From DHVE2 group archaeon (lineage in GTDB: Archaea; Thermoplasmatota; Thermoplasmata; Thermoplasmatales; Aciduliprofundaceae), in NCBI GenBank assembly GCA_026993785.1, contig JALWRZ010000002.1, positions 1-64,000 of the forward strand: a stretch of 64,000 nt of DNA. The letters run 5' to 3'. The translations under genes were made by a program, and so were the position numbers. Positions 1-64,000 of the stretch are shown here, piece after piece (within the stretch, counting starts at the first letter, position 1; the number at the start of each line of letters is the position of its first letter). A model generated the notes under the pieces. The model worked only from the letters and a program-made list of their open reading frames with translations. It was not told the DNA's origin and searched no databases.

Positions 1-2390
1 ACCCATATGGTGGAATAGGTTCCTCTAAGTTCCCACTTTTCTTGAGGATTATCTATTCCCCGTATTACCAGTAGATTCTCGCTGCTCAGATTCAGCGTGA
101 TATCCACATAATCTCCCTTATCGCCTACCCAGTAATTGCCATCCTCCTCGCCAATCAGCGATGTAACATTCTCCCCATGATTATCTCTGGCTATTCCGCT
201 CTCTACCTCTCTGTACGCATAAACCATGCCGGTATAGCTCTCTGCCACCTCATAGCCTTCAGGAGCATCAACCTTGTACAGCTTTACCGCATCTATGTAA
301 TCTACATCCTCTCCCGGTTCTCCTATGCCTATCGTTACCCTCTCATTATTCTCTGTAGCATTGAACAGATAGAAATCTCCCGTCTCTAAAAATGGCCTGG
401 TTGCATTCTCCGCCCATACCAGCACGTTGTTCTCCTCTCGCCAGCTATTACCGCTATAGGTGTATAGTGTTGGACAAGGAAGAGGTCCACCACCGCTCAC
501 GCTTACAGTTTTTCCTTCTGTATCCTTTCCATTACTAAACCCACTGTCATCATAAACTTCAACTTTCACTTTATAGGTACCACCACTGCTGTATAAATGA
601 TCTATAGATACATCTAAACTGTTTTTTCCTAAATTAGAGACACTGGTTCTTCTCCCATCACCCCAGTAGACAATGTACTCATACAGTAAACCATCATCTG
701 AACCGTGTCCTTTTTTATCTTCTGCGTGGAAGTAGAGGGTTAGATGGTTTCTATAGGTTCTCGTTGAGGTAATATGTACATAAGGCTGACAGTTATCAGA
801 GTAGTATCCTTTAACTACCACGTTTATCAGATATATCCCCTGTGCTTTAATCCATTTAGAACCTCCCGAAACTGCTTCTTTAACTTGATCCGGATACACA
901 TGAATTGTTAAAAGATTTCCACTTGCTTGTTCGGGAATCCACAACTCGAATACCGTGTCTCCAGTGGATTTTGTTGAATATCCAGAGTAATGCAAACCCC
1001 TGAAATCTAACTCCATCATCATTGGCGAGCTTTTTCCAGATATCAGTTCAACCATTAATTTGTAGGTGTTTATAGATGAATCCGAGAATGTAGGAATGTT
1101 TACTTTAAAGGAATAGTAGTCGGATGTATCTGTGCCGGTGATTACCCCTTGATAGTAGTAATAAGTTGCATCTTCCAACTTATAATACTGCGGATACGTA
1201 TCCGGATCCGAAGGGCCAGGATAATGATAATACTGCGCTTTACCAATGTATCCATCTGTTACTTTTGAAGACTGCGTAGAATCTTTTATATTAGTATTAC
1301 CTCCGCTTATATATTCCGTTTGTGTATAGCTCCATACATTGTGGTTGTAATGTCCATATACGGCATATCCATCAGAACTCTTAGGCTCGCCCACTCCACC
1401 GCTATCATCTGCTACGACGTGTATCGTTACATACGTCTCTATACTCTTCTCTTTACCTTCCCATTCAATTCTGTAAAGACTATCCCCATGATACACATAT
1501 TTCACTACATCGTACACCAGTTTCGCTCTAACTGTTATTATGTGGTTACTGAAATGGTCAGCAGGATCGTCATTATTCACAAACTTGACTTCAAAGCAAC
1601 TCCCCAATCCAGCGCTTTTATTGTTCCACTCCTTTCTCAATACTCCTTTGACATAGACATATCCATTTTGGTTCCAATCTGCGGACTCTCTAATTTGGGG
1701 GTCATTTATCACATGTTTCTCCATTTCTTTTAGCAGCATGTGCGTGGCGGTTTTCACTCCTTCCCCAGCACCTAAAGAAACGAACGGCGCCAGAGGTCCC
1801 GTTGCAAGGTCTCCAAATCCTGCAATAACTCCCGCTGCCATGCCTGTCACATTCTCTGCCACCGGTCTCATCTTCTTGAACCATTTTGACTCTTTGCTTA
1901 CCTCTGTAGTAAGATTATGCGTGGTAATGAGACTTGTAGTTGCTATTTCAATTTTCTCATATTTATCTGGAAGTTTATTAGGCACAATATCTTTACTTGC
2001 ACCCAATTCCAAGGATTTCATTTTCAGATACTCTTTATAATGGGTTTTTTCCCCTGGCCCTGTCTGACCCAGATAGTACACATCACCCGCTGCAATCACT
2101 GTGGCATTGAATACAATATCATCAAACCCATTTTCGTGATAATCATACCATGCTGTTCTAACTACTAAATCAATGCCATATTTATCGTTCTGTACCGCAG
2201 AACCACCCCATTTATCTAGCGGATTCTGGTTTCCTGCTGTTCTCTCTACAATTATATACGGCTTAATCTCGCCGGGCGTACTACTTCCCACCTTTTCCTG
2301 CAGCAACATTCCATGACTTCCCTGCACAAGCCCTGCCATCGCTGTACCCACAAACAGCACTAAAATAAGTATTCCCACCACTTTCCTCAC
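1..2390 (-). CDS. Large secreted PKD-domain protein, C-terminus beyond window
   Basis: An open frame runs from a GTG at 2390 to the window edge without a stop (796 codons), so the protein is partial. Residues 1-20 form a signal peptide (basic RKVV, hydrophobic core, cleavage near TAMA-G). About residues 40-330 resemble the whole ectodomain of the upstream gene product: both have WYD(F/Y)H, G(F/Y)DDIV and a later NH-rich beta strand. A Gly/Ala-rich segment near residues 180-215 interrupts this domain. Residues about 565-630 form a PKD fold (WGDG, then GGTYKVKVEVYDDSG). The last 160 visible residues contain DYIDAVKLYKVDAPEGYEV, typical of extracellular archaeal and bacterial beta-rich proteins. 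The GTG overlaps the upstream stop (GTGA), so translation is coupled. Function unknown; probably cell-surface or secreted. Confidence 0.85.
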   Translation of the reverse strand, partial: MRKVVGILILVLFVGTAMAGLVQGSHGMLLQEKVGSSTPGEIKPYIIVERTAGNQNPLDKWGGSAVQNDKYGIDLVVRTAWYDYHENGFDDIVFNATVIAAGDVYYLGQTGPGEKTHYKEYLKMKSLELGASKDIVPNKLPDKYEKIEIATTSLITTHNLTTEVSKESKWFKKMRPVAENVTGMAAGVIAGFGDLATGPLAPFVSLGAGEGVKTATHMLLKEMEKHVINDPQIRESADWNQNGYVYVKGVLRKEWNNKSAGLGSCFEVKFVNNDDPADHFSNHIITVRAKLVYDVVKYVYHGDSLYRIEWEGKEKSIETYVTIHVVADDSGGVGEPKSSDGYAVYGHYNHNVWSYTQTEYISGGNTNIKDSTQSSKVTDGYIGKAQYYHYPGPSDPDTYPQYYKLEDATYYYYQGVITGTDTSDYYSFKVNIPTFSDSSINTYKLMVELISGKSSPMMMELDFRGLHYSGYSTKSTGDTVFELWIPEQASGNLLTIHVYPDQVKEAVSGGSKWIKAQGIYLINVVVKGYYSDNCQPYVHITSTRTYRNHLTLYFHAEDKKGHGSDDGLLYEYIVYWGDGRRTSVSNLGKNSLDVSIDHLYSSGGTYKVKVEVYDDSGFSNGKDTEGKTVSVSGGGPLPCPTLYTYSGNSWREENNVLVWAENATRPFLETGDFYLFNATENNERVTIGIGEPGEDVDYIDAVKLYKVDAPEGYEVAESYTGMVYAYREVESGIARDNHGENVTSLIGEEDGNYWVGDKGDYVDITLNLSSENLLVIRGIDNPQEKWELRGTYSTIW

Positions 2391-3136
2391 TCTTTTTCAC
2401 CTCCTGGCACTATTTTTAAAACTACCTCTGTTTTCAACTCATGCATATCCTGCCATCCCAGCAACGAGGGATGGCCGTAATATGCCGTCACCGTGAAGAT
2501 TATTGTGTGGTTGAGATGCTGTGAGAGTGAATCAAGAAGGAGAATCTCTATGTCAAAACTCACTCCATAAAAATCTGTGTTTATCTTATCTTTATTCACC
2601 GCCACCATCCTATGCTCGTACATCAATTGGTAAATCATATTGTCTCCGCCATGCTTGTTGTAACTTCTATCGAACCAGAGATTTGTGCCCTGAAAATACG
2701 CAGGGGCAGTACTAACATAGTTAATATCTGTGTATCCATATTCATCCTCACTTCCATATTGATAACTTATTATCAACTTCTGCAGGATGTAATCCCCCTT
2801 CAGACGCTCGGCGTATGCAGTGAGATTTGCTACAATATCATCATATCCACCCCCATGGAAATCATACCAGCGCAGTGAAAGAAGAATAGCAGAAGCATAT
2901 CTTCCATCGCTGCTTACATTCCCTGTGGAGAGATCTATCGAATCATTATCTTGTGGTGTACGGATAAATACAACTGTGCTGTTCAACTTCGAGAAATCCA
3001 CATTAGGCTTTTCCATCGCAGTTGCAGGTTTCCACCACTTCACCTTTGGCTGCAAGGCAACATACGCGCCTAAAAGAATGGCTATCACTATAATTGCTCC
3101 AAATCCGATTAGCAGAGCTTTCATTTTCTTGCTCAT
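2387..3136 (-). CDS. Membrane-anchored surface protein of unknown function
   Basis: About 249 residues when started at the ATG at 3136, chosen because GGTG lies 6 bases before it. An in-frame ATG at 3163 has no such site. Residues about 5-28 form an uncleaved-looking hydrophobic anchor (LLIGFGAIIVIAILLGAYVA), and the rest is an extracellular, aromatic-rich beta domain with N-glycosylation-type NxT sites. The domain recurs at the N-terminus of the downstream protein, whose GTG start overlaps this stop. The two probably act together on the cell surface. No enzyme motif is recognised. Confidence 0.8.
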   Translation of the reverse strand: MSKKMKALLIGFGAIIVIAILLGAYVALQPKVKWWKPATAMEKPNVDFSKLNSTVVFIRTPQDNDSIDLSTGNVSSDGRYASAILLSLRWYDFHGGGYDDIVANLTAYAERLKGDYILQKLIISYQYGSEDEYGYTDINYVSTAPAYFQGTNLWFDRSYNKHGGDNMIYQLMYEHRMVAVNKDKINTDFYGVSFDIEILLLDSLSQHLNHTIIFTVTAYYGHPSLLGWQDMHELKTEVVLKIVPGGEKE

Positions 3137-3198
3137 CTTATTCACCCTAGCAGTTATGTACATTTTTTTAACTGTATCTTTCGATTATAAAGCAGTTG

Positions 3199-3222
3199 CT
3201 AATGTATTTTTATCTTTGACAT
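3199..3222 (-). other. Possible 7-codon leader ORF (MSKIKIH)
   Basis: An ATG at 3222 sits 6 bases after a strong GGGGTG Shine-Dalgarno and is followed by six codons and TAG. It lies between the TATA box at 3263-3272 and the surface-protein gene starting at 3136. It may be a regulatory leader peptide, or chance. No protein evidence is possible from sequence alone. Confidence 0.25.
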
Positions 3223-3262
3223 GGATTTCACCCCTTAGATATTAAATCTGTATATACCTTAC

Positions 3263-3272
3263 ATATATAAAT
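3263..3272 (-). promoter_or_regulatory. TATA box of the surface-protein operon
   Basis: On the minus strand ATTTATATAT lies about 22 bases before a likely transcription start near 3240, just ahead of the GGGGTG site of the tiny leader ORF. The rest of the 3273-3503 spacer is AT-rich and shows no gene. Confidence 0.55.
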
Positions 3273-3503
3273 ATTTAGTAGCAAATTTTTACATATAATC
3301 TTAAAATTTAATCCTATCACTAGAACATATAGTTTCCAAACTCACAACCCAATATAGTTTTTAATTTTTATAAATAATTTCTCCCATTTTATTTTCCATC
3401 CCTATTTCCCAGTATACTGTGGATTCACCTATCCTTTGAGCGAAGTATAAGCTCGAGAGCAATCCCGAGGGGTGACAAATCTTCAGAGATTACATACATC
3501 TCA

Positions 3504-4757
3504 TCAATGCCTCAGATATCTTAAAATGAGATTCATAACCTCTTGAGCTCTCTCCCTGCTTTCGAATTCCACCGCGATTCTTATCTTTGGCTCCGTGCCT
3601 GAGAAGCGGATAAGAAACCAGCCATCCTCCATTCTAACTCTATAACCGTCGGTGGTATCCACTTGATAATCCTTCACAAGTTTCTCTATCTTCCTCTGCA
3701 TCTCTTCCCTACTTTCGTAGTAAATGCTTTCCCGCAGTGTATGATATTTGGGAAACTGGGATATGGTTGCGTCTATATCCTCCCGCAGTGCAAGCTCGGC
3801 AAATTTTAATGCAGCGTATATGGCATCGGGGGTGTAACGCCACCGGGCAAATATCTGGGTTCCGCTATTCTCTCCGCCAAATTCAATGTTGTGCATTTTC
3901 ATCGTCCAGGATACATTGGCATCGCCCACCCTGCATCTTATAACCTCTGCAAAGTTCTCCAAGAGCATGGAGGAATCCACCGGAGCCACCATTTTTTTGA
4001 ATCCAAGGAATTTGGCAAATAGGGCAAGGATATAATCACCGCCGAGATATTTGCCCTGGGGAGTTATGGCAATGAATCTATCAGCATCGCCGTCATGGGC
4101 TATCCCCAAATCTGCCTTATTCTTAATAACCACTCTCCTAAGAAGCTCTAAATTTTGAGGAGTAGGCTCGCTTGGATGTCCGGGGAATCTTCCAGAAGGA
4201 TGGCAATTTAGCGTGATCACCTTGGCTCCAAGCTCTCTAAAAATGAAGGGAGTTAAAACGCTGCCTGCACCGTTGGAGCAATCTATTACTATCTTCATCT
4301 CCAAGCTTCCGAATTCTTTAAGTAATGCATCATGGTGCTCATTCAGTGCGTTTTCTACATGCCATTTTCCCAGGGATTGCCATTCGTTTATCTTTCCTTC
4401 TCTCTCCAGCAGCTTCATCTGCTCATCGCTAAAAGCTGAGCCATCCGGGTTCCAGAGCTTTATTCCATTATACTCCGGTGGGTTATGGCTCGCGGTTATC
4501 ATAACCCCCGCCTCATGGTCCTTGGTTGCGTAGGCAAGCGTGGGTGTGGGAATCCTGCCTGCATAGTAAATATGGGCACCTCCAGCCATGGCCGCACCTG
4601 CCAGTATGGAAACCAGAGAATCTGAGCTTTCTCGAAAATCAGAGCCTATGATGATTTCATCAAACTCATTACCGAGAATAAGACCCACCTTATAGGCAAG
4701 CTCTACAAGCTCCTTGCCCCAGGGCATTCTTATCCCTGATGAGCCGGAAAATTTCAT
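3504..4757 (-). CDS. glmM: Phosphoglucosamine / phosphohexomutase
   Basis: Alpha-phosphohexomutase family, about 417 residues. The catalytic serine loop TASHNPP is near residues 88-94 (Ser90), the metal loop DGDADRF near 222-228, the sugar loop GGENSGT follows, and the C-terminal phosphate loop RFSGTEPK is present. All four domains are complete. The ATG at 4757 is preferred over an upstream in-frame start at 4796 because a TATA box lies 23 bases before it (leaderless) and family homology begins there. It lies beside glmS and a GlmU-like gene, so glucosamine-6-P to glucosamine-1-P is the likely reaction; mannose or glucose phosphates are possible substrates as well. Confidence 0.88.
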   Translation of the reverse strand: MKFSGSSGIRMPWGKELVELAYKVGLILGNEFDEIIIGSDFRESSDSLVSILAGAAMAGGAHIYYAGRIPTPTLAYATKDHEAGVMITASHNPPEYNGIKLWNPDGSAFSDEQMKLLEREGKINEWQSLGKWHVENALNEHHDALLKEFGSLEMKIVIDCSNGAGSVLTPFIFRELGAKVITLNCHPSGRFPGHPSEPTPQNLELLRRVVIKNKADLGIAHDGDADRFIAITPQGKYLGGDYILALFAKFLGFKKMVAPVDSSMLLENFAEVIRCRVGDANVSWTMKMHNIEFGGENSGTQIFARWRYTPDAIYAALKFAELALREDIDATISQFPKYHTLRESIYYESREEMQRKIEKLVKDYQVDTTDGYRVRMEDGWFLIRFSGTEPKIRIAVEFESRERAQEVMNLILRYLRH

Positions 4758-4775
4758 AGTGCTATATGTGAAACA

Positions 4776-4785
4776 CTTATATCTA
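4776..4785. promoter_or_regulatory. Single TATA box shared by divergent glmM and DUF2250 gene
   Basis: CTTATATCTA reads as a TATA box on both strands. It lies 23 bases from the glmM ATG (4757) and 25 bases from the plus-strand ATG (4805). The two start codons are only 47 bases apart and neither has a Shine-Dalgarno, so both transcripts would be leaderless. Confidence 0.5.
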
Positions 4786-4804
4786 ACTTTGCGCATTTAT
4801 TAGC

Positions 4805-5293
4805 ATGGAGCTTACTCCTCTTCAGCTCTACATCCTTCTGCATCTCAAAAAGGCAAACGTGGAATATGCCAAGATGATTTCCAAGATGACAGAAATAAAT
4901 CTGGCAGAGATCCAGGAATCCCTGGATTATCTTCTTTCCATAGGTCTTATAGAGAGGGATAAAGGCTCAGCCATAAAAAGAACCAGGGCCAGATTCAAAA
5001 GAGCCGCGGAGGTACACAAGCATCATACCTACTATAAACTCTCTAAAAGGGGGGTTCTGTTGGTAAGAAAAATAGACAGGGAATTTCTCAGAAGGTACTT
5101 CACCGAACTTCTGGGTGAGCAGGGATATGAGTTGTTTCTCAAGCTAATCTCAGCAAGAAATTTTGAGGAGGCATGCAGGGATTTTTCTAACTGCCAGAAG
5201 ATTCGAGAAAATTTTATGGAGCTGCATTTTATAACCCCAAAGGGAAATAAAACTACATTTTTTAAGAGATTTGTTCTCTTTGCCCAGCTTTGA
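4805..5293 (+). CDS. Winged-helix DUF2250-type archaeal regulator
   Basis: A 162-residue protein whose N-terminal 60 residues form a winged helix (LTPLQLYILLHL, then a recognition helix and SIGLIERDKG wing). The central part is basic, with TYYKLSKRGVLLV typical of archaeal DUF2250 proteins. Probably a DNA-binding transcription regulator; target unknown. It is divergent from glmM across a shared TATA box and converges on glmS with one base between the genes, so a role in amino-sugar gene control is possible but inferred only from position. Confidence 0.7.
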   Translation: MELTPLQLYILLHLKKANVEYAKMISKMTEINLAEIQESLDYLLSIGLIERDKGSAIKRTRARFKRAAEVHKHHTYYKLSKRGVLLVRKIDREFLRRYFTELLGEQGYELFLKLISARNFEEACRDFSNCQKIRENFMELHFITPKGNKTTFFKRFVLFAQL

Positions 5294-5294
5294 G

Positions 5295-7055
5295 TTATTC
5301 CACGGTAACGCTCTTGGCCAAATTTCTCGGCTTGTCAATCTCTCTCCCTAATATTCTCGCGGTGTGATATGCCAAAAGTTGCAGAACAACCACATTTACG
5401 AAGGGTGAGAAAATTGGTTCCACATCGGGAACCTTAATCCAAGAATTCACATATTTCTCCACCTCATCTTGAGAGGAAATTCCAATCACATAGGCGCCCC
5501 TAGCGGCAACCTCCTTTATGTTGGAAAGCATCTTCTCATAGGTTCTATCAAGAGGGGCAAGAGCAATCACGGGAACTCCACTGGATATAAGTGCCAATGG
5601 ACCATGCTTCAGTTCCCCTGCCGGGTAGCCCTCAGCGTGGATATATGAGATTTCCTTCATTTTCAAAGCACCTTCCAAGGCAATAGGATAATTTATGCTC
5701 CTGGCGATGAAGAAGATATCCCTCTTTTTGGAGATTTTCTCGGCTTCTTTGATTATTCTTCTTTCCCTTACAAGCGTGTTCTCTATCTTATAGGGTATCT
5801 TGCGAAGCCCGTTTATGAGTTCCCTGTATCTTCTCATACCTATCATTCCCCTAATTTTTGCCTGTTGAATTGCAAAGTAATAAAGCGAGGCAAGCTGTGC
5901 CGTGAAGGTTTTTGTGGCAGCCACACCTATCTCTGGACCTGCATGGGTGTACAGCACATACTCCACATAGTTAGTTATGGAACTTCCCAGCACATTTGTG
6001 ATAGCCATCGTCAGAAGTCCCTCTTCTCGTGCTTTTTTAGCCGCGCCTAAAGTATCTGCAGTTTCTCCGCTCTGCGTGATGAAGAGAGCCAAGGCATTAT
6101 CTCTAACGTTGGGTCGGTATCGGTATTCGGAAGCGTAGTAAACCTCCACAGGGATATGAAGAAGCTCCTCCATTATGTACTTTCCAACCAGACCTGCATG
6201 ATATGATGTACCGCAGGCCACGATAATTACTTTGGAGAAATCAAAATTCATATCATTCCTGGAGAATAGAGAATGCAGGGTTTCGTCCACCGCTCGAGGC
6301 TGCTCGAAGATTTCCTTGAGCATAAAATGCTCATATCCGGATTTCTCTGCATTTTCGATGCTCCATTCCACCTTTTTAACTTTCTTATCCCTTTTATTAC
6401 CCTCGAAATCGTAAATTCTAACAAAATCATCGGTTAGCTCGCAGATTTCACCATCCTTTAAAACCATAACCCGGTTAGTGTACTCAAGGAACGCGGGGAT
6501 ATCGGAAGCGATGAAATTTTCATGGTCACCTATCCCCACCACCAGGGGGCTCTCCATTTTGGCAGCCATTATTCTGCGCTCATCAGCATGAATTGCAGCT
6601 ATGGCAAAGGAACCCTTAAGTTTCTTAATCATTCTGAAAAATGCCTTCTTCAAATCACCCTCATAGAGTTCTTCCAGCAAATGTGCAATTACCTCGCTAT
6701 CGGTGTCTGAAAGGAATTTATGCCCCTTCTCAGCAAGCTCATTCTTCAGCTCCATGTGGTTTTCTATTATCCCATTGTGCACAATGGCAATTTTTCCATG
6801 GCAATCGGTGAGAGGATGCGCATTTCTATCCTCCGGCACCCCATGGGTTGCCCATCTTGTATGCCCTATGCCCAGGGTTCCATCGAAATTCACTTTGAGT
6901 TTCTCTATGTAGCCGCGTCTTTTTTCAATTTTTATTCCCTCGTTAACGATGGCAACACCTGCAGAATCGTAGCCTCGATACTCCAGCCTCTTAAGACCAC
7001 GAAGCAGTACCTCCCTGGCGCTCCTGAATCCTATGTAGCCTATTATACCGCACAT
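5295..7055 (-). CDS. glmS: Glutamine--fructose-6-phosphate aminotransferase (isomerizing)
   Basis: Makes glucosamine-6-phosphate from fructose-6-P and glutamine, the first step to UDP-GlcNAc. The N-terminal class II glutaminase starts MCGIIGYIG, giving Cys1 as nucleophile after Met removal, with LEYRGYDSAG and TRWATHG motifs. Two SIS sugar-isomerase domains follow from about residue 270 (CGTSYHAG, TQSGETADT), and the C-terminus ends with the usual KPRNLAKSVTVE. Length 586 is normal. The start follows the stop of the GlmU-like gene by one base (TGATATG), so the pair is an operon. Confidence 0.97.
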   Translation of the reverse strand: MCGIIGYIGFRSAREVLLRGLKRLEYRGYDSAGVAIVNEGIKIEKRRGYIEKLKVNFDGTLGIGHTRWATHGVPEDRNAHPLTDCHGKIAIVHNGIIENHMELKNELAEKGHKFLSDTDSEVIAHLLEELYEGDLKKAFFRMIKKLKGSFAIAAIHADERRIMAAKMESPLVVGIGDHENFIASDIPAFLEYTNRVMVLKDGEICELTDDFVRIYDFEGNKRDKKVKKVEWSIENAEKSGYEHFMLKEIFEQPRAVDETLHSLFSRNDMNFDFSKVIIVACGTSYHAGLVGKYIMEELLHIPVEVYYASEYRYRPNVRDNALALFITQSGETADTLGAAKKAREEGLLTMAITNVLGSSITNYVEYVLYTHAGPEIGVAATKTFTAQLASLYYFAIQQAKIRGMIGMRRYRELINGLRKIPYKIENTLVRERRIIKEAEKISKKRDIFFIARSINYPIALEGALKMKEISYIHAEGYPAGELKHGPLALISSGVPVIALAPLDRTYEKMLSNIKEVAARGAYVIGISSQDEVEKYVNSWIKVPDVEPIFSPFVNVVVLQLLAYHTARILGREIDKPRNLAKSVTVE

Positions 7056-7056
7056 A

Positions 7057-8220
7057 TCATCTCACGCTCTCCCAGTTCTCCACATCCCCATCTATTACTT
7101 TTAAATCTCCTATTCTGCTGTTGGCACCAATGCGCGTGGCTCCATGGACTACCACCGCAGAGCCTATATTCGCTCCATCGCCTATTATTGGCCCCCCATT
7201 AACCTCGAGTATCTCATCTTCAAAAACTCGCTTCATTCTCTTGGAAAGGGTTATGAACTTGGGACCTATGCTAACTTTCCTACCCACGATAGTATCTTTA
7301 ATATAAGCTCCCTCACCAATCAGGGTATCTTCCATTATAATGGAATTTTCAATGTAACTCAGGGAACCTATGCGGGTTCCTTTGCCTATACTGGTATCTC
7401 CCAAGATTACCGTGTTGGGGCCTATTTCGCAGTTATCTCCTATCTTCACGTTGCCCTTTATGTAGCATCCAGCCCCAATTCTACTGTTTTCTCCAATTTC
7501 CACATTCCCGATGATTGTGCACTCCTCTATTTTCCCCGCAAGTTTTCTTACATTGTGCTGTAGGGCATATGAGTTAAGCTCAAGAAGATCCCAGGGATAT
7601 ATGGCGTCTTTCCATCCACAATCAGAAACTTCTAACTTAACATCCATGGTGTTCAGAACATCGGGAAGCTCATATACCCCCTCTTTCAGTAATCTCTCAA
7701 TTCTCTCAAAGATACCCCCATCAAAATGCCCCATTCCGGTGAACACAACCGCATTATCTTTTTCTTTCGGCTTCTCTCTTATTTTTACAACTCTATTCCC
7801 TTTTGCTTCTATTACCCCATAGGCATAGGGCTTGCTGCTGTGCGCGCCCAGTATTGTGTTCACAGGAGTATTCAGAAGATCCTTAACACATTGGGTAGAT
7901 ATCATATTGTCTCCATAGAATAGAAGGAATTCCTCCTTCAGCTTTGCCTGAGAGAGAGCATGCGCTGTACCCAGCTGTTTTTTCTGTGACACATATTCTA
8001 TTCTTACCCCAAAATCTCGGCCGTTGCCAAAATACTGCTTTATCTTATCCTCCTGGTAACCCACCACTATAGTGATATCCAGAATTTTATTATCTCTTAG
8101 GGCCTCAATGAGGTACTGAAGAAGGGGCTTGTTGCCCACAGGAAGCATGACCTTGGGCATATAAGTGGTAAGGGGCCTTAATCTTTTCCCCTCTCCAGCA
8201 GCGAGAATGATTGCACGCAT
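7057..8220 (-). CDS. glmU: GlmU-like sugar-1-phosphate nucleotidylyltransferase / acetyltransferase
   Basis: A nucleotidyltransferase domain (residues about 1-225; AAGEGKRLRPLT signature, KVMLPVGNKPLL, LFYGDN metal site) is fused to a left-handed beta-helix of hexapeptide repeats (about 240-380; IGENSRIGAGC and similar). In archaea this architecture makes UDP-GlcNAc from glucosamine-1-P by acetylation and uridylylation. Adjacent glmS and nearby glmM support this. Some family members use dTTP and glucose-1-P instead. A TATA-like TTTTTATACTC lies about 30 bases before the ATG, so the gene probably starts the operon as a leaderless message. Confidence 0.88.
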   Translation of the reverse strand: MRAIILAAGEGKRLRPLTTYMPKVMLPVGNKPLLQYLIEALRDNKILDITIVVGYQEDKIKQYFGNGRDFGVRIEYVSQKKQLGTAHALSQAKLKEEFLLFYGDNMISTQCVKDLLNTPVNTILGAHSSKPYAYGVIEAKGNRVVKIREKPKEKDNAVVFTGMGHFDGGIFERIERLLKEGVYELPDVLNTMDVKLEVSDCGWKDAIYPWDLLELNSYALQHNVRKLAGKIEECTIIGNVEIGENSRIGAGCYIKGNVKIGDNCEIGPNTVILGDTSIGKGTRIGSLSYIENSIIMEDTLIGEGAYIKDTIVGRKVSIGPKFITLSKRMKRVFEDEILEVNGGPIIGDGANIGSAVVVHGATRIGANSRIGDLKVIDGDVENWESVR

Positions 8221-8298
8221 GGTTATTGAAAAGATTCAAGAGTATAAAAAATTACCCACTCCAAATATTTTAAATAAAGGGATGATGATTCCTCAGCA

Positions 8299-8871
8299 AT
8301 GACTCTCGAGGACATAAACGTTCGGATGTTCCACTATATCAATCAATTTGCAGGAAAGAATCCCTATGTGGATTATTTTATGATTTTTTCCGCTCAAATC
8401 ATCATCATCCTTGTACCCATTGCCCTTGTCTATCTATGGCTTAAAAGAGAAAGAAAATTCACTGTCTTTCTTCTCCTGAGCATATTCTTCTCTCTTCTCA
8501 TCTCCTTCATAATAGGACATATCTACTACCATCCTCGCCCATTTGTGCTTAATCTTACAACCCCGCTAATTTCCCACACCGCCGATAGTTCATTTCCAAG
8601 CGACCATGCCGTGGTTATGTTCTCCTTCACATTACCCTTCTTCTTCTTTAAGAGATACAAATGGGGAACATCTTTTTTTCTACTTTCCATTCTGGTTGGG
8701 GTGGCAAGGATATACTGCGGAGTACATTATCCCTTTGATATAATTGGCAGTTTTCTTATCGCGCTCATCGTAGCCTATATCCTTTTTATTTTGAGGGGGG
8801 AGATTTTCAATATTCTTTCAAAATTCTCCTGGTTAAATACCAAGCAATTCAAATATGGCAAAGTAGAGTGA
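8299..8871 (+). CDS. PAP2-family membrane phosphatase, undecaprenyl/polyprenyl-diphosphatase type
   Basis: A 190-residue membrane protein with about six hydrophobic segments. PAP2 motifs are in order: YHPRPF (near residue 76), SFPSDHA (near 97), and RIYCGVHYPFDIIG (near 137), giving the usual Arg, His and Asp residues. The closest architecture is BcrC, which dephosphorylates C55 isoprenyl diphosphate; an archaeal substrate would be dolichyl or another polyprenyl diphosphate. TATA-like TTTTAAATAAAG lies about 26 bases before the ATG. The 3' end overlaps the convergent TauE gene by 39 bases. Confidence 0.85.
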   Translation: MTLEDINVRMFHYINQFAGKNPYVDYFMIFSAQIIIILVPIALVYLWLKRERKFTVFLLLSIFFSLLISFIIGHIYYHPRPFVLNLTTPLISHTADSSFPSDHAVVMFSFTLPFFFFKRYKWGTSFFLLSILVGVARIYCGVHYPFDIIGSFLIALIVAYILFILRGEIFNILSKFSWLNTKQFKYGKVE

Positions 8872-9579
8872 GAAGATGAGCAGGAAAGTACCATATATAC
8901 GCTGTAACTTCTCTCTGCTCATCCTTACTGTTATGCAGGCACCGATATATGAGGCTGGGATTGCACCTATGGTTAGAAGAAGGGTGAGCATCCAGTCTAT
9001 ATGCCCAAGATAGGCGTGCACTATTATTGATGGTATCACCCCCAAAAGGACGATGGCCATGGACGTCCCTATGGCCTTCTTAAGGCTCACTCCTAAGAGA
9101 AAGAGCACAGGAACAACGAAGATGCCCCCGCCATTTGCCAGAAGTCCGGAGATGAAGCCTATAAAGAATCCGGAAGGGTAAACGAGATACTCTCTTTTCT
9201 TTCTTCTCTTCTCTCTTTTTCCCTGAAAGAGGATGAATCTTATGGCTATGTAAAGAAGAAAAGCCGCGGTGAGGAGCATAAGAGCCTTGCCGCTTATGTA
9301 CTTAGTAACATAAGAACCCAGCACGGAACCGGGAATCATGAAAAGGAGTAAAGACCACACAATTTTCCAGTCTATAAGCTTTTCTCTGTAATATCTGGCA
9401 GTTGCTATGCCAGAGGAAATTACGGTCATGGGGAGAGGGCTTGCAAGTGCATAATACGGTGGGATGAGAAAAAGAACTCGCAGTAGGGGGGTACTTATGG
9501 AACTGCCTCCGAATCCAAACATACCGGAGCATATTCCTATGAGGAATCCTGTGAGTAGGAGATATATCTCATGAAGCAC
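8833..9579 (-). CDS. TauE/SafE-family membrane transporter
   Basis: A 248-residue protein with about eight transmembrane segments. Two repeats carry the family glycine motifs: GICSGMFGFGGSS near residue 15 and GFISGLLANGGGIFVVP near 138. Members move sulfonates, sulfite or related anions across the membrane; substrate not predictable here. The start is a GTG at 9579, with a TATA-like ATATTAATATG about 30 bases before it. Confidence 0.88.
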   Translation of the reverse strand: MLHEIYLLLTGFLIGICSGMFGFGGSSISTPLLRVLFLIPPYYALASPLPMTVISSGIATARYYREKLIDWKIVWSLLLFMIPGSVLGSYVTKYISGKALMLLTAAFLLYIAIRFILFQGKREKRRKKREYLVYPSGFFIGFISGLLANGGGIFVVPVLFLLGVSLKKAIGTSMAIVLLGVIPSIIVHAYLGHIDWMLTLLLTIGAIPASYIGACITVRMSREKLQRIYGTFLLIFSLYFAIFELLGI

Positions 9580-9683
9580 ATCCTTAAATGGGGCACCATA
9601 TTAATATCTTTGGAGTGCAACCCTAAAAAACTGGCAGATCAAAAATGAGAAGATTAATATTCTCGCACCTCATCTCTTTCCCC

Positions 9684-10286
9684 ATGCTGGAAATAGGCCC
9701 CATCATTTTGAGGTCCTGGGAGAAGGACGACCTTGAAAGAATTCACCGATGGGAGAATGATTTTGAGCTCATGCTTTATTCCCGGGGAATGCCCCACAGC
9801 ATGAAGCCTTATGAAAACGTCGTGGATTATTTTGAGGAGGAGAGAAAAAGAGAGGATAGACTTCACTATGTAATCACTCTTAAGAACGGTGGTGAGGCAA
9901 TAGGCACCGCGGTAATAAGACTCAGCAAATGGAGCCGCGTGCAGAGCGGAAATATAGGCACATATCTAGATAAGAAATACTGGAACAAGGGATTAGGAAA
10001 GATAGTGACTCTCGGACTTTTAGAGCTATCCTTTCACTTTCTCAACTTAGACAGATGCGAGGCTGGAAGTATTGAATACAATAAGAGAGCTCATAGAGTT
10101 CTTGAGGAATGCGGTTTCAGGAGAGTAGGCGTGCACAGAAAATCTGCGTATGTTCTTGGCAGGAGATGGGACTGGTACATTTTTGACATCCTCAGAGAGG
10201 AATACCTGGAAATTCGGGAGGAGCTTATAAGGAAATTTTTAGGCAGTGAGGCCGAAGAATATCTGAAAAGGACATCCTTATTTTGA
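9684..10286 (+). CDS. GNAT acetyltransferase, RimJ/RimL-like
   Basis: About 200 residues. The GNAT fold shows LRSWEKDDLERIHRWEND at the start, GTYLDKKYWNKGLGK as the acetyl-CoA loop region and RAHRVLEECGFRRVG near the end, as in ribosomal-protein N-acetyltransferases. I prefer the ATG at 9684 to an in-frame ATG at 9645 because homology begins there and GATTAATATT lies about 30 bases upstream. It may acetylate a protein N-terminus or a small molecule; target unknown. Confidence 0.8.
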   Translation: MLEIGPIILRSWEKDDLERIHRWENDFELMLYSRGMPHSMKPYENVVDYFEEERKREDRLHYVITLKNGGEAIGTAVIRLSKWSRVQSGNIGTYLDKKYWNKGLGKIVTLGLLELSFHFLNLDRCEAGSIEYNKRAHRVLEECGFRRVGVHRKSAYVLGRRWDWYIFDILREEYLEIREELIRKFLGSEAEEYLKRTSLF

Positions 10287-10310
10287 TTCCCTGCTTTTTT
10301 CGATAAAAAC

Positions 10311-10320
10311 TTTTATATAG
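10311..10320 (+). promoter_or_regulatory. TATA box of the TIP49 gene
   Basis: TTTTATATAG lies about 27 bases ahead of the GAGGTG Shine-Dalgarno at 10342-10347, so the transcript would have a very short leader. Confidence 0.6.
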
Positions 10321-10353
10321 AAGAACAAATTCACAAAATTTGAGGTGTTGAGT

Positions 10354-11700
10354 ATGGAAATCACGGAGATGAAGGAGTGGGAGAGGATATCTGCACATTC
10401 ACACATTCGCGGCTTAGGGCTTGATGAGAACTACAGGGCCATAAGGAAAGCGGATGGCATGGTAGGGCAGGTGGAGGCCAGAGAAGCCGCCGGAATAGTT
10501 GTTCGGATGATAAAGGAGGGTAAATTCGCGGGAAACGCTGTTCTTATTGCAGGTCCTCCTGGAAGCGGTAAAACTGCGTTGGCCATAGGAATCGCGAAAG
10601 AGCTCGGAGAGGATGTACCCTTCGTGCATATTGCCGGAAGCGAAATTTACAGCAGCGAGGTGAAAAAGACAGAGTTTTTAACTCAAACACTGAGAAAAGC
10701 CATAGGAGTAAGAATCCACGAAATGAGAAATATTTACGAGGGAAAGGTGGAGAGCCTTAGTATGGATTATATGCAGCATCCGTACAATCCCTATCAGAAG
10801 ATACCTGCCAGTGCTACAATAACCCTCAAAACTAAGAAGGAGAAGAAGAAGCTTCGAATGGACCAGAGCTTTGCCATGCAGCTTCTCCAACAGGGCATAG
10901 AGGAGGGAGATATAATTCAGATAGATGCGGATAGTGGCAGAGTGGTAAAAATAGGAATCTCCAAGGATGCGGTTAAGGAGAAGAGCTATGATCTTTCATC
11001 TGCAAGAATTCTCGATATTCCCGATGGTAATGTTCTGAAGGAAAAAGAATTTGTGTATACCCTCACCCTGAACGATTTAGATGTAATGCAGTCACGCTCT
11101 GGAATGGATATCGCCTCACTCATTTTCGGATTCTCAGAGAGAAAGGAGATAAGCGATGAGGTGAGAAAAAGGGTGGATGAGCAGGTGAAGAGACTTGTGG
11201 AAGACGGACGTGCAGAGCTAATTCCAGGGGTGCTTTTTATAGACGAGTGTTCCATGCTGGATATTGAAACCTATGCTTTTCTCAACAAAGCCATGGAGCA
11301 AGAGCTGTCCCCAATAATAATCTTCGCCACGAATCGAGGAATAACTACGGTGAGAGGCACAGATATCAAATCACCCTTCGGCATGCCCCTAGATCTCCTG
11401 GATAGATTGCTGGTTATAACCACCAAGAAGTACAGCGGAGAGGATATGAGGGATATAATACTTACTCGCGCCAGGAAGGAGGGCATGAAAATCGCGGAGG
11501 ATGCCCTCAATAGACTCGTGGAAATTGGGCAGAAAGCCTCGCTCAGATATGCTATACAGCTTCTGGCACCGGCATGGGAGCTTGCAGGTAAAAGCGAAAT
11601 AAAGAAGGGGCACGTGGATAGGGTATACAACCTATTCTCCGATGTAAAGCGCTCTGTGGAATATCTACGTAAAATGGAAGAAGAGATGATTTACGACTAA
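10354..11700 (+). CDS. TIP49 / RuvB-like AAA+ ATPase
   Basis: A 448-residue homologue of eukaryotic RuvBL1/RuvBL2. It begins with the typical IRGLGLDENYRA region, then Walker A GPPGSGKT (near residue 70), the OB-fold-like insertion (about 125-230) that marks this family, Walker B FIDECSMLD (near 296) and sensor and arginine-finger regions (ATNRG; LLDRLL). Such proteins form hexameric or dodecameric rings that remodel protein-nucleic-acid complexes. The start is the ATG 6 bases after GGTG; an upstream in-frame GTG is part of the Shine-Dalgarno itself. Single gene with its own TATA box, convergent with gdhA. Confidence 0.95.
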   Translation: MEITEMKEWERISAHSHIRGLGLDENYRAIRKADGMVGQVEAREAAGIVVRMIKEGKFAGNAVLIAGPPGSGKTALAIGIAKELGEDVPFVHIAGSEIYSSEVKKTEFLTQTLRKAIGVRIHEMRNIYEGKVESLSMDYMQHPYNPYQKIPASATITLKTKKEKKKLRMDQSFAMQLLQQGIEEGDIIQIDADSGRVVKIGISKDAVKEKSYDLSSARILDIPDGNVLKEKEFVYTLTLNDLDVMQSRSGMDIASLIFGFSERKEISDEVRKRVDEQVKRLVEDGRAELIPGVLFIDECSMLDIETYAFLNKAMEQELSPIIIFATNRGITTVRGTDIKSPFGMPLDLLDRLLVITTKKYSGEDMRDIILTRARKEGMKIAEDALNRLVEIGQKASLRYAIQLLAPAWELAGKSEIKKGHVDRVYNLFSDVKRSVEYLRKMEEEMIYD

Positions 11701-11726
11701 TTTCTTTATTTTTTAAAATAAAAAAG
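11701..11726. terminator. T-rich bidirectional terminator between TIP49 and gdhA
   Basis: The 36-base convergent spacer holds CTTTATTTTTTAAAATAAA, an AT-only near-palindrome giving a T-run on each strand right after each stop codon. T-runs are the usual archaeal termination signal. Confidence 0.5.
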
Positions 11727-11736
11727 AGAGGTAGGG

Positions 11737-13107
11737 TTAGTAAATACCCTGGTCGATCATGGAATCGGCTACCTTTACGAAGCCACCAATGTTGGAGCCG
11801 AGCAACAGATTTGTGGGTTTGTCGTATTTCTCTGCATACTTCAGACCAGTCTCGAAGATGTTCTTCATTATTCCTTGGAGTCTGCGATCTACCTCTTCTG
11901 CAGTCCAATAGGTGAACTGTGCGTTCTGGCTCATCTCGAGACCGCTTACCGCAACACCACCGGCATTGGCGGCCTTGGCAGGACCGAAGAGTACATCGTT
12001 CTCAAAGTAGAGATTTATAGCGTCGAGGGTGGACGGCATATTTGCGCCCTCAACCACAGCTATAAGGCCTGCATTTATGAGTGTCTTTGCATCCTGCGCA
12101 TCGATTTCGTTCTGCGTAGCGCTTGGGAATGCAATATGAACCTCACCTGCTTCCTTAGCGGCTACTTCCCATGCCTTCTTTCCTGGGAACCATGGGAGAT
12201 CGAACTTCTCTGCGACTTCCTGCAGGCGCCCGTGTTTTATAGCCTTAGTCTCATAAACTGCATTCCAGATCTCATCATTTATGCCATCGGGCAGATACAT
12301 GGCGCCCTTAGAATCGGAAAGTGTTATTACCTTACCACCGAATTCGGTAACCTTTTTAGAGGCAAACTGTGCCACATTACCGCTTCCAGAGATGGCTACA
12401 TTATAGCCCTTAAGATCCTTCTTGCCCTTGAACTTCTTTAGCATCTCAATGAGATAGTAGGTTGCGCCGTAACCTGTGGCTTCAGGTCTTATCAAAGAGC
12501 CGCCCCAGTTGACGCCTTTTCCGGTAAGAACGCCTTCCCAGCGATTTACGATCTTGCGATAAGCTCCGAAAAGATATCCTATTTCTCGAGCGCCTACACC
12601 AATATCTCCTGCAGGCACATCGGTGTTGGGTCCTATATGGCGATAAAGCTCCATCATAAAGTTCTCGCAGAAGCGTCTTACCTCGGAGTCACTCTTTCCG
12701 TGGGGGTCAAAATCGGAACCGCCCTTGGCACCACCCATGGGTATGCCAGTAAGGGCATTCTTGAAAATCTGCTCAAAGCCAAGGAACTTGAGGACTCCAA
12801 GAGTTACGGTAGGATGGAACCTCAGGCCACCCTTATAGGGGCCTATGGCACCGTTGAACTCGATTCTGTAACCACGATTCACATGAAGTTCGCCGTTATC
12901 ATCCTCCCATGTAACGCGGAACATCACGACGCGCTCGGGCTCTACGATTCTCTCCAAAATCTTGTGCTTCATGTATTTGGGATTCTTTTCGAGCACGGGT
13001 ACGAGGGTGTGAAGAACTTCGGTGACTGCCTGATGGAACTCGGGCTGTGCTGGGTTCTTTTCCTTCACGTTCTCTATTACGTTTTCTACATATTCTTTTG
13101 CATTCAT
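11737..13107 (-). CDS. gdhA: Glutamate dehydrogenase (NADP-specific type)
   Basis: Interconverts glutamate and 2-oxoglutarate plus ammonia, the main amino-acid deamination route in peptide fermenters. The 456-residue length and motifs match the bacterial or NADP-type hexamer: GPYKGGLRFHP, PMGGAKGG with the catalytic lysine, PAGDIGVGAREIG, and the Rossmann loop ISGSGNVAQF. The ATG at 13107 is chosen because GGTG lies 6 bases upstream; the upstream in-frame GTG at 13116 is part of that site. A TATA box lies at 13153-13163. High-GC, well-formed codons and its own promoter suggest strong expression. Confidence 0.96.
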   Translation of the reverse strand: MNAKEYVENVIENVKEKNPAQPEFHQAVTEVLHTLVPVLEKNPKYMKHKILERIVEPERVVMFRVTWEDDNGELHVNRGYRIEFNGAIGPYKGGLRFHPTVTLGVLKFLGFEQIFKNALTGIPMGGAKGGSDFDPHGKSDSEVRRFCENFMMELYRHIGPNTDVPAGDIGVGAREIGYLFGAYRKIVNRWEGVLTGKGVNWGGSLIRPEATGYGATYYLIEMLKKFKGKKDLKGYNVAISGSGNVAQFASKKVTEFGGKVITLSDSKGAMYLPDGINDEIWNAVYETKAIKHGRLQEVAEKFDLPWFPGKKAWEVAAKEAGEVHIAFPSATQNEIDAQDAKTLINAGLIAVVEGANMPSTLDAINLYFENDVLFGPAKAANAGGVAVSGLEMSQNAQFTYWTAEEVDRRLQGIMKNIFETGLKYAEKYDKPTNLLLGSNIGGFVKVADSMIDQGIY

Positions 13108-13152
13108 ATCTATCACCTTTAATTTATTTTCGGCAAGGGGAAATCGCAGTAA

Positions 13153-13163
13153 GCAATATAAAG
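13153..13163 (-). promoter_or_regulatory. TATA box of gdhA
   Basis: CTTTATATTGC on the minus strand, about 25 bases before a start site near 13130, followed by a short leader carrying the AAGGTGA site. Confidence 0.55.
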
Positions 13164-13224
13164 ATTTCTAATATTGAAAAACTGTGTCACGGTTATCGCA
13201 ACATATACGACGAAATATAAAAAG

Positions 13225-13346
13225 CAGCCCCGGGAGGATTCGAACCTCCGTCCGGGGATCTCTCCAAAGCCCTTTGGGGGGTAAAGCACCTTTTTTAAAG
13301 GGGCTTCGCCAGAGTCCCCGATGCTTGACCACTACACCACGGGGCT
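13225..13346 (-). tRNA. tRNA-Gln(CTG) with intron
   Basis: The acceptor stem AGCCCCG pairs with CGGGGCT, the T arm is GGAGG-TTCGAAT-CCTCC, and the anticodon stem GGGGA pairs with TCCCC across an interrupted loop CTCTGG/A, giving anticodon CTG. Mature length is 73 bases with discriminator G; CCA is not encoded. A TATA-like TTTTAATATC lies about 35 bases upstream and a T-run follows the 3' end. Confidence 0.93.
13260..13308 (-). other. 49-base tRNA intron at canonical position 37/38
   Basis: The splice region folds into a strict bulge-helix-bulge: 3-base bulges GGC and AGA flank a 4-bp helix CTCT/GGAG, and the intron closes with a GAAGCCC/GGGCTTT stem. Cutting two bases into each bulge leaves GG at 36-37 and A at 38. 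Confidence 0.9.
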
Positions 13347-13568
13347 ATGGCGATGGGTAAATACCGCAGCGATATTAAAATTTTGCGCAGAGTTTACTCC
13401 TTTGCTCAAAGTTTGAAAATTGAGAATCCTGGCGCACTTCAAAATTGTAGGGTGTTTGACAATAGCATAAGCAGTAGAATAGAGAATAGTGTAGTATATC
13501 TAATACTGGTGCTCTTTGCAATATTAATCTTCGCTGTGCTCTTCCTAAGATGGAGGAAGAAGAAATAG
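13347..13568 (+). CDS. Possible small single-span membrane protein
   Basis: A 73-residue frame ending in VVYLILVLFAILIFAVLFL plus RWRKKK, a clear membrane helix with a basic tail. There is no Shine-Dalgarno or well-placed TATA box for the ATG at 13347, and the 5' part overlaps the tRNA-Gln promoter. A GTG near 13453 would give a 38-residue version with the same helix. The gene may be real with an uncertain start, or spurious. Confidence 0.3.
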   Translation: MAMGKYRSDIKILRRVYSFAQSLKIENPGALQNCRVFDNSISSRIENSVVYLILVLFAILIFAVLFLRWRKKK

Positions 13569-13587
13569 AGGCACGAATCAGTGATAA

Positions 13588-13815
13588 TCAGTGATAGAGA
13601 TACATATCTTTCGGTATTTTTCTCTCTCCGCGGTAATGGTAGCCCACAGCGGCCACTATAACACCTGCGATGATGAGCGCTATAGAACCCATAATCATGG
13701 TGAATTCGTAAGTAATCAAAAATGCGCCTATGAGAAGAAGAATACCTACTACAGTGAGAATGCTGCCTATCATCACTATAAAGCTTCCTCCAATATATTT
13801 TGATCTGTTTTTCAT
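13588..13815 (-). CDS. Small two-span membrane protein
   Basis: Seventy-five residues with two hydrophobic segments (about 10-33 and 38-60) joined by a short turn, and a charged tail RGERKIPKD. A strong AAAGGAGGTTGA site precedes the ATG and a TATA-like TATTTATAGG lies upstream, so expression is likely. No family recognised beyond generic small archaeal membrane proteins. Confidence 0.65.
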   Translation of the reverse strand: MKNRSKYIGGSFIVMIGSILTVVGILLLIGAFLITYEFTMIMGSIALIIAGVIVAAVGYHYRGERKIPKDMYLYH

Positions 13816-13938
13816 TTTTCAACCTCCTTTTATGTTCTTCATTACCTATCACCCTATAAATAGATATTGGTGTGAATGAGACAAAAGAGAGAAGCGCTTA
13901 AATAAAAGCAGAGCATTTATTCTGAGGGAGGCCTGAAA

Positions 13939-15057
13939 ATGAAGGTGGATACATTTTTAGTGGAGAGGTTCATGGCCAAGTATCAGCCAGAAGTGGAACT
14001 GGATATAGCGGAAACATGTGTCAAGCCTTTTACCTTGGGTGAATTTCTTTCCTTCGTGGGCGAGGAAGAGTATCTAGAAAAATTAAAGGATTTAACCTTG
14101 AACTACGGATATGAGAAAGGATTGCCCGAGCTAAGAGAAGGTATCGCCTCTCTTTATAAAGATGCAAATCCGGAAAACATTCTTATAACCAGGGGAGGAA
14201 TAGATTCCAACTTTCAGGCGTTTTATACGCTTGTGGAGCCCGGGGATACTGTGGTATCCATATTCCCTGCATATCAGCAGCTTTACAGTGCTCCCAAATC
14301 ACTTGGTGCAAATATAAAGCTCTGGAAACTCCGGGAAGAAAATAACTGGATACCGGATCTTGATGAGCTCAGCGAGCTGGTGGATAAGAAAACAAAGCTA
14401 ATAGCCATTATTAACCCCCACAATCCCACAGGTGCTGTTATGGACGAGAGGATATTGAGCGGTATTGCGGAAATTGCAGAGGATGTGGGGGCATATGTGC
14501 TCTCAGACGAGGCGTATTTCGGGCTTTGGATTAAAGATGAATATGCCGCGCCTACCATGGCTGATGTATACGATAAGGCCATAGTTTCCCGCACATTTTC
14601 CAAGCCGCTGTCCCTCACGGGACTTCGACTGGGATGGTTAGTGTTGCCTGATGAACTTGTTGAGGAATTTCTGCTGCACAGAGATTACACCACTATCACC
14701 GCCAGCATACTGGCAGAGAAATTAGCGTATCTCGCCATAAAAAACATTTCCAAGATATATGAGAGAAATCTCGGAATAATCAGGGAAAATTACAGAGTCA
14801 TAGGGGGTTGGATCGAAAAAGAGGAGCTCATAGACTGGGTTCCGCCCAGGGGAGGCAGTGTGGCATTCCTGAAATACTATATTGATATGCCTTCCAAGGA
14901 GTTATCTGTGAAGCTTGCGGAGGAGAAGGGCGTGTTCCTTGTGCCCGCCTGGTGCTTCGAAATGGAAGGATACCTGAGAATAGGGTATGGCAATGATCCC
15001 CAAAAGATCCGCAAAGGATTGAAGAGATTCTCCGAATTCCTGGAGAATTATCGCTAA
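13939..15057 (+). CDS. PLP-dependent aminotransferase, class I/II
   Basis: 372 residues with fold type I features: the NYGYEKGLPELR region near residue 54, NPHNPTG near 157, SDEAYFG near 185, and the PLP-lysine motif SRTFSKPLSLTGLRLGW near 214. The branch with this spacing includes capreomycidine-synthase-like and aspartate-type enzymes; the exact amino donor cannot be told. GGAGG precedes the ATG by 7 bases. Next to threonine dehydratase and another aminotransferase, it fits amino-acid catabolism. Confidence 0.85.
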   Translation: MKVDTFLVERFMAKYQPEVELDIAETCVKPFTLGEFLSFVGEEEYLEKLKDLTLNYGYEKGLPELREGIASLYKDANPENILITRGGIDSNFQAFYTLVEPGDTVVSIFPAYQQLYSAPKSLGANIKLWKLREENNWIPDLDELSELVDKKTKLIAIINPHNPTGAVMDERILSGIAEIAEDVGAYVLSDEAYFGLWIKDEYAAPTMADVYDKAIVSRTFSKPLSLTGLRLGWLVLPDELVEEFLLHRDYTTITASILAEKLAYLAIKNISKIYERNLGIIRENYRVIGGWIEKEELIDWVPPRGGSVAFLKYYIDMPSKELSVKLAEEKGVFLVPAWCFEMEGYLRIGYGNDPQKIRKGLKRFSEFLENYR

Positions 15058-15097
15058 TTTTCCTCTTTAAATTTCTCATAATCCAGTTTGTATATTT

Positions 15098-16075
15098 TCA
15101 TTTTTCATCACCACACAAAACTTCCTTTATATGTTCCATACTTATCCTGCATCCGCTTATTATGGCCACCACATTTTTTCCCTGAAATCTTGTCTTATTC
15201 TTCAAGTATGCTGCCACAGAGAGTGCTGCTGCACCCTCCACAAGCATATGATGCCTATCCAGCATAAAGCGTATTCCCTCTTTTATCTCTTCCTCGGAGA
15301 GAAGGACGAAATCATCCACAAGCTCCTTAACGATATCAAAGGTTATGGAACCTTTCTCAATGCCACCTGCGGTGCCATCGGATAGTGTGGGTTTTGATTC
15401 CATATCCACAATCCTACCTGCTTTAACAGACTCATACATAACTCTGGAATTCTCAGGCTGGCATCCTATGATTTCCACCTCCGGATTTATGGACTTGAGA
15501 TAGATGGCAATTCCAGAGATAAGGCCACCGCCCCCCACTGGTACAAGCACCACGTCTATCTTCTTCAAATCCTCGGCGATCTCCATAGCCACGGTGCCCT
15601 GACCAGCCACAATTTTAAGATCATTGTAAGGTGAGACATACGTCATTCCGTTCTCTTCAGCAAATCTCCTTGCGTAATTCTCGGCATCCACGCAATCCTG
15701 ACCGTAAAATTTTATCTCCACATTGTAAGCTCTCAAATCTCTAAGTTTTGCCTCAGAAGCGTTTTCAGGTAGAAAAATTATCCCCCGCACTCCTAAGGTT
15801 TGAAGAGCATGGGCCACCGCAACTCCATGGTTCCCTGTAGAAGCAGTTACTACACCTCTCATTCTCTCATCCTGTGTGAGAGATAATATTTTGTTGAAGG
15901 CTCCTCGGATTTTGAATGAACCAGTGAGTTGAAGATTTTCAAGTTTTAGATAAACATTCGCTGCGAAAAGTCTGCTCAGATGGGGAGAAAACTCCAGAGG
16001 CGTTTTGCGAATATATCCCCCTATTCTTTCCCTCGCCTCTATAACTTCCTTCCTGAGTTCTTGAAGGTTCAGCAT
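15098..16075 (-). CDS. Threonine/serine dehydratase
   Basis: PLP enzyme of fold type II, 325 residues, which deaminates threonine to 2-oxobutyrate. The lysine lies in TGSFKIRGA near residue 54, the phosphate-binding glycine loop is VGGGGLISG near 180, and STGNHG and the C-terminal SGC close the site. It lacks the ACT regulatory domain of biosynthetic IlvA and so resembles the catabolic short form. GATTTATAAGG lies about 30 bases before the ATG (leaderless). Confidence 0.9.
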   Translation of the reverse strand: MLNLQELRKEVIEARERIGGYIRKTPLEFSPHLSRLFAANVYLKLENLQLTGSFKIRGAFNKILSLTQDERMRGVVTASTGNHGVAVAHALQTLGVRGIIFLPENASEAKLRDLRAYNVEIKFYGQDCVDAENYARRFAEENGMTYVSPYNDLKIVAGQGTVAMEIAEDLKKIDVVLVPVGGGGLISGIAIYLKSINPEVEIIGCQPENSRVMYESVKAGRIVDMESKPTLSDGTAGGIEKGSITFDIVKELVDDFVLLSEEEIKEGIRFMLDRHHMLVEGAAALSVAAYLKNKTRFQGKNVVAIISGCRISMEHIKEVLCGDEK

Positions 16076-16170
16076 GCTTGCAGCTATGTGAAAGAGACCT
16101 TATAAATCTTTCCTCCAAATAATGGAAGAATTACGAAAATTTTATCAATATAGATGAATTTTGTTCCATC

Positions 16171-17343
16171 ATGTCCGGAAAACTTACAATATCGAGAAGG
16201 GCAAGGAGCACGCCACCTTCAGGCATTGGAGAGATATTCAATAAAGCCTTATCTTTTCCAGATGTTATACATCTCGAAGTAGGTGAACCTGATTTTGATA
16301 CGCCTTCAAATATTAAAGAAGCTGGCTGCCAGGCGATTCGTGAGGGTGATGTGCACTATACCCACAGTCGCGGTACTCTGGAGCTTAGGAATGCAGTAGT
16401 AGAGTATTATAAAAGGGAATATAATGTGGAGCTCGAGGTCTCCGATGTAATAATAAGCCAGGGTGGGATTGCATCGCTTCTTCTCTCCATCCTTGTTTTA
16501 ATGGATCCTGAGGATGAGCTTCTCGTACCAGATCCGGGATATCCACCCTATTCCTCACTGGCAAGCGTTTTGGGCATAAAAGTTGTTAGATATCCTGTTA
16601 GAGAGGAAAATGGCTTTGTGCCCCGTATAGAGGATATCGAGGAAAGAATAGGGAAGAGAATCAAAGCTATCCTTATAAACACGCCAAATAATCCTACAGG
16701 TACCACATATCCCCACGAGTTCCTGAGTTCCTTGGCGAAGGTTGTTAGAGATTATGATATATTCTTAATTTCCGATGAGGTATATGAGCGCTTAACCTAT
16801 GATGAAGTAAGGCATCACACCATGCTCAAATTTGGAGACATCGAAGACAGGGTTATTGTGATTAACAGCTTTTCCAAGAGCTATGCCATGACCGGCTGGC
16901 GCTTGGGATTCCTGGTGACAAAAAACAGGGAAATCACAGATATGCTGGATGGAGTGCAGGGATATACCCTAATTTCTCCCTCGTCTATCTCCCAGAGAGC
17001 AGGCATCGCAGCACTTTTGGGTCCACAGGAGGAGGTTGAAAAGATGAGAAGGATTTACGAAGAGAGAAGGAATCTTCTCGTCTCTCTTCTTGAAGATGTA
17101 CCCTATACCAGTTTTGTGAAGCCGATGGGTGCATTTTATCTATTTCTTAATGTATCCCATTATTCACAGGATACTTTCTCCCTAGCAGAGGATCTACTTA
17201 TAAAGAAGAGAGTTGCCGTGGCTCCAGGAGCCACATTTGGGCCATCAGGTGAGGGATATATACGTCTCTCATTTACCACCAAAGCTGAGAAGATAAGAGA
17301 AGGTGTTGAGAGGATAAAGGATTATTTAATAAGCCTGGAGTAA
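16171..17343 (+). CDS. aspC: Aspartate-type aminotransferase, class I
   Basis: 390 residues. Family landmarks are EVGEPDFDTP (near 36), YTHSRGTLELR (near 71), NTPNNPTG (near 171), SDEVYERLTYD (near 204) and the PLP lysine in NSFSKSYAMTGWRLGF (near 233). The enzyme transfers amino groups between aspartate or other amino acids and 2-oxoglutarate; archaeal members can be broad. TATA-like sequence TTTTATCAATATAG precedes the ATG by about 25 bases. Confidence 0.88.
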   Translation: MSGKLTISRRARSTPPSGIGEIFNKALSFPDVIHLEVGEPDFDTPSNIKEAGCQAIREGDVHYTHSRGTLELRNAVVEYYKREYNVELEVSDVIISQGGIASLLLSILVLMDPEDELLVPDPGYPPYSSLASVLGIKVVRYPVREENGFVPRIEDIEERIGKRIKAILINTPNNPTGTTYPHEFLSSLAKVVRDYDIFLISDEVYERLTYDEVRHHTMLKFGDIEDRVIVINSFSKSYAMTGWRLGFLVTKNREITDMLDGVQGYTLISPSSISQRAGIAALLGPQEEVEKMRRIYEERRNLLVSLLEDVPYTSFVKPMGAFYLFLNVSHYSQDTFSLAEDLLIKKRVAVAPGATFGPSGEGYIRLSFTTKAEKIREGVERIKDYLISLE

Positions 17344-17394
17344 AGTGTAAAGCTTCGGCACCAACTTTTTATACTCTTCCCTATATTTTCTACC

Positions 17395-18132
17395 ATGCAG
17401 GTGGTGTTGAGCATAGGTGGTTTTGACCCTACATCTGGTGCGGGAGTTATCAGGGATATTCTAACCTTTCGTAAGCTTGGAGTGTACGGTTTTGCCGTGG
17501 CAACGACAATAACTTTTCAGGATCTGAACGGATTCTATGGGTATAGGGCCTTGAAACCTGAGGAGGTGGCGAGGCAGATAGATGCTCTCACCAAGGATTT
17601 TAAAATAAAATACGTGAAGATAAGTATGGTGGGCAGCAGAGAGATCGCTGAGCTTCTGGCCAAGAAAATTGATGAGAAGAATTGGTATGTAATTTTTGAT
17701 CCCCTGTTGGCTGCCAAAAATGGAAGGGAGATTAATAAAAAAGAGGAGATAGAGGAGCTTCTCAAACGCTCAAAGATAATAACTCCGAATGTTCCTGAGG
17801 CTGAAGCTCTTTCCGGTATGAAAATTGAGGATGAAGGGGATGTTAAACGCGCCGGCAAAATTCTGAGGGAGAAATACGGAGCTCAGGTGATAATAAAAGG
17901 TGGACATCTTAAGGGGGTGGATTACTTGATAGGCGATGGGATAATAAGCGTAGGTATGCAGCATACTGAAAGGGTTGTTCATGGAACCGGGTGTGCATAC
18001 TCTTCCGCATTGCTGGCCTATCTTGCCCAGGGAATGAATATCAAAGATGCCTTTATAAAAACCCGCATTTTCATTCAGGGGGAAATAGAAAAAAGTGTAA
18101 ACCTCGGGGGAAAATACCTGGTGATGTCATGA
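17395..18132 (+). CDS. thiD: Hydroxymethylpyrimidine (phosphate) kinase
   Basis: Ribokinase-fold enzyme of thiamine synthesis, 245 residues. It starts with VLSIGGFDPTSGAGV, has KISMVGS, the DPLLAAKNG region, TPNVPEAEALSG, KGGHLKG and the anion hole HGTGCAYSSALLA near residue 198. It phosphorylates HMP and HMP-P. The last four bases overlap the next ATG (ATGA), so the nuclease-fold gene is translated together with it, although no shared function is apparent. Confidence 0.9.
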   Translation: MQVVLSIGGFDPTSGAGVIRDILTFRKLGVYGFAVATTITFQDLNGFYGYRALKPEEVARQIDALTKDFKIKYVKISMVGSREIAELLAKKIDEKNWYVIFDPLLAAKNGREINKKEEIEELLKRSKIITPNVPEAEALSGMKIEDEGDVKRAGKILREKYGAQVIIKGGHLKGVDYLIGDGIISVGMQHTERVVHGTGCAYSSALLAYLAQGMNIKDAFIKTRIFIQGEIEKSVNLGGKYLVMS

Positions 18133-18884
18133 AACTCAGCTATTCATCATATATGCGCTACAAAACCTGCCCCCTATGGTTCAGACTGGAAAGGGAATAT
18201 CCCCTTCGCGGACCGATGTTCGCGGAGCTTCTAATAGGACAGAGGATGCATCGGTATTTCTACGATATCCTTCATTTCAGAGAATTCAACATGGCTCCGG
18301 AGGAGATATGGAATGAAATTAAGGGGAATAGGAGATTGATGCATCGCAGCGATTTTTGCCAGGAGTTCGAGGATTTCCAAGAGATGCAGTCCTACTATGC
18401 TTCTCTTAAAAATACATTAGTGCTAAGCATGGATGAGGAAGAATATGTAAGGAAGATTGAAAGAATAATTGAAGTCGCATCCCAGAATGCCCACAGATTC
18501 CGGGGTAAAAGGTATAGAAATGAAGTATGGCTTCAAAGTAGAGTAGGAAATGGGGAGATATACGGCATCATAGATCTTCTTAGCCAAGATGATGTGGTTG
18601 AGCTCAAAACTGGAAGGATAGAGGGTTACGATTTACAGCTGGAGTTTTACTCTTTGCTGTTCTATCTCAAATATTACAGGGTGCCCAGAAGCACAATTTT
18701 CTCCCTTTATACTGGAGAGATGAAGAACGTAAGATTCTCCTCAAATTGGCTGGAAAAACTCTATAATGAAATAAAGGAGAATATGAAAAATATGGAGAAG
18801 GGCGTTTTCACACCGCGCAGAGGTGAGTGGTGTCGCTATTGTCCCTATAGAAGCTTATGTGAAGAAATTATTCCCGATGAATGA
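18129..18884 (+). CDS. PD-(D/E)XK nuclease-fold protein with Fe-S cysteines (RecB/Cas4-like)
   Basis: A 252-residue protein. The N-terminus LSYSSYMRYKTCPLWF has the typical SxSxxxxYxxCPxxF box; the core shows GIIDLLSQDDVVELKTG (catalytic Asp, then ExK), and the C-terminus has CRYCPYRSLC. With Cys17 this makes the four-cysteine iron-sulfur staple of AddB, Cas4 and RecB-like exonucleases. It probably acts on DNA ends. No cas gene, CRISPR array or helicase is near. An alternative longer frame starts inside thiD; the ATGA overlap and homology support 18129. Confidence 0.82.
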   Translation: MKLSYSSYMRYKTCPLWFRLEREYPLRGPMFAELLIGQRMHRYFYDILHFREFNMAPEEIWNEIKGNRRLMHRSDFCQEFEDFQEMQSYYASLKNTLVLSMDEEEYVRKIERIIEVASQNAHRFRGKRYRNEVWLQSRVGNGEIYGIIDLLSQDDVVELKTGRIEGYDLQLEFYSLLFYLKYYRVPRSTIFSLYTGEMKNVRFSSNWLEKLYNEIKENMKNMEKGVFTPRRGEWCRYCPYRSLCEEIIPDE

Positions 18885-18929
18885 GAATCGGATACCAAAT
18901 TTTTAATATTGTTGGGGTTATTTATCTCT

Positions 18930-19778
18930 ATGATTTCCCTGGACCTGCTAAGGTTCATCATTGCGCTCCCCTTCTTTCTCTATGCTGCTTACTCAGATCT
19001 CAAGGAGAGACTGGTAAGCACTGCGGTATGGTTTTTTCTTGGACTCTTCTCCTTTGCGCTTCTCCTATATCAGTATCATTCCCTCATAGAGCTATTGGCC
19101 ATATCTTCCGCTGCCATTCTCTTCTACGAATGGTTTGTGGAATGGGAAAAGAAAATATACTCCGCTGCTTTTGTAATTCTCGCAGTGATGCTCTTTTTTG
19201 CGTCCCTGGGAATGGCTATAGCAAAGAATATATATGGTTCAACAACCATTATCCTTATTCCTCTCCTTCTCCTTCTATTTCGGGGGCTATATAGATTCAG
19301 GGTCATTCGTGGCCGTGCAGATGCCAGAGCATTGATGAGCATAGCAATTTTGCAGCCTTCATATCCCCGTGTCCTTTTCCATCCCTTCCCCCTCTGGATT
19401 CCACAATATGTGGAGCTTGTGGAGATTACCTTTCCCTTCGTTTTCCTGGTGCTCCTTTATACAGGTATATTTTTCGCTCTATTTCTGCTTTCCTTAGGGA
19501 TGATGAACCTTATTCGTGGCGATGTGGGATTTCCTGAGATGTTCATGGGCTATATGCTTCCTATAGACAATGTGGATCGCCATCATGTCTGGCTTATGGA
19601 GAGGGTTGTGGATGGGGAGCACGTGCTTTATCTTTCCCCCGATGATCATAAAAGGGAGGATATAGAAGCTCTAAGGAAAATAGGTCGCAAGAGGGTATGG
19701 GTGCAACCCAAGATACCCTTCGTGGTATTCATAACCGTGGGATTAATCCTCGCTTACCTTCTCGGAAACTTTCTCTGA
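18930..19778 (+). CDS. Prepilin/preflagellin peptidase, A24 family
   Basis: About 282 residues, membrane aspartyl protease that cuts the class III signal peptides of archaeal pilins and archaellins. The two catalytic aspartates lie in YSDLKERLV (near residue 22) and GRADARAL (near 135, the GxAD motif). The C-terminal part with DRHHVWLMERV and KRVWVQPKIPF followed by a final membrane helix is the archaeal A24 type II tail. The ATG at 18930 has TTTTTAATATT about 27 bases upstream. No pilin or archaellin gene is in the window. Confidence 0.87.
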   Translation: MISLDLLRFIIALPFFLYAAYSDLKERLVSTAVWFFLGLFSFALLLYQYHSLIELLAISSAAILFYEWFVEWEKKIYSAAFVILAVMLFFASLGMAIAKNIYGSTTIILIPLLLLLFRGLYRFRVIRGRADARALMSIAILQPSYPRVLFHPFPLWIPQYVELVEITFPFVFLVLLYTGIFFALFLLSLGMMNLIRGDVGFPEMFMGYMLPIDNVDRHHVWLMERVVDGEHVLYLSPDDHKREDIEALRKIGRKRVWVQPKIPFVVFITVGLILAYLLGNFL

Positions 19779-20252
19779 AGCCTTACTTAAAGCTTTGAGG
19801 ATATCACTTCGGGTGATTATACCTATCACCCTCTTATTTTTATCCACCACGGGCAACCGAGATACTTCCTTTTTCACCAGAAGATATAGGGCATCATAAA
19901 TATCGTCATCCTCGGTTACGTAATGCACCCTCCTCTCCATGGCATCCTCTACCCTTATATTCGATATCTGTGAGAAAGCATCTTTTTGCGATTCCTGGGG
20001 TAAGCTGAGGGGAATGGTTTCCATAAAATCAAAGGGTGTAGGGAATATATAAACGCCGAGATTCTCCATATGCGTCTTTATTATTTCCAAAATATCCTTG
20101 AGGGTGAGAATTCCCACAAGTCTGCCCTGAGAATCTACAACAGGGGCACCATTGATTCCCTTCTTCGCCATAATTTCTGAGGCTTCTTTTATAGTCATTT
20201 CGGGCTTAAGCGTGATTACATGGGGATTCATGGCATCTTTTACCTTCATCAT
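19743..20252 (-). CDS. Two-CBS-domain protein
   Basis: About 169 residues forming a Bateman pair: first CBS (MNPHVITLKPEMTIKEAS ... GINGAPVVDSQGRLVGILT) and second CBS (MERRVHYVTEDDDIYDAL ... SRLPVVDKNKRVIGIIT). Such modules bind AMP, ATP or SAM and report energy state. The ATG at 20252 overlaps the stop of the preceding gene (ATGA). The 3' end overlaps the convergent peptidase gene by 36 bases. Confidence 0.85.
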   Translation of the reverse strand: MMKVKDAMNPHVITLKPEMTIKEASEIMAKKGINGAPVVDSQGRLVGILTLKDILEIIKTHMENLGVYIFPTPFDFMETIPLSLPQESQKDAFSQISNIRVEDAMERRVHYVTEDDDIYDALYLLVKKEVSRLPVVDKNKRVIGIITRSDILKALSKASEKVSEKVSED

Positions 20253-20635
20253 CTTCGCCTCTTCTTCATCTCGTAGAGAATCATGTCGTTCCACTCCACC
20301 CTGTGTTTTATCCCGTTTCTCGCCAGAAAAGAGCTTAGCTTCTCCGTAATCACCCTGATCTCATCATTGTAAACCCCACGATATATGAAAAACTCCCTGC
20401 GATCGCTTATGGGAACAACTATTCTCATCTTACCTTCTCTATTGAAGCCTTCAGGTTTTCTGTTATGCCTTAAATCCACAAGATTTTCCTCCACAATTAC
20501 ATCCACGGTTTCCGGTTCATCTACGAACTGCCGGGAATACTGGAAAAACAGGCGAAGCATATCACCCCATATGGGTTCGAGATCCTTCCACTCCACGCTT
20601 CTGTTCATGATGATGTGGCTGTTCCAAATCTTCAT
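20249..20635 (-). CDS. Uncharacterised 128-residue protein
   Basis: No family recognised. It is rich in charged and aromatic residues, soluble, with a mixed alpha/beta pattern and a basic tail MKKRRR. A TATA-like AATTATTATACC lies about 30 bases before the ATG. Coupling with the CBS gene by an ATGA overlap suggests that the two function together. Confidence 0.6.
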   Translation of the reverse strand: MKIWNSHIIMNRSVEWKDLEPIWGDMLRLFFQYSRQFVDEPETVDVIVEENLVDLRHNRKPEGFNREGKMRIVVPISDRREFFIYRGVYNDEIRVITEKLSSFLARNGIKHRVEWNDMILYEMKKRRR

Positions 20636-20784
20636 AGTTCTTCATTGAATTCTCGGTATAATAATTTAACGGTCATTAACCCCAATGCATGCGGAGTGGA
20701 GAATCTTACTCCCCCCGTATTTGCTTGAAAACCAAGTGCTCCATTTCTCATAATTATTTTATACGAATAAGCCATCGCCTTTTT

Positions 20785-21801
20785 ATGCTATCCCGTGAGC
20801 TTATGCGCAATGTGGAGGAGGTAATAACCCTTGAGGAACTGGAGGACGCTCTTCGCTCATCGCCCCGGGGCTATGTTGGTCTTGAGCCTTCGGGACGGGT
20901 CCACCTTGGAACCGGGCTTATTATAGGCAACAAGGTAAAGGATCTCATGGAGCATGGGGTAAGCATGATAGTATTTCTGGCAGACTGGCACGCCATGATA
21001 AACGATAAGTTTGGAGGGGATATTGAGAAAATAAGACTCGCCGGCGAATACATGAAAGGTGTATTTGGCGCCCTGGGAATAAATCCCCGTTACATATGGG
21101 CAGATGAGCTTGTGAGCAGCAAGGATTACTGGGAGAAGGTAATCAAAGTGGCCAAAAAGACCACGCTGAAGCGTGCCAAGAGGGCTATGAGCATAATGGG
21201 TCGCAAAGAGGATGAGGCGGAGCTAGATTCCTCCAAGATAATTTATCCTTTTATGCAAGTTTCGGATATATTTCATATGGAGCTTGATATCGCCCTAGGC
21301 GGAATGGATCAAAGGCACGCTCACATGCTGGCCAGGGATGTGGCAGAAAAGTTAGGATACAAGAAACCGGTGGCAATCCATACAGTTCTTCTAGCAGGCC
21401 TCCGGGGCAGTGGCAGGATGGACCCCATTGAGGCAAAGATGAGCAAGAGCAAGGAGGGAACTGCCATATTCGTGGAGGATTCCCCAGAGGACATAAGGAG
21501 GAAAATGAAGAAAGCGTTTTGTCCGCCGCAGGTTGAAGGTAACCCAGTTCTTCAGATTGTTAGGCATATTATCTTCGCGTATTATTCCCAGAAGTTTGTA
21601 GTGCCCAGGGACGAGAAATGGGGTGGAGATATGGTCTTCCAATCCTATGAGGAGCTGGAGAAATCTTATCTAAGTGGGGAGTTGCATCCCATGGACCTTA
21701 AGAACGCTGTGGCTGATGAACTTATAAGGATACTGAAGCCTGTGAGAGAATATATTGAGAAAAATGACGATATTCCACGAAAACTGGGGTGGCTCCAATG
21801 A
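20785..21801 (+). CDS. tyrS: Tyrosyl-tRNA synthetase
   Basis: Class I synthetase of archaeal/eukaryotic type, 338 residues. HIGH-like PSGRVHLGT near residue 33 and KMSKSKEGT near 215 bind ATP; the C-terminal anticodon-binding helices end in HPMDLKNAVADEL. The ATG at 20785 is chosen: ATTTTATACGAA lies about 25 bases upstream (leaderless) and family homology starts a few residues later, while an in-frame start at 20689 would add 32 unlikely residues. It overlaps dhs by ATGA. Confidence 0.95.
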   Translation: MLSRELMRNVEEVITLEELEDALRSSPRGYVGLEPSGRVHLGTGLIIGNKVKDLMEHGVSMIVFLADWHAMINDKFGGDIEKIRLAGEYMKGVFGALGINPRYIWADELVSSKDYWEKVIKVAKKTTLKRAKRAMSIMGRKEDEAELDSSKIIYPFMQVSDIFHMELDIALGGMDQRHAHMLARDVAEKLGYKKPVAIHTVLLAGLRGSGRMDPIEAKMSKSKEGTAIFVEDSPEDIRRKMKKAFCPPQVEGNPVLQIVRHIIFAYYSQKFVVPRDEKWGGDMVFQSYEELEKSYLSGELHPMDLKNAVADELIRILKPVREYIEKNDDIPRKLGWLQ

Positions 21802-22736
21802 ACATCGAGGAGCACATGAAGGTGGAGGATATTCAGATAAGGGAAGGTATGAGCGTAGGAGACCTATTAGACCAGTTTTACGATGCTGGCGGATTTGTAG
21901 CAAAGAAGTTGGGCATCGCAGAGAAGATCCTGCTTAAAATGCTCAGGGAAAAGGATATCACAGTATTTCTCTCTTTTCCCGCCTGCATAATTGCCACAGG
22001 CACCCGAGGTGTGATCAAGGAGCTTGTGCGGCGAAATCTTGTGGATGTCATCATAACCACCTGCGGCACCCTCGATCACGATATTGCAAGAAGCTTCAAG
22101 AATTATTATCATGGCTCGTTCCTGATGGATGATGCTAAGCTTCACCGGGAAGGCATAAATCGTCTTGGCAATGTTCTTGTGCCCAATGAATCCTATGGAG
22201 AAGTGATGGAGAATTTTATGATGCCTATTCTTGAAGAATTATATCAGGAGAAAAAGGTGTGGGGTGGCAGGGAGATTATCGATGAATTTGCAAAAAGATT
22301 GAAAAATGAGGATTCTATCCTATTCTGGGCGTATCGCAACGGAATTCCCATTTACGTGCCAGGTATAACCGACGGTTCCTTTGGAGCACAGCTATGGGCG
22401 TTCAGAGAGATGCATCCCGATTTTCAGGTAGATGTTCTTAAGGATGAGCATGAGCTTGCGGATATAATTTTCGAAGCTAAGAAGACAGGTGCTTTGATGA
22501 TTGGAGGCGGAATAAGTAAGCATCACACCATATGGTGGAATCAATTTCGCGAGGGTCTGGATTACGCAGTTTATATAACTACTGCGGTGGAATGGGATGG
22601 CTCGCTCAGCGGTGCAAGGGTTCGCGAAGCTGTCTCTTGGGGAAAGGTAAGGGAGGACGCGAAATACATAACGGTGGAAGGTGATGCTACAGTTCTACTT
22701 CCCCTTCTTGTGGCAAGTGTTCTTGAGAAAATATAA
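21798..22736 (+). CDS. dys: Deoxyhypusine synthase
   Basis: Transfers the aminobutyl group of spermidine to the lysine of aIF5A. 312 residues. NAD-binding and active-site motifs are DVIITTCGTLDHD (near residue 84), GITDGSFG (near 191) and GGGISKHHTIWW (near 236) with the catalytic lysine, then AVEWDGSLSGAR. The start overlaps the tyrS stop (ATGA), so the two are cotranscribed. Confidence 0.95.
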   Translation: MNIEEHMKVEDIQIREGMSVGDLLDQFYDAGGFVAKKLGIAEKILLKMLREKDITVFLSFPACIIATGTRGVIKELVRRNLVDVIITTCGTLDHDIARSFKNYYHGSFLMDDAKLHREGINRLGNVLVPNESYGEVMENFMMPILEELYQEKKVWGGREIIDEFAKRLKNEDSILFWAYRNGIPIYVPGITDGSFGAQLWAFREMHPDFQVDVLKDEHELADIIFEAKKTGALMIGGGISKHHTIWWNQFREGLDYAVYITTAVEWDGSLSGARVREAVSWGKVREDAKYITVEGDATVLLPLLVASVLEKI

Positions 22737-22915
22737 TTCTTGAGAGACCATAGGAAATTTAGTCAAGCTTTTTCATGCCACTTGGCACCTTTTAGTTATA
22801 TTTAAAATGTTTTAAGTTTCATTTTTTCATTTGAAAGATATTTGAAACATAAAATTAACCAATTTTTGCAATTTGCCTGTAAAAACTTAATATAGAACAC
22901 TTCCTTTACGGAGTT
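22737..22915. promoter_or_regulatory. AT-rich spacer with arcC promoter
   Basis: Contains AAACTTAATATAGAAC about 25 bases before the arcC ATG, plus a weak CGGAG site. The rest is AT-rich with T-runs after dys that may end its transcript. No gene seen. Confidence 0.4.
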
Positions 22916-23848
22916 ATGGAAACCCTCGTACTTGCGGTGGGCGGGAACGCACTTCTTCGTCCGGGGGATAAGGGCACTGCTGAGGAGCAGATTTCCCGGG
23001 CTCAGGAGACTGCGGAAGAGATATATCCCCTGTTTAAGAAATTCAAGGTTGTAGTTACCCATGGTAACGGTCCGCAGGTAGGCGCAATTCTGCTTCAGAA
23101 TGAGAACTCTAAGGATATCGTGCCTCCTATGCCCCTGGATATCTGCGGTGCCATGTCCCAGGGTGAAATAGGGTATATGCTAACCCAGAGCTTTCACAAT
23201 ATTCTCGAGAAGAAAAATATAGATAAGAGAATAGTGACACTTCTAACCAGGGTCATAGTGGACAAAAATGATCCTGCTTTCAAAAACCCTTCAAAGCCCA
23301 TAGGTCCCTTCTATACTGAGGAAGAGGCAAAGAGACTGGCCCGGGAGAAGGGATGGCATGTGATAGAGGACTCCGGTCGTGGATGGAGAAGGGTTGTACC
23401 ATCCCCGGATCCTAAGGAAATCGTTGAGAAGGGAGCCATAAGAACCCTTATAGATGAGGGATTTATCGTTATTGCCGTAGGTGGCGGAGGCATACCAGTG
23501 ATTAAAGAGGACGGCCACTTTATAGGTGTGGAGGGCGTGATAGATAAGGACCTTGCTTCTGCTACACTGGGAAGGGATATAAGAGCGGATAAAATGTTCA
23601 TACTCACCAGTGTTGACAGGGTTTATCTCAATTTCGGAACTCCCCAGCAGAGGCCAATAGAGCAGATGACGGTTTCAGAGGCTAAGAAATATATGGAAGA
23701 GGGACACTTTAAAAAGGGGAGCATGTATCCCAAAATTCTCGCGTCCATAAGATTCCTGGAAGGTGGGGGAAAGGAAGTGCTTATAACCTCCCCGGAAAAG
23801 GTAACTGAGGCTCTGGAGGGTGATGCCGGTACTTGGATATACCCGTAA
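22916..23848 (+). CDS. arcC: Carbamate kinase
   Basis: Amino-acid kinase fold, 310 residues. It begins VLAVGGNALL, then THGNGPQVG (near residue 49), QGEIGYML, AVGGGGIPV (near 187) and KGSMYPK near the C-terminus, all carbamate-kinase signatures. In fermenting archaea it makes ATP from carbamoyl phosphate produced by arginine or citrulline breakdown. No arcA or arcB is nearby. Some archaeal homologues run in reverse to supply carbamoyl phosphate. Confidence 0.93.
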   Translation: METLVLAVGGNALLRPGDKGTAEEQISRAQETAEEIYPLFKKFKVVVTHGNGPQVGAILLQNENSKDIVPPMPLDICGAMSQGEIGYMLTQSFHNILEKKNIDKRIVTLLTRVIVDKNDPAFKNPSKPIGPFYTEEEAKRLAREKGWHVIEDSGRGWRRVVPSPDPKEIVEKGAIRTLIDEGFIVIAVGGGGIPVIKEDGHFIGVEGVIDKDLASATLGRDIRADKMFILTSVDRVYLNFGTPQQRPIEQMTVSEAKKYMEEGHFKKGSMYPKILASIRFLEGGGKEVLITSPEKVTEALEGDAGTWIYP

Positions 23849-23917
23849 ACCATAGGAATATTCTCTTGATAGAATCGAAAGTTTTATGAGTCAAACCTCT
23901 ATTACACCCTTAGAGAT

Positions 23918-23992
23918 AGCGGGGTGGGGTAGCCAGGAAATCCCGCCGGGCTCATAACCCGGAGATCGGTGGTTCAAATCCACCCCCCGCTA
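23918..23992 (+). tRNA. Initiator tRNA-Met(CAT)
   Basis: 75 bases with acceptor AGCGGGG/CCCCGCT (A1-T72), anticodon stem-loop CCGGG-CTCATAA-CCCGG with three G-C pairs, and T arm GGTGG-TTCAAAT-CCACC. A1-U72 and the GGG/CCC anticodon stem mark the initiator. AAGTTTTATGAG about 35 bases upstream is a TATA candidate. CCA is not encoded. Confidence 0.95.
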
Positions 23993-24042
23993 CTTTCTGT
24001 AGTGAATTTTTACCGCAGGACTTCATATGGAGGTGGTGAAGA

Positions 24043-24903
24043 ATGAACCCTACTCTAAGAACGATCGGGTTATTCTTGGCTCTAACCGCTCTTTTACTTG
24101 GAGTGGGATATGTATTGGGCTTGCTTTACGGGGTTACCTATTACTCTCTGGTCTTTTTCTTTATTCTTGCCATGGCCATTAATGTCTTCTCCTATTTCTA
24201 CAGCTCCAAGATAGTGCTATGGAGCTACAGGGCAAGGATAATAAATGAGACAGAAAATCCCAGACTTTATGACGTGGTTAAAAAAGTCGCTTTCAATGCA
24301 AATCTTCCTATGCCTCGGGTGGCTATTGTGCCTTTAAGCGTTCCCAATGCCTTTGCCACGGGAAGAAATCCCAAAAACGCGGTGATATGCGTGACTGAAG
24401 GCCTCCTCAATACTCTGAACGATGATGAGCTGGAAGGTGTTATAGGCCACGAGATGGGACACATAAAAGACAGGGATATTCTCATTATGACAGTTGCAGC
24501 CACTGTGGCAGGCGCTTTTTCTTTTATGGCAAGGGCATATTTCTGGAGAGGTATGTTTTCCAGAGATCGAGAGAATTCATGGCTCATATATCTATTCCTT
24601 GCTCTGGCCGCCTTTGCAGCAGTGCTCATCCAACTTGCAATATCAAGACAGCGAGAGTTCAAGGCAGATGAGCAGAGTGCAAAAATCACCAAAAAGCCCT
24701 TGGCCCTTGCATCTGCACTTAGAAAAATAGAATATTATGTGACGAAAAGGCCCCTCACCGCAGGAAATCCCTCTACCGCTTCTCTGTTCATAGTCAATCC
24801 ATTCAGAGGTGGAGGGATAATAAGACTATTCTCAACGCATCCACCTACAGAGGAAAGAATAAAAAGGCTGGAAGAAATTGCAAGAAAGTACTCATACCTT
24901 TAA
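24043..24903 (+). CDS. htpX: HtpX-like M48 membrane metalloprotease
   Basis: 286 residues. Two N-terminal membrane segments (about 5-27 and 32-54), then the zinc motif HEMGH (near residue 140) with the third ligand in EFKADEQSAK (near 206), and two more hydrophobic stretches near 150 and 185. The family degrades misfolded membrane proteins. GGAGGTGGTGA precedes the ATG. Its 3' end overlaps the convergent aEF-1beta gene by four bases. Confidence 0.92.
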   Translation: MNPTLRTIGLFLALTALLLGVGYVLGLLYGVTYYSLVFFFILAMAINVFSYFYSSKIVLWSYRARIINETENPRLYDVVKKVAFNANLPMPRVAIVPLSVPNAFATGRNPKNAVICVTEGLLNTLNDDELEGVIGHEMGHIKDRDILIMTVAATVAGAFSFMARAYFWRGMFSRDRENSWLIYLFLALAAFAAVLIQLAISRQREFKADEQSAKITKKPLALASALRKIEYYVTKRPLTAGNPSTASLFIVNPFRGGGIIRLFSTHPPTEERIKRLEEIARKYSYL

Positions 24904-25166
24904 ATCAGAGAAACTTCTTCCACCACTACTCCCTGAACATTCTCTATTTTACTGAGCTCTTCTTCTATCTTATCAGTGATTCCGCCCTCGTCCTTAACCA
25001 CTATTTTAACTACAAGTGCTTTGAGTCCAAAGGCTATGGGCTGCAAATCAAATTCTGCAATTTTTCCCAGAGTTCCTATTTTCTCCTTAACCTCACTTTT
25101 CATTTTCTCGAAATCTATGTCCACACCGGAGGGCATTATTTTGTAGGTTACCAACACATCACCCAT
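24900..25166 (-). CDS. ef1b: Elongation factor 1-beta
   Basis: Nucleotide exchange factor for aEF-1alpha, 88 residues, ferredoxin-like alpha/beta fold. Conserved segments are TYKIMPSG, PIAFGLKAL and the C-terminal VEEVSLI. The ATG at 25166 follows GAGGTGATAAGA. It is cotranscribed with the zinc-ribbon gene eleven bases upstream, an arrangement common in euryarchaea. Confidence 0.93.
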   Translation of the reverse strand: MGDVLVTYKIMPSGVDIDFEKMKSEVKEKIGTLGKIAEFDLQPIAFGLKALVVKIVVKDEGGITDKIEEELSKIENVQGVVVEEVSLI

Positions 25167-25176
25167 TCTTATCACC

Positions 25177-25344
25177 TCATGGTCCTTCAAACCCGCAGTT
25201 GGGGCACTTGTAGGGAATACTCTGCTCTCTGCAATGGGCGCATCGGGCGATTAGCGCACCGCAATTAGGGCATCTAAATATCACGGAGCCTTCCTCTATC
25301 AGCCCCCTTCCGCAGGATGTGCAGAACTCTATTGTCTCCTCCAT
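25177..25344 (-). CDS. Small zinc-ribbon protein
   Basis: 55 residues with four CxxC pairs: CTSC, CPNC, CAHC and CPNC, giving two zinc ribbons. This is the small archaeal zinc-finger family often encoded before aEF-1beta and thought to bind RNA. The ATG at 25344 follows GGTGAGAAA; upstream in-frame codons lie in repeat DNA and are not coding. TTTTTAAATA about 35 bases upstream is the probable TATA box and abuts the dispersed repeat. Confidence 0.85.
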   Translation of the reverse strand: MEETIEFCTSCGRGLIEEGSVIFRCPNCGALIARCAHCREQSIPYKCPNCGFEGP

Positions 25345-25383
25345 TTTCTCACCTGATAGGGGTATTGGGGCCTTATTTAAAAA

Positions 25384-25590
25384 TGTTATGCTAATGGGAA
25401 CCACCGGCGGGTTCCCATCCCCTCCTGCAACCAGACAATGCGATGAACCACCAGCGGGTTCCCCACGAAGGGGCACCTACGGTTCCCCTCTCTACACCCT
25501 CCCTTTATCTTTATGGGGGTTTAGAAAGGGGGCTACGCCCTTCGTAGGGCACCTACGCTGCGTCCTGCCTACGCAGGGCTTACACGCAAC
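25384..25590 (+). repeat. Dispersed GC-rich hairpin repeat, copy A
   Basis: It shares blocks with copy B at 60541-60781, in inverted orientation. The order here is GCTAATGGGAACCACC, CGGGTTCCCAT, CCCCTCCTGC, a second ACCAGCGGGTTCCCCACGA, TTTATCTTTA, GGGGTTTAGAAAGGGGGC, and a CCCTTCG tail. GGGAACC/GGTTCCC pairs form hairpins. One end lies about 10 bases from the TATA box of the zinc-ribbon gene. No coding potential is credible. Confidence 0.75.
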
Positions 25591-25818
25591 TCCTTTCAAG
25601 CCACATAGAGAGAAATGCGATGAGTCAGGCGAGAAGCATTTCGAATGCAAATAAGCACCAGGGATTGGGAGCATAGCAATCATGAACTGGGCGGAAGGGG
25701 CATCTTTGATGCAACTAAGCCCGGACACGAGCTAAGTGAGGGAACCGGAGGGAACGAGCAAAATTCAGAAGGAATTGTGAGAGTAAACCTGATTGCATCA
25801 CCGAATATAGCGATGCAA
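25591..25818. other. Non-coding region with several short hairpins
   Basis: No credible gene. Perfect small stem-loops occur at 25636-25648 (GCATT/AATGC), 25700-25712 (GCATC/GATGC) and 25792-25819 (ATTGCATC/GATGCAAT, 12-base loop). The last lies right after the 3' end of tRNA-Ala and could end its transcript. The rest is unlike the AT-rich spacers elsewhere and may be a repeat tail or an unrecognised RNA. Confidence 0.35.
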
Positions 25819-25892
25819 TGGACCGGGCGGGACTTGAACCCGCGGCCTCCGCATTGCGAATGCGGCGATCTTCCGGGCTGATCTACCGGCCC
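25819..25892 (-). tRNA. tRNA-Ala(CGC)
   Basis: 74 bases with acceptor GGGCCGG/CCGGTCC including the G3-U70 wobble that marks alanine, anticodon stem-loop CCGCA-TTCGCAA-TGCGG, T arm GCGGG-TTCAAGT-CCCGC and discriminator A. No intron. A TATA-like TTTTTATAATT lies about 28 bases upstream. Confidence 0.95.
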
Positions 25893-25972
25893 TGTGGTGG
25901 CAAAAATCGGCTAATTATAAAAAGATTGCGTTACTCAAAATCTTTTTATAGGAGCATGGGGATGCGAAAACG

Positions 25973-26905
25973 ATGTCTCAGGATCAGCAATTCATGCTCT
26001 TCATCGCTTTCATTTCGATGCTTGTGTTAGTCTTTGGCTATCTCTTAGTATGGCTCAAAAAAAGGAGTGGAGAGAAGCTACAGAGCCTGGGAAGAGGAAG
26101 CATAGAAGAGGATGCGTATAATCAAATGCAGATGGTAAAATCCATGAGCAAGATTATGGGCTCCAGGGGCTATGATACCATGGCTGTGGATAACGTACTT
26201 CTCAAAGCCCAAAGAGCCTATGATGATGGGAGATATGCAGAGTGCTTGGAGATAGTGAATAATGCAAAGAGAATGCTCATGCGTATAAAAGAGGAAGAAA
26301 AAATGGAGGACAGGATAAGTCCCCATGTAGAGAAGGAACTGGAAATTATAAAAAGAATAGGCGAAAAAGAGAGTTCTTCTCAAGAGATGCCACCCCAGGT
26401 TAAAGATTTCGTCAAAAAGCTCCCACCCAATTATCTGCAATCCAAATTTGAAATTGGGGTAGTAGAGGAGAAGCTTGCAAGGAGCGAAGAGGGAGAAGTT
26501 AAGGAGGCTGCCAAGCTCTATCTCTTCAAAGCCAAGGAGGCTTTTCAGGCAAAGAATTACACTGAAGCTCTCAAATTCGCGATAAGGAGCAATAGGATCC
26601 TTGAGAGCGGAGATGTAGGTGTTAAAGGACCTAGCATAAGCGAATCTACCTATTCTGCAGATATGAGTCGTCCTGCAGTTACACCTTCTACCATGACTCC
26701 TGTGACTACGCTTATTGAGGAGGAAGAAAAGGAGGAAGAGGAGGAGCTGAGATGTCCCAAATGCGGTGCCATCGTAAGACCTGAGGATAAATACTGCTGG
26801 AACTGTGGCGCCAAGCTCGTTTTCATCTATACCTGTCCCAATTGCGGGGGTGAGGTGAGCAGCGAGGATAATTACTGCAGACACTGTGGTTATAAACTGA
26901 GGTGA
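25973..26905 (+). CDS. Membrane-anchored protein with helical repeats and double zinc ribbon
   Basis: 310 residues. One N-terminal membrane helix (about 8-29), then cytoplasmic helices with two TPR-like units (AYDDGRYAECLEIVNNAKRML near 80 and AKEAFQAKNYTEALKFA near 185), an acidic linker, and a C-terminal double zinc ribbon with CPKC/CWNC and CPNC/CRHC pairs. This layout is common in archaeal scaffolding proteins; partners unknown. CTTTTTATAGG lies about 30 bases before the ATG. The downstream DUF131 gene follows after six bases. Confidence 0.8.
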   Translation: MSQDQQFMLFIAFISMLVLVFGYLLVWLKKRSGEKLQSLGRGSIEEDAYNQMQMVKSMSKIMGSRGYDTMAVDNVLLKAQRAYDDGRYAECLEIVNNAKRMLMRIKEEEKMEDRISPHVEKELEIIKRIGEKESSSQEMPPQVKDFVKKLPPNYLQSKFEIGVVEEKLARSEEGEVKEAAKLYLFKAKEAFQAKNYTEALKFAIRSNRILESGDVGVKGPSISESTYSADMSRPAVTPSTMTPVTTLIEEEEKEEEEELRCPKCGAIVRPEDKYCWNCGAKLVFIYTCPNCGGEVSSEDNYCRHCGYKLR

Positions 26906-26911
26906 TTACCA

Positions 26912-27358
26912 ATGCACATGAGAAAGCTGAATATTGTAGGATATCTCCTATTTATAGCGGGAGTTGCTTTAATAATCATGGGGATTGTGCGTGGGGAGTC
27001 TCATGTCGCTCTATTTCTAATCTTTCCGGTCATCTATGGGGAAGGAGCTCTCTCCTTTCTGGGCATTCTTCTGATTTTCATTGGAATCTTCTTAATTTTT
27101 CTCTCCCCCATTCACTGGATTGGAAGAGAACACGTTCATGAGGACATTTCCAGCTATCCACCAGTTTTTCCTGAAGAATCCTATACCGCGGAGCCGGAGT
27201 TAAGGGTAGAACCCAGAAAAGAAAAAAGATATGCTGGAGTTATCCTTATTGGCCCGATTCCCATAGTGATTGGTTCCGATAAAAACATGGTGATGGTAGC
27301 ACTCACCGTGACTATTATATTTCTTGTGATCTTTTTGCTTCTTGTTCTCTATGGATAA
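26912..27358 (+). CDS. DUF131 / TIGR00304 membrane protein
   Basis: 148 residues with membrane segments near 8-26, 36-62 and at the C-terminus (about 125-147). The family signature GVILIGPIPIVIGSDK is near residue 108. Function is unknown although the family is widespread in euryarchaea. GAGGTGATTACCA precedes the ATG. Cotranscribed with the zinc-ribbon anchor protein; converges on the coiled-coil gene with a 10-base overlap. Confidence 0.85.
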   Translation: MHMRKLNIVGYLLFIAGVALIIMGIVRGESHVALFLIFPVIYGEGALSFLGILLIFIGIFLIFLSPIHWIGREHVHEDISSYPPVFPEESYTAEPELRVEPRKEKRYAGVILIGPIPIVIGSDKNMVMVALTVTIIFLVIFLLLVLYG

Positions 27359-28215
27359 GATATCTTCTTCTTTTCTTTGAGCTTTTTTATGAATTCCTCC
27401 ACATCCTCGTCGCTTATTTCACTCATCTCCTTGGCTTTGCTGCTAAGCTCCTCCATAACGCTCTTTTCCTCTTCTTTTCTTTTCCGGATCTCACCCTTTA
27501 TCTCGATTATTTTCTCTAGCATTTCTACAGCTTTTTTATGGTATGCATCCGCCTTCTCCCTGATTTTGAGGTACTCCTCATGTTTCTCATTTATCTTCTT
27601 CCTTATGAAATCAAGTTTCTCAAACAGTTCTACCATATGCATGTGATGCTTCTGTGATTCTTCGTATAGCTTTATAACCTCATTGCGCTCTCTGCTCATC
27701 TCCTCTTCCAGTTTGATAAGCTCCCCCTGCAGATCATTTACCTCGCCCAGCAGCTTTTTGCGTTCTTCTAGCTCTCTCTTTAATTCTTCCTCCTTAGCAA
27801 TGAGAGCTCTTAGCCTAGCGATGAGCTTATTTTCTTCCTCCACACTGTGAGGTTTTACCACAATCTCATTTTCAAGTTTCTTCCTTCGGGCCTGTAGCTC
27901 GAGATACTGCTCCTCCAAACTTCCTTTACCATGTCCCCTTTTCTCCCTTATAATTTTCCTTAGCTCCCTTATTTTCTCCTTCAGCTCATCTTTCCTTCTC
28001 TTATGCTCTCTCATTAGCGCTACGAGTTTGTCCCTTTCCTCCCTTTCCTGGGCGATCTCTTCTTTGATTTTTCGCATCTCATCTCTAAGAAGATTTCGCT
28101 CCTCCCTTATTTCCCTGGCTAATTCGTTAAACTCATCTCTTCTCATACGGTAAAATTGATATTTTTCTTCAGCGCTTCTAAGCTCGCTTTTCTTCATGGA
28201 AGTGCCTCTTCTCAC
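27349..28215 (-). CDS. Archaeal coiled-coil protein (COG1340 type)
   Basis: About 288 residues, almost entirely alpha-helical heptads rich in Glu, Lys and Arg, with no membrane segment. The GTG at 28215 overlaps the ftsZ stop (GTGA); an ATG at 28197 is the alternative. Members of this family are uncharacterised. Direct translational coupling to ftsZ makes a role in division or FtsZ-ring organisation a reasonable inference. Confidence 0.75.
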   Translation of the reverse strand: MRRGTSMKKSELRSAEEKYQFYRMRRDEFNELAREIREERNLLRDEMRKIKEEIAQEREERDKLVALMREHKRRKDELKEKIRELRKIIREKRGHGKGSLEEQYLELQARRKKLENEIVVKPHSVEEENKLIARLRALIAKEEELKRELEERKKLLGEVNDLQGELIKLEEEMSRERNEVIKLYEESQKHHMHMVELFEKLDFIRKKINEKHEEYLKIREKADAYHKKAVEMLEKIIEIKGEIRKRKEEEKSVMEELSSKAKEMSEISDEDVEEFIKKLKEKKKISYP

Positions 28216-29321
28216 TCTATTACATCAATCTCCGCGTCTAAGGTCTCACCAGCCAGCTGTCTCGCAGCCTTGAGAGAACCTCCTTTCTCTATGAAATAGG
28301 GTGATTTTACACCCGATAGCACCACAAGAACCTGAACCATGTTTTCCATTTCAGGATCCACGCTAGCGCCCCAGATTATTTTGGCCATGGGATTGATTTT
28401 CTTTTGCACTAGGTCCACAGCCATCTGCGCTTCGCTTACACTCATATGCTCGTCACCCACTATGCGCACCAGCGCACCGGTTGCATCACTTATATCTGCA
28501 TCAATTAGAGGTGAATTGATTGCCTCTTCCACCGCTTCTTTCACCCTATCCTGGGTGCTATCGCTTTCACCAATACCAACCATGGCAACTCCACCGGAGC
28601 CAAGAACTGTTCTGAGGTCTGCATAGTCCACATTCACAAGCCCAGGTTTAGTAAGAATCTCAGTGATACCCTTTATGGTAATCATAAGCACGGTATCTGC
28701 CACTTTAAATGCCTCATTTAGAGGTAAACGGGGCACAAGCTCCAGAAGCTTATCGTTAGGTATCACTATGGTAGTGTCAGAATAGCGGCGCAGCCGTTCC
28801 AGTCCCCACATGGCATTCTCCATCCTGAGCTTTCCCTCAGCCCTGAAGGGGAGGGTCACGACGGATAGCACAAGAGCGCCCTGCTCCTTTGCAATCTTCG
28901 CAATATAGGGCGCACTTCCCGTACCCGTGCCGCCTCCGAGGCCTGCCGTGACAAAAACCATATCTGCGTTCTGCAGCAACCTTTCCAGTTCTTCACTGGT
29001 CTCTCGAGCAGCATCCTCACCCACCAGCGGATCTGAGCCGGCACCTAACCCTCTGGTTCTTCTCCTACCCAGGAGGATTTTACGATTCGCTTTTATATGA
29101 AGAAGATGCTGGGCATCTGTGTTGGCCGCAATGAGCTCAGCGCCATACACACCTTCTTCCATCATCCGGTTTATGGTGTTGCTTCCACCACCACCACATC
29201 CTATTATCTTGATATTCACCCGTAGCTTCTCCACAAGTTCCCTGAGCTCCTCATCTTCAGGAGCTGTTATTCTTTCTATCTCCTTATCTTCCTTGCTTCG
29301 CTCCAAAAACTTCATAGGCAT
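28212..29321 (-). CDS. ftsZ2: Cell-division GTPase FtsZ, second paralogue
   Basis: About 369 residues. Tubulin-fold motifs: [22 protein letters not shown], the GTP-binding [12 protein letters not shown] near residue 120, and NPMAKIIWGASVD near the C-terminus. The C-terminal tail is short and ends in DAEIDVIE. The ATG at 29321 lies a few bases after a TATA-predicted start (TTTTATATAATG upstream); an ATG at 29315 is possible. A second FtsZ, in the secE-spt5 context that defines FtsZ1, lies at 60838, so this one is named ftsZ2 by position only. Confidence 0.93.
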   Translation of the reverse strand: MPMKFLERSKEDKEIERITAPEDEELRELVEKLRVNIKIIGCGGGGSNTINRMMEEGVYGAELIAANTDAQHLLHIKANRKILLGRRRTRGLGAGSDPLVGEDAARETSEELERLLQNADMVFVTAGLGGGTGTGSAPYIAKIAKEQGALVLSVVTLPFRAEGKLRMENAMWGLERLRRYSDTTIVIPNDKLLELVPRLPLNEAFKVADTVLMITIKGITEILTKPGLVNVDYADLRTVLGSGGVAMVGIGESDSTQDRVKEAVEEAINSPLIDADISDATGALVRIVGDEHMSVSEAQMAVDLVQKKINPMAKIIWGASVDPEMENMVQVLVVLSGVKSPYFIEKGGSLKAARQLAGETLDAEIDVIE

Positions 29322-29483
29322 CCCTTCCCTGTTTGAATAAGTAAAGATTACATTATATAAAAGAATTTCTTGCACAAAGGAGCCGTTTAGGATTATAAAG
29401 ACATTCCACGAAGATGAAATCAAGCGAGACCGCAAGCTTATTTTTCGCAAGATTTAATAATCCTCTGTGCATTATTTCTTCTG

Positions 29484-29888
29484 TTGGTTCACAGGTACAA
29501 GAGTTACAAGGTTTATCGCGTAATCATTTTGAATCTTTTGGCACAGGAGTTAGATATAAATCTCTATCAGAAGAATCTTGAAGATAAGCTGGATTCCATA
29601 CTGGCCCGTGCGAATTATCGCATCACCAAATCTCAGATAAGACACGAGATACGAAGCAACCATAAAATGACAGAAAAAGTTCTCAGAGAGCTTGAAAGCG
29701 AGGGATTAATTGAGATGATACCTCAGGAAAGAACCACATTAGTGAGGATAACCAAAAAAGGTGTGTTACATCTTCAAAAATGGAATAGATTTTACATAAA
29801 TCTATACCGAGAGCAAATCGTGGATCATTACAGGTATGTTGGTCTTCCCAAATGGTTCAGGGAAGCATATCATGGCGAGGAGCAATGA
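29484..29888 (+). CDS. Winged-helix DNA-binding protein
   Basis: 134 residues. The middle part (about 45-100) has a helix-turn-helix followed by LESEGLIEMIP and RTTLVRITKKGVLHL, the typical wing. The start is a TTG at 29484, supported by GATTTAATAATCC about 27 bases upstream and no better in-frame start. Divergent from ftsZ2, whose control it might share; the target is unknown. Its end overlaps the next gene by 32 bases. Confidence 0.68.
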   Translation: MVHRYKSYKVYRVIILNLLAQELDINLYQKNLEDKLDSILARANYRITKSQIRHEIRSNHKMTEKVLRELESEGLIEMIPQERTTLVRITKKGVLHLQKWNRFYINLYREQIVDHYRYVGLPKWFREAYHGEEQ

Positions 29889-30624
29889 AAGGTATGAAAT
29901 CGTAGGTGCCGTCTTCCATCTCCATTACCACCTGCAGTGGTAGATTTTCCTGTTGCATCAGGAATTCATAAAGTTCATCGCTCATCTCTTGCTGTGTGGT
30001 AAGCACGATGGCTCTGCTTATCTCCACATCGCGCTTCTTACTGCATATTCTTACATCTTCAATGAATTTTTTGATATCCTCTAGGGTCAATTTTTCCATA
30101 TATCTCACAAAGAAGGAGTAGCTCTTTCGTCCCAGAAGATTGCCAAGCGCGCTTGTTTTTATCTCGGCATAGTAATCAAAATTAATATTGGTTCCACAAT
30201 CAACGCCACCTTTTAGAATAATACCCCCCCTCTTTTTTATCTCTTTTTCAAAATTTAGAGTTTTGTTGAAATAGTTTATAAGTCTCTCCACAGGGTCTCG
30301 ACCAGGTGGTATCTCTAAGCTCAATGATTCTAAATATTTGTACGCGGAATATCTGCTAATCACCTCTGCAAGCTTCTCCCTTATCTGAAGCAAATAAATT
30401 AGAACCAGAAGCACAAGAGAGATGAGGATTGCGTAGAGGATTATATCCGTAAGATTGAGATTAATAAGGGAGATGGCCCACAATCCTATGGCAACGCCAC
30501 TCCATATAATTATTAGGATTATCGCATAGATTAGCCATTTGTTGAGAAATGCGCTCTTTTTGGCAAGTTCATCCAAGGAGCTGAGAAGCGTTGTGAGAAG
30601 GTCCTCTCCTCTTCTTTCCACCAT
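29857..30624 (-). CDS. Two-span membrane protein with unknown cytoplasmic domain
   Basis: 255 residues. Two membrane helices near 28-50 and 58-80, then a soluble alpha/beta domain of about 160 residues. The stretch GGVDCGTNINFDYYAEIK followed by predicted helices faintly resembles the D-ExK core of restriction-endonuclease-like folds, but the match is weak. No family recognised. A late segment has ISRAIVLTT and PLQVVMEMEDG strands. Confidence 0.6.
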   Translation of the reverse strand: MVERRGEDLLTTLLSSLDELAKKSAFLNKWLIYAIILIIIWSGVAIGLWAISLINLNLTDIILYAILISLVLLVLIYLLQIREKLAEVISRYSAYKYLESLSLEIPPGRDPVERLINYFNKTLNFEKEIKKRGGIILKGGVDCGTNINFDYYAEIKTSALGNLLGRKSYSFFVRYMEKLTLEDIKKFIEDVRICSKKRDVEISRAIVLTTQQEMSDELYEFLMQQENLPLQVVMEMEDGTYDFIPFIAPRHDMLP

Positions 30625-30681
30625 AGTAAGAAAACCTCCCCAGCGTATATAAAGGTATTGGAAAATCCCGCAAAAAGAAAA

Positions 30682-30713
30682 ATTAGAAAGAAAGATCCCG
30701 AGAAATCGGGATC
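30682..30713 (-). terminator. Hairpin plus U-run terminator overlapping the protease 3' end
   Basis: GATCCCGA and TCGGGATC form an 8-bp stem with a GAAA/TTTC loop (30694-30713). On the minus strand it is followed by T-rich sequence across and beyond the stop codon. The stem encodes the last residues of the protease (IPISRDL). Confidence 0.6.
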
Positions 30714-33538
30714 ATGGGTGGCAGTATCTGCTCCATTGTGTAAGTTGCAGGCATAGATGGCATATGCGGAGCTTCGATTATCGCACCACTATGAACCATG
30801 CTCTTGGAGCTGGGAGTATAATGTACCAAGAAGGATGCGTCGTAGCCGGTGAAGGGCAACCAGAACCCGTACATCTTCTGCCATAGGAATCCCTTGGAAT
30901 AGGCGTTCCAGCTGGTTGCACCCCACTTGTATAGGTTACTGCTATCCCCGCCGTTCATGCTGAGTACCAGGGCATAGCTCACACCACCCTGCAAATGCAC
31001 AGGCTCGCTGAATTTAGCGGTTACCCAGGAAAGCGAGGTTCCAACATCACTGGCAGATATGTAGGTGGTTCCAAGTACATCCCCGGTCGGATATCCGCTG
31101 CTATCAAGCTCGACTATCTGAACAGTGCAATCCTTGGGCGGATTCCCTACTTTCATCATGTAGAGATCCACCGATGTAACATCTCCATCCTCGCTCAGCT
31201 GGAATGTCTGCGCCGTAGTGTAAGCATAATCTACACTGGCCACAAGATCTCCTTCCTGAGAGTTTCCTTCTGTTTTCTCATTGGGAGTCGGCCCAGGTTC
31301 CTCACCACCGGTGCTGAAGCTAAAGGAATAGTTATCTTCCATGTGAGTGCCATTGGTATCTTTGGCTGCGGTGCTTACCTTAACGGTGTATGTTGTATTA
31401 GGCTTTAGAGTCTCATTTGTATCCCTTATAGCGGCTTTGCTTCCTGTGGTATAATGCACAAGGAAGGATGCATCGTACTTTGTGTATGCATGCCAGCCAT
31501 AGAACTCATCACCGCTCTTCTGTTCTATAACTCCCTTGGAATAAACATCCCCATCTACCACTCCCCATCTGTAGCGGTTTTGGGAGTCGCCCGCGTTCAT
31601 GCTGAGCACGAGGGCATAGCTCACGCCGCCCTGCAGATGCACAGGCTCGCTGAATTTAGTGGTTACCCAGGAAAGCGAGGTTCCAACATCACCGGCAGAT
31701 ATGTAGGTGGTTCCAAGTACATCCCCGGTCGGATATCCGCTGCTATCAAGCTCGACTATTTGAACAGTGCAATCCTTGGGCGGATTCCCCACCTTCATCA
31801 TGTAGACATCTACAGATGTAACATCTCCATCCTCGCTCAGCTGGAATGTCTGCGCCGTGGTGTAAAGAGAGTATACGCTTGCAAGAAGCTTTCCTTCCTT
31901 AGAATTACCCTCCGTCTTCTCATTGGGCGTCGGTCCAGGTCCGCCGCCTTGGAGATTCAATACTATATGCGCCGAATCTCCATTAGCCTCTATTGTGAAA
32001 TTAACCGAAGGTGTTATGCTTATGGCTTCCTTGAGAGAATCCATATCCATCTCCTTACTGAAATTGATGTATATTTTGCTGAGAGTCGTAGGTACATGGG
32101 TTGCCCCATCCTTTGGATATGTGCTCACAACTTTCGGCGCTTCAGGAGTAGGTCCTGGCCCATTTCCAGAATACGTATTTGTCACTGTTCCTGGCACGGA
32201 CGCTGGAACATCGGGAGATTCGCCAGACACATCCGTGGGATTGCCTGGATCGTAGCCGTTGGCGTAATACTCTATCTTGAAGGAGGACATGGTGCCTGAG
32301 GAGGAACCGCCGATTTTCACATAGAAAGTATGGTCGCCGTTCTTCCAATCACTTTCAAACTCGCCCATGTCCATGCACATAAACTTAGGCAATGGGTAGC
32401 TACTGCCTTTCCAGAAAGCCTCACGCGAGCCACTGTTTTCTAATCCAACTGTAGCATTATCTTCCCTACTAGGCGGATTGCTGAACTTCCAAACAGCGAG
32501 TAGATGCGGATTGTTTGGCTTGGAAGCCACGGGTCTATATACCTCATTCCAATACAAATGAGTAAACGCATTGTAGGTTATCCAATAGAAGCCATGATCG
32601 CCCCAATTGGTTCCCCAGGAATTAACCACTTTAAATGCCCCTCTGTCCCCATCATCAGATACGCTATCATCATAGCCCACGATAGTTTGGGCATGATTGG
32701 GACTCCCTTGATAGGGCTGATATTCCTGCCAGGAGATTATGTAATTGCCATCGCTGAACGCAGAATCGTAGGCCTTGGCGTTTATGGCAAAGGTTACAAG
32801 AGAGCCGCTATCAATCCAGGACTTTATCACATCTATATTCTTCACAGAAGTCGTCTGGAAATCTTCAATTCTGCCTATGGGTGCACTTCTCCACGCGTCC
32901 TCGTCACCCCAGGATGTGTAATCGTTCTGGTTATACGGCATAGTGGCCCAAGATGCGCCGCCTATGGTCTTCATCACCTTGTAATGCTCGTCAAAGAAAG
33001 AGCCTTGATCTTGGCCCCCATTCACCAAGTTATATGTCCACGCAGGACTCATAATATGCTGCGTGTTTCCCTGAGAGACGTCCCTCCAGTCATGAATTTT
33101 CGCCTGGAGGAAGGTGTTACTGTAGTAGCTGGTTGCCCAACCAACGCAGGAACCCTGCTGTCCCTGATTGCCAACCGGAGGGAAATAGGGGCTCGTAGAT
33201 AGATCCGCCGATGCCCTTGGCTTGTAATTCTTCACAGATTCCACATACTCCACGCTTCCAATCATGTCCACATAGTCCTCCAGCGTGGGCGGTGCAAAAC
33301 CTGTTCCATGGCCATCAATTATCACATTGTAGTTCTTTCCGGGCTCTCTTACACCTATACTCTCCATCATATGCATTATGTCCCTGTAATTCAGGGTTCT
33401 AAGTGTATAGCTTATCCCAGATGCCTGGGAGGTTCCCTGATTAGGCATGTTTGCCGCTGCGCTTTCTGCCACCCCCAAAAAAGTGGTGGCCACCAATAGC
33501 GCCATTACAAGCGCTATCAATATCTTCCTATCCGACAT
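30683..33538 (-). CDS. Secreted papain-like (C1A) cysteine protease with Ig-like and duplicated C-terminal modules
   Basis: About 951 residues with a signal peptide (residues 1-28, ILIALVMALLVATTFLG). Prodomain-like region to about 115; peptidase C1A from about 116 to 330 with GNQGQQGSCVGW (Cys131), GSPNHAQTIVGYDD (His282) and VVNSWGTNWG (Asn306). A beta region follows, then a Big_5-type Ig domain starting near 466, interrupted at about 533-697 by a module that recurs at about 748-915. The ATG at 33538 follows GGGGTGG at good spacing; an ATG one codon earlier is possible. It would digest extracellular protein in a peptide-fermenting cell. The C-terminus lacks an obvious membrane anchor. Confidence 0.9.
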   Translation of the reverse strand: MSDRKILIALVMALLVATTFLGVAESAAANMPNQGTSQASGISYTLRTLNYRDIMHMMESIGVREPGKNYNVIIDGHGTGFAPPTLEDYVDMIGSVEYVESVKNYKPRASADLSTSPYFPPVGNQGQQGSCVGWATSYYSNTFLQAKIHDWRDVSQGNTQHIMSPAWTYNLVNGGQDQGSFFDEHYKVMKTIGGASWATMPYNQNDYTSWGDEDAWRSAPIGRIEDFQTTSVKNIDVIKSWIDSGSLVTFAINAKAYDSAFSDGNYIISWQEYQPYQGSPNHAQTIVGYDDSVSDDGDRGAFKVVNSWGTNWGDHGFYWITYNAFTHLYWNEVYRPVASKPNNPHLLAVWKFSNPPSREDNATVGLENSGSREAFWKGSSYPLPKFMCMDMGEFESDWKNGDHTFYVKIGGSSSGTMSSFKIEYYANGYDPGNPTDVSGESPDVPASVPGTVTNTYSGNGPGPTPEAPKVVSTYPKDGATHVPTTLSKIYINFSKEMDMDSLKEAISITPSVNFTIEANGDSAHIVLNLQGGGPGPTPNEKTEGNSKEGKLLASVYSLYTTAQTFQLSEDGDVTSVDVYMMKVGNPPKDCTVQIVELDSSGYPTGDVLGTTYISAGDVGTSLSWVTTKFSEPVHLQGGVSYALVLSMNAGDSQNRYRWGVVDGDVYSKGVIEQKSGDEFYGWHAYTKYDASFLVHYTTGSKAAIRDTNETLKPNTTYTVKVSTAAKDTNGTHMEDNYSFSFSTGGEEPGPTPNEKTEGNSQEGDLVASVDYAYTTAQTFQLSEDGDVTSVDLYMMKVGNPPKDCTVQIVELDSSGYPTGDVLGTTYISASDVGTSLSWVTAKFSEPVHLQGGVSYALVLSMNGGDSSNLYKWGATSWNAYSKGFLWQKMYGFWLPFTGYDASFLVHYTPSSKSMVHSGAIIEAPHMPSMPATYTMEQILPPMIPISRDLSF
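30958..31219 (-). repeat. Intragenic duplication, copy 2
   Basis: Second copy of the protease module core, near-identical to 31597-31858. The flanks encode diverged versions of the same fold, ending in YDASFLVHYT in both copies. Confidence 0.85.
31597..31858 (-). repeat. Intragenic duplication, copy 1
   Basis: Encodes about residues 561-648 of the protease, TAQTFQLSEDGDV to LVLSMN. It is almost identical in DNA to 30958-31219; most of the few differences are silent. Confidence 0.85.
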
Positions 33539-33591
33539 CATTCCACCCCAGGTAAGCTGATAACTTTCCAATACTTTAAGATTTTTGACAT
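33538..33591 (-). other. Possible 17-codon upstream ORF before the protease
   Basis: ATG at 33591 (AGGA six bases upstream) opens a frame MSKILKYWKVISLPGVE whose TGA overlaps the ATG-ATG start of the protease. This could couple translation, or be chance. It begins with MSKI like the tiny leader ORF at 3199-3222. Confidence 0.25.
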
Positions 33592-33746
33592 TTTTATTCC
33601 TATGTTAATTTGATGCGTTTTTCAGTCAAAAAAAGTAATAAAAAAACTTTTTTGATTAAATAATTTTAAAAAAAGAAAAATGTCTCATCCTTCCTTTTTG
33701 ATATTTTTTCGCTGTTATTTGCGGCATATTTTGAAAATGATTTTGC

Positions 33747-33762
33747 ATAACTATTTAAATAA
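33747..33762 (-). promoter_or_regulatory. TATA box candidate for the protease
   Basis: ATTATTTAAATAGTTA on the minus strand is the strongest TATA-like match in the 400-base AT-rich spacer 33539-33939. It implies a leader of roughly 190 bases. No gene is seen in the spacer. Confidence 0.4.
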
Positions 33763-33800
33763 TTCGTAAAATAAATTAGAATCTATATTTATTGTTTTAT

Positions 33801-33834
33801 TGGAAGATATTCAATTACAGTTGAATATCTTCCA
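33801..33834. promoter_or_regulatory. Perfect 14-bp inverted repeat, operator-like
   Basis: TGGAAGATATTCAA and TTGAATATCTTCCA are perfect inverted repeats with a 6-base spacer, about 40-90 bases upstream of the protease TATA candidate. A half-site GAATATCTTC recurs near 33880. It may bind a dimeric regulator or form a hairpin ending the archease transcript. Confidence 0.5.
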
Positions 33835-33939
33835 TGCTGGCATTATACCACCCTGATAAAAATAATTTAAAAAAATGTCAGAATATCTTCAGAAATATTA
33901 AAACGCGCCTCTACAGATATTATGTCCGCTTTAGAAATA

Positions 33940-34362
33940 TCAAATATCGAAAAGAACTCGCAGGTAACCTTTTTTCTGGTCTATTTTGAGCTCATGATAA
34001 GTTACAGCCTTTATTTCTGTCTTTACACCATGTTTCTCTCTGCTATATGGTTCTCCCCAACAAACTCCCCTAAGGGAATATCCCCCATTTTTTTCCTCCA
34101 TATTAACTTGGAACTTGGACATAACGAAAAGTTCGGTGGAAAATACATAGAGAAGTTCTGAAAGCCAATCAACTAGAAGATCTTCGAGATTATCCGATTC
34201 TATATTAACCCTATATTTACCTACAGGCTCGATTCTATCCGCGTACACCATAATATCAAACATTGCATAGGCGGCCTTTTCAAACATCTCCTCCAGAGTT
34301 TTTCCCCTTACAATTATTCCTACATCTGCGGTATGGTCAAAAATTTCATAGGGCTTCTCCAT
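33940..34362 (-). CDS. Archease
   Basis: 140 residues. Typical start YEIFDHTADVGIIVRG with the metal-binding His-Asp, then the acidic DLLVDWLSELLYVF helix and C-terminal VKAVTYHELKI-like strand. Archease activates the RNA ligase RtcB, which joins tRNA exons after intron removal, so it would act on the tRNA-Gln seen at 13225. rtcB is not in the window. Confidence 0.93.
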   Translation of the reverse strand: MEKPYEIFDHTADVGIIVRGKTLEEMFEKAAYAMFDIMVYADRIEPVGKYRVNIESDNLEDLLVDWLSELLYVFSTELFVMSKFQVNMEEKNGGYSLRGVCWGEPYSREKHGVKTEIKAVTYHELKIDQKKGYLRVLFDI

Positions 34363-34397
34363 GGGCAGGATATTCGCATTTCAATTTAAAACTTTTC

Positions 34398-34853
34398 TCA
34401 CGGCAAAAGGGAGATTCCATAATAAGATACCGTAGTGACAATGATTCCTGCGATTACTACACCTATGAGAATCATTAATGTAGCCTTTTTGACACCCATC
34501 TTGAAAAGATAGGCTATCAGGCTACCTGTCCACGCACCTGTTCCAGGAAGAGGTATAGCTACGAAGAAAATAAGGGAGAAGTATTCCCACTTCCTCACTT
34601 TCTCATCGGCCCTGTTGTATGTTCTTTCAAATAACCAATCTAGAAAAGATGATATTCTCTCAGATCTTCTCAAAATTTTCTCAAAATCTTCAAGAAAAAT
34701 AATGAGAAATGGCACAGGAAGCATATTACCCATAAGGGCGATAAAAAATACCAGAACGGGGTCAAGACCCTGCAAAATCCCGTATGGAATGGAACCTCTC
34801 AGCTCAACAAAGGGAAGCATGGATATCAAAAACACCAACAAATATGGCTCCAT
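34398..34853 (-). CDS. Small multidrug export family membrane protein (COG2426)
   Basis: About 151 residues with four or five hydrophobic segments. Family motifs are LPFVELRGSIPYGI near residue 12 and PLPGTGAWTGSLIAYLF near 100. The name comes from early annotation; real transport activity is unproven. The ATG at 34853 is preferred to one at 34877 because homology begins there and ATTTTATGTG lies about 32 bases upstream. Confidence 0.85.
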   Translation of the reverse strand: MEPYLLVFLISMLPFVELRGSIPYGILQGLDPVLVFFIALMGNMLPVPFLIIFLEDFEKILRRSERISSFLDWLFERTYNRADEKVRKWEYFSLIFFVAIPLPGTGAWTGSLIAYLFKMGVKKATLMILIGVVIAGIIVTTVSYYGISLLP

Positions 34854-34984
34854 GGGAATATGTAAATCTTTATGCACATAAAATAGTTTCTTTTTCCCGC
34901 AAATTTAAATCATACTCTAGCGGATTGTTTTCTCTGGCTTAAACCGACAGCTATTTATAGTAAGGAAGATGAGAGCTATTCGAT

Positions 34985-36661
34985 ATGGCTTCCTTGAAGC
35001 AGTTGGTGAGACTTTTAAGATATCTTCGCTCCCACGCACTCCATTTTCTTCTTGGCTTAGGAATAGTTGTATTGATGGCCTATACAAGCGGTGTTATTCC
35101 TGTATTGATAAAAAATGCCATAGATGAAGGAATAATCTCGGGAAAATACCATCAGGCCATCTATTACGCGCTTCTCATACTTTTAGTGGGCGTGCTTAAC
35201 GGAATTTTCAGTTTTAGCGGCAGATATTTGCTAATAAAATCCTCGCAGTATGCCGTTTATCACCTTAGAATGGACGCATTTAAAGCGATACAAAGACAGG
35301 AGATGGTCTTCTTCGATAAAACTTTCTCCGGACAGCTTATAAGCAGGATAACCAACGATACCGAGCGAATTACCAGATTTCTCTCCTTCCGCATCAGAAT
35401 GTTTGTCTACTCAATTTTTCTTATTGTGGTATCCCTTTACTACATGCTTAGTATGAATCTCCTTCTTACCGGTGTAGCATTTTTCACAATAGGGATTGTA
35501 GTAACGCTCAACACTACCTACGCCATGAAAGTAAGACCTATATATGACAGGATACGGCAGCAAACCGGGGTAATTGCATCCTTTGCAACTGGCACTATAG
35601 CAGGGATAAAGACCATAAAATCTCTTTCAGTAGAGAAAAATGTGCATGGAAATTTTTCAAAAGAGAACAATGAGCTTTATACCCTAAATGTGAGCGCGAC
35701 TAAAATAACGGCGATATATGGAAACGCACCCTTCCTTATACTGGGAATTGCCATGAGTGCAATGTTTTATTACGGTGGCATAGCCATAATAAGGGATGTC
35801 CTCACGGTGGGTGAGCTTGTGGCGTTTCTCACCTACATGCTCACTATGACGTGGCCTCTCCGTGCTCTGGGATTTACCATAGGGGATATTCAGAGGAGCC
35901 TTGCGGCCGCTTCTAGGCTCTTTGAGGTGATAGATTCTTCACCTCACAGTGTGGATGTCCCTGATGCTATAGAGCTTAAAAATCCTAAGGGAAAGGTAGA
36001 ATTCAGGGATGTCTGGCTCACATATCACACGGGAAAGACTGTGCTCAAGGGTCTGAATCTGAAGATAGATCCAGGTGAGAGGATTCTTATTACAGGTCCT
36101 CCAGGATCTGGAAAAAGCAGTATTCTAAAGATTTTAGCAAGATTTTACGCCCCGGAGAAGGGTGAGGTTCTTCTTGACGGCGTGGATGTTAGAAAGATAA
36201 AGAGCGCGAATTTGAGGAGCATTGTGGCCTACGTGCCACAGGAGCCTTTCATATTCAATCGGAGTATAAGGGAGAATATAGCCCTTGCCAAGCCAGACGC
36301 AACCATGGAGGAGATAATAGAGGCTGCAAGGAGAGCAAAAATTCACGAGTTCATATCCTCGCTTCCGGAGGGCTATGACACAGTGGTTGGAGAGAAGGGA
36401 GTCACCTTGTCCGGTGGTGAAAGGCAGAGAATAGGACTTGCCAGGGCACTTCTTCTAAATCCACGGGTCTTGCTTTTGGATGACCCGGTCTCCAATCTGG
36501 ATGCTCAAACAGAGAGAAAGCTGGTAGAGGATTTGCAACATATTTTGAGAAATAAAACTGCCATAATCGTATCCCAAAGATTATCTCTGGCAAAACTTGC
36601 AGATAGGGTAATCCACATGGAAGATGGTAAAATAGTGGAAGAGAAAAAAAATTCCTATTAA
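34985..36661 (+). CDS. ABC exporter half-transporter with degenerate ATP site
   Basis: 558 residues: six membrane helices (about 18-300), then a nucleotide-binding domain with Walker A GPPGSGKSS, Q-loop VPQEPFIF, canonical signature LSGGERQR and Walker B LLLDDPVSNLD. The catalytic glutamate after Walker B is replaced by aspartate. CTATTTATAG lies about 29 bases before the ATG, so the transcript is leaderless. With the next gene it forms a heterodimeric exporter of the TM287/288 or BmrCD kind. Substrate unknown (drug, lipid or peptide). Confidence 0.92.
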   Translation: MASLKQLVRLLRYLRSHALHFLLGLGIVVLMAYTSGVIPVLIKNAIDEGIISGKYHQAIYYALLILLVGVLNGIFSFSGRYLLIKSSQYAVYHLRMDAFKAIQRQEMVFFDKTFSGQLISRITNDTERITRFLSFRIRMFVYSIFLIVVSLYYMLSMNLLLTGVAFFTIGIVVTLNTTYAMKVRPIYDRIRQQTGVIASFATGTIAGIKTIKSLSVEKNVHGNFSKENNELYTLNVSATKITAIYGNAPFLILGIAMSAMFYYGGIAIIRDVLTVGELVAFLTYMLTMTWPLRALGFTIGDIQRSLAAASRLFEVIDSSPHSVDVPDAIELKNPKGKVEFRDVWLTYHTGKTVLKGLNLKIDPGERILITGPPGSGKSSILKILARFYAPEKGEVLLDGVDVRKIKSANLRSIVAYVPQEPFIFNRSIRENIALAKPDATMEEIIEAARRAKIHEFISSLPEGYDTVVGEKGVTLSGGERQRIGLARALLLNPRVLLLDDPVSNLDAQTERKLVEDLQHILRNKTAIIVSQRLSLAKLADRVIHMEDGKIVEEKKNSY

Positions 36662-36681
36662 TGATGGAAGTGGTGTAAAAG

Positions 36682-38445
36682 ATGGCGGATAAATCCTCGC
36701 TGGCCCTGGTAAAAAGATTTCTTAGAGAGGCCATAGCGGAGAGGAAAATACTTGCCATAGTTGTGGTGAGCATAATAGGCTCTGCCCTGGCAACCCTTTT
36801 TGCCCCATATATTTTGAGTATAGCAATAGATGAGTATATAATTCCAGGCAAATATCATGAGCTCATTCCTATTGCACTTTTATATCTTCTTGCCCTTCTG
36901 GCGCAGTGGCTTTTTGCAACACTTCAAACCTTTTACACGGAGGTTTTTGGACAAAAGGTGCTCAAAAATCTAAGGGCAAAACTCCACAGGAAGATTCTGG
37001 ATTCAAATCTGAACTTTTTCAAGGATAAATCCACAGGGGATCTTGTTTCTAGGATAATAAACGATACCAATGTGGTAAACGATGTTCTCTTATCCGGTCT
37101 GCTTGGCGGCCTAGGCAGCATAATCAGTTTGAGCGGTATAGTAGTTGCAATGCTATTCCTGGATGTTAAACTCACGCTGGTAACCCTTTCCAGTGTGCCC
37201 ATAATGGTTCTCATAGCCCTATATTTTGGTGGGAGAATGAGACGGGCTTACCGAGACACAAGACAAAAGATAGCCCGGATTTCAAGCGTAGTGGAAGAGA
37301 GTGTGGCAGGAATAGAGACCATCAAGGCATTCAACAAAGAGAAGCATGTGGAAAAAGAGTTCTCTGCTGCTTCCAAGGACACCATAAAAGCTTATCTGAG
37401 GGTGGCGATTTATATGGGGATATTCTGGCCCCTTATGAATATTGCCAGTCTTCTTTCAGTGATAGTAGTTATAGGCTATGGGGGATATCAGGCCTATATG
37501 GGAGCGGTTAGCATAGGAATCGTTGTAGCCTTCATCCAGTACGCCCAGAGATTCAGAGGTCCCATAAACAATGTGGTGAGCATGTACGACAGTCTCCAAT
37601 CGGCTTTGGCAGCACTGGAAAGGATATATGATGTGCTTGATGATAGAGGGGTTGAGGAATATAAGGGCCTGAATGTAGATAGACTACAAGGGAGAATAGA
37701 GTTCCAGGATGTATGGTTTGAATATGAAAAGGGCAGAGCCGTGCTCCGAGGCATAAATCTTTTCATTTCTCCAGGTTCCAAAATCGCAATTGTAGGCAAA
37801 ACAGGTGCTGGAAAAACGACCATGGCGAATCTTATAATGCGCTTTTATGACCCTACCAGGGGTAAGCTACTTTATGATGGGATAGATGGAAGGGAGATAA
37901 ATAGAAGAAGTTTGAGGCGAAGAATAGGCTATGTTCCTCAGGAAACCTATCTCTTTCCAGGTACGATAATGGAGAATATAAGGATAGCGAATCCTGAAGC
38001 TTCTGAGAGGGATGTGGTGGAAGTATGCAAGAAACTTGGAGTTCACGAATTCATCATGAAGCTCCCAAAGGGCTATGAAACCTCGGCGGGAGAGACGGGA
38101 AAACTTCTTTCAGTGGGCGAGAGACAGCTCATATCCCTGGCAAGGGCAATGCTTAAAGATCCAGATATAGTAATTCTCGACGAAGCGCTATCCAGCGTAG
38201 ATCCCAAAACGGAGAGAATGGTTCAGGATGCCATGCTGAAACTCATGGAGGGGAGGACAAGTATTATAATTGCGCACCGTCTCTCTATAACCCGTTTTGT
38301 GAATAAGGTCATCGTTGTGGATAACGGAGAGATTGTGGAGGAAGGCCCCATAGAAAATCTTCTTCTCAAAGGTGGATATTTCTATCGTCTCTATACCTCT
38401 CAAATGGGTGAATCTTCCCTAATTGATATTTCAGGAAGAGGTTAG
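36682..38445 (+). CDS. ABC exporter half-transporter, catalytic partner
   Basis: 587 residues: membrane domain (about 20-310) and nucleotide-binding domain with Walker A GKTGAGKTT, VPQETYLF, Walker B VILDEALSSVD with intact glutamate, and His loop IAHRLS. The signature is LSVGERQ rather than LSGGE. So the site made by this Walker B and the partner's LSGGE is catalytic, while the other site is doubly altered. Starts 20 bases after the partner with GTGGTG upstream. Confidence 0.92.
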   Translation: MADKSSLALVKRFLREAIAERKILAIVVVSIIGSALATLFAPYILSIAIDEYIIPGKYHELIPIALLYLLALLAQWLFATLQTFYTEVFGQKVLKNLRAKLHRKILDSNLNFFKDKSTGDLVSRIINDTNVVNDVLLSGLLGGLGSIISLSGIVVAMLFLDVKLTLVTLSSVPIMVLIALYFGGRMRRAYRDTRQKIARISSVVEESVAGIETIKAFNKEKHVEKEFSAASKDTIKAYLRVAIYMGIFWPLMNIASLLSVIVVIGYGGYQAYMGAVSIGIVVAFIQYAQRFRGPINNVVSMYDSLQSALAALERIYDVLDDRGVEEYKGLNVDRLQGRIEFQDVWFEYEKGRAVLRGINLFISPGSKIAIVGKTGAGKTTMANLIMRFYDPTRGKLLYDGIDGREINRRSLRRRIGYVPQETYLFPGTIMENIRIANPEASERDVVEVCKKLGVHEFIMKLPKGYETSAGETGKLLSVGERQLISLARAMLKDPDIVILDEALSSVDPKTERMVQDAMLKLMEGRTSIIIAHRLSITRFVNKVIVVDNGEIVEEGPIENLLLKGGYFYRLYTSQMGESSLIDISGRG

Positions 38446-38461
38446 GGAGTTTAGGATTAAT

Positions 38462-38471
38462 TATTTATATG
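38462..38471 (+). promoter_or_regulatory. TATA box ahead of the riboswitch-like leader
   Basis: TATTTATATG lies about 20-25 bases before the first bases of the aptamer, so the RNA would begin almost directly with the sensor. This separates the downstream genes from the ABC operon. Confidence 0.55.
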
Positions 38472-38485
38472 AGAGAAGTATTCGT

Positions 38486-38557
38486 GGATATGGTGATGGG
38501 GCCCACCGTTTAACTGCCCGAGCGGGCTGATGGCTCCTTTTATAAAAGGTGGTCCCT
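38486..38557 (+). ncRNA. Fluoride (crcB-motif) riboswitch candidate
   Basis: The sequence matches the fluoride aptamer in order and pairing. P1 is GGTG (38492-38495) with CACC (38504-38507). The loop ATGGGGCC holds GGGGCC (38498-38503), which pairs as a pseudoknot with GGCTCC (38532-38537), one G-U included. The joiner ends in AACT. P3 is GCCC (38516-38519) with GGGC (38524-38527), followed by the conserved TGATGGC. The Shine-Dalgarno AAGGTGG (38546-38552) can instead pair with CCACC of P1 (plus GGG with CCC), so ligand-stabilised P1 would free it: an ON switch. Downstream are coiled-coil genes, not a known fluoride exporter. Confidence 0.85.
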
Positions 38558-38911
38558 ATGCTTGAAATAGAAATTCCTAAGGAGCTCTTTGAAAAGATTC
38601 AAAATATGCGTGATGAAGGTTTTAGCAGATATCTCTATGAAAAACTTGCGGCTTTGGGAAGACAGTTAGAGCTCACAGATGAGAAGTCCCTTGAGAGAAA
38701 GAAAATGGAGCTTGAAAAGAATATTGAGAGAATGAAGCGAGAACTTAAAGAGCTAACTGAGTTTTGCGAGAGAGCGGAGAAAGACAGAGAGCGTATGCAT
38801 CTCTGGATCGAGATGCTGGAAAAAGAAAACCGAAAACTGTTAGAGGAGATGAGAAGCTATGGAAATCTTGGTGAAGGGAGGATTTCTCCGAAAGAAGAAA
38901 TTCAAGCTTGA
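38558..38911 (+). CDS. Small coiled-coil protein under riboswitch-like leader
   Basis: 117 residues starting MLEIEIPKELFEKI. A short N-terminal helix-strand section is followed by a long charged coiled coil (about 42-105, Lys/Glu heptads). No membrane segment and no recognised family. The ATG lies five bases after GGTGG; upstream in-frame codons overlap that site. Its 3' end overlaps the next gene by 53 bases, so both are made together. The leader suggests induction by fluoride, but the mechanism would be new. Confidence 0.7.
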   Translation: MLEIEIPKELFEKIQNMRDEGFSRYLYEKLAALGRQLELTDEKSLERKKMELEKNIERMKRELKELTEFCERAEKDRERMHLWIEMLEKENRKLLEEMRSYGNLGEGRISPKEEIQA

Positions 38912-39257
38912 AAAATACACAGCTAAGCTTATAGAAGAACTTTCCAGGAAATATAAGATTCCGCCTGAGAAACTTATTCTCATGGCCCTGAAAGAGGAAA
39001 AGTTAGAGCGGGAAAGAAATGAGAGAATGAAGGAACTACAGGAGAAGATATCCTCTCTTCTTGATGAAATGTTTCAGCTCGAGGGAAAATGGGCCTCAAT
39101 TCGCTATAAATCCTATACCTATGCAAAGGAGAACAGAACCCTGGCAATAATTCTCACTGGACATTTGAGCGAGAATCGAAGCTTGAGAAGGATTCTGAAA
39201 AAGAAAAATGCTCATAAGGATATTGAGGAACTGGTAAATTACTACCTTTGGCTTTAA
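38859..39257 (+). CDS. Small basic coiled-coil protein, second gene of the riboswitch-like unit
   Basis: 132 residues. A basic N-terminus (GGFLRKKKFKLEKY) leads to a helix pair IEELSRKYKIPPEKLILMAL, which resembles ribbon-helix-helix-like or CopG-like N-terminal helices only weakly, then a coiled coil and a C-terminal alpha/beta segment. No membrane helix, so it is not a Fluc channel. Out-of-frame overlap with the previous gene implies coupled translation. Function unknown. Confidence 0.68.
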   Translation: MEILVKGGFLRKKKFKLEKYTAKLIEELSRKYKIPPEKLILMALKEEKLERERNERMKELQEKISSLLDEMFQLEGKWASIRYKSYTYAKENRTLAIILTGHLSENRSLRRILKKKNAHKDIEELVNYYLWL

Positions 39258-39260
39258 AGC

Positions 39261-39899
39261 TCAAAGCAAGGTTGCGAGATAAATTCCCAGCGCCATTACC
39301 AGCTGATTGGAGAAATTATCATTGGGTGGCAGGTTATAGAATTCTGATAAGCTGCCCAGTATAGCTCCCAGCAAAGCGTAGGGCCAGGATAGAAAGATAA
39401 GCATAACTAAAAGAGAGGAGAGTAGAAATGCAAGGGAGCCTTCCACACTTTTTCCATTGCGAAATCTGTGAAAACCCCATCTTATTCCGATTATTGCCGC
39501 TAGGGCATCTCCTATAGTAGCGGCGGATATGGTGGCCAGTGCAATATTTCGAGGGAAGAACAGAAGAACAAGAAGCGCGGAGATGGAGAAATATATATGG
39601 GCACCTATGCACATTTTCTCCTCCTCACGTGCTATTTCCTTTATTCGTGCATCAATTGTCTCGATAGTTTTGCTAACAAGCTGGAAAGCATCCTCCCTCC
39701 TTAGCAGGGGCCTTATACCCTCTATGATTCTCGCTGCTGTATCCTTGGATATTCTGTAAGGTTCAATTATGAAAAATGAGACTATAGCTAACGATACAAA
39801 TATGAGAGTGAGCTCTCTACCGAAGAGGAGATAGGATAAGGGAATAAGCAATCCGGTAAGATGCAGCGATTTTCTGAACGCCTCCCTATTGAAGTCCAC
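39261..39899 (-). CDS. Polyprenol (dolichol) kinase / CDP-transferase-like membrane protein
   Basis: About 212 residues with several membrane segments. It begins FNREAFRKSLHLTGLLIPLS, followed by EPYRI, and later ATIGDALAAIIGIRWG near residue 135 and KSVEGSLAFLLSS near 155, matching the SEC59/phosphatidate cytidylyltransferase-like family that makes polyprenyl phosphate from CTP. A GTG at 39899 is the likely start: AGATTATTTA lies about 26 bases upstream. A longer frame to 40061 would overlap tgt and is rejected. Confidence 0.78.
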   Translation of the reverse strand: MDFNREAFRKSLHLTGLLIPLSYLLFGRELTLIFVSLAIVSFFIIEPYRISKDTAARIIEGIRPLLRREDAFQLVSKTIETIDARIKEIAREEEKMCIGAHIYFSISALLVLLFFPRNIALATISAATIGDALAAIIGIRWGFHRFRNGKSVEGSLAFLLSSLLVMLIFLSWPYALLGAILGSLSEFYNLPPNDNFSNQLVMALGIYLATLL

Positions 39900-39927
39900 A
39901 GGGAATATATGGGCTGTGGGTAAATAA

Positions 39928-41046
<1,119 letters not shown>

Positions 41047-41047
41047 A

Positions 41048-41479
41048 TTAGCGCTGAAGCTCCAGAAGTGCTGAGTTTTCCAAGGCAAGCTCGCATAATT
41101 TATCCAGATAACCTTGGGGCACCTCTATGCCCAGATACTCTGCCTTTTCCAAGGAGCAGGTGAGAAGCTTCTCATCTTCATCATATGGAAGCTGAAAATT
41201 GTGTGGAGAGATTGCCACAAAACTCTCCGTGCCTTCAGCGGATGCAAGAGTCAGCGCCTCCTTAATCTGTCTCTTTCCAGTAAGTATGAGCATCATCTCT
41301 ATATGCAGGTTCTTGGCAATATTGGTACCCTTCTCAAAGACTCTCCTGGCTTTTTCGTACGCATATAGCGCATGCTTCCTGCACATCACAGCTCTGGAAT
41401 TGAATGTGAAAATGTTGCGAGATGCAAGCTCTCTTATTTCTTCAAGGCTCAGGACTCCGTGATATGCTTTTACAATCAT
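41048..41479 (-). CDS. cgi121: KEOPS complex subunit Cgi121
   Basis: 143 residues. The conserved core NSRAVMCRKHALYAYEKA followed by GTNIAKNLHIEMMLILTGKRQ and IKEAL matches Cgi121, which binds tRNA and assists Kae1/Bud32 in making the t6A37 modification. Other KEOPS genes are absent. Its ATG overlaps the lonB stop (ATGA), an unusual pairing with a protease. Confidence 0.85.
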   Translation of the reverse strand: MIVKAYHGVLSLEEIRELASRNIFTFNSRAVMCRKHALYAYEKARRVFEKGTNIAKNLHIEMMLILTGKRQIKEALTLASAEGTESFVAISPHNFQLPYDEDEKLLTCSLEKAEYLGIEVPQGYLDKLCELALENSALLELQR

Positions 41480-43374
41480 TCCTCATACCCCGTTGCCTCT
41501 TCGAATTTTCTTAGAAGTTCCTTCTTCTTCTCAGAATCCACAAGGGCATGCTTGATTACATCCACAATGGTCTTAGCAGGTACGATCTCTATCTTCCCTT
41601 CATGTGCCTCATCCAGAATTACATCCTGAAGATTGGCGTAGGGTATTATGACCTTCTCAAATCCAGCTTCAATGGCTGCCTCAACCTTTGCAGTAACGCC
41701 ACCAACAGGAAGAACATGGCCCCGGATACTTAGCGAACCTGTCATGGCGACGGATTGCTTCACGGGTATCTTCTCCAAGGCGGAGAGCACCGCGGTGGCA
41801 ACGCTTATACTCGCGCTATCTCCCTCCACACCTTCATAGGTGCCGATGAACTGGATATGCACATCGTAATTTGTTATATGCTTCCCGAAATATTTCTTGA
41901 TTATGGCAGATACATTCTCCACGGCTTCTTTTGCTATCTCTCCCAGTTTGCCTGTAGCTATCATACGACCCTGGTCCCTGGATTGCGCAGGAGTTACCTC
42001 CGCCATGATTGGCAGCACTATGCCCGAATACTCAGCCATCCCGCTGCCTGCGGAATATACAGCTAACCCGTTAACAATACCCACAGCCTCACCCTTGTTC
42101 AGGAAGGTCTTGTAATCCTTCTTTATCTCTATGAGGCGATCCGCCACCTGCTGCTCTAAGGGCCTTGCAAGTTTCTTAGCGCGAAGAACATGTTCAACAT
42201 CCACATACTTCGCTCCAGATTCTCGCGCGATGTCTCCTGCAACGCGAACGAGACCTCCGAGTTCGCGGAGTCTCAGGGTTAGCTTACCCTTCCTGCCTGC
42301 CCTCTTCTGCGCTTCCTTGATTATCTCCGCCACAGCTTCCTTGGTGAAATGGGGTATCTTTCCATCCTTTTTCACTTCCTGGGCCACAAATCTGATGAGC
42401 TTTCTCCTATTATCCTCGGTATCGTCCATTACGGATTTCATATAAACCTCGTATCCATACCCGCGTATTCTGGAGCGAAGTGCTGGATGCATCCCCTGAA
42501 GAGCATCAAGATTCCCCGCGGCTACGAGAATGAAATCGCAGGGCACAGGTTCTGTGTGAACCATGGCACCGGCAGAATGCTCGCTCTGTCCAGAGATGGG
42601 AAACTTCTTCTCCTGCATAGCAGTGAGCAGTGATTGTTGTGATTCTATCTTTAGCATATTTATCTCATCGATGAAAAGCACACCCTTATGGGCCTTGTGT
42701 ATTGCACCAGCTTCCACGCGTAGATGGGGTGGAGTCTCCAGACCTCCACTCTGGAATGGGTCATGACGCACATCGCCAAGCAACGCTCCTGCGTGTGCGC
42801 CCGTTGCATCCACAAAGGGTGGCTTATCGTTTGGATTATGAGACACAAGGAGCTTCGGTACTATGGATTTTTCCTCTTTCTGTATATTTGCACCTGCAAA
42901 AATATAGAGGAAGATGGCTATGAATATGGACCAGAAGAGGAATGAATAATCATGTGTTACAAAGGCCGCAAATATACCTATCATCAGGAGGAGCAGAACC
43001 ATGCTTAACATTCCTGTTTTCCTCTCATTTTTCTGCTTCTTTGCCTGTTCCTGGTACTGCTTCACAATTAACTTGCCCTGCCCCGCAGGCACCGTCTTCA
43101 CTATGGGGGTGTTTGGATCCTCCTCGTTGTGGAAAACCAGGATATCCTCAAGCTCTTCCCTTGGCAGAAAATCCACCATGCTCTGGGCAAGCATGCTCTT
43201 TCCCGTGCCGGGATCTCCTATTAAGATGACATGTCTCTTTTGATTTGCCGCCTTCTTTATGACCTCAACTGCCTCCTCCTGCCCTATAACCTGATCTATC
43301 AGCTTTGGAGGTACCGCAATCTCCTCCGTGGTTTTAAAGTCTATTTTCTTAATCCACTCGTCCACACTTTCCAC
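41476..43374 (-). CDS. lonB: Membrane-anchored archaeal Lon protease (LonB)
   Basis: 632 residues. AAA+ domain with Walker A GDPGTGKSM near residue 53, two membrane helices inserted at about 118-160 (MLSMVLLLLMIGIFAAF and the next), Walker B GVLFIDEINML near 235, arginine finger region, and a C-terminal protease domain with EGDSAS (Ser) and GGVTAKVEAA (Lys) dyad. It is the main membrane-tethered ATP-dependent protease of archaea. The start is GTG at 43374 with a TATA-like TCTATAATTTTAC about 27 bases before. Confidence 0.96.
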   Translation of the reverse strand: MESVDEWIKKIDFKTTEEIAVPPKLIDQVIGQEEAVEVIKKAANQKRHVILIGDPGTGKSMLAQSMVDFLPREELEDILVFHNEEDPNTPIVKTVPAGQGKLIVKQYQEQAKKQKNERKTGMLSMVLLLLMIGIFAAFVTHDYSFLFWSIFIAIFLYIFAGANIQKEEKSIVPKLLVSHNPNDKPPFVDATGAHAGALLGDVRHDPFQSGGLETPPHLRVEAGAIHKAHKGVLFIDEINMLKIESQQSLLTAMQEKKFPISGQSEHSAGAMVHTEPVPCDFILVAAGNLDALQGMHPALRSRIRGYGYEVYMKSVMDDTEDNRRKLIRFVAQEVKKDGKIPHFTKEAVAEIIKEAQKRAGRKGKLTLRLRELGGLVRVAGDIARESGAKYVDVEHVLRAKKLARPLEQQVADRLIEIKKDYKTFLNKGEAVGIVNGLAVYSAGSGMAEYSGIVLPIMAEVTPAQSRDQGRMIATGKLGEIAKEAVENVSAIIKKYFGKHITNYDVHIQFIGTYEGVEGDSASISVATAVLSALEKIPVKQSVAMTGSLSIRGHVLPVGGVTAKVEAAIEAGFEKVIIPYANLQDVILDEAHEGKIEIVPAKTIVDVIKHALVDSEKKKELLRKFEEATGYEE

Positions 43375-43483
43375 GGATACCCCAATGTAAAATTATAGAT
43401 AAAACTTTTTGGAAAAATTTGTCTATCGGCACCAAAATCTCTCGCTCACAAGTATTAAATAATAGGGAAAATTAACCCTAAGT

Positions 43484-43777
43484 ATGAAGGATATGGAGTT
43501 CAAAGTGCTCTCCAAGGAGAAGAACGAGATGGTTCTGGAAGTTATTAACGCTGATAGAACGCTTCTCATCCCCCTGGTGGAAGAGCTTAATAGGGATGAG
43601 ATGGTGGAATATGCCATATATCACTATGAGCATCCCTATCTGGAGAATCCAACAATAAAGCTCAAGGTGAAGAGCGGCAAGCCCCAGGCTGCCATAAAGA
43701 GAGCTGCGAAAAAACTTGAAAAGGTTTTTGAAGACCTTGAAAAAGAGTTTGAGAAGGCTATAGGCTCTCCAAAATAA
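43484..43777 (+). CDS. rpoL: DNA-directed RNA polymerase subunit L
   Basis: 97 residues, the archaeal counterpart of Rpb11, which pairs with subunit D to start polymerase assembly. Recognisable features are the NADRTLLIPLVEELNRDEMVEYAIYHYEHPYL-type core and the C-terminal amphipathic helix. TTAAATAATAGG lies about 30 bases before the ATG. The last 20 bases overlap convergent scpA. Confidence 0.9.
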   Translation: MKDMEFKVLSKEKNEMVLEVINADRTLLIPLVEELNRDEMVEYAIYHYEHPYLENPTIKLKVKSGKPQAAIKRAAKKLEKVFEDLEKEFEKAIGSPK

Positions 43778-44615
43778 TCTCCGGGGGCTCTAGGAACTCC
43801 ACCATTCTCAGTTCCTGAGGCACTAGGATTCTTATATTTATCTCCCCATAGGGTTTTTCTTGCACTAGCTCAACTTTTTGGAACCTTTCCAAGAACAGGA
43901 GAGAGAGAAACACCTTGATGAAATCCTCCCGGGTTCCGTTGTAAAGAAGGGATAGGGGTATCTCATCGCCCTGCACCTCGCTTAGACGCTCCCACACCTC
44001 ACGTATTTCCTCCTCCAGATCTTCCTTGTGAACCTTCTCATCTAAATTGAATTTGAATTTTTCACGCAGCTTTCTCTGCCTTTTCTTCCTCTCCACCTCA
44101 ATCTTTGCCTCATTTATGGCCTGGAGGAGCTCCATAAGGCTCACGGGTCTACGCTCTTCCCTTCTCACAGGCTCCCTTATCTTAAGTTTTTCTTCTATCT
44201 CCACGACCTCGTAATTTTCATATCCGAATTCAAAGGGCGAGGGATCTATATCGAAGAAATCCATGTCTACGCCATATTCTTCCTGCTCCACATGCGTAAG
44301 TATATCCTCACTCTTTCTCATCAGGATATTCCAGGCCATGTGCACTATCTTGCCAGCCACTATGAAATCTATATCATCCTCCTTCCTTATCCTTTCTAGA
44401 TACATCTTGGTGAACTTTACAAGATCTATCTTCCAGGGATCCAGTTTCTCATCTATCACCAGCTCAAAGATTATGGCGATCGCCTTATCCACAGGATTCT
44501 TAGCTGCGAGATGTATGCCTTCCTCCAGCTTCTCCACCATATTGATGTAGTAGTCCACATCTATGTCCTCATCCAGGAGCGCTTTGTAGTAGCGTAGATG
44601 CTCAACTACCTGCAC
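43758..44615 (-). CDS. scpA: Segregation and condensation protein ScpA (kleisin)
   Basis: 285 residues with the N-terminal SMC-neck-binding helices (KLDPWKIDLVKFTKMYLERI), an acidic middle and a C-terminal winged helix (REDFIKVFLSLLFLERFQKVEL). It closes the SMC ring for chromosome compaction. The start is a GTG at 44615 inside the smc 3' end, seven bases after GAGGTG. No scpB gene follows in the window. Confidence 0.9.
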   Translation of the reverse strand: MQVVEHLRYYKALLDEDIDVDYYINMVEKLEEGIHLAAKNPVDKAIAIIFELVIDEKLDPWKIDLVKFTKMYLERIRKEDDIDFIVAGKIVHMAWNILMRKSEDILTHVEQEEYGVDMDFFDIDPSPFEFGYENYEVVEIEEKLKIREPVRREERRPVSLMELLQAINEAKIEVERKKRQRKLREKFKFNLDEKVHKEDLEEEIREVWERLSEVQGDEIPLSLLYNGTREDFIKVFLSLLFLERFQKVELVQEKPYGEINIRILVPQELRMVEFLEPPEIILESL

Positions 44616-47600
44616 CCTCGCTCACCTCCGCAGCGGGTAAACTCTGCAGGAATACCCTGGATAGCCCGTCTCCTGCTTGAGTAACGCCTATTATGTGATC
44701 CGCAAATTTGATAGTAGCTTTTCTTAGGGATATCACTATGAACTGTGCAGTTCTGGAGTTTCTCTTTATAACTCTTCCCACAATCTCTGCGTTTATGCCA
44801 TCCAGAAACATGTCAACTTCATCCAGCACATACAGGGGCGAAGGATCATATTGCTGTATGGCGAATATGAAAGCGAGGGCTGTGAGGCTCTTCTCCCCGC
44901 CGCTGAGGGACTCAAGCCTTATAAATTTCTTGCCCACAGGCTTCACCTTTATTATGAGTCCTCCCTGGAATGGTTCATCGGGATTTTCAAGCACAAGTTC
45001 TGCCTCGCCGCCGTTGCTTATCTCATGGTATATCTTCTTGAAATTCTCATTAATTGCCACAAACACCTTCATAAGGCCGTCCTTCTTCTTTAAGTTGAGC
45101 TCCTTTACCAGCTTTATTAAGTCATCCCTCTCTTTCTTAAGCTTCCTGTAATCCTCCATTATCCTATCGTATCTTTCCTTCTCCGCTTCATAATCCTCTA
45201 TGCTCTTCATATTCACCGGACCCAGGGAGTTCATCTGAACATGAATATCGTCTATCAATTTCTTTAGCTTGCCTATGCTCTCCCTCTCCCTCACCTCTAT
45301 GCCATACTCTTCATATTCTTTCTTTGCCTCCTGATACTTTCTATCGCTTTCCATTATGCTGGTGTTTACATGAATCTTCAGCTCCTCCTTTACTCTCTGA
45401 TCTCCCTTGAGCCTGCCTATCTCCTCCTCAAGCGCGAGATGCTTGGAAGATAGTTCATCCCTCTTGTTCACGAGATCCTTTATCTTTTCCTCCTGTTTCC
45501 TAAGCACTTCCTGAAGTTTTTTAAGCTCAATCTCCTTCTCTTCGTACTCCTTGCTCTTTCCTTCCTTTTCCTTATCAAGCTGTGAGATGCGTTCCTCCTC
45601 ATCTTTTATCTCCTTCTCCAAGCTCTCTTTCCTATTCTTGAGATTCTTTAGCTCCTCCTCTGCCCTTATTATCTCCCCCCTCATCATCTGGAGCCTCTCA
45701 TTAAGCGTATCTATTTCATCCTTGAGGTCCTTTATATCCTTGGCTATCTTATCTGGGATGAGTGAATCCATCTCATCCCGAATTCTGGATTCCTTCTCCT
45801 CGAGTTCCTGGATGATCTCGCCAAGCCCTGTTCTCTCGCTCTCCACGCTTTTGAGTATGCTCTCCAGCTCCTTTTTCTTTTTAAGCAGTTCTGCAATTTC
45901 CATATCCACATTCTTGAGCTTAACTTCATTTCTCTTCTTCTCGTTTTTCCATATTTCAATCTGCGAGCTGTTGTCCTGCACATTGATGTTTCTAAGCTCC
46001 TCCAGAAGTTTGTCTATCTCCTGCCGCACTTGTCTTAGGCTCTCCTCTATATGATCCCTCTCTGCTATGGCGTTTCTGAGCTTGGTGCCTATCTCCTCCA
46101 GATTTCCCATGGTTATCCTGGTTCTTTTCTCCACACTCCCGCCAACCATGGCACCGCTGGCCTCTATCAGCTGCCCATCGAGAGTAACGAGACGAACTCC
46201 ACCCATGAGCCTGCGTGCACTATCAAGGTTATCCACGATAACAGTATCGCCAAACACATACCAGAATGCAGCCTCGAATTTTTTATCGAATTTTATAAGG
46301 TCCATGGCAAAGCCAAAGGAATGTGAATCCCTTGAAGCCAGAACAGCCTTGCCCCTTGGTCTGCCCCTCAGCATCTTATTAAGCGGTAAAAATATAGCTC
46401 TGCCAAGCCTTCTCTTCTTAAGATACTCGATGGCCCTGGCGGCGGCTTCATCGTCCTCGCAAACTATGCTCATCATCCTGTTACCCGCCGCAATCTCTAT
46501 GGCAAGTTCGTATTTCTCCTCCACGCTTCCAAGCTCCGCTATGGTTCCATATATACCCTGAAGCTCCCCCTTATCCCTGGCAGTCAATATGGCCATAACT
46601 GCCCTGCTCATGGAGTCCTCGGCAACCTCCATTCTTGCTTTGATCCTCTCATATTCCGCTTTTAGCTCTCTTACCTCTGAATCCTTCTCCTCCAGCTCCT
46701 TGCTTAGTCTCTGCTCCTCGTTCCTAAGCTGATAATATCTCTCCTGCATCTTTTTCCTCTTCTTCTCCACCCCGCTTCTTTCCTCTTTGAACTGGGAGAG
46801 ACGCCACTCAGCGTCCTTTATAGCCGCTTCAATATCCTTTCTCTCCTCCTCCTTTTCGGCGATTCTCCTATCCAGACCTATTATTTCACCCCTTATCCTG
46901 TTCTCCTCCTCGTTCTTCTTTCCGTATTCACGTCTCTTCTCCTCTATCTCCTTGAGAAGCGAGGTGAGCTCTTTTTGCTTCTCCCTGAAACGCTTATCTG
47001 CATCACCAATCTCCCTCTCCTTACTGCGAAGAAGATTAACCTTATCCTCGTATTCCCTTCTTACAGTTTTTTCCTCTTCGCGCAAGGATTTTAGAGTCTC
47101 CTCCTTCTCCTTCACCATCTTCTTGAGACCTTTGAACTCCTCCCTCATCTCCTTTAGTCGGGCTCTTCTCTCCGCAATGTTATCCTCTGCATTCTCAATG
47201 GCCATCTTTAGCCTTGCAAGAGTGAGCTTGAGCTCATCCACTTCCTTTCTTAGCCTTGCAATATCTCCTTCACCCATCTCCTCTATTTTTTTATCAATCT
47301 CCTCGATCTCCTGTTTAAGCTCGTGGGCGAGGCTTTCTTTTTCTTTTATCTTCTCCTCCAACTCGCTTATCTGTCTATTTAGATCCTCAAGTTGCCTCCT
47401 GTACTGTTCTCGCTCATCAAGAAAATTCATCATCCTGGAATAGGCAAGCTTGGCGTAGCTCTCTTTTAGACGCGTTTCAAGCTCCTTATACTTCAGGGCC
47501 ACTTCCCGATCCTTTTCAAGGATCTCTATTCTTTTGCGTATCTCATCGAGAAGAACATTGAGCTTGTCCATATTCTCCTCTGTTACCTTTTTCTTCTCCT

Positions 47601-48147
47601 CAGCCTTCTTTATCTCTGAGTCATATCTGGTTATGCCTGCAATATCATCCAGTATGGTTCGCCTTTCAAGCGGGGTCATCTCCACGATACGTGTCACATC
47701 CCCCTGCTGCACAAAATTGTAGCCATCCGCACTAATCTTAGCGTGCACTAAAAGTGAGGCAAAGTCCTGTAGCCTTGCACGCTCATCATTGATGTAGAAA
47801 TAGCTGTTGTACCCCTCCTCATTATTCGCCCTCTTTATGTATCTTGTGAGCTTCACTTCATCCTCATCTATAGGCAATACCCTATCTCGATTGTCAAAAA
47901 TCAAACTTACCCTGCAGTAATCCGCCGGTCTGCCGTTCTTCCCCCCATTGTATATAAGATCCGTGAGTCTCTGGGCCCTTATCTTCTTGGAAGATTTGGG
48001 ACCCAGAACGAAGAGTATGGCATCGGTTATATTGCTCTTCCCACTCCCGTTGGGCCCGCTTATGGCAGTAAAACCTTCCTTAAACTCCAACCTTGTCTTT
48101 CTTCCGAAGGACTTGAAATTCTCCAATTCAATGGCCTTGAGATACAT
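44602..48147 (-). CDS. smc: Chromosome segregation ATPase SMC
   Basis: 1181 residues. Walker A GPNGSGKSN at 31-39, long coiled coil, hinge at about 500-680 (LQGIYGTIAELGSVEEKYE, then MVGGSVEKR), second coiled coil, and C-terminal signature LSGGEKSLTALAF with Walker B YVLDEVDMFLD. Full length for the family. GGTG lies six bases before the ATG. The gene pairs with scpA downstream. The leader and promoter carry TGTCAGACA palindromes shared with the divergent membrane-protein gene. Confidence 0.97.
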   Translation of the reverse strand: MYLKAIELENFKSFGRKTRLEFKEGFTAISGPNGSGKSNITDAILFVLGPKSSKKIRAQRLTDLIYNGGKNGRPADYCRVSLIFDNRDRVLPIDEDEVKLTRYIKRANNEEGYNSYFYINDERARLQDFASLLVHAKISADGYNFVQQGDVTRIVEMTPLERRTILDDIAGITRYDSEIKKAEEKKKVTEENMDKLNVLLDEIRKRIEILEKDREVALKYKELETRLKESYAKLAYSRMMNFLDEREQYRRQLEDLNRQISELEEKIKEKESLAHELKQEIEEIDKKIEEMGEGDIARLRKEVDELKLTLARLKMAIENAEDNIAERRARLKEMREEFKGLKKMVKEKEETLKSLREEEKTVRREYEDKVNLLRSKEREIGDADKRFREKQKELTSLLKEIEEKRREYGKKNEEENRIRGEIIGLDRRIAEKEEERKDIEAAIKDAEWRLSQFKEERSGVEKKRKKMQERYYQLRNEEQRLSKELEEKDSEVRELKAEYERIKARMEVAEDSMSRAVMAILTARDKGELQGIYGTIAELGSVEEKYELAIEIAAGNRMMSIVCEDDEAAARAIEYLKKRRLGRAIFLPLNKMLRGRPRGKAVLASRDSHSFGFAMDLIKFDKKFEAAFWYVFGDTVIVDNLDSARRLMGGVRLVTLDGQLIEASGAMVGGSVEKRTRITMGNLEEIGTKLRNAIAERDHIEESLRQVRQEIDKLLEELRNINVQDNSSQIEIWKNEKKRNEVKLKNVDMEIAELLKKKKELESILKSVESERTGLGEIIQELEEKESRIRDEMDSLIPDKIAKDIKDLKDEIDTLNERLQMMRGEIIRAEEELKNLKNRKESLEKEIKDEEERISQLDKEKEGKSKEYEEKEIELKKLQEVLRKQEEKIKDLVNKRDELSSKHLALEEEIGRLKGDQRVKEELKIHVNTSIMESDRKYQEAKKEYEEYGIEVRERESIGKLKKLIDDIHVQMNSLGPVNMKSIEDYEAEKERYDRIMEDYRKLKKERDDLIKLVKELNLKKKDGLMKVFVAINENFKKIYHEISNGGEAELVLENPDEPFQGGLIIKVKPVGKKFIRLESLSGGEKSLTALAFIFAIQQYDPSPLYVLDEVDMFLDGINAEIVGRVIKRNSRTAQFIVISLRKATIKFADHIIGVTQAGDGLSRVFLQSLPAAEVSEGAGS

Positions 48148-48158
48148 TCCATCACCTT

Positions 48159-48340
48159 CTGTCAGACATATAACTATACCATGTCAGATTCATGACAGAT
48201 ATGAACTTTATGGTATATAAATTTTTCTGAAATTTCGTCGCTTTTCCTTTCCGTTGAAATATAGTTCTTCCTTAAAAAGGTAATTTTATGCAAAAAATTT
48301 AAATAGAATTTTGTCATATGTTTGTCTGACAAAAGTCAGA
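48159..48340. promoter_or_regulatory. Divergent smc promoter region with repeated TGTC(A/T)GACA operators
   Basis: Two copies of the same 9-base near-palindrome lie on opposite strands: TGTCAGACA at 48160-48168 and TGTCTGACA at 48323-48331. The second is extended to TCTGAC-AAAA-GTCAGA (48325-48340). A third dyad TGTCA-6-TGACA is at 48182-48197. TATA boxes are at 48211-48224 (smc) and 48296-48305 (plus gene), placing the second and third sites at the predicted start points, where a repressor would act. Confidence 0.6.
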
Positions 48341-48351
48341 TGGTGATGGTG

Positions 48352-49182
48352 ATGAAAAAGTATCCATATTCGGTTGGTACCGCAATTTCCTATGCGGTTA
48401 TTCTTCTCCTTACTCTATGGTGGCTTCCCATTCTGGGGCCCATAATCATAGGCTACATTACCGGGAGGAAGGCTGGAGGTCCTGTGAAGGGTGTGGTTGC
48501 CATGAGCATCCCCATACTACTCTATTTCGCCTTCATATTCGCCCTTGTCCAGGGCTGGATTCATATACCCTCAATATTCTCCACGAATTTTGTAGGTAAT
48601 CTTATGGGTGTGTTCGCCTCTCTCCCCGTGTTCTCCTTCCTGAATTACATAGATACCACGCTAAATGTGGCTATGAATGTGGGCGCATATTTCCAGCATT
48701 ATCTTTACTATGCACCCCCCTCATTTTTTATTATGCTTTCCTTTGCATTCATAGGTGGTGCGGTTAGTCGCATGGTGATCTTGGAACGCGGTATATTTCC
48801 CGAAAAGAAACCACTCTTCCTTCGCAAAAAAGAGAAACTCACCGAGGAAGATGTTCCACGGCCCTTCCATTCCAGAGTTATGCTTGCACAGCCTGTGAGC
48901 AGGATAAGACCCTTTGTGATGCCTGAGGAGCAGGAGGAAGAAGAAGAGAAGAAGAAAGAGGAGAAAAAAGAAAAAGAGGATGAGGAAAAAGAGGCAAAGC
49001 TTTCAGTCAGGGAGAGGAGAAAGAAAGAATCAAGGGAGAAGAGAAAGAAGAAGGCAAAGAGAGGCGTAAAGAGATTCGATGACCAAGAGAATTCCAAATT
49101 TGTGGTGCACCCTGTGGAGGAGCCAAAACCTGTAGTGATAAAGAAAAAGGTAAATAGAAACAGCTCCATAACATTTCTGTGA
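48352..49182 (+). CDS. Membrane protein with long charged cytoplasmic tail
   Basis: About 276 residues. Four hydrophobic segments lie within residues 1-150 (LLLTLWWLPILGPIIIGYITG; IPILLYFAFIFALVQG and others), resembling small archaeal DUF5518-like membrane proteins. The tail of about 110 residues is a Lys/Glu-rich run. The ATG at 48352 follows GGTGATGGTG. Divergent from smc with shared operator-like repeats; coupled to the DUF429 gene by a GTGA overlap. Role unknown. Confidence 0.72.
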   Translation: MKKYPYSVGTAISYAVILLLTLWWLPILGPIIIGYITGRKAGGPVKGVVAMSIPILLYFAFIFALVQGWIHIPSIFSTNFVGNLMGVFASLPVFSFLNYIDTTLNVAMNVGAYFQHYLYYAPPSFFIMLSFAFIGGAVSRMVILERGIFPEKKPLFLRKKEKLTEEDVPRPFHSRVMLAQPVSRIRPFVMPEEQEEEEEKKKEEKKEKEDEEKEAKLSVRERRKKESREKRKKKAKRGVKRFDDQENSKFVVHPVEEPKPVVIKKKVNRNSSITFL

Positions 49183-49694
49183 TCTTCGGAGGTCTGGATT
49201 TAGCAGCCAAGGAGAAAAATCCCTCCGGCGTTGCCATAATGGAAGGGCACAGGATCTTCACATCCACCCTCTATGCTGATTCTCAGATACTCAACTTCTT
49301 TTTGGAGAAAAAGGTGAATATTGTGGCCATAGATGCGCCTCTAACCCTAAATGAGGAGAGATATGCGGACAAATATCTCAAGCGCTATGGGGCCATGAGC
49401 TTAAAGATTCCCTCAATTAAGGAACTTGCTATTAGGGGGTTGAGGATGAGGGAGAAGCTTGAGAAAGCAGGCATCTCGGTTATCGAGGTATTTCCCACGG
49501 CCACAGCCAAGATTCTTGGCTTTTATCAAAAAAAGAAGATGAGGATGCTCCCCTACTTTGTGGATTTTGAGATGGAAAACGTGAAAAATGAGCACGAGGT
49601 TGATGCCATAATAGCTGCCTATACCGCCTATCTTCAAGCAAAGGGTCTCACCGTGGAAATCGATGGAGTAATCATACCCAGAGAAACTATCTGA
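49179..49694 (+). CDS. DUF429 RNase H-like nuclease-fold protein
   Basis: 171 residues. It starts with GGLDLAAKEKNPSGVA (first acidic residue of an RNase H fold), has VAIDAPLTL near 52, an EVFPTAT strand near 100 and HEVDAIIAAYTAYL near 137 with the final acidic residue. The family is predicted to be nucleases but is uncharacterised. GTG start overlaps the preceding stop. The 3' end overlaps the convergent permease by eight bases. Confidence 0.8.
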   Translation: MIFGGLDLAAKEKNPSGVAIMEGHRIFTSTLYADSQILNFFLEKKVNIVAIDAPLTLNEERYADKYLKRYGAMSLKIPSIKELAIRGLRMREKLEKAGISVIEVFPTATAKILGFYQKKKMRMLPYFVDFEMENVKNEHEVDAIIAAYTAYLQAKGLTVEIDGVIIPRETI

Positions 49695-51168
49695 CTCTCC
49701 TTATTATCTCCACACCCACAAATAATTCCACGAGAGAGATGAGGAGCGCTGTTACCATGGGATTCATAAAATCCTTCATAAGGGATGCCGCTAACTGGGG
49801 AAGCAAGAGGATTATGTTGCCCAAGGCAATTATAAGAACGAAACCTATGGCACTGAGACCTACGCTTTTTTTCACACCCAGCTTATCTCCGAGATACAGG
49901 CATATTATTCCGGCGGAAAACATGGCCGGAATCAGGATTATCTGAGTTACGAGATCTGGCACTGCATTGCGCAGGAGAAGATAGGAATCCACGATGAGAA
50001 GAGAGATGAGAAAAGATATGAGGCCTATAATATTCTTTGAGAGATACACCTTGCCCTTAGGCATCGGAAGAATTCTCAGTATGGTGAGTTTTTCTATGCC
50101 AAAGAGGCTATAAATTAGGATTATTACGAAGGTGAAAATTATGTATATAGAACTGCTCACCGGGTTTCCCAAGGCCATCAGAAGAATACTTTCAAAGGCC
50201 GGGAGCAAAGCGAGCATGAGCAACCCGGGATTGCGTGAAATCAGCTTTAGATCTTTTCTTATTATTCCATAAATAGGTCCACTGAATTTCATCTTTATCT
50301 TTTCGGGGACTGGTGACTCTTCCACGTGAAGCTCGCTCATTCTCCCTATGTTCCTCAGGGTCCATCTGAGGGCATAGTAGCCCAGAAGGATAAATAAAAG
50401 TGAGGTTGTCAGGGAAAGAATGTCGGGAGCCACCATTAAATAAGAGAAATTGAAGGGAAAAAAGAGTTTAAAAATGAAGGCGTATCTATCCATAAGCGGT
50501 TGATAGGAGGAGAGATTCATGAACCACCTTCGCATCCACATCATGGCGGCGTAGAATAGAAAGAAGGTGGCACCCCATATTACCTGGTAGAGAATTCTTA
50601 TTACGCCCTTCCATCCACCCACCGGCTGGGAGAGCTTGGTATAGAAGATCTTGGACAGAAATGTTACAATTGTGATGGAGAATATTTCCGCGATTAGAAC
50701 TCCGAAGAATGCTGGAAAGAAGGCGAGAAGACCGTTGAAGAAGGAAATTGCCACAGGGAAACTTATGATATTAACCCCGAGAGGGATATCGAATATTCGC
50801 ACAAAGGTCAGGAGCATTATCTTTCTCACATCTCTTTCGCTCAGGGGAAGTGTGCGCAGGAGATCGAAATTAAGCTGGAAAAAATAAGTGACGACTTGCA
50901 AAAAGAAGAAAGAAAACATAAATATTAGGAGGAGAAGATAGGAGGCAAAGCTTATCACGGAATTTCCCATGGCAGCGTAGAGGGAAGAGGCAAAGAATAT
51001 GAGGGAGAGAAATACTTTGTTGTAGAGCAGGGATTTTATGCCTGATTTGGCAAGCCTCTCCACCGATTTCTCCTTGAGCGCCACGGCCCTAGACTCCATA
51101 TAAGTGAGAAATCCAAGATGTCTGTAATACACGCCGGATACCTTCCAGAGCTCACTGAGAGAGGGCAT
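49687..51168 (-). CDS. ABC-2-type exporter permease
   Basis: 493 residues with about twelve hydrophobic segments. A soluble stretch near 290-320 (FSGPIYGIIRKDLKLISRNPGLLML) is typical of large ABC-2 permeases. It starts inside the 3' end of the ATPase gene, four bases after GGTGATAA, so the two form one transporter. Substrate unknown. Confidence 0.85.
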   Translation of the reverse strand: MPSLSELWKVSGVYYRHLGFLTYMESRAVALKEKSVERLAKSGIKSLLYNKVFLSLIFFASSLYAAMGNSVISFASYLLLLIFMFSFFFLQVVTYFFQLNFDLLRTLPLSERDVRKIMLLTFVRIFDIPLGVNIISFPVAISFFNGLLAFFPAFFGVLIAEIFSITIVTFLSKIFYTKLSQPVGGWKGVIRILYQVIWGATFFLFYAAMMWMRRWFMNLSSYQPLMDRYAFIFKLFFPFNFSYLMVAPDILSLTTSLLFILLGYYALRWTLRNIGRMSELHVEESPVPEKIKMKFSGPIYGIIRKDLKLISRNPGLLMLALLPAFESILLMALGNPVSSSIYIIFTFVIILIYSLFGIEKLTILRILPMPKGKVYLSKNIIGLISFLISLLIVDSYLLLRNAVPDLVTQIILIPAMFSAGIICLYLGDKLGVKKSVGLSAIGFVLIIALGNIILLLPQLAASLMKDFMNPMVTALLISLVELFVGVEIIRRVR

Positions 51169-51889
51169 TTATCACCCCTCTTATGTACTCATCCTCGCCG
51201 GTTAACTTAAGAAATATGTCTTCCAGACCGCCTTCTACTTTAGCTTTTCTGCGCAGCTCCTCTACAGTGCCCTCGGCAATGATCTTTCCCTGATTAATTA
51301 CAGCGATTCTATCGCACAGTTTTTCGGCGATTTCCATTATATGGGTGGAGAAAAGCACCGCACCACCTCTTTCCACGTGTCTTTTCATAAGCTCCTTGAG
51401 AATTTTAGAGGATTTAGCATCGAGACCATTGAGGGGCTCATCCAGGATTAGAAGCTTTGGTTCGTGCATAAGCGCAGCTATTATGGCAACCTTTTGCTTC
51501 GTGCCCATGGAGAGGGATGCTATGGGCTTATTCGCGTATTTCTCCAGACCGAAGGCGTAAATCAAGCGTGTCACCCTTTCCTCGTTTTTCATTCCACGAA
51601 GAGAGGCTATGAACTCGAAAAATTCCAGGGGTGTGAGAACATCTATAAGCATAAATTCCTCAGGAACATAGCCTATAAGATTTCTCTCCTCCACCCCTAT
51701 TTTTCTGCCAAGGAGCTTTATTTCACCTTCAAACTCCACAAGTCCCATTATGGATTTAAGCGTGGAACTCTTGCCGGCACCGTTTGGTCCTAACAACCCG
51801 AAGATTTCACCCTCAAGAACATTGAAAGATATGCCTTTAACAGCCATAAAATTTCCGTATTTGACCACGAGATTTGAAACTTCAAGCAT
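51152..51889 (-). CDS. ABC transporter ATPase subunit
   Basis: 245 residues. Walker A GPNGAGKSS near residue 35, Q-loop YVPEEF, signature SLSMGTKQK (degenerate compared with LSGGQ), Walker B LLILDEPLNGLD near 152 and His loop STHIME. The ATG at 51889 has CAATTTTATCC about 30 bases upstream, suggesting a leaderless message. It powers the ABC-2 permease encoded next. Confidence 0.92.
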   Translation of the reverse strand: MLEVSNLVVKYGNFMAVKGISFNVLEGEIFGLLGPNGAGKSSTLKSIMGLVEFEGEIKLLGRKIGVEERNLIGYVPEEFMLIDVLTPLEFFEFIASLRGMKNEERVTRLIYAFGLEKYANKPIASLSMGTKQKVAIIAALMHEPKLLILDEPLNGLDAKSSKILKELMKRHVERGGAVLFSTHIMEIAEKLCDRIAVINQGKIIAEGTVEELRRKAKVEGGLEDIFLKLTGEDEYIRGVINALSQ

Positions 51890-51967
51890 AATCGGTAAAT
51901 TCAAAGGCAGGATAAAATTGTTTCTCCATGCATTAGTGTTATAAACTCCAAAGACATGGAGATAGGG

Positions 51968-52522
51968 ATGGATGTCCTGGCAGCGGTGCTGGTGGCTCGC
52001 TCAAGAAGGCTTCCGGAGAAGCATCTTAAAGAAGTTTATGGAGGAAAAAGATTGATTGATGTCGTTGTGGATAATCTTCTCTCTATGGGCTTAGAGGTTA
52101 TTGTTTATTCTACCTACCCCTTTTCTATTTCTACGACTCTTATTCTCGATGAATCACCCTGGATTTTGCCCTCCATTATCTCGCTTCTGAAGCGGCTCAA
52201 GAGACCTCTCCTGATATTCGGTGGCGATATGCCCTTGGTAAAGAAGGAAGCCGTTGAAAAAATTCTGGAGTTCCGAGAGCACGATATTGTGGTGCCAAGA
52301 TGGAAAAATGGATATCTGGAGCCACTACACGCATACTATTCCCCCGCGGCCATCCCTTCTCTGGAAGAGGAATTGAAAAGCAGAAGAGCATCCCTCCATG
52401 GTGCCATAGAGAGATGCCGGGATGTGTATTATCTCAAGGCGGAGGATATGGATCCGCACACCTTCTTCAATGTGAATACGCCTAAAGATTTTGAGTATCT
52501 AAGAAAAATATTGGAAAGTTAG
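51968..52522 (+). CDS. MobA-like nucleotidyltransferase
   Basis: About 184 residues. GGDMPLV near residue 80, LEPLHAYYSP and the C-terminal FFNVNTPKDFEYL match molybdenum-cofactor guanylyltransferase. However, the N-terminal nucleotide loop reads AAVLVARSRRLPEKHLKEV instead of the usual LAGGxSxRMGxDK, so GTP binding may be altered; a CobY-like or other NTP-transferase role is possible. ATG 51968 has GTTATAAACT about 27 bases upstream. Its end overlaps the hydrogenase gene by four bases. Confidence 0.7.
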   Translation: MDVLAAVLVARSRRLPEKHLKEVYGGKRLIDVVVDNLLSMGLEVIVYSTYPFSISTTLILDESPWILPSIISLLKRLKRPLLIFGGDMPLVKKEAVEKILEFREHDIVVPRWKNGYLEPLHAYYSPAAIPSLEEELKSRRASLHGAIERCRDVYYLKAEDMDPHTFFNVNTPKDFEYLRKILES

Positions 52523-53784
52523 CGTGTTCTAACCACATGCACCGAGCAGGAGATGCATGGATCATAGGCCCGAATGATTTTTTCAGCCTCCATCTTGATA
52601 ACCTCATCGCTTTCATCCACTAGATTAGAAAGATGGTCTTTCAGGCTTCTCTCTATGTTCTCTGTGTTCATGGCTGTGGGTGTGATTATGTTAATTTTTT
52701 TGGCCTTTCCATTTTTGAAGGAGTAATGGTGTATCAGCAGTCCTCGGGGTGCCTCTATCGCGCCCACCCCATCACCATCTAAATTTTTTGGTGGGGATTT
52801 TCTGGGCTCATATTCTTCCACTTCGTCAGCGAGCTCAAGGGCTTCAAGGGCATAATGCACATTCTCCACCGCCTGAGCGGCGTTAATCCAAGCCACCTTC
52901 CTGCTTGGGAACTTGATACCATATTTTTCCGCCAGTTCTTTAGCCTCATCCTTCAAATATGGATTTATGTTGAGCCTTGCCAGTGCACCCACCATATAGT
53001 CCTGGCCATCTATAAGGGATCTCTTGGCTGAGGAATACTCCACCACATATTCCTTTAGATGCTCCTCATACTCCTCCTCGCTGAAAATATGGTGTGTGCT
53101 CTTGATCTTCCCATCGTAGAGAGGGACGCTCTTTCCATCCCAGAGAGCCACATATTCACAATCTCTCTCAAATTCTGGATACTCTAGCTGCAGGAAAAGA
53201 TCTGCCGTTTCAACTAGGAGTGGATATAGCTCCTTCATCTTCTTTTTGTAATTCTCAAGCTCAGTGCTTGTAATTCTTTTAGTGAAACCCCCAGGAACGA
53301 GGGTGCAGGGTTGCACTGCTCTGCCACCTAAAAGCGCGGTCATATAATTCGTGGCTTCCTTTATTCTGAACGCCTTCTTTACAAGCTCCCTGTTGTTTTT
53401 TGCAATCTCTATAATACTTTCCGCATTCACATAATCCGGGAGGGCAAGAAAATAAAGATGTAATACATGGCTCTGTATGTGAGAGCTTATGAGCATGAGC
53501 TCTCTTATCCTCCTCGCGTTATCAGGGACATCTATCCCCAACGCCCTCTCCACAGCTTTGATACTCGCAATTTCATGGGCTACAGTGCATATGCCGCAGA
53601 TTCTTCCCGAAAGCTCGTGAAGATAGTAATAGGGTCTGTTCTTCATAAAAGCTTCGAAGTATCGTGAACCTTCATGTACACCGAATATTACCCTCTTTAC
53701 CTCGTGATCCCCTATCTCCACAGTCAAATTTGCATGTCCCTCAATTTTAGTAATCTCCCCAATTCTTATTCTTCTTTCAGCCAT
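52519..53784 (-). CDS. hydA: Group 3b [NiFe] sulfhydrogenase alpha (catalytic) subunit
   Basis: 421 residues. Nickel-iron site cysteines lie in GRICGICTVAH near residue 60 and DPCISCSVH near 410, followed by the short tail VVRTR that a maturation protease would remove. With the beta, gamma and delta subunits it takes up or evolves hydrogen with NADPH, or reduces polysulfide, in the cytoplasm. Starts within the delta gene, seven bases after GGAGG. Confidence 0.96.
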   Translation of the reverse strand: MAERRIRIGEITKIEGHANLTVEIGDHEVKRVIFGVHEGSRYFEAFMKNRPYYYLHELSGRICGICTVAHEIASIKAVERALGIDVPDNARRIRELMLISSHIQSHVLHLYFLALPDYVNAESIIEIAKNNRELVKKAFRIKEATNYMTALLGGRAVQPCTLVPGGFTKRITSTELENYKKKMKELYPLLVETADLFLQLEYPEFERDCEYVALWDGKSVPLYDGKIKSTHHIFSEEEYEEHLKEYVVEYSSAKRSLIDGQDYMVGALARLNINPYLKDEAKELAEKYGIKFPSRKVAWINAAQAVENVHYALEALELADEVEEYEPRKSPPKNLDGDGVGAIEAPRGLLIHHYSFKNGKAKKINIITPTAMNTENIERSLKDHLSNLVDESDEVIKMEAEKIIRAYDPCISCSVHVVRTR

Positions 53785-54512
53785 GCTATAACCTCCTTGA
53801 ACTTCTCATAGGAGAAAAGGGAGAGTGCCTCCATAACCTCCTCCTTTGAGAAACCCATATCAAGAAGAACCTTAATGTGGGCCTTGATATTCGCGTCTTC
53901 ATAGGGGCCGCGGCATCCCAGGCATGGTTTTCCATTGGCGGTGCACAGGGCATTGCATCCTCCCCTGGTGATTGGCCCTAAGCATAGAAGACCCTGTTCT
54001 AGAAGACACCCGTTTTCTCTTAGGGAGCATTCCACACATACGCTATATTCCTTGTCCCGGTAGTTCTTCCCTATTATAATATCTGTTATCAGCTCTATCA
54101 GCTCATCCTTGGAAAATGGGCATCCGTAGAGCCTGTAATCCACATCCACATAGTAATCCAGGGGCTTCGGGTCTATGGGAATCTCCGGAGGCTCACCATC
54201 GTATACATCCATGGCCTCCCTTTTCCTGAGGGTATTAACCAGTGCTGGAACTCCTCCCGTGGATGCACAGGAACCCAGGGCTACGAGAATGTGCGATCCT
54301 TTTCTTATCTTCAAGAGCTTGATTATCTCCTCCCTATTTGTGGGAGTTCCCTCCACGAAGGCTATATCCACAGGCATCTCGTTTATTTCCTTGGCAAGCC
54401 TGAAATTCTTTATCCCTAAATATTTTAAAAGATCGAGAATTTGCGCCTCTAAGTTAAGGAATTCCACAGAACATCCCTCGCAGCAGGATAAGGAAAATAT
54501 ACCCAGATTCAA
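53766..54512 (-). CDS. hydD: Sulfhydrogenase delta (small) subunit
   Basis: 248 residues. N-terminal SCCEGCSVE binds the proximal [4Fe-4S] cluster; GSCAS near 81, YGCPF near 129 and the cysteines CVEC, GCLLEQGLLCLGP, GCNALC and CLGC carry further clusters. The start is a TTG overlapping the gamma stop (TTGA) after GGTGTTGGA. It wires the nickel site to the beta/gamma module. Confidence 0.94.
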   Translation of the reverse strand: MNLGIFSLSCCEGCSVEFLNLEAQILDLLKYLGIKNFRLAKEINEMPVDIAFVEGTPTNREEIIKLLKIRKGSHILVALGSCASTGGVPALVNTLRKREAMDVYDGEPPEIPIDPKPLDYYVDVDYRLYGCPFSKDELIELITDIIIGKNYRDKEYSVCVECSLRENGCLLEQGLLCLGPITRGGCNALCTANGKPCLGCRGPYEDANIKAHIKVLLDMGFSKEEVMEALSLFSYEKFKEVIAWLKEE

Positions 54513-55324
54513 TCCAACACCCCCTGAACCTCATGGGGCTTCTCTATAAAGCGGAGGGCTTTGTTAAGGGAGAAAACGGGACCGTCGCGACATACATAGA
54601 CACCACCAACAGCACAGTGTCCGCAGATTCCTATTCCGCATTTCATATTTCTCTCCAGGGATAGATAAATCTCACTGGGCGGGAATCCAAGCTCTATGAG
54701 CACCATGGAGGTATACTTCATCATTATGGGTGGGCCACACATGAGGGTGATGGTATCGCTGCGGTGCTTTATCTTATCACATAAAGTGGTTACGACGCCC
54801 ACATGCCCCTTCCAACCTTCCTCGGGCTCATCCACGGTGAGAAGAAGATCCATAAATTTCTCCCACTCCCTGAATTTATATTTGAAGAGCATAAGTGAAG
54901 GTCTCCTGGCCCCATAGAGCAGGGTAACCATCTTAAACTCTTCACGGTGCCTGCAAACATACTCTACCACCGGTTTGAGAGGAGCGAGACCTATACCTCC
55001 AGCCACAATTAGCAGGTTTTTACCCTTTGCCTTCTCCAAGGGCCATCCGTTGCCAAAGGGACCTCGTATACCCACGTAATCTCCCGCCTTCATCCTGTGA
55101 ATTCTGTTGGTTACATTTCCAACGGCTCTTATTGTGAGGTCCAGGTATCCATCACCACCTCCTGAGATGGAAATCGGCGCCTCACCGTAGCCGAAAACAC
55201 TGAGCTCTACAAATTGTCCAGGGTTAAAGAGAAGATGAGTTGCTATTCTAAAGGTCTTCGTATCACAAGTTTCTTCAATTACCTCTCTTATGGGCACAAC
55301 CTCCGGAAGATATGGGTTTCTCAT
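54509..55324 (-). CDS. hydG: Sulfhydrogenase gamma subunit (FAD / NAD(P) reductase)
   Basis: About 271 residues. FAD-binding beta barrel (GQFVELSVFGYGEAP), NAD(P)-binding domain (VAGGIGLAPLKP) and a C-terminal [2Fe-2S] region KCGIGICGHC with YVCRDGP. It passes electrons between NADPH and the clusters of the beta and delta subunits. The ATG at 55324 overlaps the beta stop and follows GGAGG; upstream in-frame codons are rejected. Confidence 0.94.
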   Translation of the reverse strand: MRNPYLPEVVPIREVIEETCDTKTFRIATHLLFNPGQFVELSVFGYGEAPISISGGGDGYLDLTIRAVGNVTNRIHRMKAGDYVGIRGPFGNGWPLEKAKGKNLLIVAGGIGLAPLKPVVEYVCRHREEFKMVTLLYGARRPSLMLFKYKFREWEKFMDLLLTVDEPEEGWKGHVGVVTTLCDKIKHRSDTITLMCGPPIMMKYTSMVLIELGFPPSEIYLSLERNMKCGIGICGHCAVGGVYVCRDGPVFSLNKALRFIEKPHEVQGVLD

Positions 55325-56343
55325 TCCACCAACCTCCTTAATACCTCCCGCAGATTTATCCCGGCTGGACATACCTCCGTGCATCTTCCGCAACCAGTGC
55401 ACGCGTAAACCCCATATCTCATCACTGGAAATACAAATTTATCATAGACACGGTATCTCACCCTGGCGTGCTTCTCTTTTCTAAAATTCTCCGCAGAAGT
55501 TTTGGCGTATTCGTAGAGATGACAGGAGTCCCACACCCTAATCCTGTAACCCTCACTGCCATCAAAGCTCGGAATATCCCGGACATCGAAGCAGTGACAG
55601 GTGGGACAGACAAAATTGCATTTTCCGCAGCATAAACAGATCTCTCCAAGCTCTCTCCATATCTCATCCTGACTCTTCTTCTTAATCTCCTGAGAGCATC
55701 TCTTCACCTCGCATAGATCTATTCTTGTTCTTCTCTCTATCTCAAACTGCACCTTCTCTATCCTTCTTTTCTTTTTCCTCAAATCCTCAGGACTTGCTTC
55801 CTGGAAAAAGCCGAGAGAGATAAGCTCTTTACCGATATCACTTCCTACATCCACAAAGTAATGGGTGCCGATATCTGTGAACCAAAGATCATAACCGTCT
55901 TCGGGAACCATACCGCCAAAGGCGCTGCAGAAACATGATTCCCGGGGATAGTCGCAGCTAATGCCTATTATGATGGTATTTTTTCTCCTCTTTTCATAAT
56001 AGGGGTCAGAAAATTCACCCCTCATATACATATCCAATATTTTGAGGGATCTAATATCGCATCCTCTGGCACCAAAGATCACCTTCTTTTCCTCCCCATC
56101 AAGATAATCCTCAAGCTCATAACCCATTTCACCTCTTTTCCATCTGAAAAATTTTTGTTTGGGCGGGAAAAATATTGACTTAAGTGATATGTCCGTTCTG
56201 TTGGGAAGAAAGCATATGGAAGTTAAATCCTCAATCTTCTCAAATTTGGTGACTCCATTGCTGGTTGGTGCGTAAAGCGTATACTCTTCCTTCAACGCGG
56301 CCAGGAACTCGTTTATTCTGTTTTTCGCAATCTTTAGCATCAT
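55321..56343 (-). CDS. hydB: Sulfhydrogenase beta subunit (ferredoxin-like)
   Basis: About 340 residues. CxxCxxxCP-type cluster motifs lie near the C-terminus: CLCCGKCNFVCPTC and CTGCGRCTEVCPAG, and an upstream FGARGCDIRSL motif. It starts the hydB-hydG-hydD-hydA order known from Pyrococcus furiosus. The ATG at 56343 is five bases after GGTGA; an in-frame ATG at 56373 is less likely. Confidence 0.92.
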   Translation of the reverse strand: MMLKIAKNRINEFLAALKEEYTLYAPTSNGVTKFEKIEDLTSICFLPNRTDISLKSIFFPPKQKFFRWKRGEMGYELEDYLDGEEKKVIFGARGCDIRSLKILDMYMRGEFSDPYYEKRRKNTIIIGISCDYPRESCFCSAFGGMVPEDGYDLWFTDIGTHYFVDVGSDIGKELISLGFFQEASPEDLRKKKRRIEKVQFEIERRTRIDLCEVKRCSQEIKKKSQDEIWRELGEICLCCGKCNFVCPTCHCFDVRDIPSFDGSEGYRIRVWDSCHLYEYAKTSAENFRKEKHARVRYRVYDKFVFPVMRYGVYACTGCGRCTEVCPAGINLREVLRRLVE

Positions 56344-56373
56344 AATCGTCACCATTTTCACTAATTTCATCAT

Positions 56374-56521
56374 GATTATCTCTTTTTTCTTAATAAATCT
56401 TTCTGAAATTATTCGTGGTTCGGGAAAAATAGCTTTTAAAAAGGATTTTAGTATTCCCCACAGTGCTTCACCAAAATAAAATAAAAGCGAAGATTAAAAT
56501 TTTACCAGAAAAATTAAAAAA
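56374..56521. promoter_or_regulatory. Spacer between nfn and hydrogenase operons
   Basis: AT-rich; includes T-rich sequence after nfnB and TTATTAAG-like TATA candidates before hydB. No gene seen. Confidence 0.3.
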
Positions 56522-57952
<1,431 letters not shown>

Positions 57953-58783
57953 TTAACGCACCCCCTTCACATATCTATCCAGAGCAATCTTCTCCTCCGG
58001 CCTGTATTCCACCAGCCTGCTCATGAGCTCGTCGAAATCCACCTGATGTGCATCGAAATCTGGGCCGTCAACGCATGCGAATTTAATTTCCCCACCCACA
58101 GTTACACGGCATGCACCGCACATACCTGTACCATCAACCATTATGGGGTTGAGGCTCGCATCCGTCTTTATACCATATTCCTTTGTTATTTTTGCTATCA
58201 GCTTCATCATTATAACAGGACCTACCGTGAAAACATAATCTGCCTTCCCACCCTTCTCAAGATACTCCTTAAGAACATCTGTGGTGAAGCCTTTGCGAAC
58301 ATAGCTCCCATCATCAGTGGTGATAAGCAACTCATCGCTTACCTTCCTGAACTCGTCCTCAAGAATCACGTACTGCTTGCTTCTAAACCCTATAATACTC
58401 ACCACATGGTTGCCCGCATCTTTAAGTGCTTTTGTAACTGCGTATCCTATGGGAGCACCAACACCTCCGCTAACTATAACAGCGGTGCCGTAATTCTCAA
58501 TATGCGTCGGCTTGCCCAAAGGACCCACGATGTCCATTATTTTATCTCCTGGGTCGTAGCTTCCCAGCTCATAGGTAGTCTTTCCAACCTCTTGAAACAC
58601 CAGCTCTATGGACCCTTCCTCCTTGCTCCATTTGAAAAGGGTCAGAGGAATTCGCTCTCCTCGCTCATGCAGTCTAAGCACAATAAATTGTCCGGCATGG
58701 GCACTTCTTGCCACCAGCGGCGCATGAACCCTGATCCACTTGATATTTGGAGCCAGAATTTTCTTATCCAGTATTTCAAACAT
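57953..58783 (-). CDS. nfnA: NfnA / SudB-type small subunit
   Basis: 276 residues. FAD domain (GQFIVLRLHERGERIPLT), NAD-binding VSGGVGAPIGYA near residue 104, and [2Fe-2S] cluster CGACRVTVGGEIKFAC near 222. Its stop is directly followed by the nfnB ATG. Together they balance NADPH made by glutamate dehydrogenase and the hydrogenase. Confidence 0.9.
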   Translation of the reverse strand: MFEILDKKILAPNIKWIRVHAPLVARSAHAGQFIVLRLHERGERIPLTLFKWSKEEGSIELVFQEVGKTTYELGSYDPGDKIMDIVGPLGKPTHIENYGTAVIVSGGVGAPIGYAVTKALKDAGNHVVSIIGFRSKQYVILEDEFRKVSDELLITTDDGSYVRKGFTTDVLKEYLEKGGKADYVFTVGPVIMMKLIAKITKEYGIKTDASLNPIMVDGTGMCGACRVTVGGEIKFACVDGPDFDAHQVDFDELMSRLVEYRPEEKIALDRYVKGVR

Positions 58784-58927
58784 AGGGCATCAATGGGGAA
58801 TTGCAAGGGTGGATTTAATAATTTCCCAAAAGAAGGCATACCTAATTCAATGATGTAGCGAACAAATCACGCTCTTCCGCAATCTTTATTTACATTTATT
58901 CGCATAATCTTTTTAAAAGGTGAGGGA

Positions 58928-59503
58928 ATGAATGGTGAAGAGAAGGAGGAAAGATACGAGAAATTGTTTGAGGAGGAGCATGAAAGAGATGCTGCCTATG
59001 AGGAGATAAAAGCTGTAACCAGAAAGGAGGCATATGAGGAGAAGGATAGGCTAGCTAGATATAAGGAAGCAGCCAAACTTAGAAAGAAGGCAGCTGAATT
59101 CAAGAGGAAAGCGGCAATGTTTTACAGCAGATACAAGAGGGAAATGCAGAAGGTGGCAAAATATCAGGCTGAGAAGGCCAAGTATAAGGAGAAGGAGAAT
59201 ATAGAAAAGGCAAAGATAAGAGAGTTGAAGAGAAAAATAGAGGGTTACCAGGATGCCCTCAAATCCACCTCATCATTAAAAAAATCAGAGGAGCTCCGGG
59301 CAAAGATAGCAAAGCTCCAGACCAAAATTTCCGGGGTGCAATCTAAGATAAGCATGTGGAGGCAGAAACAGGCTCAGGTTGTAGAGAAAATGGCAGAGTA
59401 CAAAGCAAGAGCCGCCGAGTATTATGAGAAATACAAAACATACGAGGAGGAAGCTGCCAGTTTCTTAAAAAGCGCAGAGGTTCTGGAAAACAGAGAAGGC
59501 TAA
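58928..59503 (+). CDS. Lys/Glu-rich coiled-coil protein
   Basis: 191 residues, helical throughout, with repeated KYKEAAKLRKKAAEFKRKAAMF-like heptads and few hydrophobics. No family recognised. AAGGTGAGGGA precedes the ATG. It converges on the SAM hydrolase gene with a four-base overlap. Its composition resembles archaeal chromatin- or S-layer-associated coiled coils, but that is a guess. Confidence 0.68.
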   Translation: MNGEEKEERYEKLFEEEHERDAAYEEIKAVTRKEAYEEKDRLARYKEAAKLRKKAAEFKRKAAMFYSRYKREMQKVAKYQAEKAKYKEKENIEKAKIRELKRKIEGYQDALKSTSSLKKSEELRAKIAKLQTKISGVQSKISMWRQKQAQVVEKMAEYKARAAEYYEKYKTYEEEAASFLKSAEVLENREG

Positions 59504-60231
59504 TAAAGGGCAACTTTTATTCTATCCCCTGGCTTCAGCTTAAGAATCTCCTGTGCGGAACCCATGTTAACTCCAAATTCTAGGAGTCCTTCGCTGTTGA
59601 TAAGCGCTATCAGTTCACCTTTTCTTGCCAGACCATATGCCCTCTTAAATGGGATTTCTTTCTTATTGAGAATAATCTTATTTGGATTACCTACCATCTC
59701 CTTCGGAATATTGGTTATCACATTCCCGAAATGATCCACATGGATTATCTCGCCCCTTATTGCATCTCCTTCCCTTTCCGGCTTTTGATAGGGAAATGTT
59801 ATAAAGGAATCAATCTCCCTTAGGAAATCTTTCTGACCCATATCTATTCTAGCAGCAGCCGGCGCAAAGATATCTCTTCCATGGAAAGTTGCACTTCTAG
59901 CCGGAAGTTCTATCTCATATACCTTTTCCACCTCTCCCTGAATCAAGGTGAGTATCCCATTATCTGGACCAACGAACCATCCATGCTTTAATTTCGCTGC
60001 AATTCCCTTTCTGGCGGTGCCCACTCCTGGATCTACCACAAATACATGAATAGCGTTTCCAAAGTAAGGATAGATGCATCGCAGTACATAGGCAGCATGC
60101 ATTATGGAATGCCTTTGGATACCATGGGTTATATCAACTATCTTTGCATCCGGGTTTATGCCGTATATCACGGCTTTCATAACCGCCACATAGTGATCCT
60201 CATAGCCAAAATCCGTGCTCAAGGTAATCAT
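59500..60231 (-). CDS. SAM hydroxide adenosyltransferase (DUF62 family)
   Basis: 243 residues. Begins ITLSTDFGYEDHYVA, then VVDPGVGTAR near residue 64, GPDNG near 87, FHGRDIFAPAAA near 114 and HVDHFGNVITNI near 164. The family hydrolyses S-adenosylmethionine to adenosine and methionine. The ATG shares one base with the acylphosphatase stop (TAATG). Confidence 0.92.
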   Translation of the reverse strand: MITLSTDFGYEDHYVAVMKAVIYGINPDAKIVDITHGIQRHSIMHAAYVLRCIYPYFGNAIHVFVVDPGVGTARKGIAAKLKHGWFVGPDNGILTLIQGEVEKVYEIELPARSATFHGRDIFAPAAARIDMGQKDFLREIDSFITFPYQKPEREGDAIRGEIIHVDHFGNVITNIPKEMVGNPNKIILNKKEIPFKRAYGLARKGELIALINSEGLLEFGVNMGSAQEILKLKPGDRIKVALY

Positions 60232-60506
60232 TAATACCTCACCCTGAAATCCTTGTAGCCTTCAGGTTCCTCGTATCTCACTTCAACATCATCCACCCGG
60301 GCATAGGGATGCTTGTAACGGCATAGATAAATGAGCTTCTCTACTTTATCTCTTGGCCCCTCAAAAACCGCCTCAACCCTTCCATCTGGGAGATTCCTTA
60401 CCCAGCCTTTAACACCCAGCTTAATCGCGTTCTCTCTGGTGAATGCCCGGAAAAATACCCCCTGAACTCTGCCAGAAAAGAAGACATGGGCCTTTACCAC
60501 ATCCAT
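60231..60506 (-). CDS. acyP: Acylphosphatase
   Basis: 91 residues. Catalytic loop SGRVQGVFFRAF (Arg) and the GWVRNLPDGRVEA strand with Asn. Hydrolyses acyl phosphates such as carbamoyl or 1,3-bisphosphoglycerate. TTTTTAAATATC about 27 bases upstream is its TATA box and abuts repeat copy B. Confidence 0.93.
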   Translation of the reverse strand: MDVVKAHVFFSGRVQGVFFRAFTRENAIKLGVKGWVRNLPDGRVEAVFEGPRDKVEKLIYLCRYKHPYARVDDVEVRYEEPEGYKDFRVRY

Positions 60507-60540
60507 ATTTCAGCTATCACCCTTCGATATTTAAAAATTT

Positions 60541-60781
60541 CCTCACGAAGGGGGCTGACGCCCCCTTTCTAAACCCCCTAAAGATAAAGGAGAGGGGTAG
60601 AGGGGAGAACGAGCAAGCAGCGAAGCGAGTTGCGAGCCAGCCCTGAAAAGGGCGTAGCGTAGGGTCTCCCTCGTGGGGAACCCGCTGGTGGTTCTCAGGG
60701 TCGCAGGAGGGAATGGGAACCCGCTGGTGGTTCTCAGGGTCGCAGGAGGGAATGGGAACCCGCTGGTGGTTCCCATTAGCA
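60541..60781 (-). repeat. Dispersed GC-rich hairpin repeat, copy B
   Basis: Fills the space between the divergent acyP and ftsZ1 TATA boxes. It shares blocks with 25384-25590 in inverse orientation: GCTAATGGGAACCACC, CGGGTTCCC, CCTCCTGC, TTTATCTTTA, and TTTAGAAAGGGGGC. It has an extra AGCGAAGCG-containing palindromic segment (60613-60640) and GGGGGC-TGAC-GCCCCC (60549-60564). Confidence 0.8.
60676..60776 (+). repeat. 39-base tandem repeat, two full copies and one partial
   Basis: Units start at 60676, 60715 and 60754, each beginning GGGAACCCGCTGGTGGTTC. The first two are identical over 39 bases; the third ends after the hairpin with CCCAT. Confidence 0.95.
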
Positions 60782-60837
60782 AAACTTTTATATTAGCCCT
60801 TGCTTTAATCCTCACAGAGATTTAAAAAGGTGATTTT

Positions 60838-61929
60838 ATGAAATCGCTGGTTAAGGAAGTACTTTCCAAGGCGGAGGTTCGGGAAACGCCTGCGGAGCCT
60901 ACAATCAGGGCACCTGAAGATGAGGAGCTACTCCAGCTGCTGCAAAAGCTCAAAACGAATATAAAGGTAGTTGGTTGTGGAGGAGCAGGAAGTAATACAA
61001 TCACGAGAATAATGGAGGAAGGAATAGTAGATGTTGAATTAATAGCGGCTAACACGGATGCTCAGCATCTTTTAATAACCCATGCTCATCGCAAGATTCT
61101 TCTGGGTAAGAGAATAACCCGCGGATTAGGGGCAGGAGCACTTCCCCAGGTTGGTGAAGAGGCTGCAAGGGAGGTAGAGGATAGAATACGTGAGGTTTTG
61201 CAAGGTGCGGATATTGTGTTTATAACCTGTGGATTAGGTGGCGGAACCGGTACAGGGAGCGCACCTGTAGTGGCACAGATCGCCAAGGAACTGGGTGCAC
61301 TTACTATAGCGATTTGCACATTGCCCTTTAAGGCTGAGGGAAGAATGAGGGAAGAGAATGCCATGTGGGGTCTTGAAAAGCTCAAACAGTATGTGGATAC
61401 CGTGATAACGATACCCAATGATAAACTTCTTGAATTGGTACCGAGATTGCCCCTTAATCTGGCCTTCAAGGTGGCGGATGAAATACTTATGCGGGCTATA
61501 AAGGGCCTTGCGGAGATGATTACCAAGCCAGGTTTGGTGAATCTCGATTTCAATGACCTTAAGACTATTATGAAAGGTGGAGGCGTAGCGATGATAGGTC
61601 TGGGAGAGAGCGACTCTGAAAATCGGGCTGAAGATGCAATAAAAGAAGCGCTCAGTTCTCCGCTCATAGAGGCAGATATTAGCGAGGCTACAGGCGCCCT
61701 AATTAATGTTGTGGGCGGAGAAAATATGACTGTGAGGGAGGCAGAGAGCGTTGCAGAGTATGTTCAATCAAGGATAAGCAAGGGCGCCCGCATAATATGG
61801 GGCGCCTCTATAGATCCCTCCTTGGGCAATACACTGCGGGTGATGGTGGTCATAACAGGGGTAAAGTCCCCGTATATTCAGGGTTTGGAAAGTATTGAAA
61901 GAACCAAGGAGATTGAAGTAATAAAGTGA
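60838..61929 (+). CDS. ftsZ1: Cell-division GTPase FtsZ1
   Basis: 363 residues. GTP-binding [12 protein letters not shown] near residue 140, NTDAQHL near 68, [11 protein letters not shown] near 42 and [11 protein letters not shown] near 318. It is followed by secE, spt5, rpl11 and rpl1, the context that marks FtsZ1 in euryarchaea. GGTGATTTT precedes the ATG, and TTTTATATTAGCC upstream is the TATA box. About 60 percent similar by eye to the second FtsZ at 28212. Confidence 0.95.
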
Positions 61930-61942
61930 AGGGTGTATGAAA

Positions 61943-62176
61943 ATGAAGCTCATTGATAAAAGCGACGAACTGCAGAAACGGGTAGAAAATTGGATTCACG
62001 GGTTTGGCAAGGGAAGATATTCCAGGATACTTAAGATGGCCAGGAAACCTACTGCGGAAGAATATGGCAAAGTGCTGGCAATTACAGGAGCTGGAATAAT
62101 AATAATTGGGGGCATAGGGTTCCTCATCTATTATATTTTGTCGGTCTGGCTCAATATTAATCATGTGGTTCCCTGA
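61943..62176 (+). CDS. secE: Preprotein translocase subunit SecE (Sec61 gamma)
   Basis: 77 residues: an amphipathic N-terminal helix (RILKMARKPTAEEY) and one membrane helix (ITGAGIIIIGGIGFLIYYIL). Completes the SecYE channel. The ATG at 61943 lies seven bases after GGTG; an ATG two codons earlier overlaps that site. Confidence 0.9.
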   Translation: MKLIDKSDELQKRVENWIHGFGKGRYSRILKMARKPTAEEYGKVLAITGAGIIIIGGIGFLIYYILSVWLNINHVVP

Positions 62177-62186
62177 GGAGATTGAA

Positions 62187-63023
62187 ATGATTGAAGTCAC
62201 AATAAACCAGGAAGATTTTAGAATTCCTGCAGGAAGAATAGCAGAAATTGTGGTTGTGATCTCCAACAAGGGTGAAAAGAAGGAGGAGGTCACCTTTAGG
62301 ATTCTCTCCTCACTGGAGATGAGGGATGCATCCCTTGAATGGAGCATTAGTATAACAGGCGTGAAAAAAGAGGAACAGAAACTTTTAGTGACGAAGGAGG
62401 AGAATACCCAGCTGGAATATAAGATAGATGTGCCGGCTCATCGCAGAAAGGAGATTTATGTAACTATAACATCTCCAAGAGCTTCGGAAATAGGAGATGT
62501 TGGACATTTTAAATTTGAGGTGATACATTCTGAAGGACTATGGGCAAAGGAGGTAAAGATAAGGATAGAATCCGCCATAGTTGCTGTCAAAACAACTATC
62601 GGACAGGAGATAAAGGTAGCCCGAGATATAGGACTTAAATCTAAGATTCACGGATGGAAGGAGATATACGCAGTTCTTGCACCCTACAATCTCAAGGGCT
62701 ATGTTTTCGTGGAGACTTCCCGACCTGACAAGGTTCTCTCCCTCATAAGGGGGATAAAGGATGCCAAGGGCGTGGTAAGAGGCGAGATGCATATAGAAGA
62801 GATAAAGCATTATCTCACGCCCACACCTACCATTCATCGCATTTCCGTGGGTGATATAGTGGAGCTTGTGGAAGGCCCGTTCAAGGGTGAGCATGCCAAG
62901 GTAATACAGATTGATGAAACTAAGGACGAAATAACTGTGGAGCTGTTTGCGGCAATGGTTCCCATACCCATAACCGTAAAGGCCGAGGCTGTAAGACTCC
63001 TTGAAAAAGAGGAAGGTGAGTAA
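62187..63023 (+). CDS. spt5: Transcription elongation factor Spt5 with extra N-terminal domain
   Basis: About 279 residues, roughly twice the usual archaeal length. Residues 130-212 form the NGN domain ([26 protein letters not shown]) that binds RNA polymerase, and 222-277 the KOW domain ([18 protein letters not shown]). Residues 1-125 are an extra beta-rich, Ig-like domain ([30 protein letters not shown]). The ATG at 62187 follows GGAGATTGAA; an ATG at 62163 overlaps secE. Confidence 0.9.
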
Positions 63024-63025
63024 AA

Positions 63026-63502
63026 ATGGGACAGAAAATTGAGGTACTTGTAGAAGGTGGAAAAGCCACACCTGGCCCGCCTCTGGGTCCGGCACTGGGT
63101 CCCATGGGTGTAAATGTAGCGCAGGTGGTGAAGGTAATAAACGAGAAAACAAAGGCATACGCTGGAATGCAGGTTCCTGTGATTGTGGATGTGGATCCCA
63201 AAACCAAGGAATTCACAGTGACCGTTGGAACACCGCCAACTTCGGCGCTCATAAAGAAGGAGCTGGGAATTGATAAGGGTTCTGGAGATGCCAGAAAAAA
63301 CAAGGTTGGAGATTTGACCATAGAGCAGGTGATAAAGATAGCCAGGATGAAGAGAGAGAACTCGCTGTCCTACGATTTGAGAGGCGTTGTTCTGGAAGTT
63401 CTGGGTACCTGCGTTTCCATGGGAGTCACGGTGGAGGGAAAAGATCCCCGAGAGGTGCAAAAGCTTATAAAGGAGAACGAAATCACCATCCCAGAAGAGT
63501 AA
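63026..63502 (+). CDS. rpl11: Ribosomal protein L11
   Basis: 158 residues. Starts [20 protein letters not shown] and continues [16 protein letters not shown], the family signature; the C-terminal RNA-binding part ends [16 protein letters not shown]. Binds the GTPase-centre RNA of 23S rRNA. GGTG lies seven bases before the ATG. Confidence 0.97.
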
Positions 63503-63509
63503 ATGATGA

Positions 63510-63544
63510 CTTGTAGGAGAGCCGGAAGGCTCGCTTACTACAAG
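63510..63544 (+). promoter_or_regulatory. mRNA hairpin before rpl1, candidate L1 autoregulatory site
   Basis: CTTGTAG pairs with CTACAAG, and GAGCC-GGAA-GGCTC forms an upper stem, leaving an uneven internal loop (GA opposite GCTTA). The outer stem ends inside the AAGGAGGTG site of rpl1. Archaeal L1 is known to repress its own mRNA through a copy of its rRNA binding site, which has two stems and an asymmetric loop. Confidence 0.5.
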
Positions 63545-63555
63545 GAGGTGTTTAA

Positions 63556-64000
63556 TTGCGTGAAAATATAATCGCCGCAGTAAAGGAAGCGATAGAGAAG
63601 TCGAAGGAAAGAAGGTTTTTGGAAAGTGTAGATTTGGCGATAAATCTGAAAGATGTTGATCTTAGCATTCCCAAGAATAGGATTAATGAGGAGGTAATCT
63701 TACCCCATGGGAGGGGCAAGGAAATAAAGATTGGGGTGTTTGCCTCTGGAGAGACTGCACTTAAAGCCAAGGAATGCGCGGATCTAGTTATTCCACCGGA
63801 GGAGATTGATAAGCTCGCGGAGGATAAGAGAAAGGCGAGAAAAATAGCCAACGAATACGATTTCTTTCTGGCCGAAGCGCCCCTAATGGCTAAGATAGGT
63901 AAGAGCTTAGGCGTCATTCTTGGTCCAAGGGGTAAGATGCCCAAGCCGATACCGCCGGGCGGTGATCCCTGCCCCCTAGTGAATAATTTAAAGAAGACAG
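63556..64000 (+). CDS. rpl1: Ribosomal protein L1, 3' end beyond window
   Basis: 148 codons visible. The start is a TTG five bases after GGAGGTG; no other in-frame start fits. It reads RENIIAAVKEAIEKSKERRF, then LPHGRGKEIKIGVFA and GPRGKMPKPIPPGGD, all typical of L1. It binds the L1 stalk of 23S rRNA and is a likely repressor of this operon. Confidence 0.93.
   Translation, partial: MRENIIAAVKEAIEKSKERRFLESVDLAINLKDVDLSIPKNRINEEVILPHGRGKEIKIGVFASGETALKAKECADLVIPPEEIDKLAEDKRKARKIANEYDFFLAEAPLMAKIGKSLGVILGPRGKMPKPIPPGGDPCPLVNNLKKT

Follow-up and report, generated by a model that had tools for sequence, protein, structure and literature searches.

The secreted papain-family protease encoded in the window (the whole analysed stretch of 64,000 nt of a DHVE2 group archaeon, contig JALWRZ010000002.1) contains, in its C-terminal arm, a Big_5 immunoglobulin-like (Ig) domain interrupted by an inserted module, a second copy of which follows the Ig domain. 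The interruption is conserved in two related proteins, and the two module copies of the window protein share a near-identical conversion tract. The favored explanation combines a single old insertion, an Ig domain which still folds in spite of being split, later multiplication of the module, gene conversion and a binding role of the modules, and as a whole it is given a probability of about 0.8.

The protease and its interrupted Ig domain

The protease frame (Table 1) probably starts at ATG 33541, which gives a protein of 952 aa (P0001) out of a full frame of 962 aa. The Pfam profile search placed it in the Peptidase_C1 family with 45.9 bits against a cut-off of 20.7, and its translation contains a cysteine in GNQGQQGSC, a histidine in NHAQ and an asparagine in NSWG, which we take to be the putative catalytic motifs. 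The N-terminus is hydrophobic and, as judged by eye, resembles a signal peptide. The catalytic domain is followed by approximately 100 residues without a Pfam match, the N-terminal piece of the Ig domain, the nested module (M1), the C-terminal piece of the Ig domain, the trailing module (M2) and a short tail. A PGPTP linker precedes the Ig domain and each of the two modules (regions of window positions 31297, 31942 and 32176), and in the same-genome paralogue described below it is present before the Ig domain only. The neighboring gene on the minus strand (29857–30624) has likely membrane stretches, as judged by eye, and gave no Pfam match at E 0.001.

Table 1. Features of the protease gene (window positions).
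Feature	Position	Strand	Basis or remark
Protease open frame (secreted, papain-family)	30683..33571	minus	frame open; Peptidase_C1 match
Papain-family (C1) catalytic domain	32570..33187	minus	Pfam match, residues 129–334 of the 962-aa frame
Big_5 Ig domain, N-terminal part	31955..32143	minus	Big_5 profile 3–68
Nested jelly-roll-like module M1, 159 aa	31436..31912	minus	profile/alignment, fold match
Near-identical tract in M1	31594..31865	minus	partner of 30952–31223
Big_5 Ig domain, C-terminal part	31310..31420	minus	Big_5 profile 69–105
Trailing module copy M2, 156 aa	30803..31270	minus	profile/alignment
Near-identical tract in M2	30952..31223	minus	258/272 nt match 31594–31865
C-terminal tail	30686..30790	minus	in the paralogue, a related tail directly follows the Ig C-half

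The Pfam search with the whole protein matched Big_5 (PF13205) twice, as complementary pieces. Scanned alone, the N-terminal piece (31943–32176) reached 40.0 bits and the C-terminal piece (31310–31435) 36.1 bits against a cut-off of 23.6, and together they cover the whole profile of 105 positions. The gap between the two matches (31421–31954) corresponds to 178 codons and contains the module. The alignment with uninterrupted Big_5 domains from the phylum shows a TLTFTP-type strand directly followed by a short loop and then by L..NTTYTVTI, and in the window Ig domain the strand AHIVLNLQ is separated from the resumption at LKPNTTYTVKV by the insert, which occupies that loop. By Ig naming this would be the E–F loop, between the last-but-two and the last-but-one strands. 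The interruption of the Ig domain proposed in the earlier note is thus confirmed by two complementary profile pieces, each above the cut-off by itself, and the residue numbers given there fit the protein starting at ATG 33541 (LKPNTTY near 711, SFST near 744).

Comparison of the window protein with its paralogue gave dN values of 0.28 for the Ig N-half, 0.22 for the Ig C-half, 0.23 for the module and 0.14 for the protease part, the synonymous changes being saturated or nearly so, which indicates that both Ig halves are conserved as protein. The structure prediction suggested in the earlier note was run for the split Ig domain (276 aa, alignment of 3 rows) and for residues 456–952 (2 rows), but the AlphaFold models obtained from such shallow alignments were weak (pLDDT 52.4 and 45.1, pTM 0.45 and 0.32), with pLDDT below 60 across nearly all of the Ig part and with the module part alone usable, so that packing of the two halves was not visible in them. 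The two structural searches listed matches to the module, and in none of their rows were the Ig halves matched to an Ig domain; this does not count against an Ig fold. From homology and purifying selection, we infer that the Ig domain still folds from both halves around the inserted module.

The module and the conversion tract

The second module copy reported in the earlier note after the Ig domain is present, with 124 of the 156 aligned protein positions (79%) identical to the nested copy: 87 of 92 inside the conversion tract and 37 of 64 outside it. The predicted fold of the module resembles a jelly-roll-like beta-sandwich. In the structural search, the module part of the AlphaFold model matched the baseplate protein ORF65 of phage phi812 (Z 13.9, rmsd 2.9, 137 aligned residues), the central fibre of mycobacteriophage Douge (Z 11.5, rmsd 3.9, 143 aligned), Cwp84 with its lectin-like domain (4ci7/4d59; Z 10.7–11.0, best rmsd 2.8 with 130 aligned) and PHR domains (Z 9.5, rmsd 3.0–3.3, 116–126 aligned; for 3gbw rmsd 3.3 with 126 aligned), and carbohydrate-binding modules followed at lower Z. 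ORF65 (a DUF4815 protein, 9euf/9euj) was also the only convincing solved relative by sequence (E 4.7e-8) and is therefore the closest one in both respects, yet it is a phage baseplate protein and not a protease. Its 137 module-aligned residues span 358 residues (9euj chain G 585–942, judged from the endpoints only), so the ORF65 domain homologous to the module may itself carry an insert.

Single modules remained below the cut-offs of the Pfam families that they approached. For DUF4082 (PF13313), M1 scored 22.0 and M2 21.6 bits against 28.4, and the whole protein passed with 34 bits when the two stretches were combined; for PHR (PF08005), M2 scored 18.3 bits against 23.6, with no listed match for M1 and 25.7 bits for the whole protein; for Lectin_like (PF18560), M2 scored 13.0 bits against 27, and this family was not found in the genome of the window or in that of the second genus described below (G012). 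Judging from the fold resemblance, the modules likely bind a surface glycan or a substrate, holding the protease there.

The similarity of the two copies is concentrated in a tract with 94.9% nucleotide identity, flanked by stretches of 56% (80 nt) and 70% (87 nt). Third codon positions agreed at 81 of 91 sites inside the tract and at 26 of 56 outside (p 3e-8), and a three-segment model improved the likelihood by 37.7 log units, as compared to at most 11.8 in 100 shuffles. Since third positions of the same region agreed only by 25–65% between the window protein and its paralogue, protein constraint does not explain the tract identity. All this speaks for recent conversion between the copies and not for a recent duplication: the sharp tract boundaries and the third-position contrast suggest that the nested and the trailing modules are older copies recently made alike, and likeness confined to 272 nt does not date their duplication.

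Relatives and the order of events

The protease was found in 14 of the 61 genomes searched (its own included) in combination with various C-terminal domains, and the split Ig domain in only three proteins: the window protein, a paralogue in the same genome (C3:144766–147546) and the protease of G012, which represents another genus of the same family (locus L002, the same record as L030, JAADDK010000088.1, "Euryarchaeota archaeon isolate L_MaxBin.117"). This record was also the only named relative in the genome-contig search. The window protein has the order Ig N-half, module, Ig C-half, module; the paralogue has Ig N-half, module, module, Ig C-half and a tail related to the window tail; and the G012 protease has an extra stretch after the protease part, followed by Ig N-half, module, Ig C-half and a hydrophobic C-terminus. 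As judged by eye, the latter consists of a hydrophobic stretch and a basic tail resembling a membrane or sortase-type anchor, and the tail shared by the window protein and the paralogue is free of an anchor-like stretch. All three are cut alike, with Big_5 stopping at profile positions 67–69 and resuming at 69–73. The paralogue is adjoined on contig C3 by a Ku gene (150.5 bits) with a gene for an ATP-dependent DNA ligase directly after it (117.2 and 78.6 bits; L021:4195–4950 and 4940–5878), a pair which in bacteria serves non-homologous end joining.

Big_5 was detected in 6 of the 117 genomes of the order with 11 matches, six of which are the halves of the three split proteins and five single unbroken stretches. 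It is present in 105 of the 389 genomes of the phylum, where the matches listed were nearly all full-length and in one piece; the surveys of the phylum and of the class (60 genomes) list the best-scoring matches, and low-scoring split domains could be missed by them. The Ig domain of the window protease belongs to the same family as these, in a split form. The module profile matched in 3 of the 117 genomes of the order (one weakly) and in 43 of the 389 of the phylum. The modules of the three split proteins match each other at E 1.5e-76 or better, and the matches outside them are at 1.3e-20 or weaker. Among 44 module-bearing open frames, the 16 with a Big_5 match all trace back to the three split proteins, as overlapping copies, and the remaining ones had no Big_5 match, the flanks around most module-bearing loci being short (approximately 1.5 kb). 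Neither the module nor the split region had a relative among the viral contigs searched, the plasmid search gave no relative, and of the 336 phage records matched, 333 of them named Staphylococcus, none covered 80% of the query.

It is very unlikely that the two pieces are separate domains, i.e., a truncated Ig domain and another domain such as fn3, although no confident model has them packed and fn3 matches the C-terminal piece weakly (14.9 bits, cut-off 25). That piece by itself matches exactly the part of the Big_5 profile which the N-terminal piece lacks, the same complement recurs in three proteins despite insert lengths of 178, ~319 and 156 residues, and both pieces contain invariant residues common to all three. 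An assembly error between near-identical repeats has a negligible probability: the copies do share the near-identical tract, but 14 of its 272 sites differ and the copies diverge to either side of it, the frame is open, and the same nesting exists in the paralogue and in the genome from the second genus. That related modules were inserted independently in the lineages of the window and of G012 is improbable, if somewhat favored by the protease tree (19 rows, built without L012, L014 and L018, which are fragment loci, and without a match in G007 at C1:741552 that lacked a locus), in which the single group of split proteins received only 72/46 and appeared in 68% of 200 bootstrap trees and in which L003, L004 and L022, with other C-terminal domains, stand about as near. 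Against it argue the use of the same Ig loop and the close mutual similarity of the modules compared to the next ones in the 389 genomes of the phylum. One origin of the split is compatible with this tree, which supports it weakly and falls short of proof.

A nested module is present in all three split proteins and a trailing copy in one, the window protein; the paralogue (two nested modules) and the G012 protease (one) do without it. Nesting is thus probably old and the trailing copy derived, i.e., the insertion probably came first and the multiplication later. The reverse order, with a trailing module copied into the Ig domain, is suggested by the wording of the earlier note and might be expected from the strong likeness of the two copies in the window protein, but it has little probability given this distribution, the restriction of the likeness to the converted tract and the module tree. 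In the latter (10 of 14 possible modules used as the outgroup), a branch (81/87) sets the five modules of the three proteins apart, and the window M2 clusters with M1 of the window protein and the first module of the paralogue (91/98), the tree including the converted tract. Outside the tract, the window M2 is identical to the window M1 at 37/64 positions, to the first paralogue module at 39/63 and to the second one at 31/62, and the window M1 to the first paralogue module at 41/63. Of the earlier note's interpretation, the nested-domain insertion is supported by the complementary halves and by two other proteins being interrupted at the same place, while duplication as the cause of nesting is not supported. 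As a speculation, a tandem duplication of the module together with the Ig C-half, followed by the loss of the second C-half, would yield the window order.

According to the favored explanation, a jelly-roll-like module would have interrupted the Big_5 Ig domain once, in the E–F loop and before the parting of the window-genome and G012 lineages. The Ig domain, folding from two halves, would act as a spacer and display the module sideways with both ends tethered. The module would then have multiplied in two ways, as a tandem pair inside the Ig domain in the paralogue and as a second copy after it in the window protein, whose copies would later have exchanged sequence by conversion. The modules may anchor the enzyme on its substrate or on a surface glycan, as their fold resemblance suggests.

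Comparison with known systems and significance

Domain insertion has been found in 20.23% of multidomain proteins in a 2026 survey (PMC13114784), so that the window case is a well-resolved example of a known phenomenon. It resembles the A1-B-A2 architectures of that survey in that one domain interrupts another that still folds, and adds to them nested copies which are shared and vary in number; immunoglobulin, Ig-like or jelly are not mentioned in its main text. The Clostridioides difficile protein Cwp84 is likewise a papain-family protease equipped with a "lectin-like" beta-sandwich domain, but there the domain separates the protease from the Pfam 04122 repeats, with no Ig nesting described in the part of the publication considered (PMC4089489) and with the function of the lectin-like domain left open by the authors. 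No report on nested or inserted Ig domains or on Big_5 combined with DUF4082 was found in the literature, the coverage of which was partial and does not prove their absence.

What is new here is one more insertion case with unusually clear intermediate states, and no new biological principle is shown by it. It also cautions that highly similar repeat copies may stem from gene conversion and not from recent duplication, and the split-Ig scaffold could serve protein design. More tentatively, and with a rather low probability, the E–F loop may be an open mounting slot accepting one or two jelly-roll modules without loss of the Ig fold, with conversion between nested and trailing copies retuning the binding on a constant scaffold. 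For this protease family, one insertion is caught in three states (one nested module, two nested, and one nested plus one trailing) in three related proteins, and therefore the sequence of steps, as well as how much the Ig loop tolerates, can be read and tested.

Follow-up and report, generated by a model that had tools for sequence, protein, structure and literature searches.

Known resistance to fluoride is mostly exporter-based, and acidophiles face severe entry of HF. The targets reported for the fluoride riboswitch class RF01734 comprise exporters, antiporters, mutS, formate hydrogen lyase, enolase and pyrophosphatase (PMC2864571, PMC11139923). In the window (the whole 64,000-nt stretch of archaeal DNA analysed here) an aptamer of this class has a different target, namely an unclassified pair of genes for coiled-coil proteins, ORF1 and ORF2. 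The CrcB/Fluc and CLC-F exporters occur under the same aptamer class elsewhere (e.g., CrcB behind an aptamer in genome G441), whereas ORF1 and ORF2 have no hydrophobic or membrane segment and match neither CrcB nor CLC. Literature searches on Aciduliprofundum and fluoride, on Thermoplasma and fluoride riboswitches, and on coiled coils under a fluoride riboswitch returned nothing relevant, though the original 2012 target list may give such genes as hypothetical.

A cmscan search of the whole window matched RF01734 at 38483-38546 on the forward strand with 45.0 bits (E 3e-9), 11 bits over the gathering score of 34 bits, and the alignment contains no mispaired position. This was the score by which the earlier note had proposed to judge the motif, and the helices it had drawn are all present on that strand: P1 (GGTG 38492-38495 / CACC 38504-38507), the pseudoknot (GGGGCC 38498-38503 / GGCTCC 38532-38537), P3 (GCCC 38516-38519 / GGGC 38524-38527, paired in the window sequence) and the conserved TGAT (38528-38531). 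A whole-genome covariance-model search recovered this aptamer as the sole match in the 1.66-Mb genome. Upstream of it, an ABC transporter gene ends at 38445 and a predicted TATA-like promoter box, TTTATAT, follows at 38464-38470 (+); as the box lies about 25 nt before P1, the predicted transcription start falls at or just before the aptamer, much as the earlier note had supposed. Similar boxes precede most of the related aptamers. The window leader has in common with RF01734 riboswitches all the aptamer helices, the conserved nucleotides and the position in the 5' leader. Judged by its sequence, the aptamer is a genuine fluoride riboswitch, which would be expected to bind fluoride.

Comparison of the 24 aptamers that lead this gene pair in related genomes revealed compensatory changes in both P1 (GGTG/CACC, GGAG/CTCC, GGCG/CGCC, GGCA/TGCC) and the pseudoknot (GGGGCC/GGCTCC, GGAATC/GATTCC, GGCGTT/AACGCC), with the pseudoknot of G411 being mis-registered by the pattern used for this comparison.

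The remainder of the leader carries a platform that, judged by pairing potential, is excluded by the folded aptamer; its predicted action is to cover the ribosome site and not to terminate transcription. The ribosome binding site and start codon, AGGTGGTCCCT (38547-38560, +), contain the Shine-Dalgarno sequence at 38547-38552 and the ATG at 38558-38560, and the anti-Shine-Dalgarno strand ATGGGGCCCACC (38496-38507, +) lies in the pseudoknot loop and the 3' strand of P1. The minimum-free-energy fold of the leader is an OFF fold, in which AUGGGG-C-CCACC is paired with GGUGG-U-CCCUAU, covering both the Shine-Dalgarno sequence and the start codon. The pairing of the Shine-Dalgarno sequence with the P1 3' strand, anticipated in the earlier note, is thus seen in the computed fold, with the difference that the alternative helix extends beyond the one described there and also spans the start codon. 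As P1 and the pseudoknot need the anti-Shine-Dalgarno strand, the OFF fold and the folded aptamer are mutually exclusive. The folding energy of this single leader is no better than that of shuffled sequences (z -0.9).

Comparison between leaders bears further on this helix. The element GGTGGTCCC does not vary among the 11 aptamer-led pairs that the genome's own family contains, and its pairing with GGGGCCCACC is part of the predicted helix between aptamer and ribosome site. The same family has a second aptamer class, which precedes a gene for a hydrogenase-type membrane subunit (named by eye) and has a ribosome site that differs from the pair type yet matches its own aptamer; the window's genome has just a distant homologue (29%) of this subunit. 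Within the family, duplexes of aptamer and ribosome site from the same class reach -18.8 kcal/mol for the pair type and -17.8 kcal/mol for the hydrogenase type, against -12.7 and -13.4 kcal/mol when the classes are swapped. The mean for own aptamers beat 2000 of 2000 permutations over 48 leaders, which are related sequences and hence non-independent, and in the other families many leaders show weak complementarity.

The burial of the ribosome site in the minimum-free-energy fold, together with a helix that fits its own aptamer in each of two gene classes, leads us to infer a translational ON switch. Without fluoride, ATGGGGCCCACC would pair with GGTGGTCCCTAT and hide the Shine-Dalgarno sequence and the ORF1 start codon; fluoride and Mg2+ would lock P1 and the pseudoknot, which occupy ATGGGGCCCACC, and the ribosome site would be released. 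Translation of ORF2 would probably be coupled to that of ORF1 through the overlap of the genes. We regard this mechanism as a well supported prediction, based on pairing potential. That the aptamer is instead a relic, or senses another ligand, with the genes outside fluoride control, is highly improbable in view of its score, the compensatory changes in P1 and the pseudoknot and the anti-Shine-Dalgarno helix matched to its own aptamer.

ORF1 (38558-38911, +; 117 aa) and ORF2 (38859-39257, +; 132 aa) overlap by 53 nt; the ORF1 start is best assigned to the ATG at 38558, which corrects the earlier note. In alignments with relatives, seven of eight comparisons of the two frames gave dN/dS values of 0.03-0.34 and one gave 0.79 at low dS; by this measure purifying selection acts on both frames among relatives. 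The description of the products in the earlier note as small, soluble coiled-coil proteins holds. Neither reaches the cut-off of any family in Pfam or NCBIfam; the Pfam, NCBIfam and PADLOC scans gave only generic coiled-coil or ribbon-helix-helix (RHH)-like matches, all below cut-off, and profile searches of the PDB returned essentially generic coiled coils. The AlphaFold2 model of ORF1 (pLDDT 84) consists of two short helices followed by a 64-residue helix (residues 42-105), and that of ORF2 (pLDDT 88) begins with a small N-terminal domain, continues as a helix of 63 residues and ends in a short C-terminal helix. Foldseek found no significant match for either model, every E-value exceeding 1, and no relationship is detectable between ORF1 and ORF2. 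Since the genes overlap and are always paired, and since both products have long helices, the two proteins probably assemble into a heterodimeric coiled coil. They constitute an undescribed protein family under a genuine fluoride riboswitch, the regulated proteins being new and the aptamer standard.

Weak similarities single out the N-terminal part of ORF2. Its predicted strand-helix-helix start may resemble RHH DNA-binding proteins such as CopG, MatP and Arc: the overlay on CopG gives 1.4 A across 38 residues (Foldseek; TM 0.77 by target length, a weak match with E 8.4), and further weak Foldseek matches include MatP, Arc, CdbA and yiiF. PF07704 is matched weakly in four of 40 members (best E 1.1e-4) and by ORF2 itself below the cut-off (E 0.058). 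ORF2 differs from RHH proteins in that the RHH-like part is found in its own family only and leads into a long helix that carries a separate conserved motif; as the shorter third-family homologues lack this part, it does not belong to the conserved core. In the deep-sea vent family to which this genome belongs, both proteins seem to carry N-terminal RHH-like pieces. The RHH-like domain hints, on this weak evidence from models and profiles, at DNA binding; speculatively, the complex in this family could additionally contact DNA and serve as a scaffold or as a secondary regulator of the fluoride response.

To place the locus in a wider context, 117 genomes of the order were searched with an ORF2 profile and RF01734, and the positions were joined, with a link being counted when an aptamer lay less than 1 kb upstream of the pair on the same strand. 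The pair is aptamer-led in 11/13 genomes of its own family, 2/2 of a second and 11/13 of a third. In 24 of the 28 pair-bearing genomes the aptamer thus directly precedes homologues of ORF1 and ORF2, whose association with the motif the earlier note had singled out as a check; genomes of one family are non-independent samples, and what carries weight is that three families are involved and that their aptamer helices differ. By these counts and the compensatory changes in P1 and the pseudoknot, the association of aptamer and pair is not due to chance, and its recurrence in three families points to a novel type of fluoride-response protein, which would have a role against fluoride.

The earlier note's proposal of a new fluoride-response class is thereby borne out in part: against it stand a homologous pair that is aptamer-led in none of the 18 genomes of the order's largest family that have it, and a paralogous coiled-coil pair in the window's own genome that has no aptamer and lies beside cas-like genes. 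Upstream of neither the largest-family pairs nor the aptamer-free paralogous pairs of the own family that were scanned did we find a degenerate aptamer, even at loose thresholds (E 5). Aptamer-free paralogous pairs were located at L118:7276-7984 (G000:C1) and L122:8891-9479 (G399); the genes beside them include one identified by eye as Cas6-like. In a tree of ORF2, the sequences cluster by family, and the aptamer-led and aptamer-free copies of the own family are partly intermixed. As the largest-family pair is never aptamer-led, fluoride control is lineage-specific and the core role of the pair need not concern fluoride alone. The pair might accordingly be a general housekeeping or acid-stress complex over which some lineages gained fluoride control, with fluoride as one inducer of several and the proteins not fluoride-specific. 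The aptamer-free paralogues and the unrelated neighbourhoods of the largest-family pairs speak for this; the retention of an aptamer-led copy in three families, and the fact that its own genome has no other gene unit under fluoride control, speak against it, and we consider it an explanation with clearly less than an even chance.

Whole-genome searches found neither CrcB nor CLC in the window's genome. Across the 18 genomes of its family there are two complete CrcB matches, both in genomes without a detected aptamer, and CLC is absent from all 18. No gene recurred as a fixed neighbour of the pair, and neighbourhoods vary between families. In G034, G068, G393 and G394 an MFS-like permease gene begins about 15-30 nt after ORF2, and in G391 a different permease gene overlaps ORF2 (both named by eye), as would suit a pair that is a transporter accessory, the true target of the aptamer being the permease. 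However, no co-directional permease directly follows in the window genome, in G113 or at the third-family loci examined, where the unit consists of two genes, making this reading unlikely. Inorganic pyrophosphatase is a known fluoride-sensitive enzyme, and at L184, L179 and L183 (G068, G393 and G347, respectively) its gene is divergently oriented and sits about 70-90 nt upstream of the aptamer that leads the pair; in the window's genome it is located away from the aptamer-led pair.

Other genes were also observed behind fluoride aptamers. Another, more distant family within the phylum has small coiled-coil genes (72-107 aa) in this position at L200, L202, L203, L204 and L070 (G163, G172, G208, G126 and G094), most of the aptamers having a long insert. 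These share with ORF1 and ORF2 the aptamer class and a small soluble coiled-coil product, but they differ in their motif, KITxxxFxxKxxxIxxKIRxMDSRMRVL, and by eye have no evident homology to the pair. A dynamin-like GTPase gene follows the aptamer at L011/L037 (G168) and L018 (G177), and within the order a MutS-like protein of about 500 aa is encoded behind aptamers at L039 (G385), L041, L043 and L045 (all named by eye); within the set of aptamers examined, a MutS-led and a pair-led one never shared a genome. Elsewhere in the window, the match to a tRNA gene at 13225-13346 (-) has 52 inserted positions in the anticodon region, which probably represent an intron.

Taken together, we favour, with some confidence, a translational fluoride-ON riboswitch that controls a two-gene unit, the products of which would probably form a heterodimeric coiled coil, maybe a DNA-binding one. 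A further-reaching reading, which we hold tentatively and at somewhat short of even chances, is that the pair represents a dedicated cytoplasmic fluoride-response class, an induced heterodimer giving thermoacidophilic archaea devoid of CrcB and CLC-F tolerance, perhaps as a regulator or by protecting fluoride-sensitive enzymes; in three relatives the pyrophosphatase gene is next to the pair. The window's genome, with no known exporter found, has yet kept a fluoride switch that would drive solely a pair of soluble proteins. The locus thus offers a predicted archaeal translational fluoride switch with clear mutable pairing, and yields a precise prediction, namely that acidophiles may have an exporter-independent response to fluoride.
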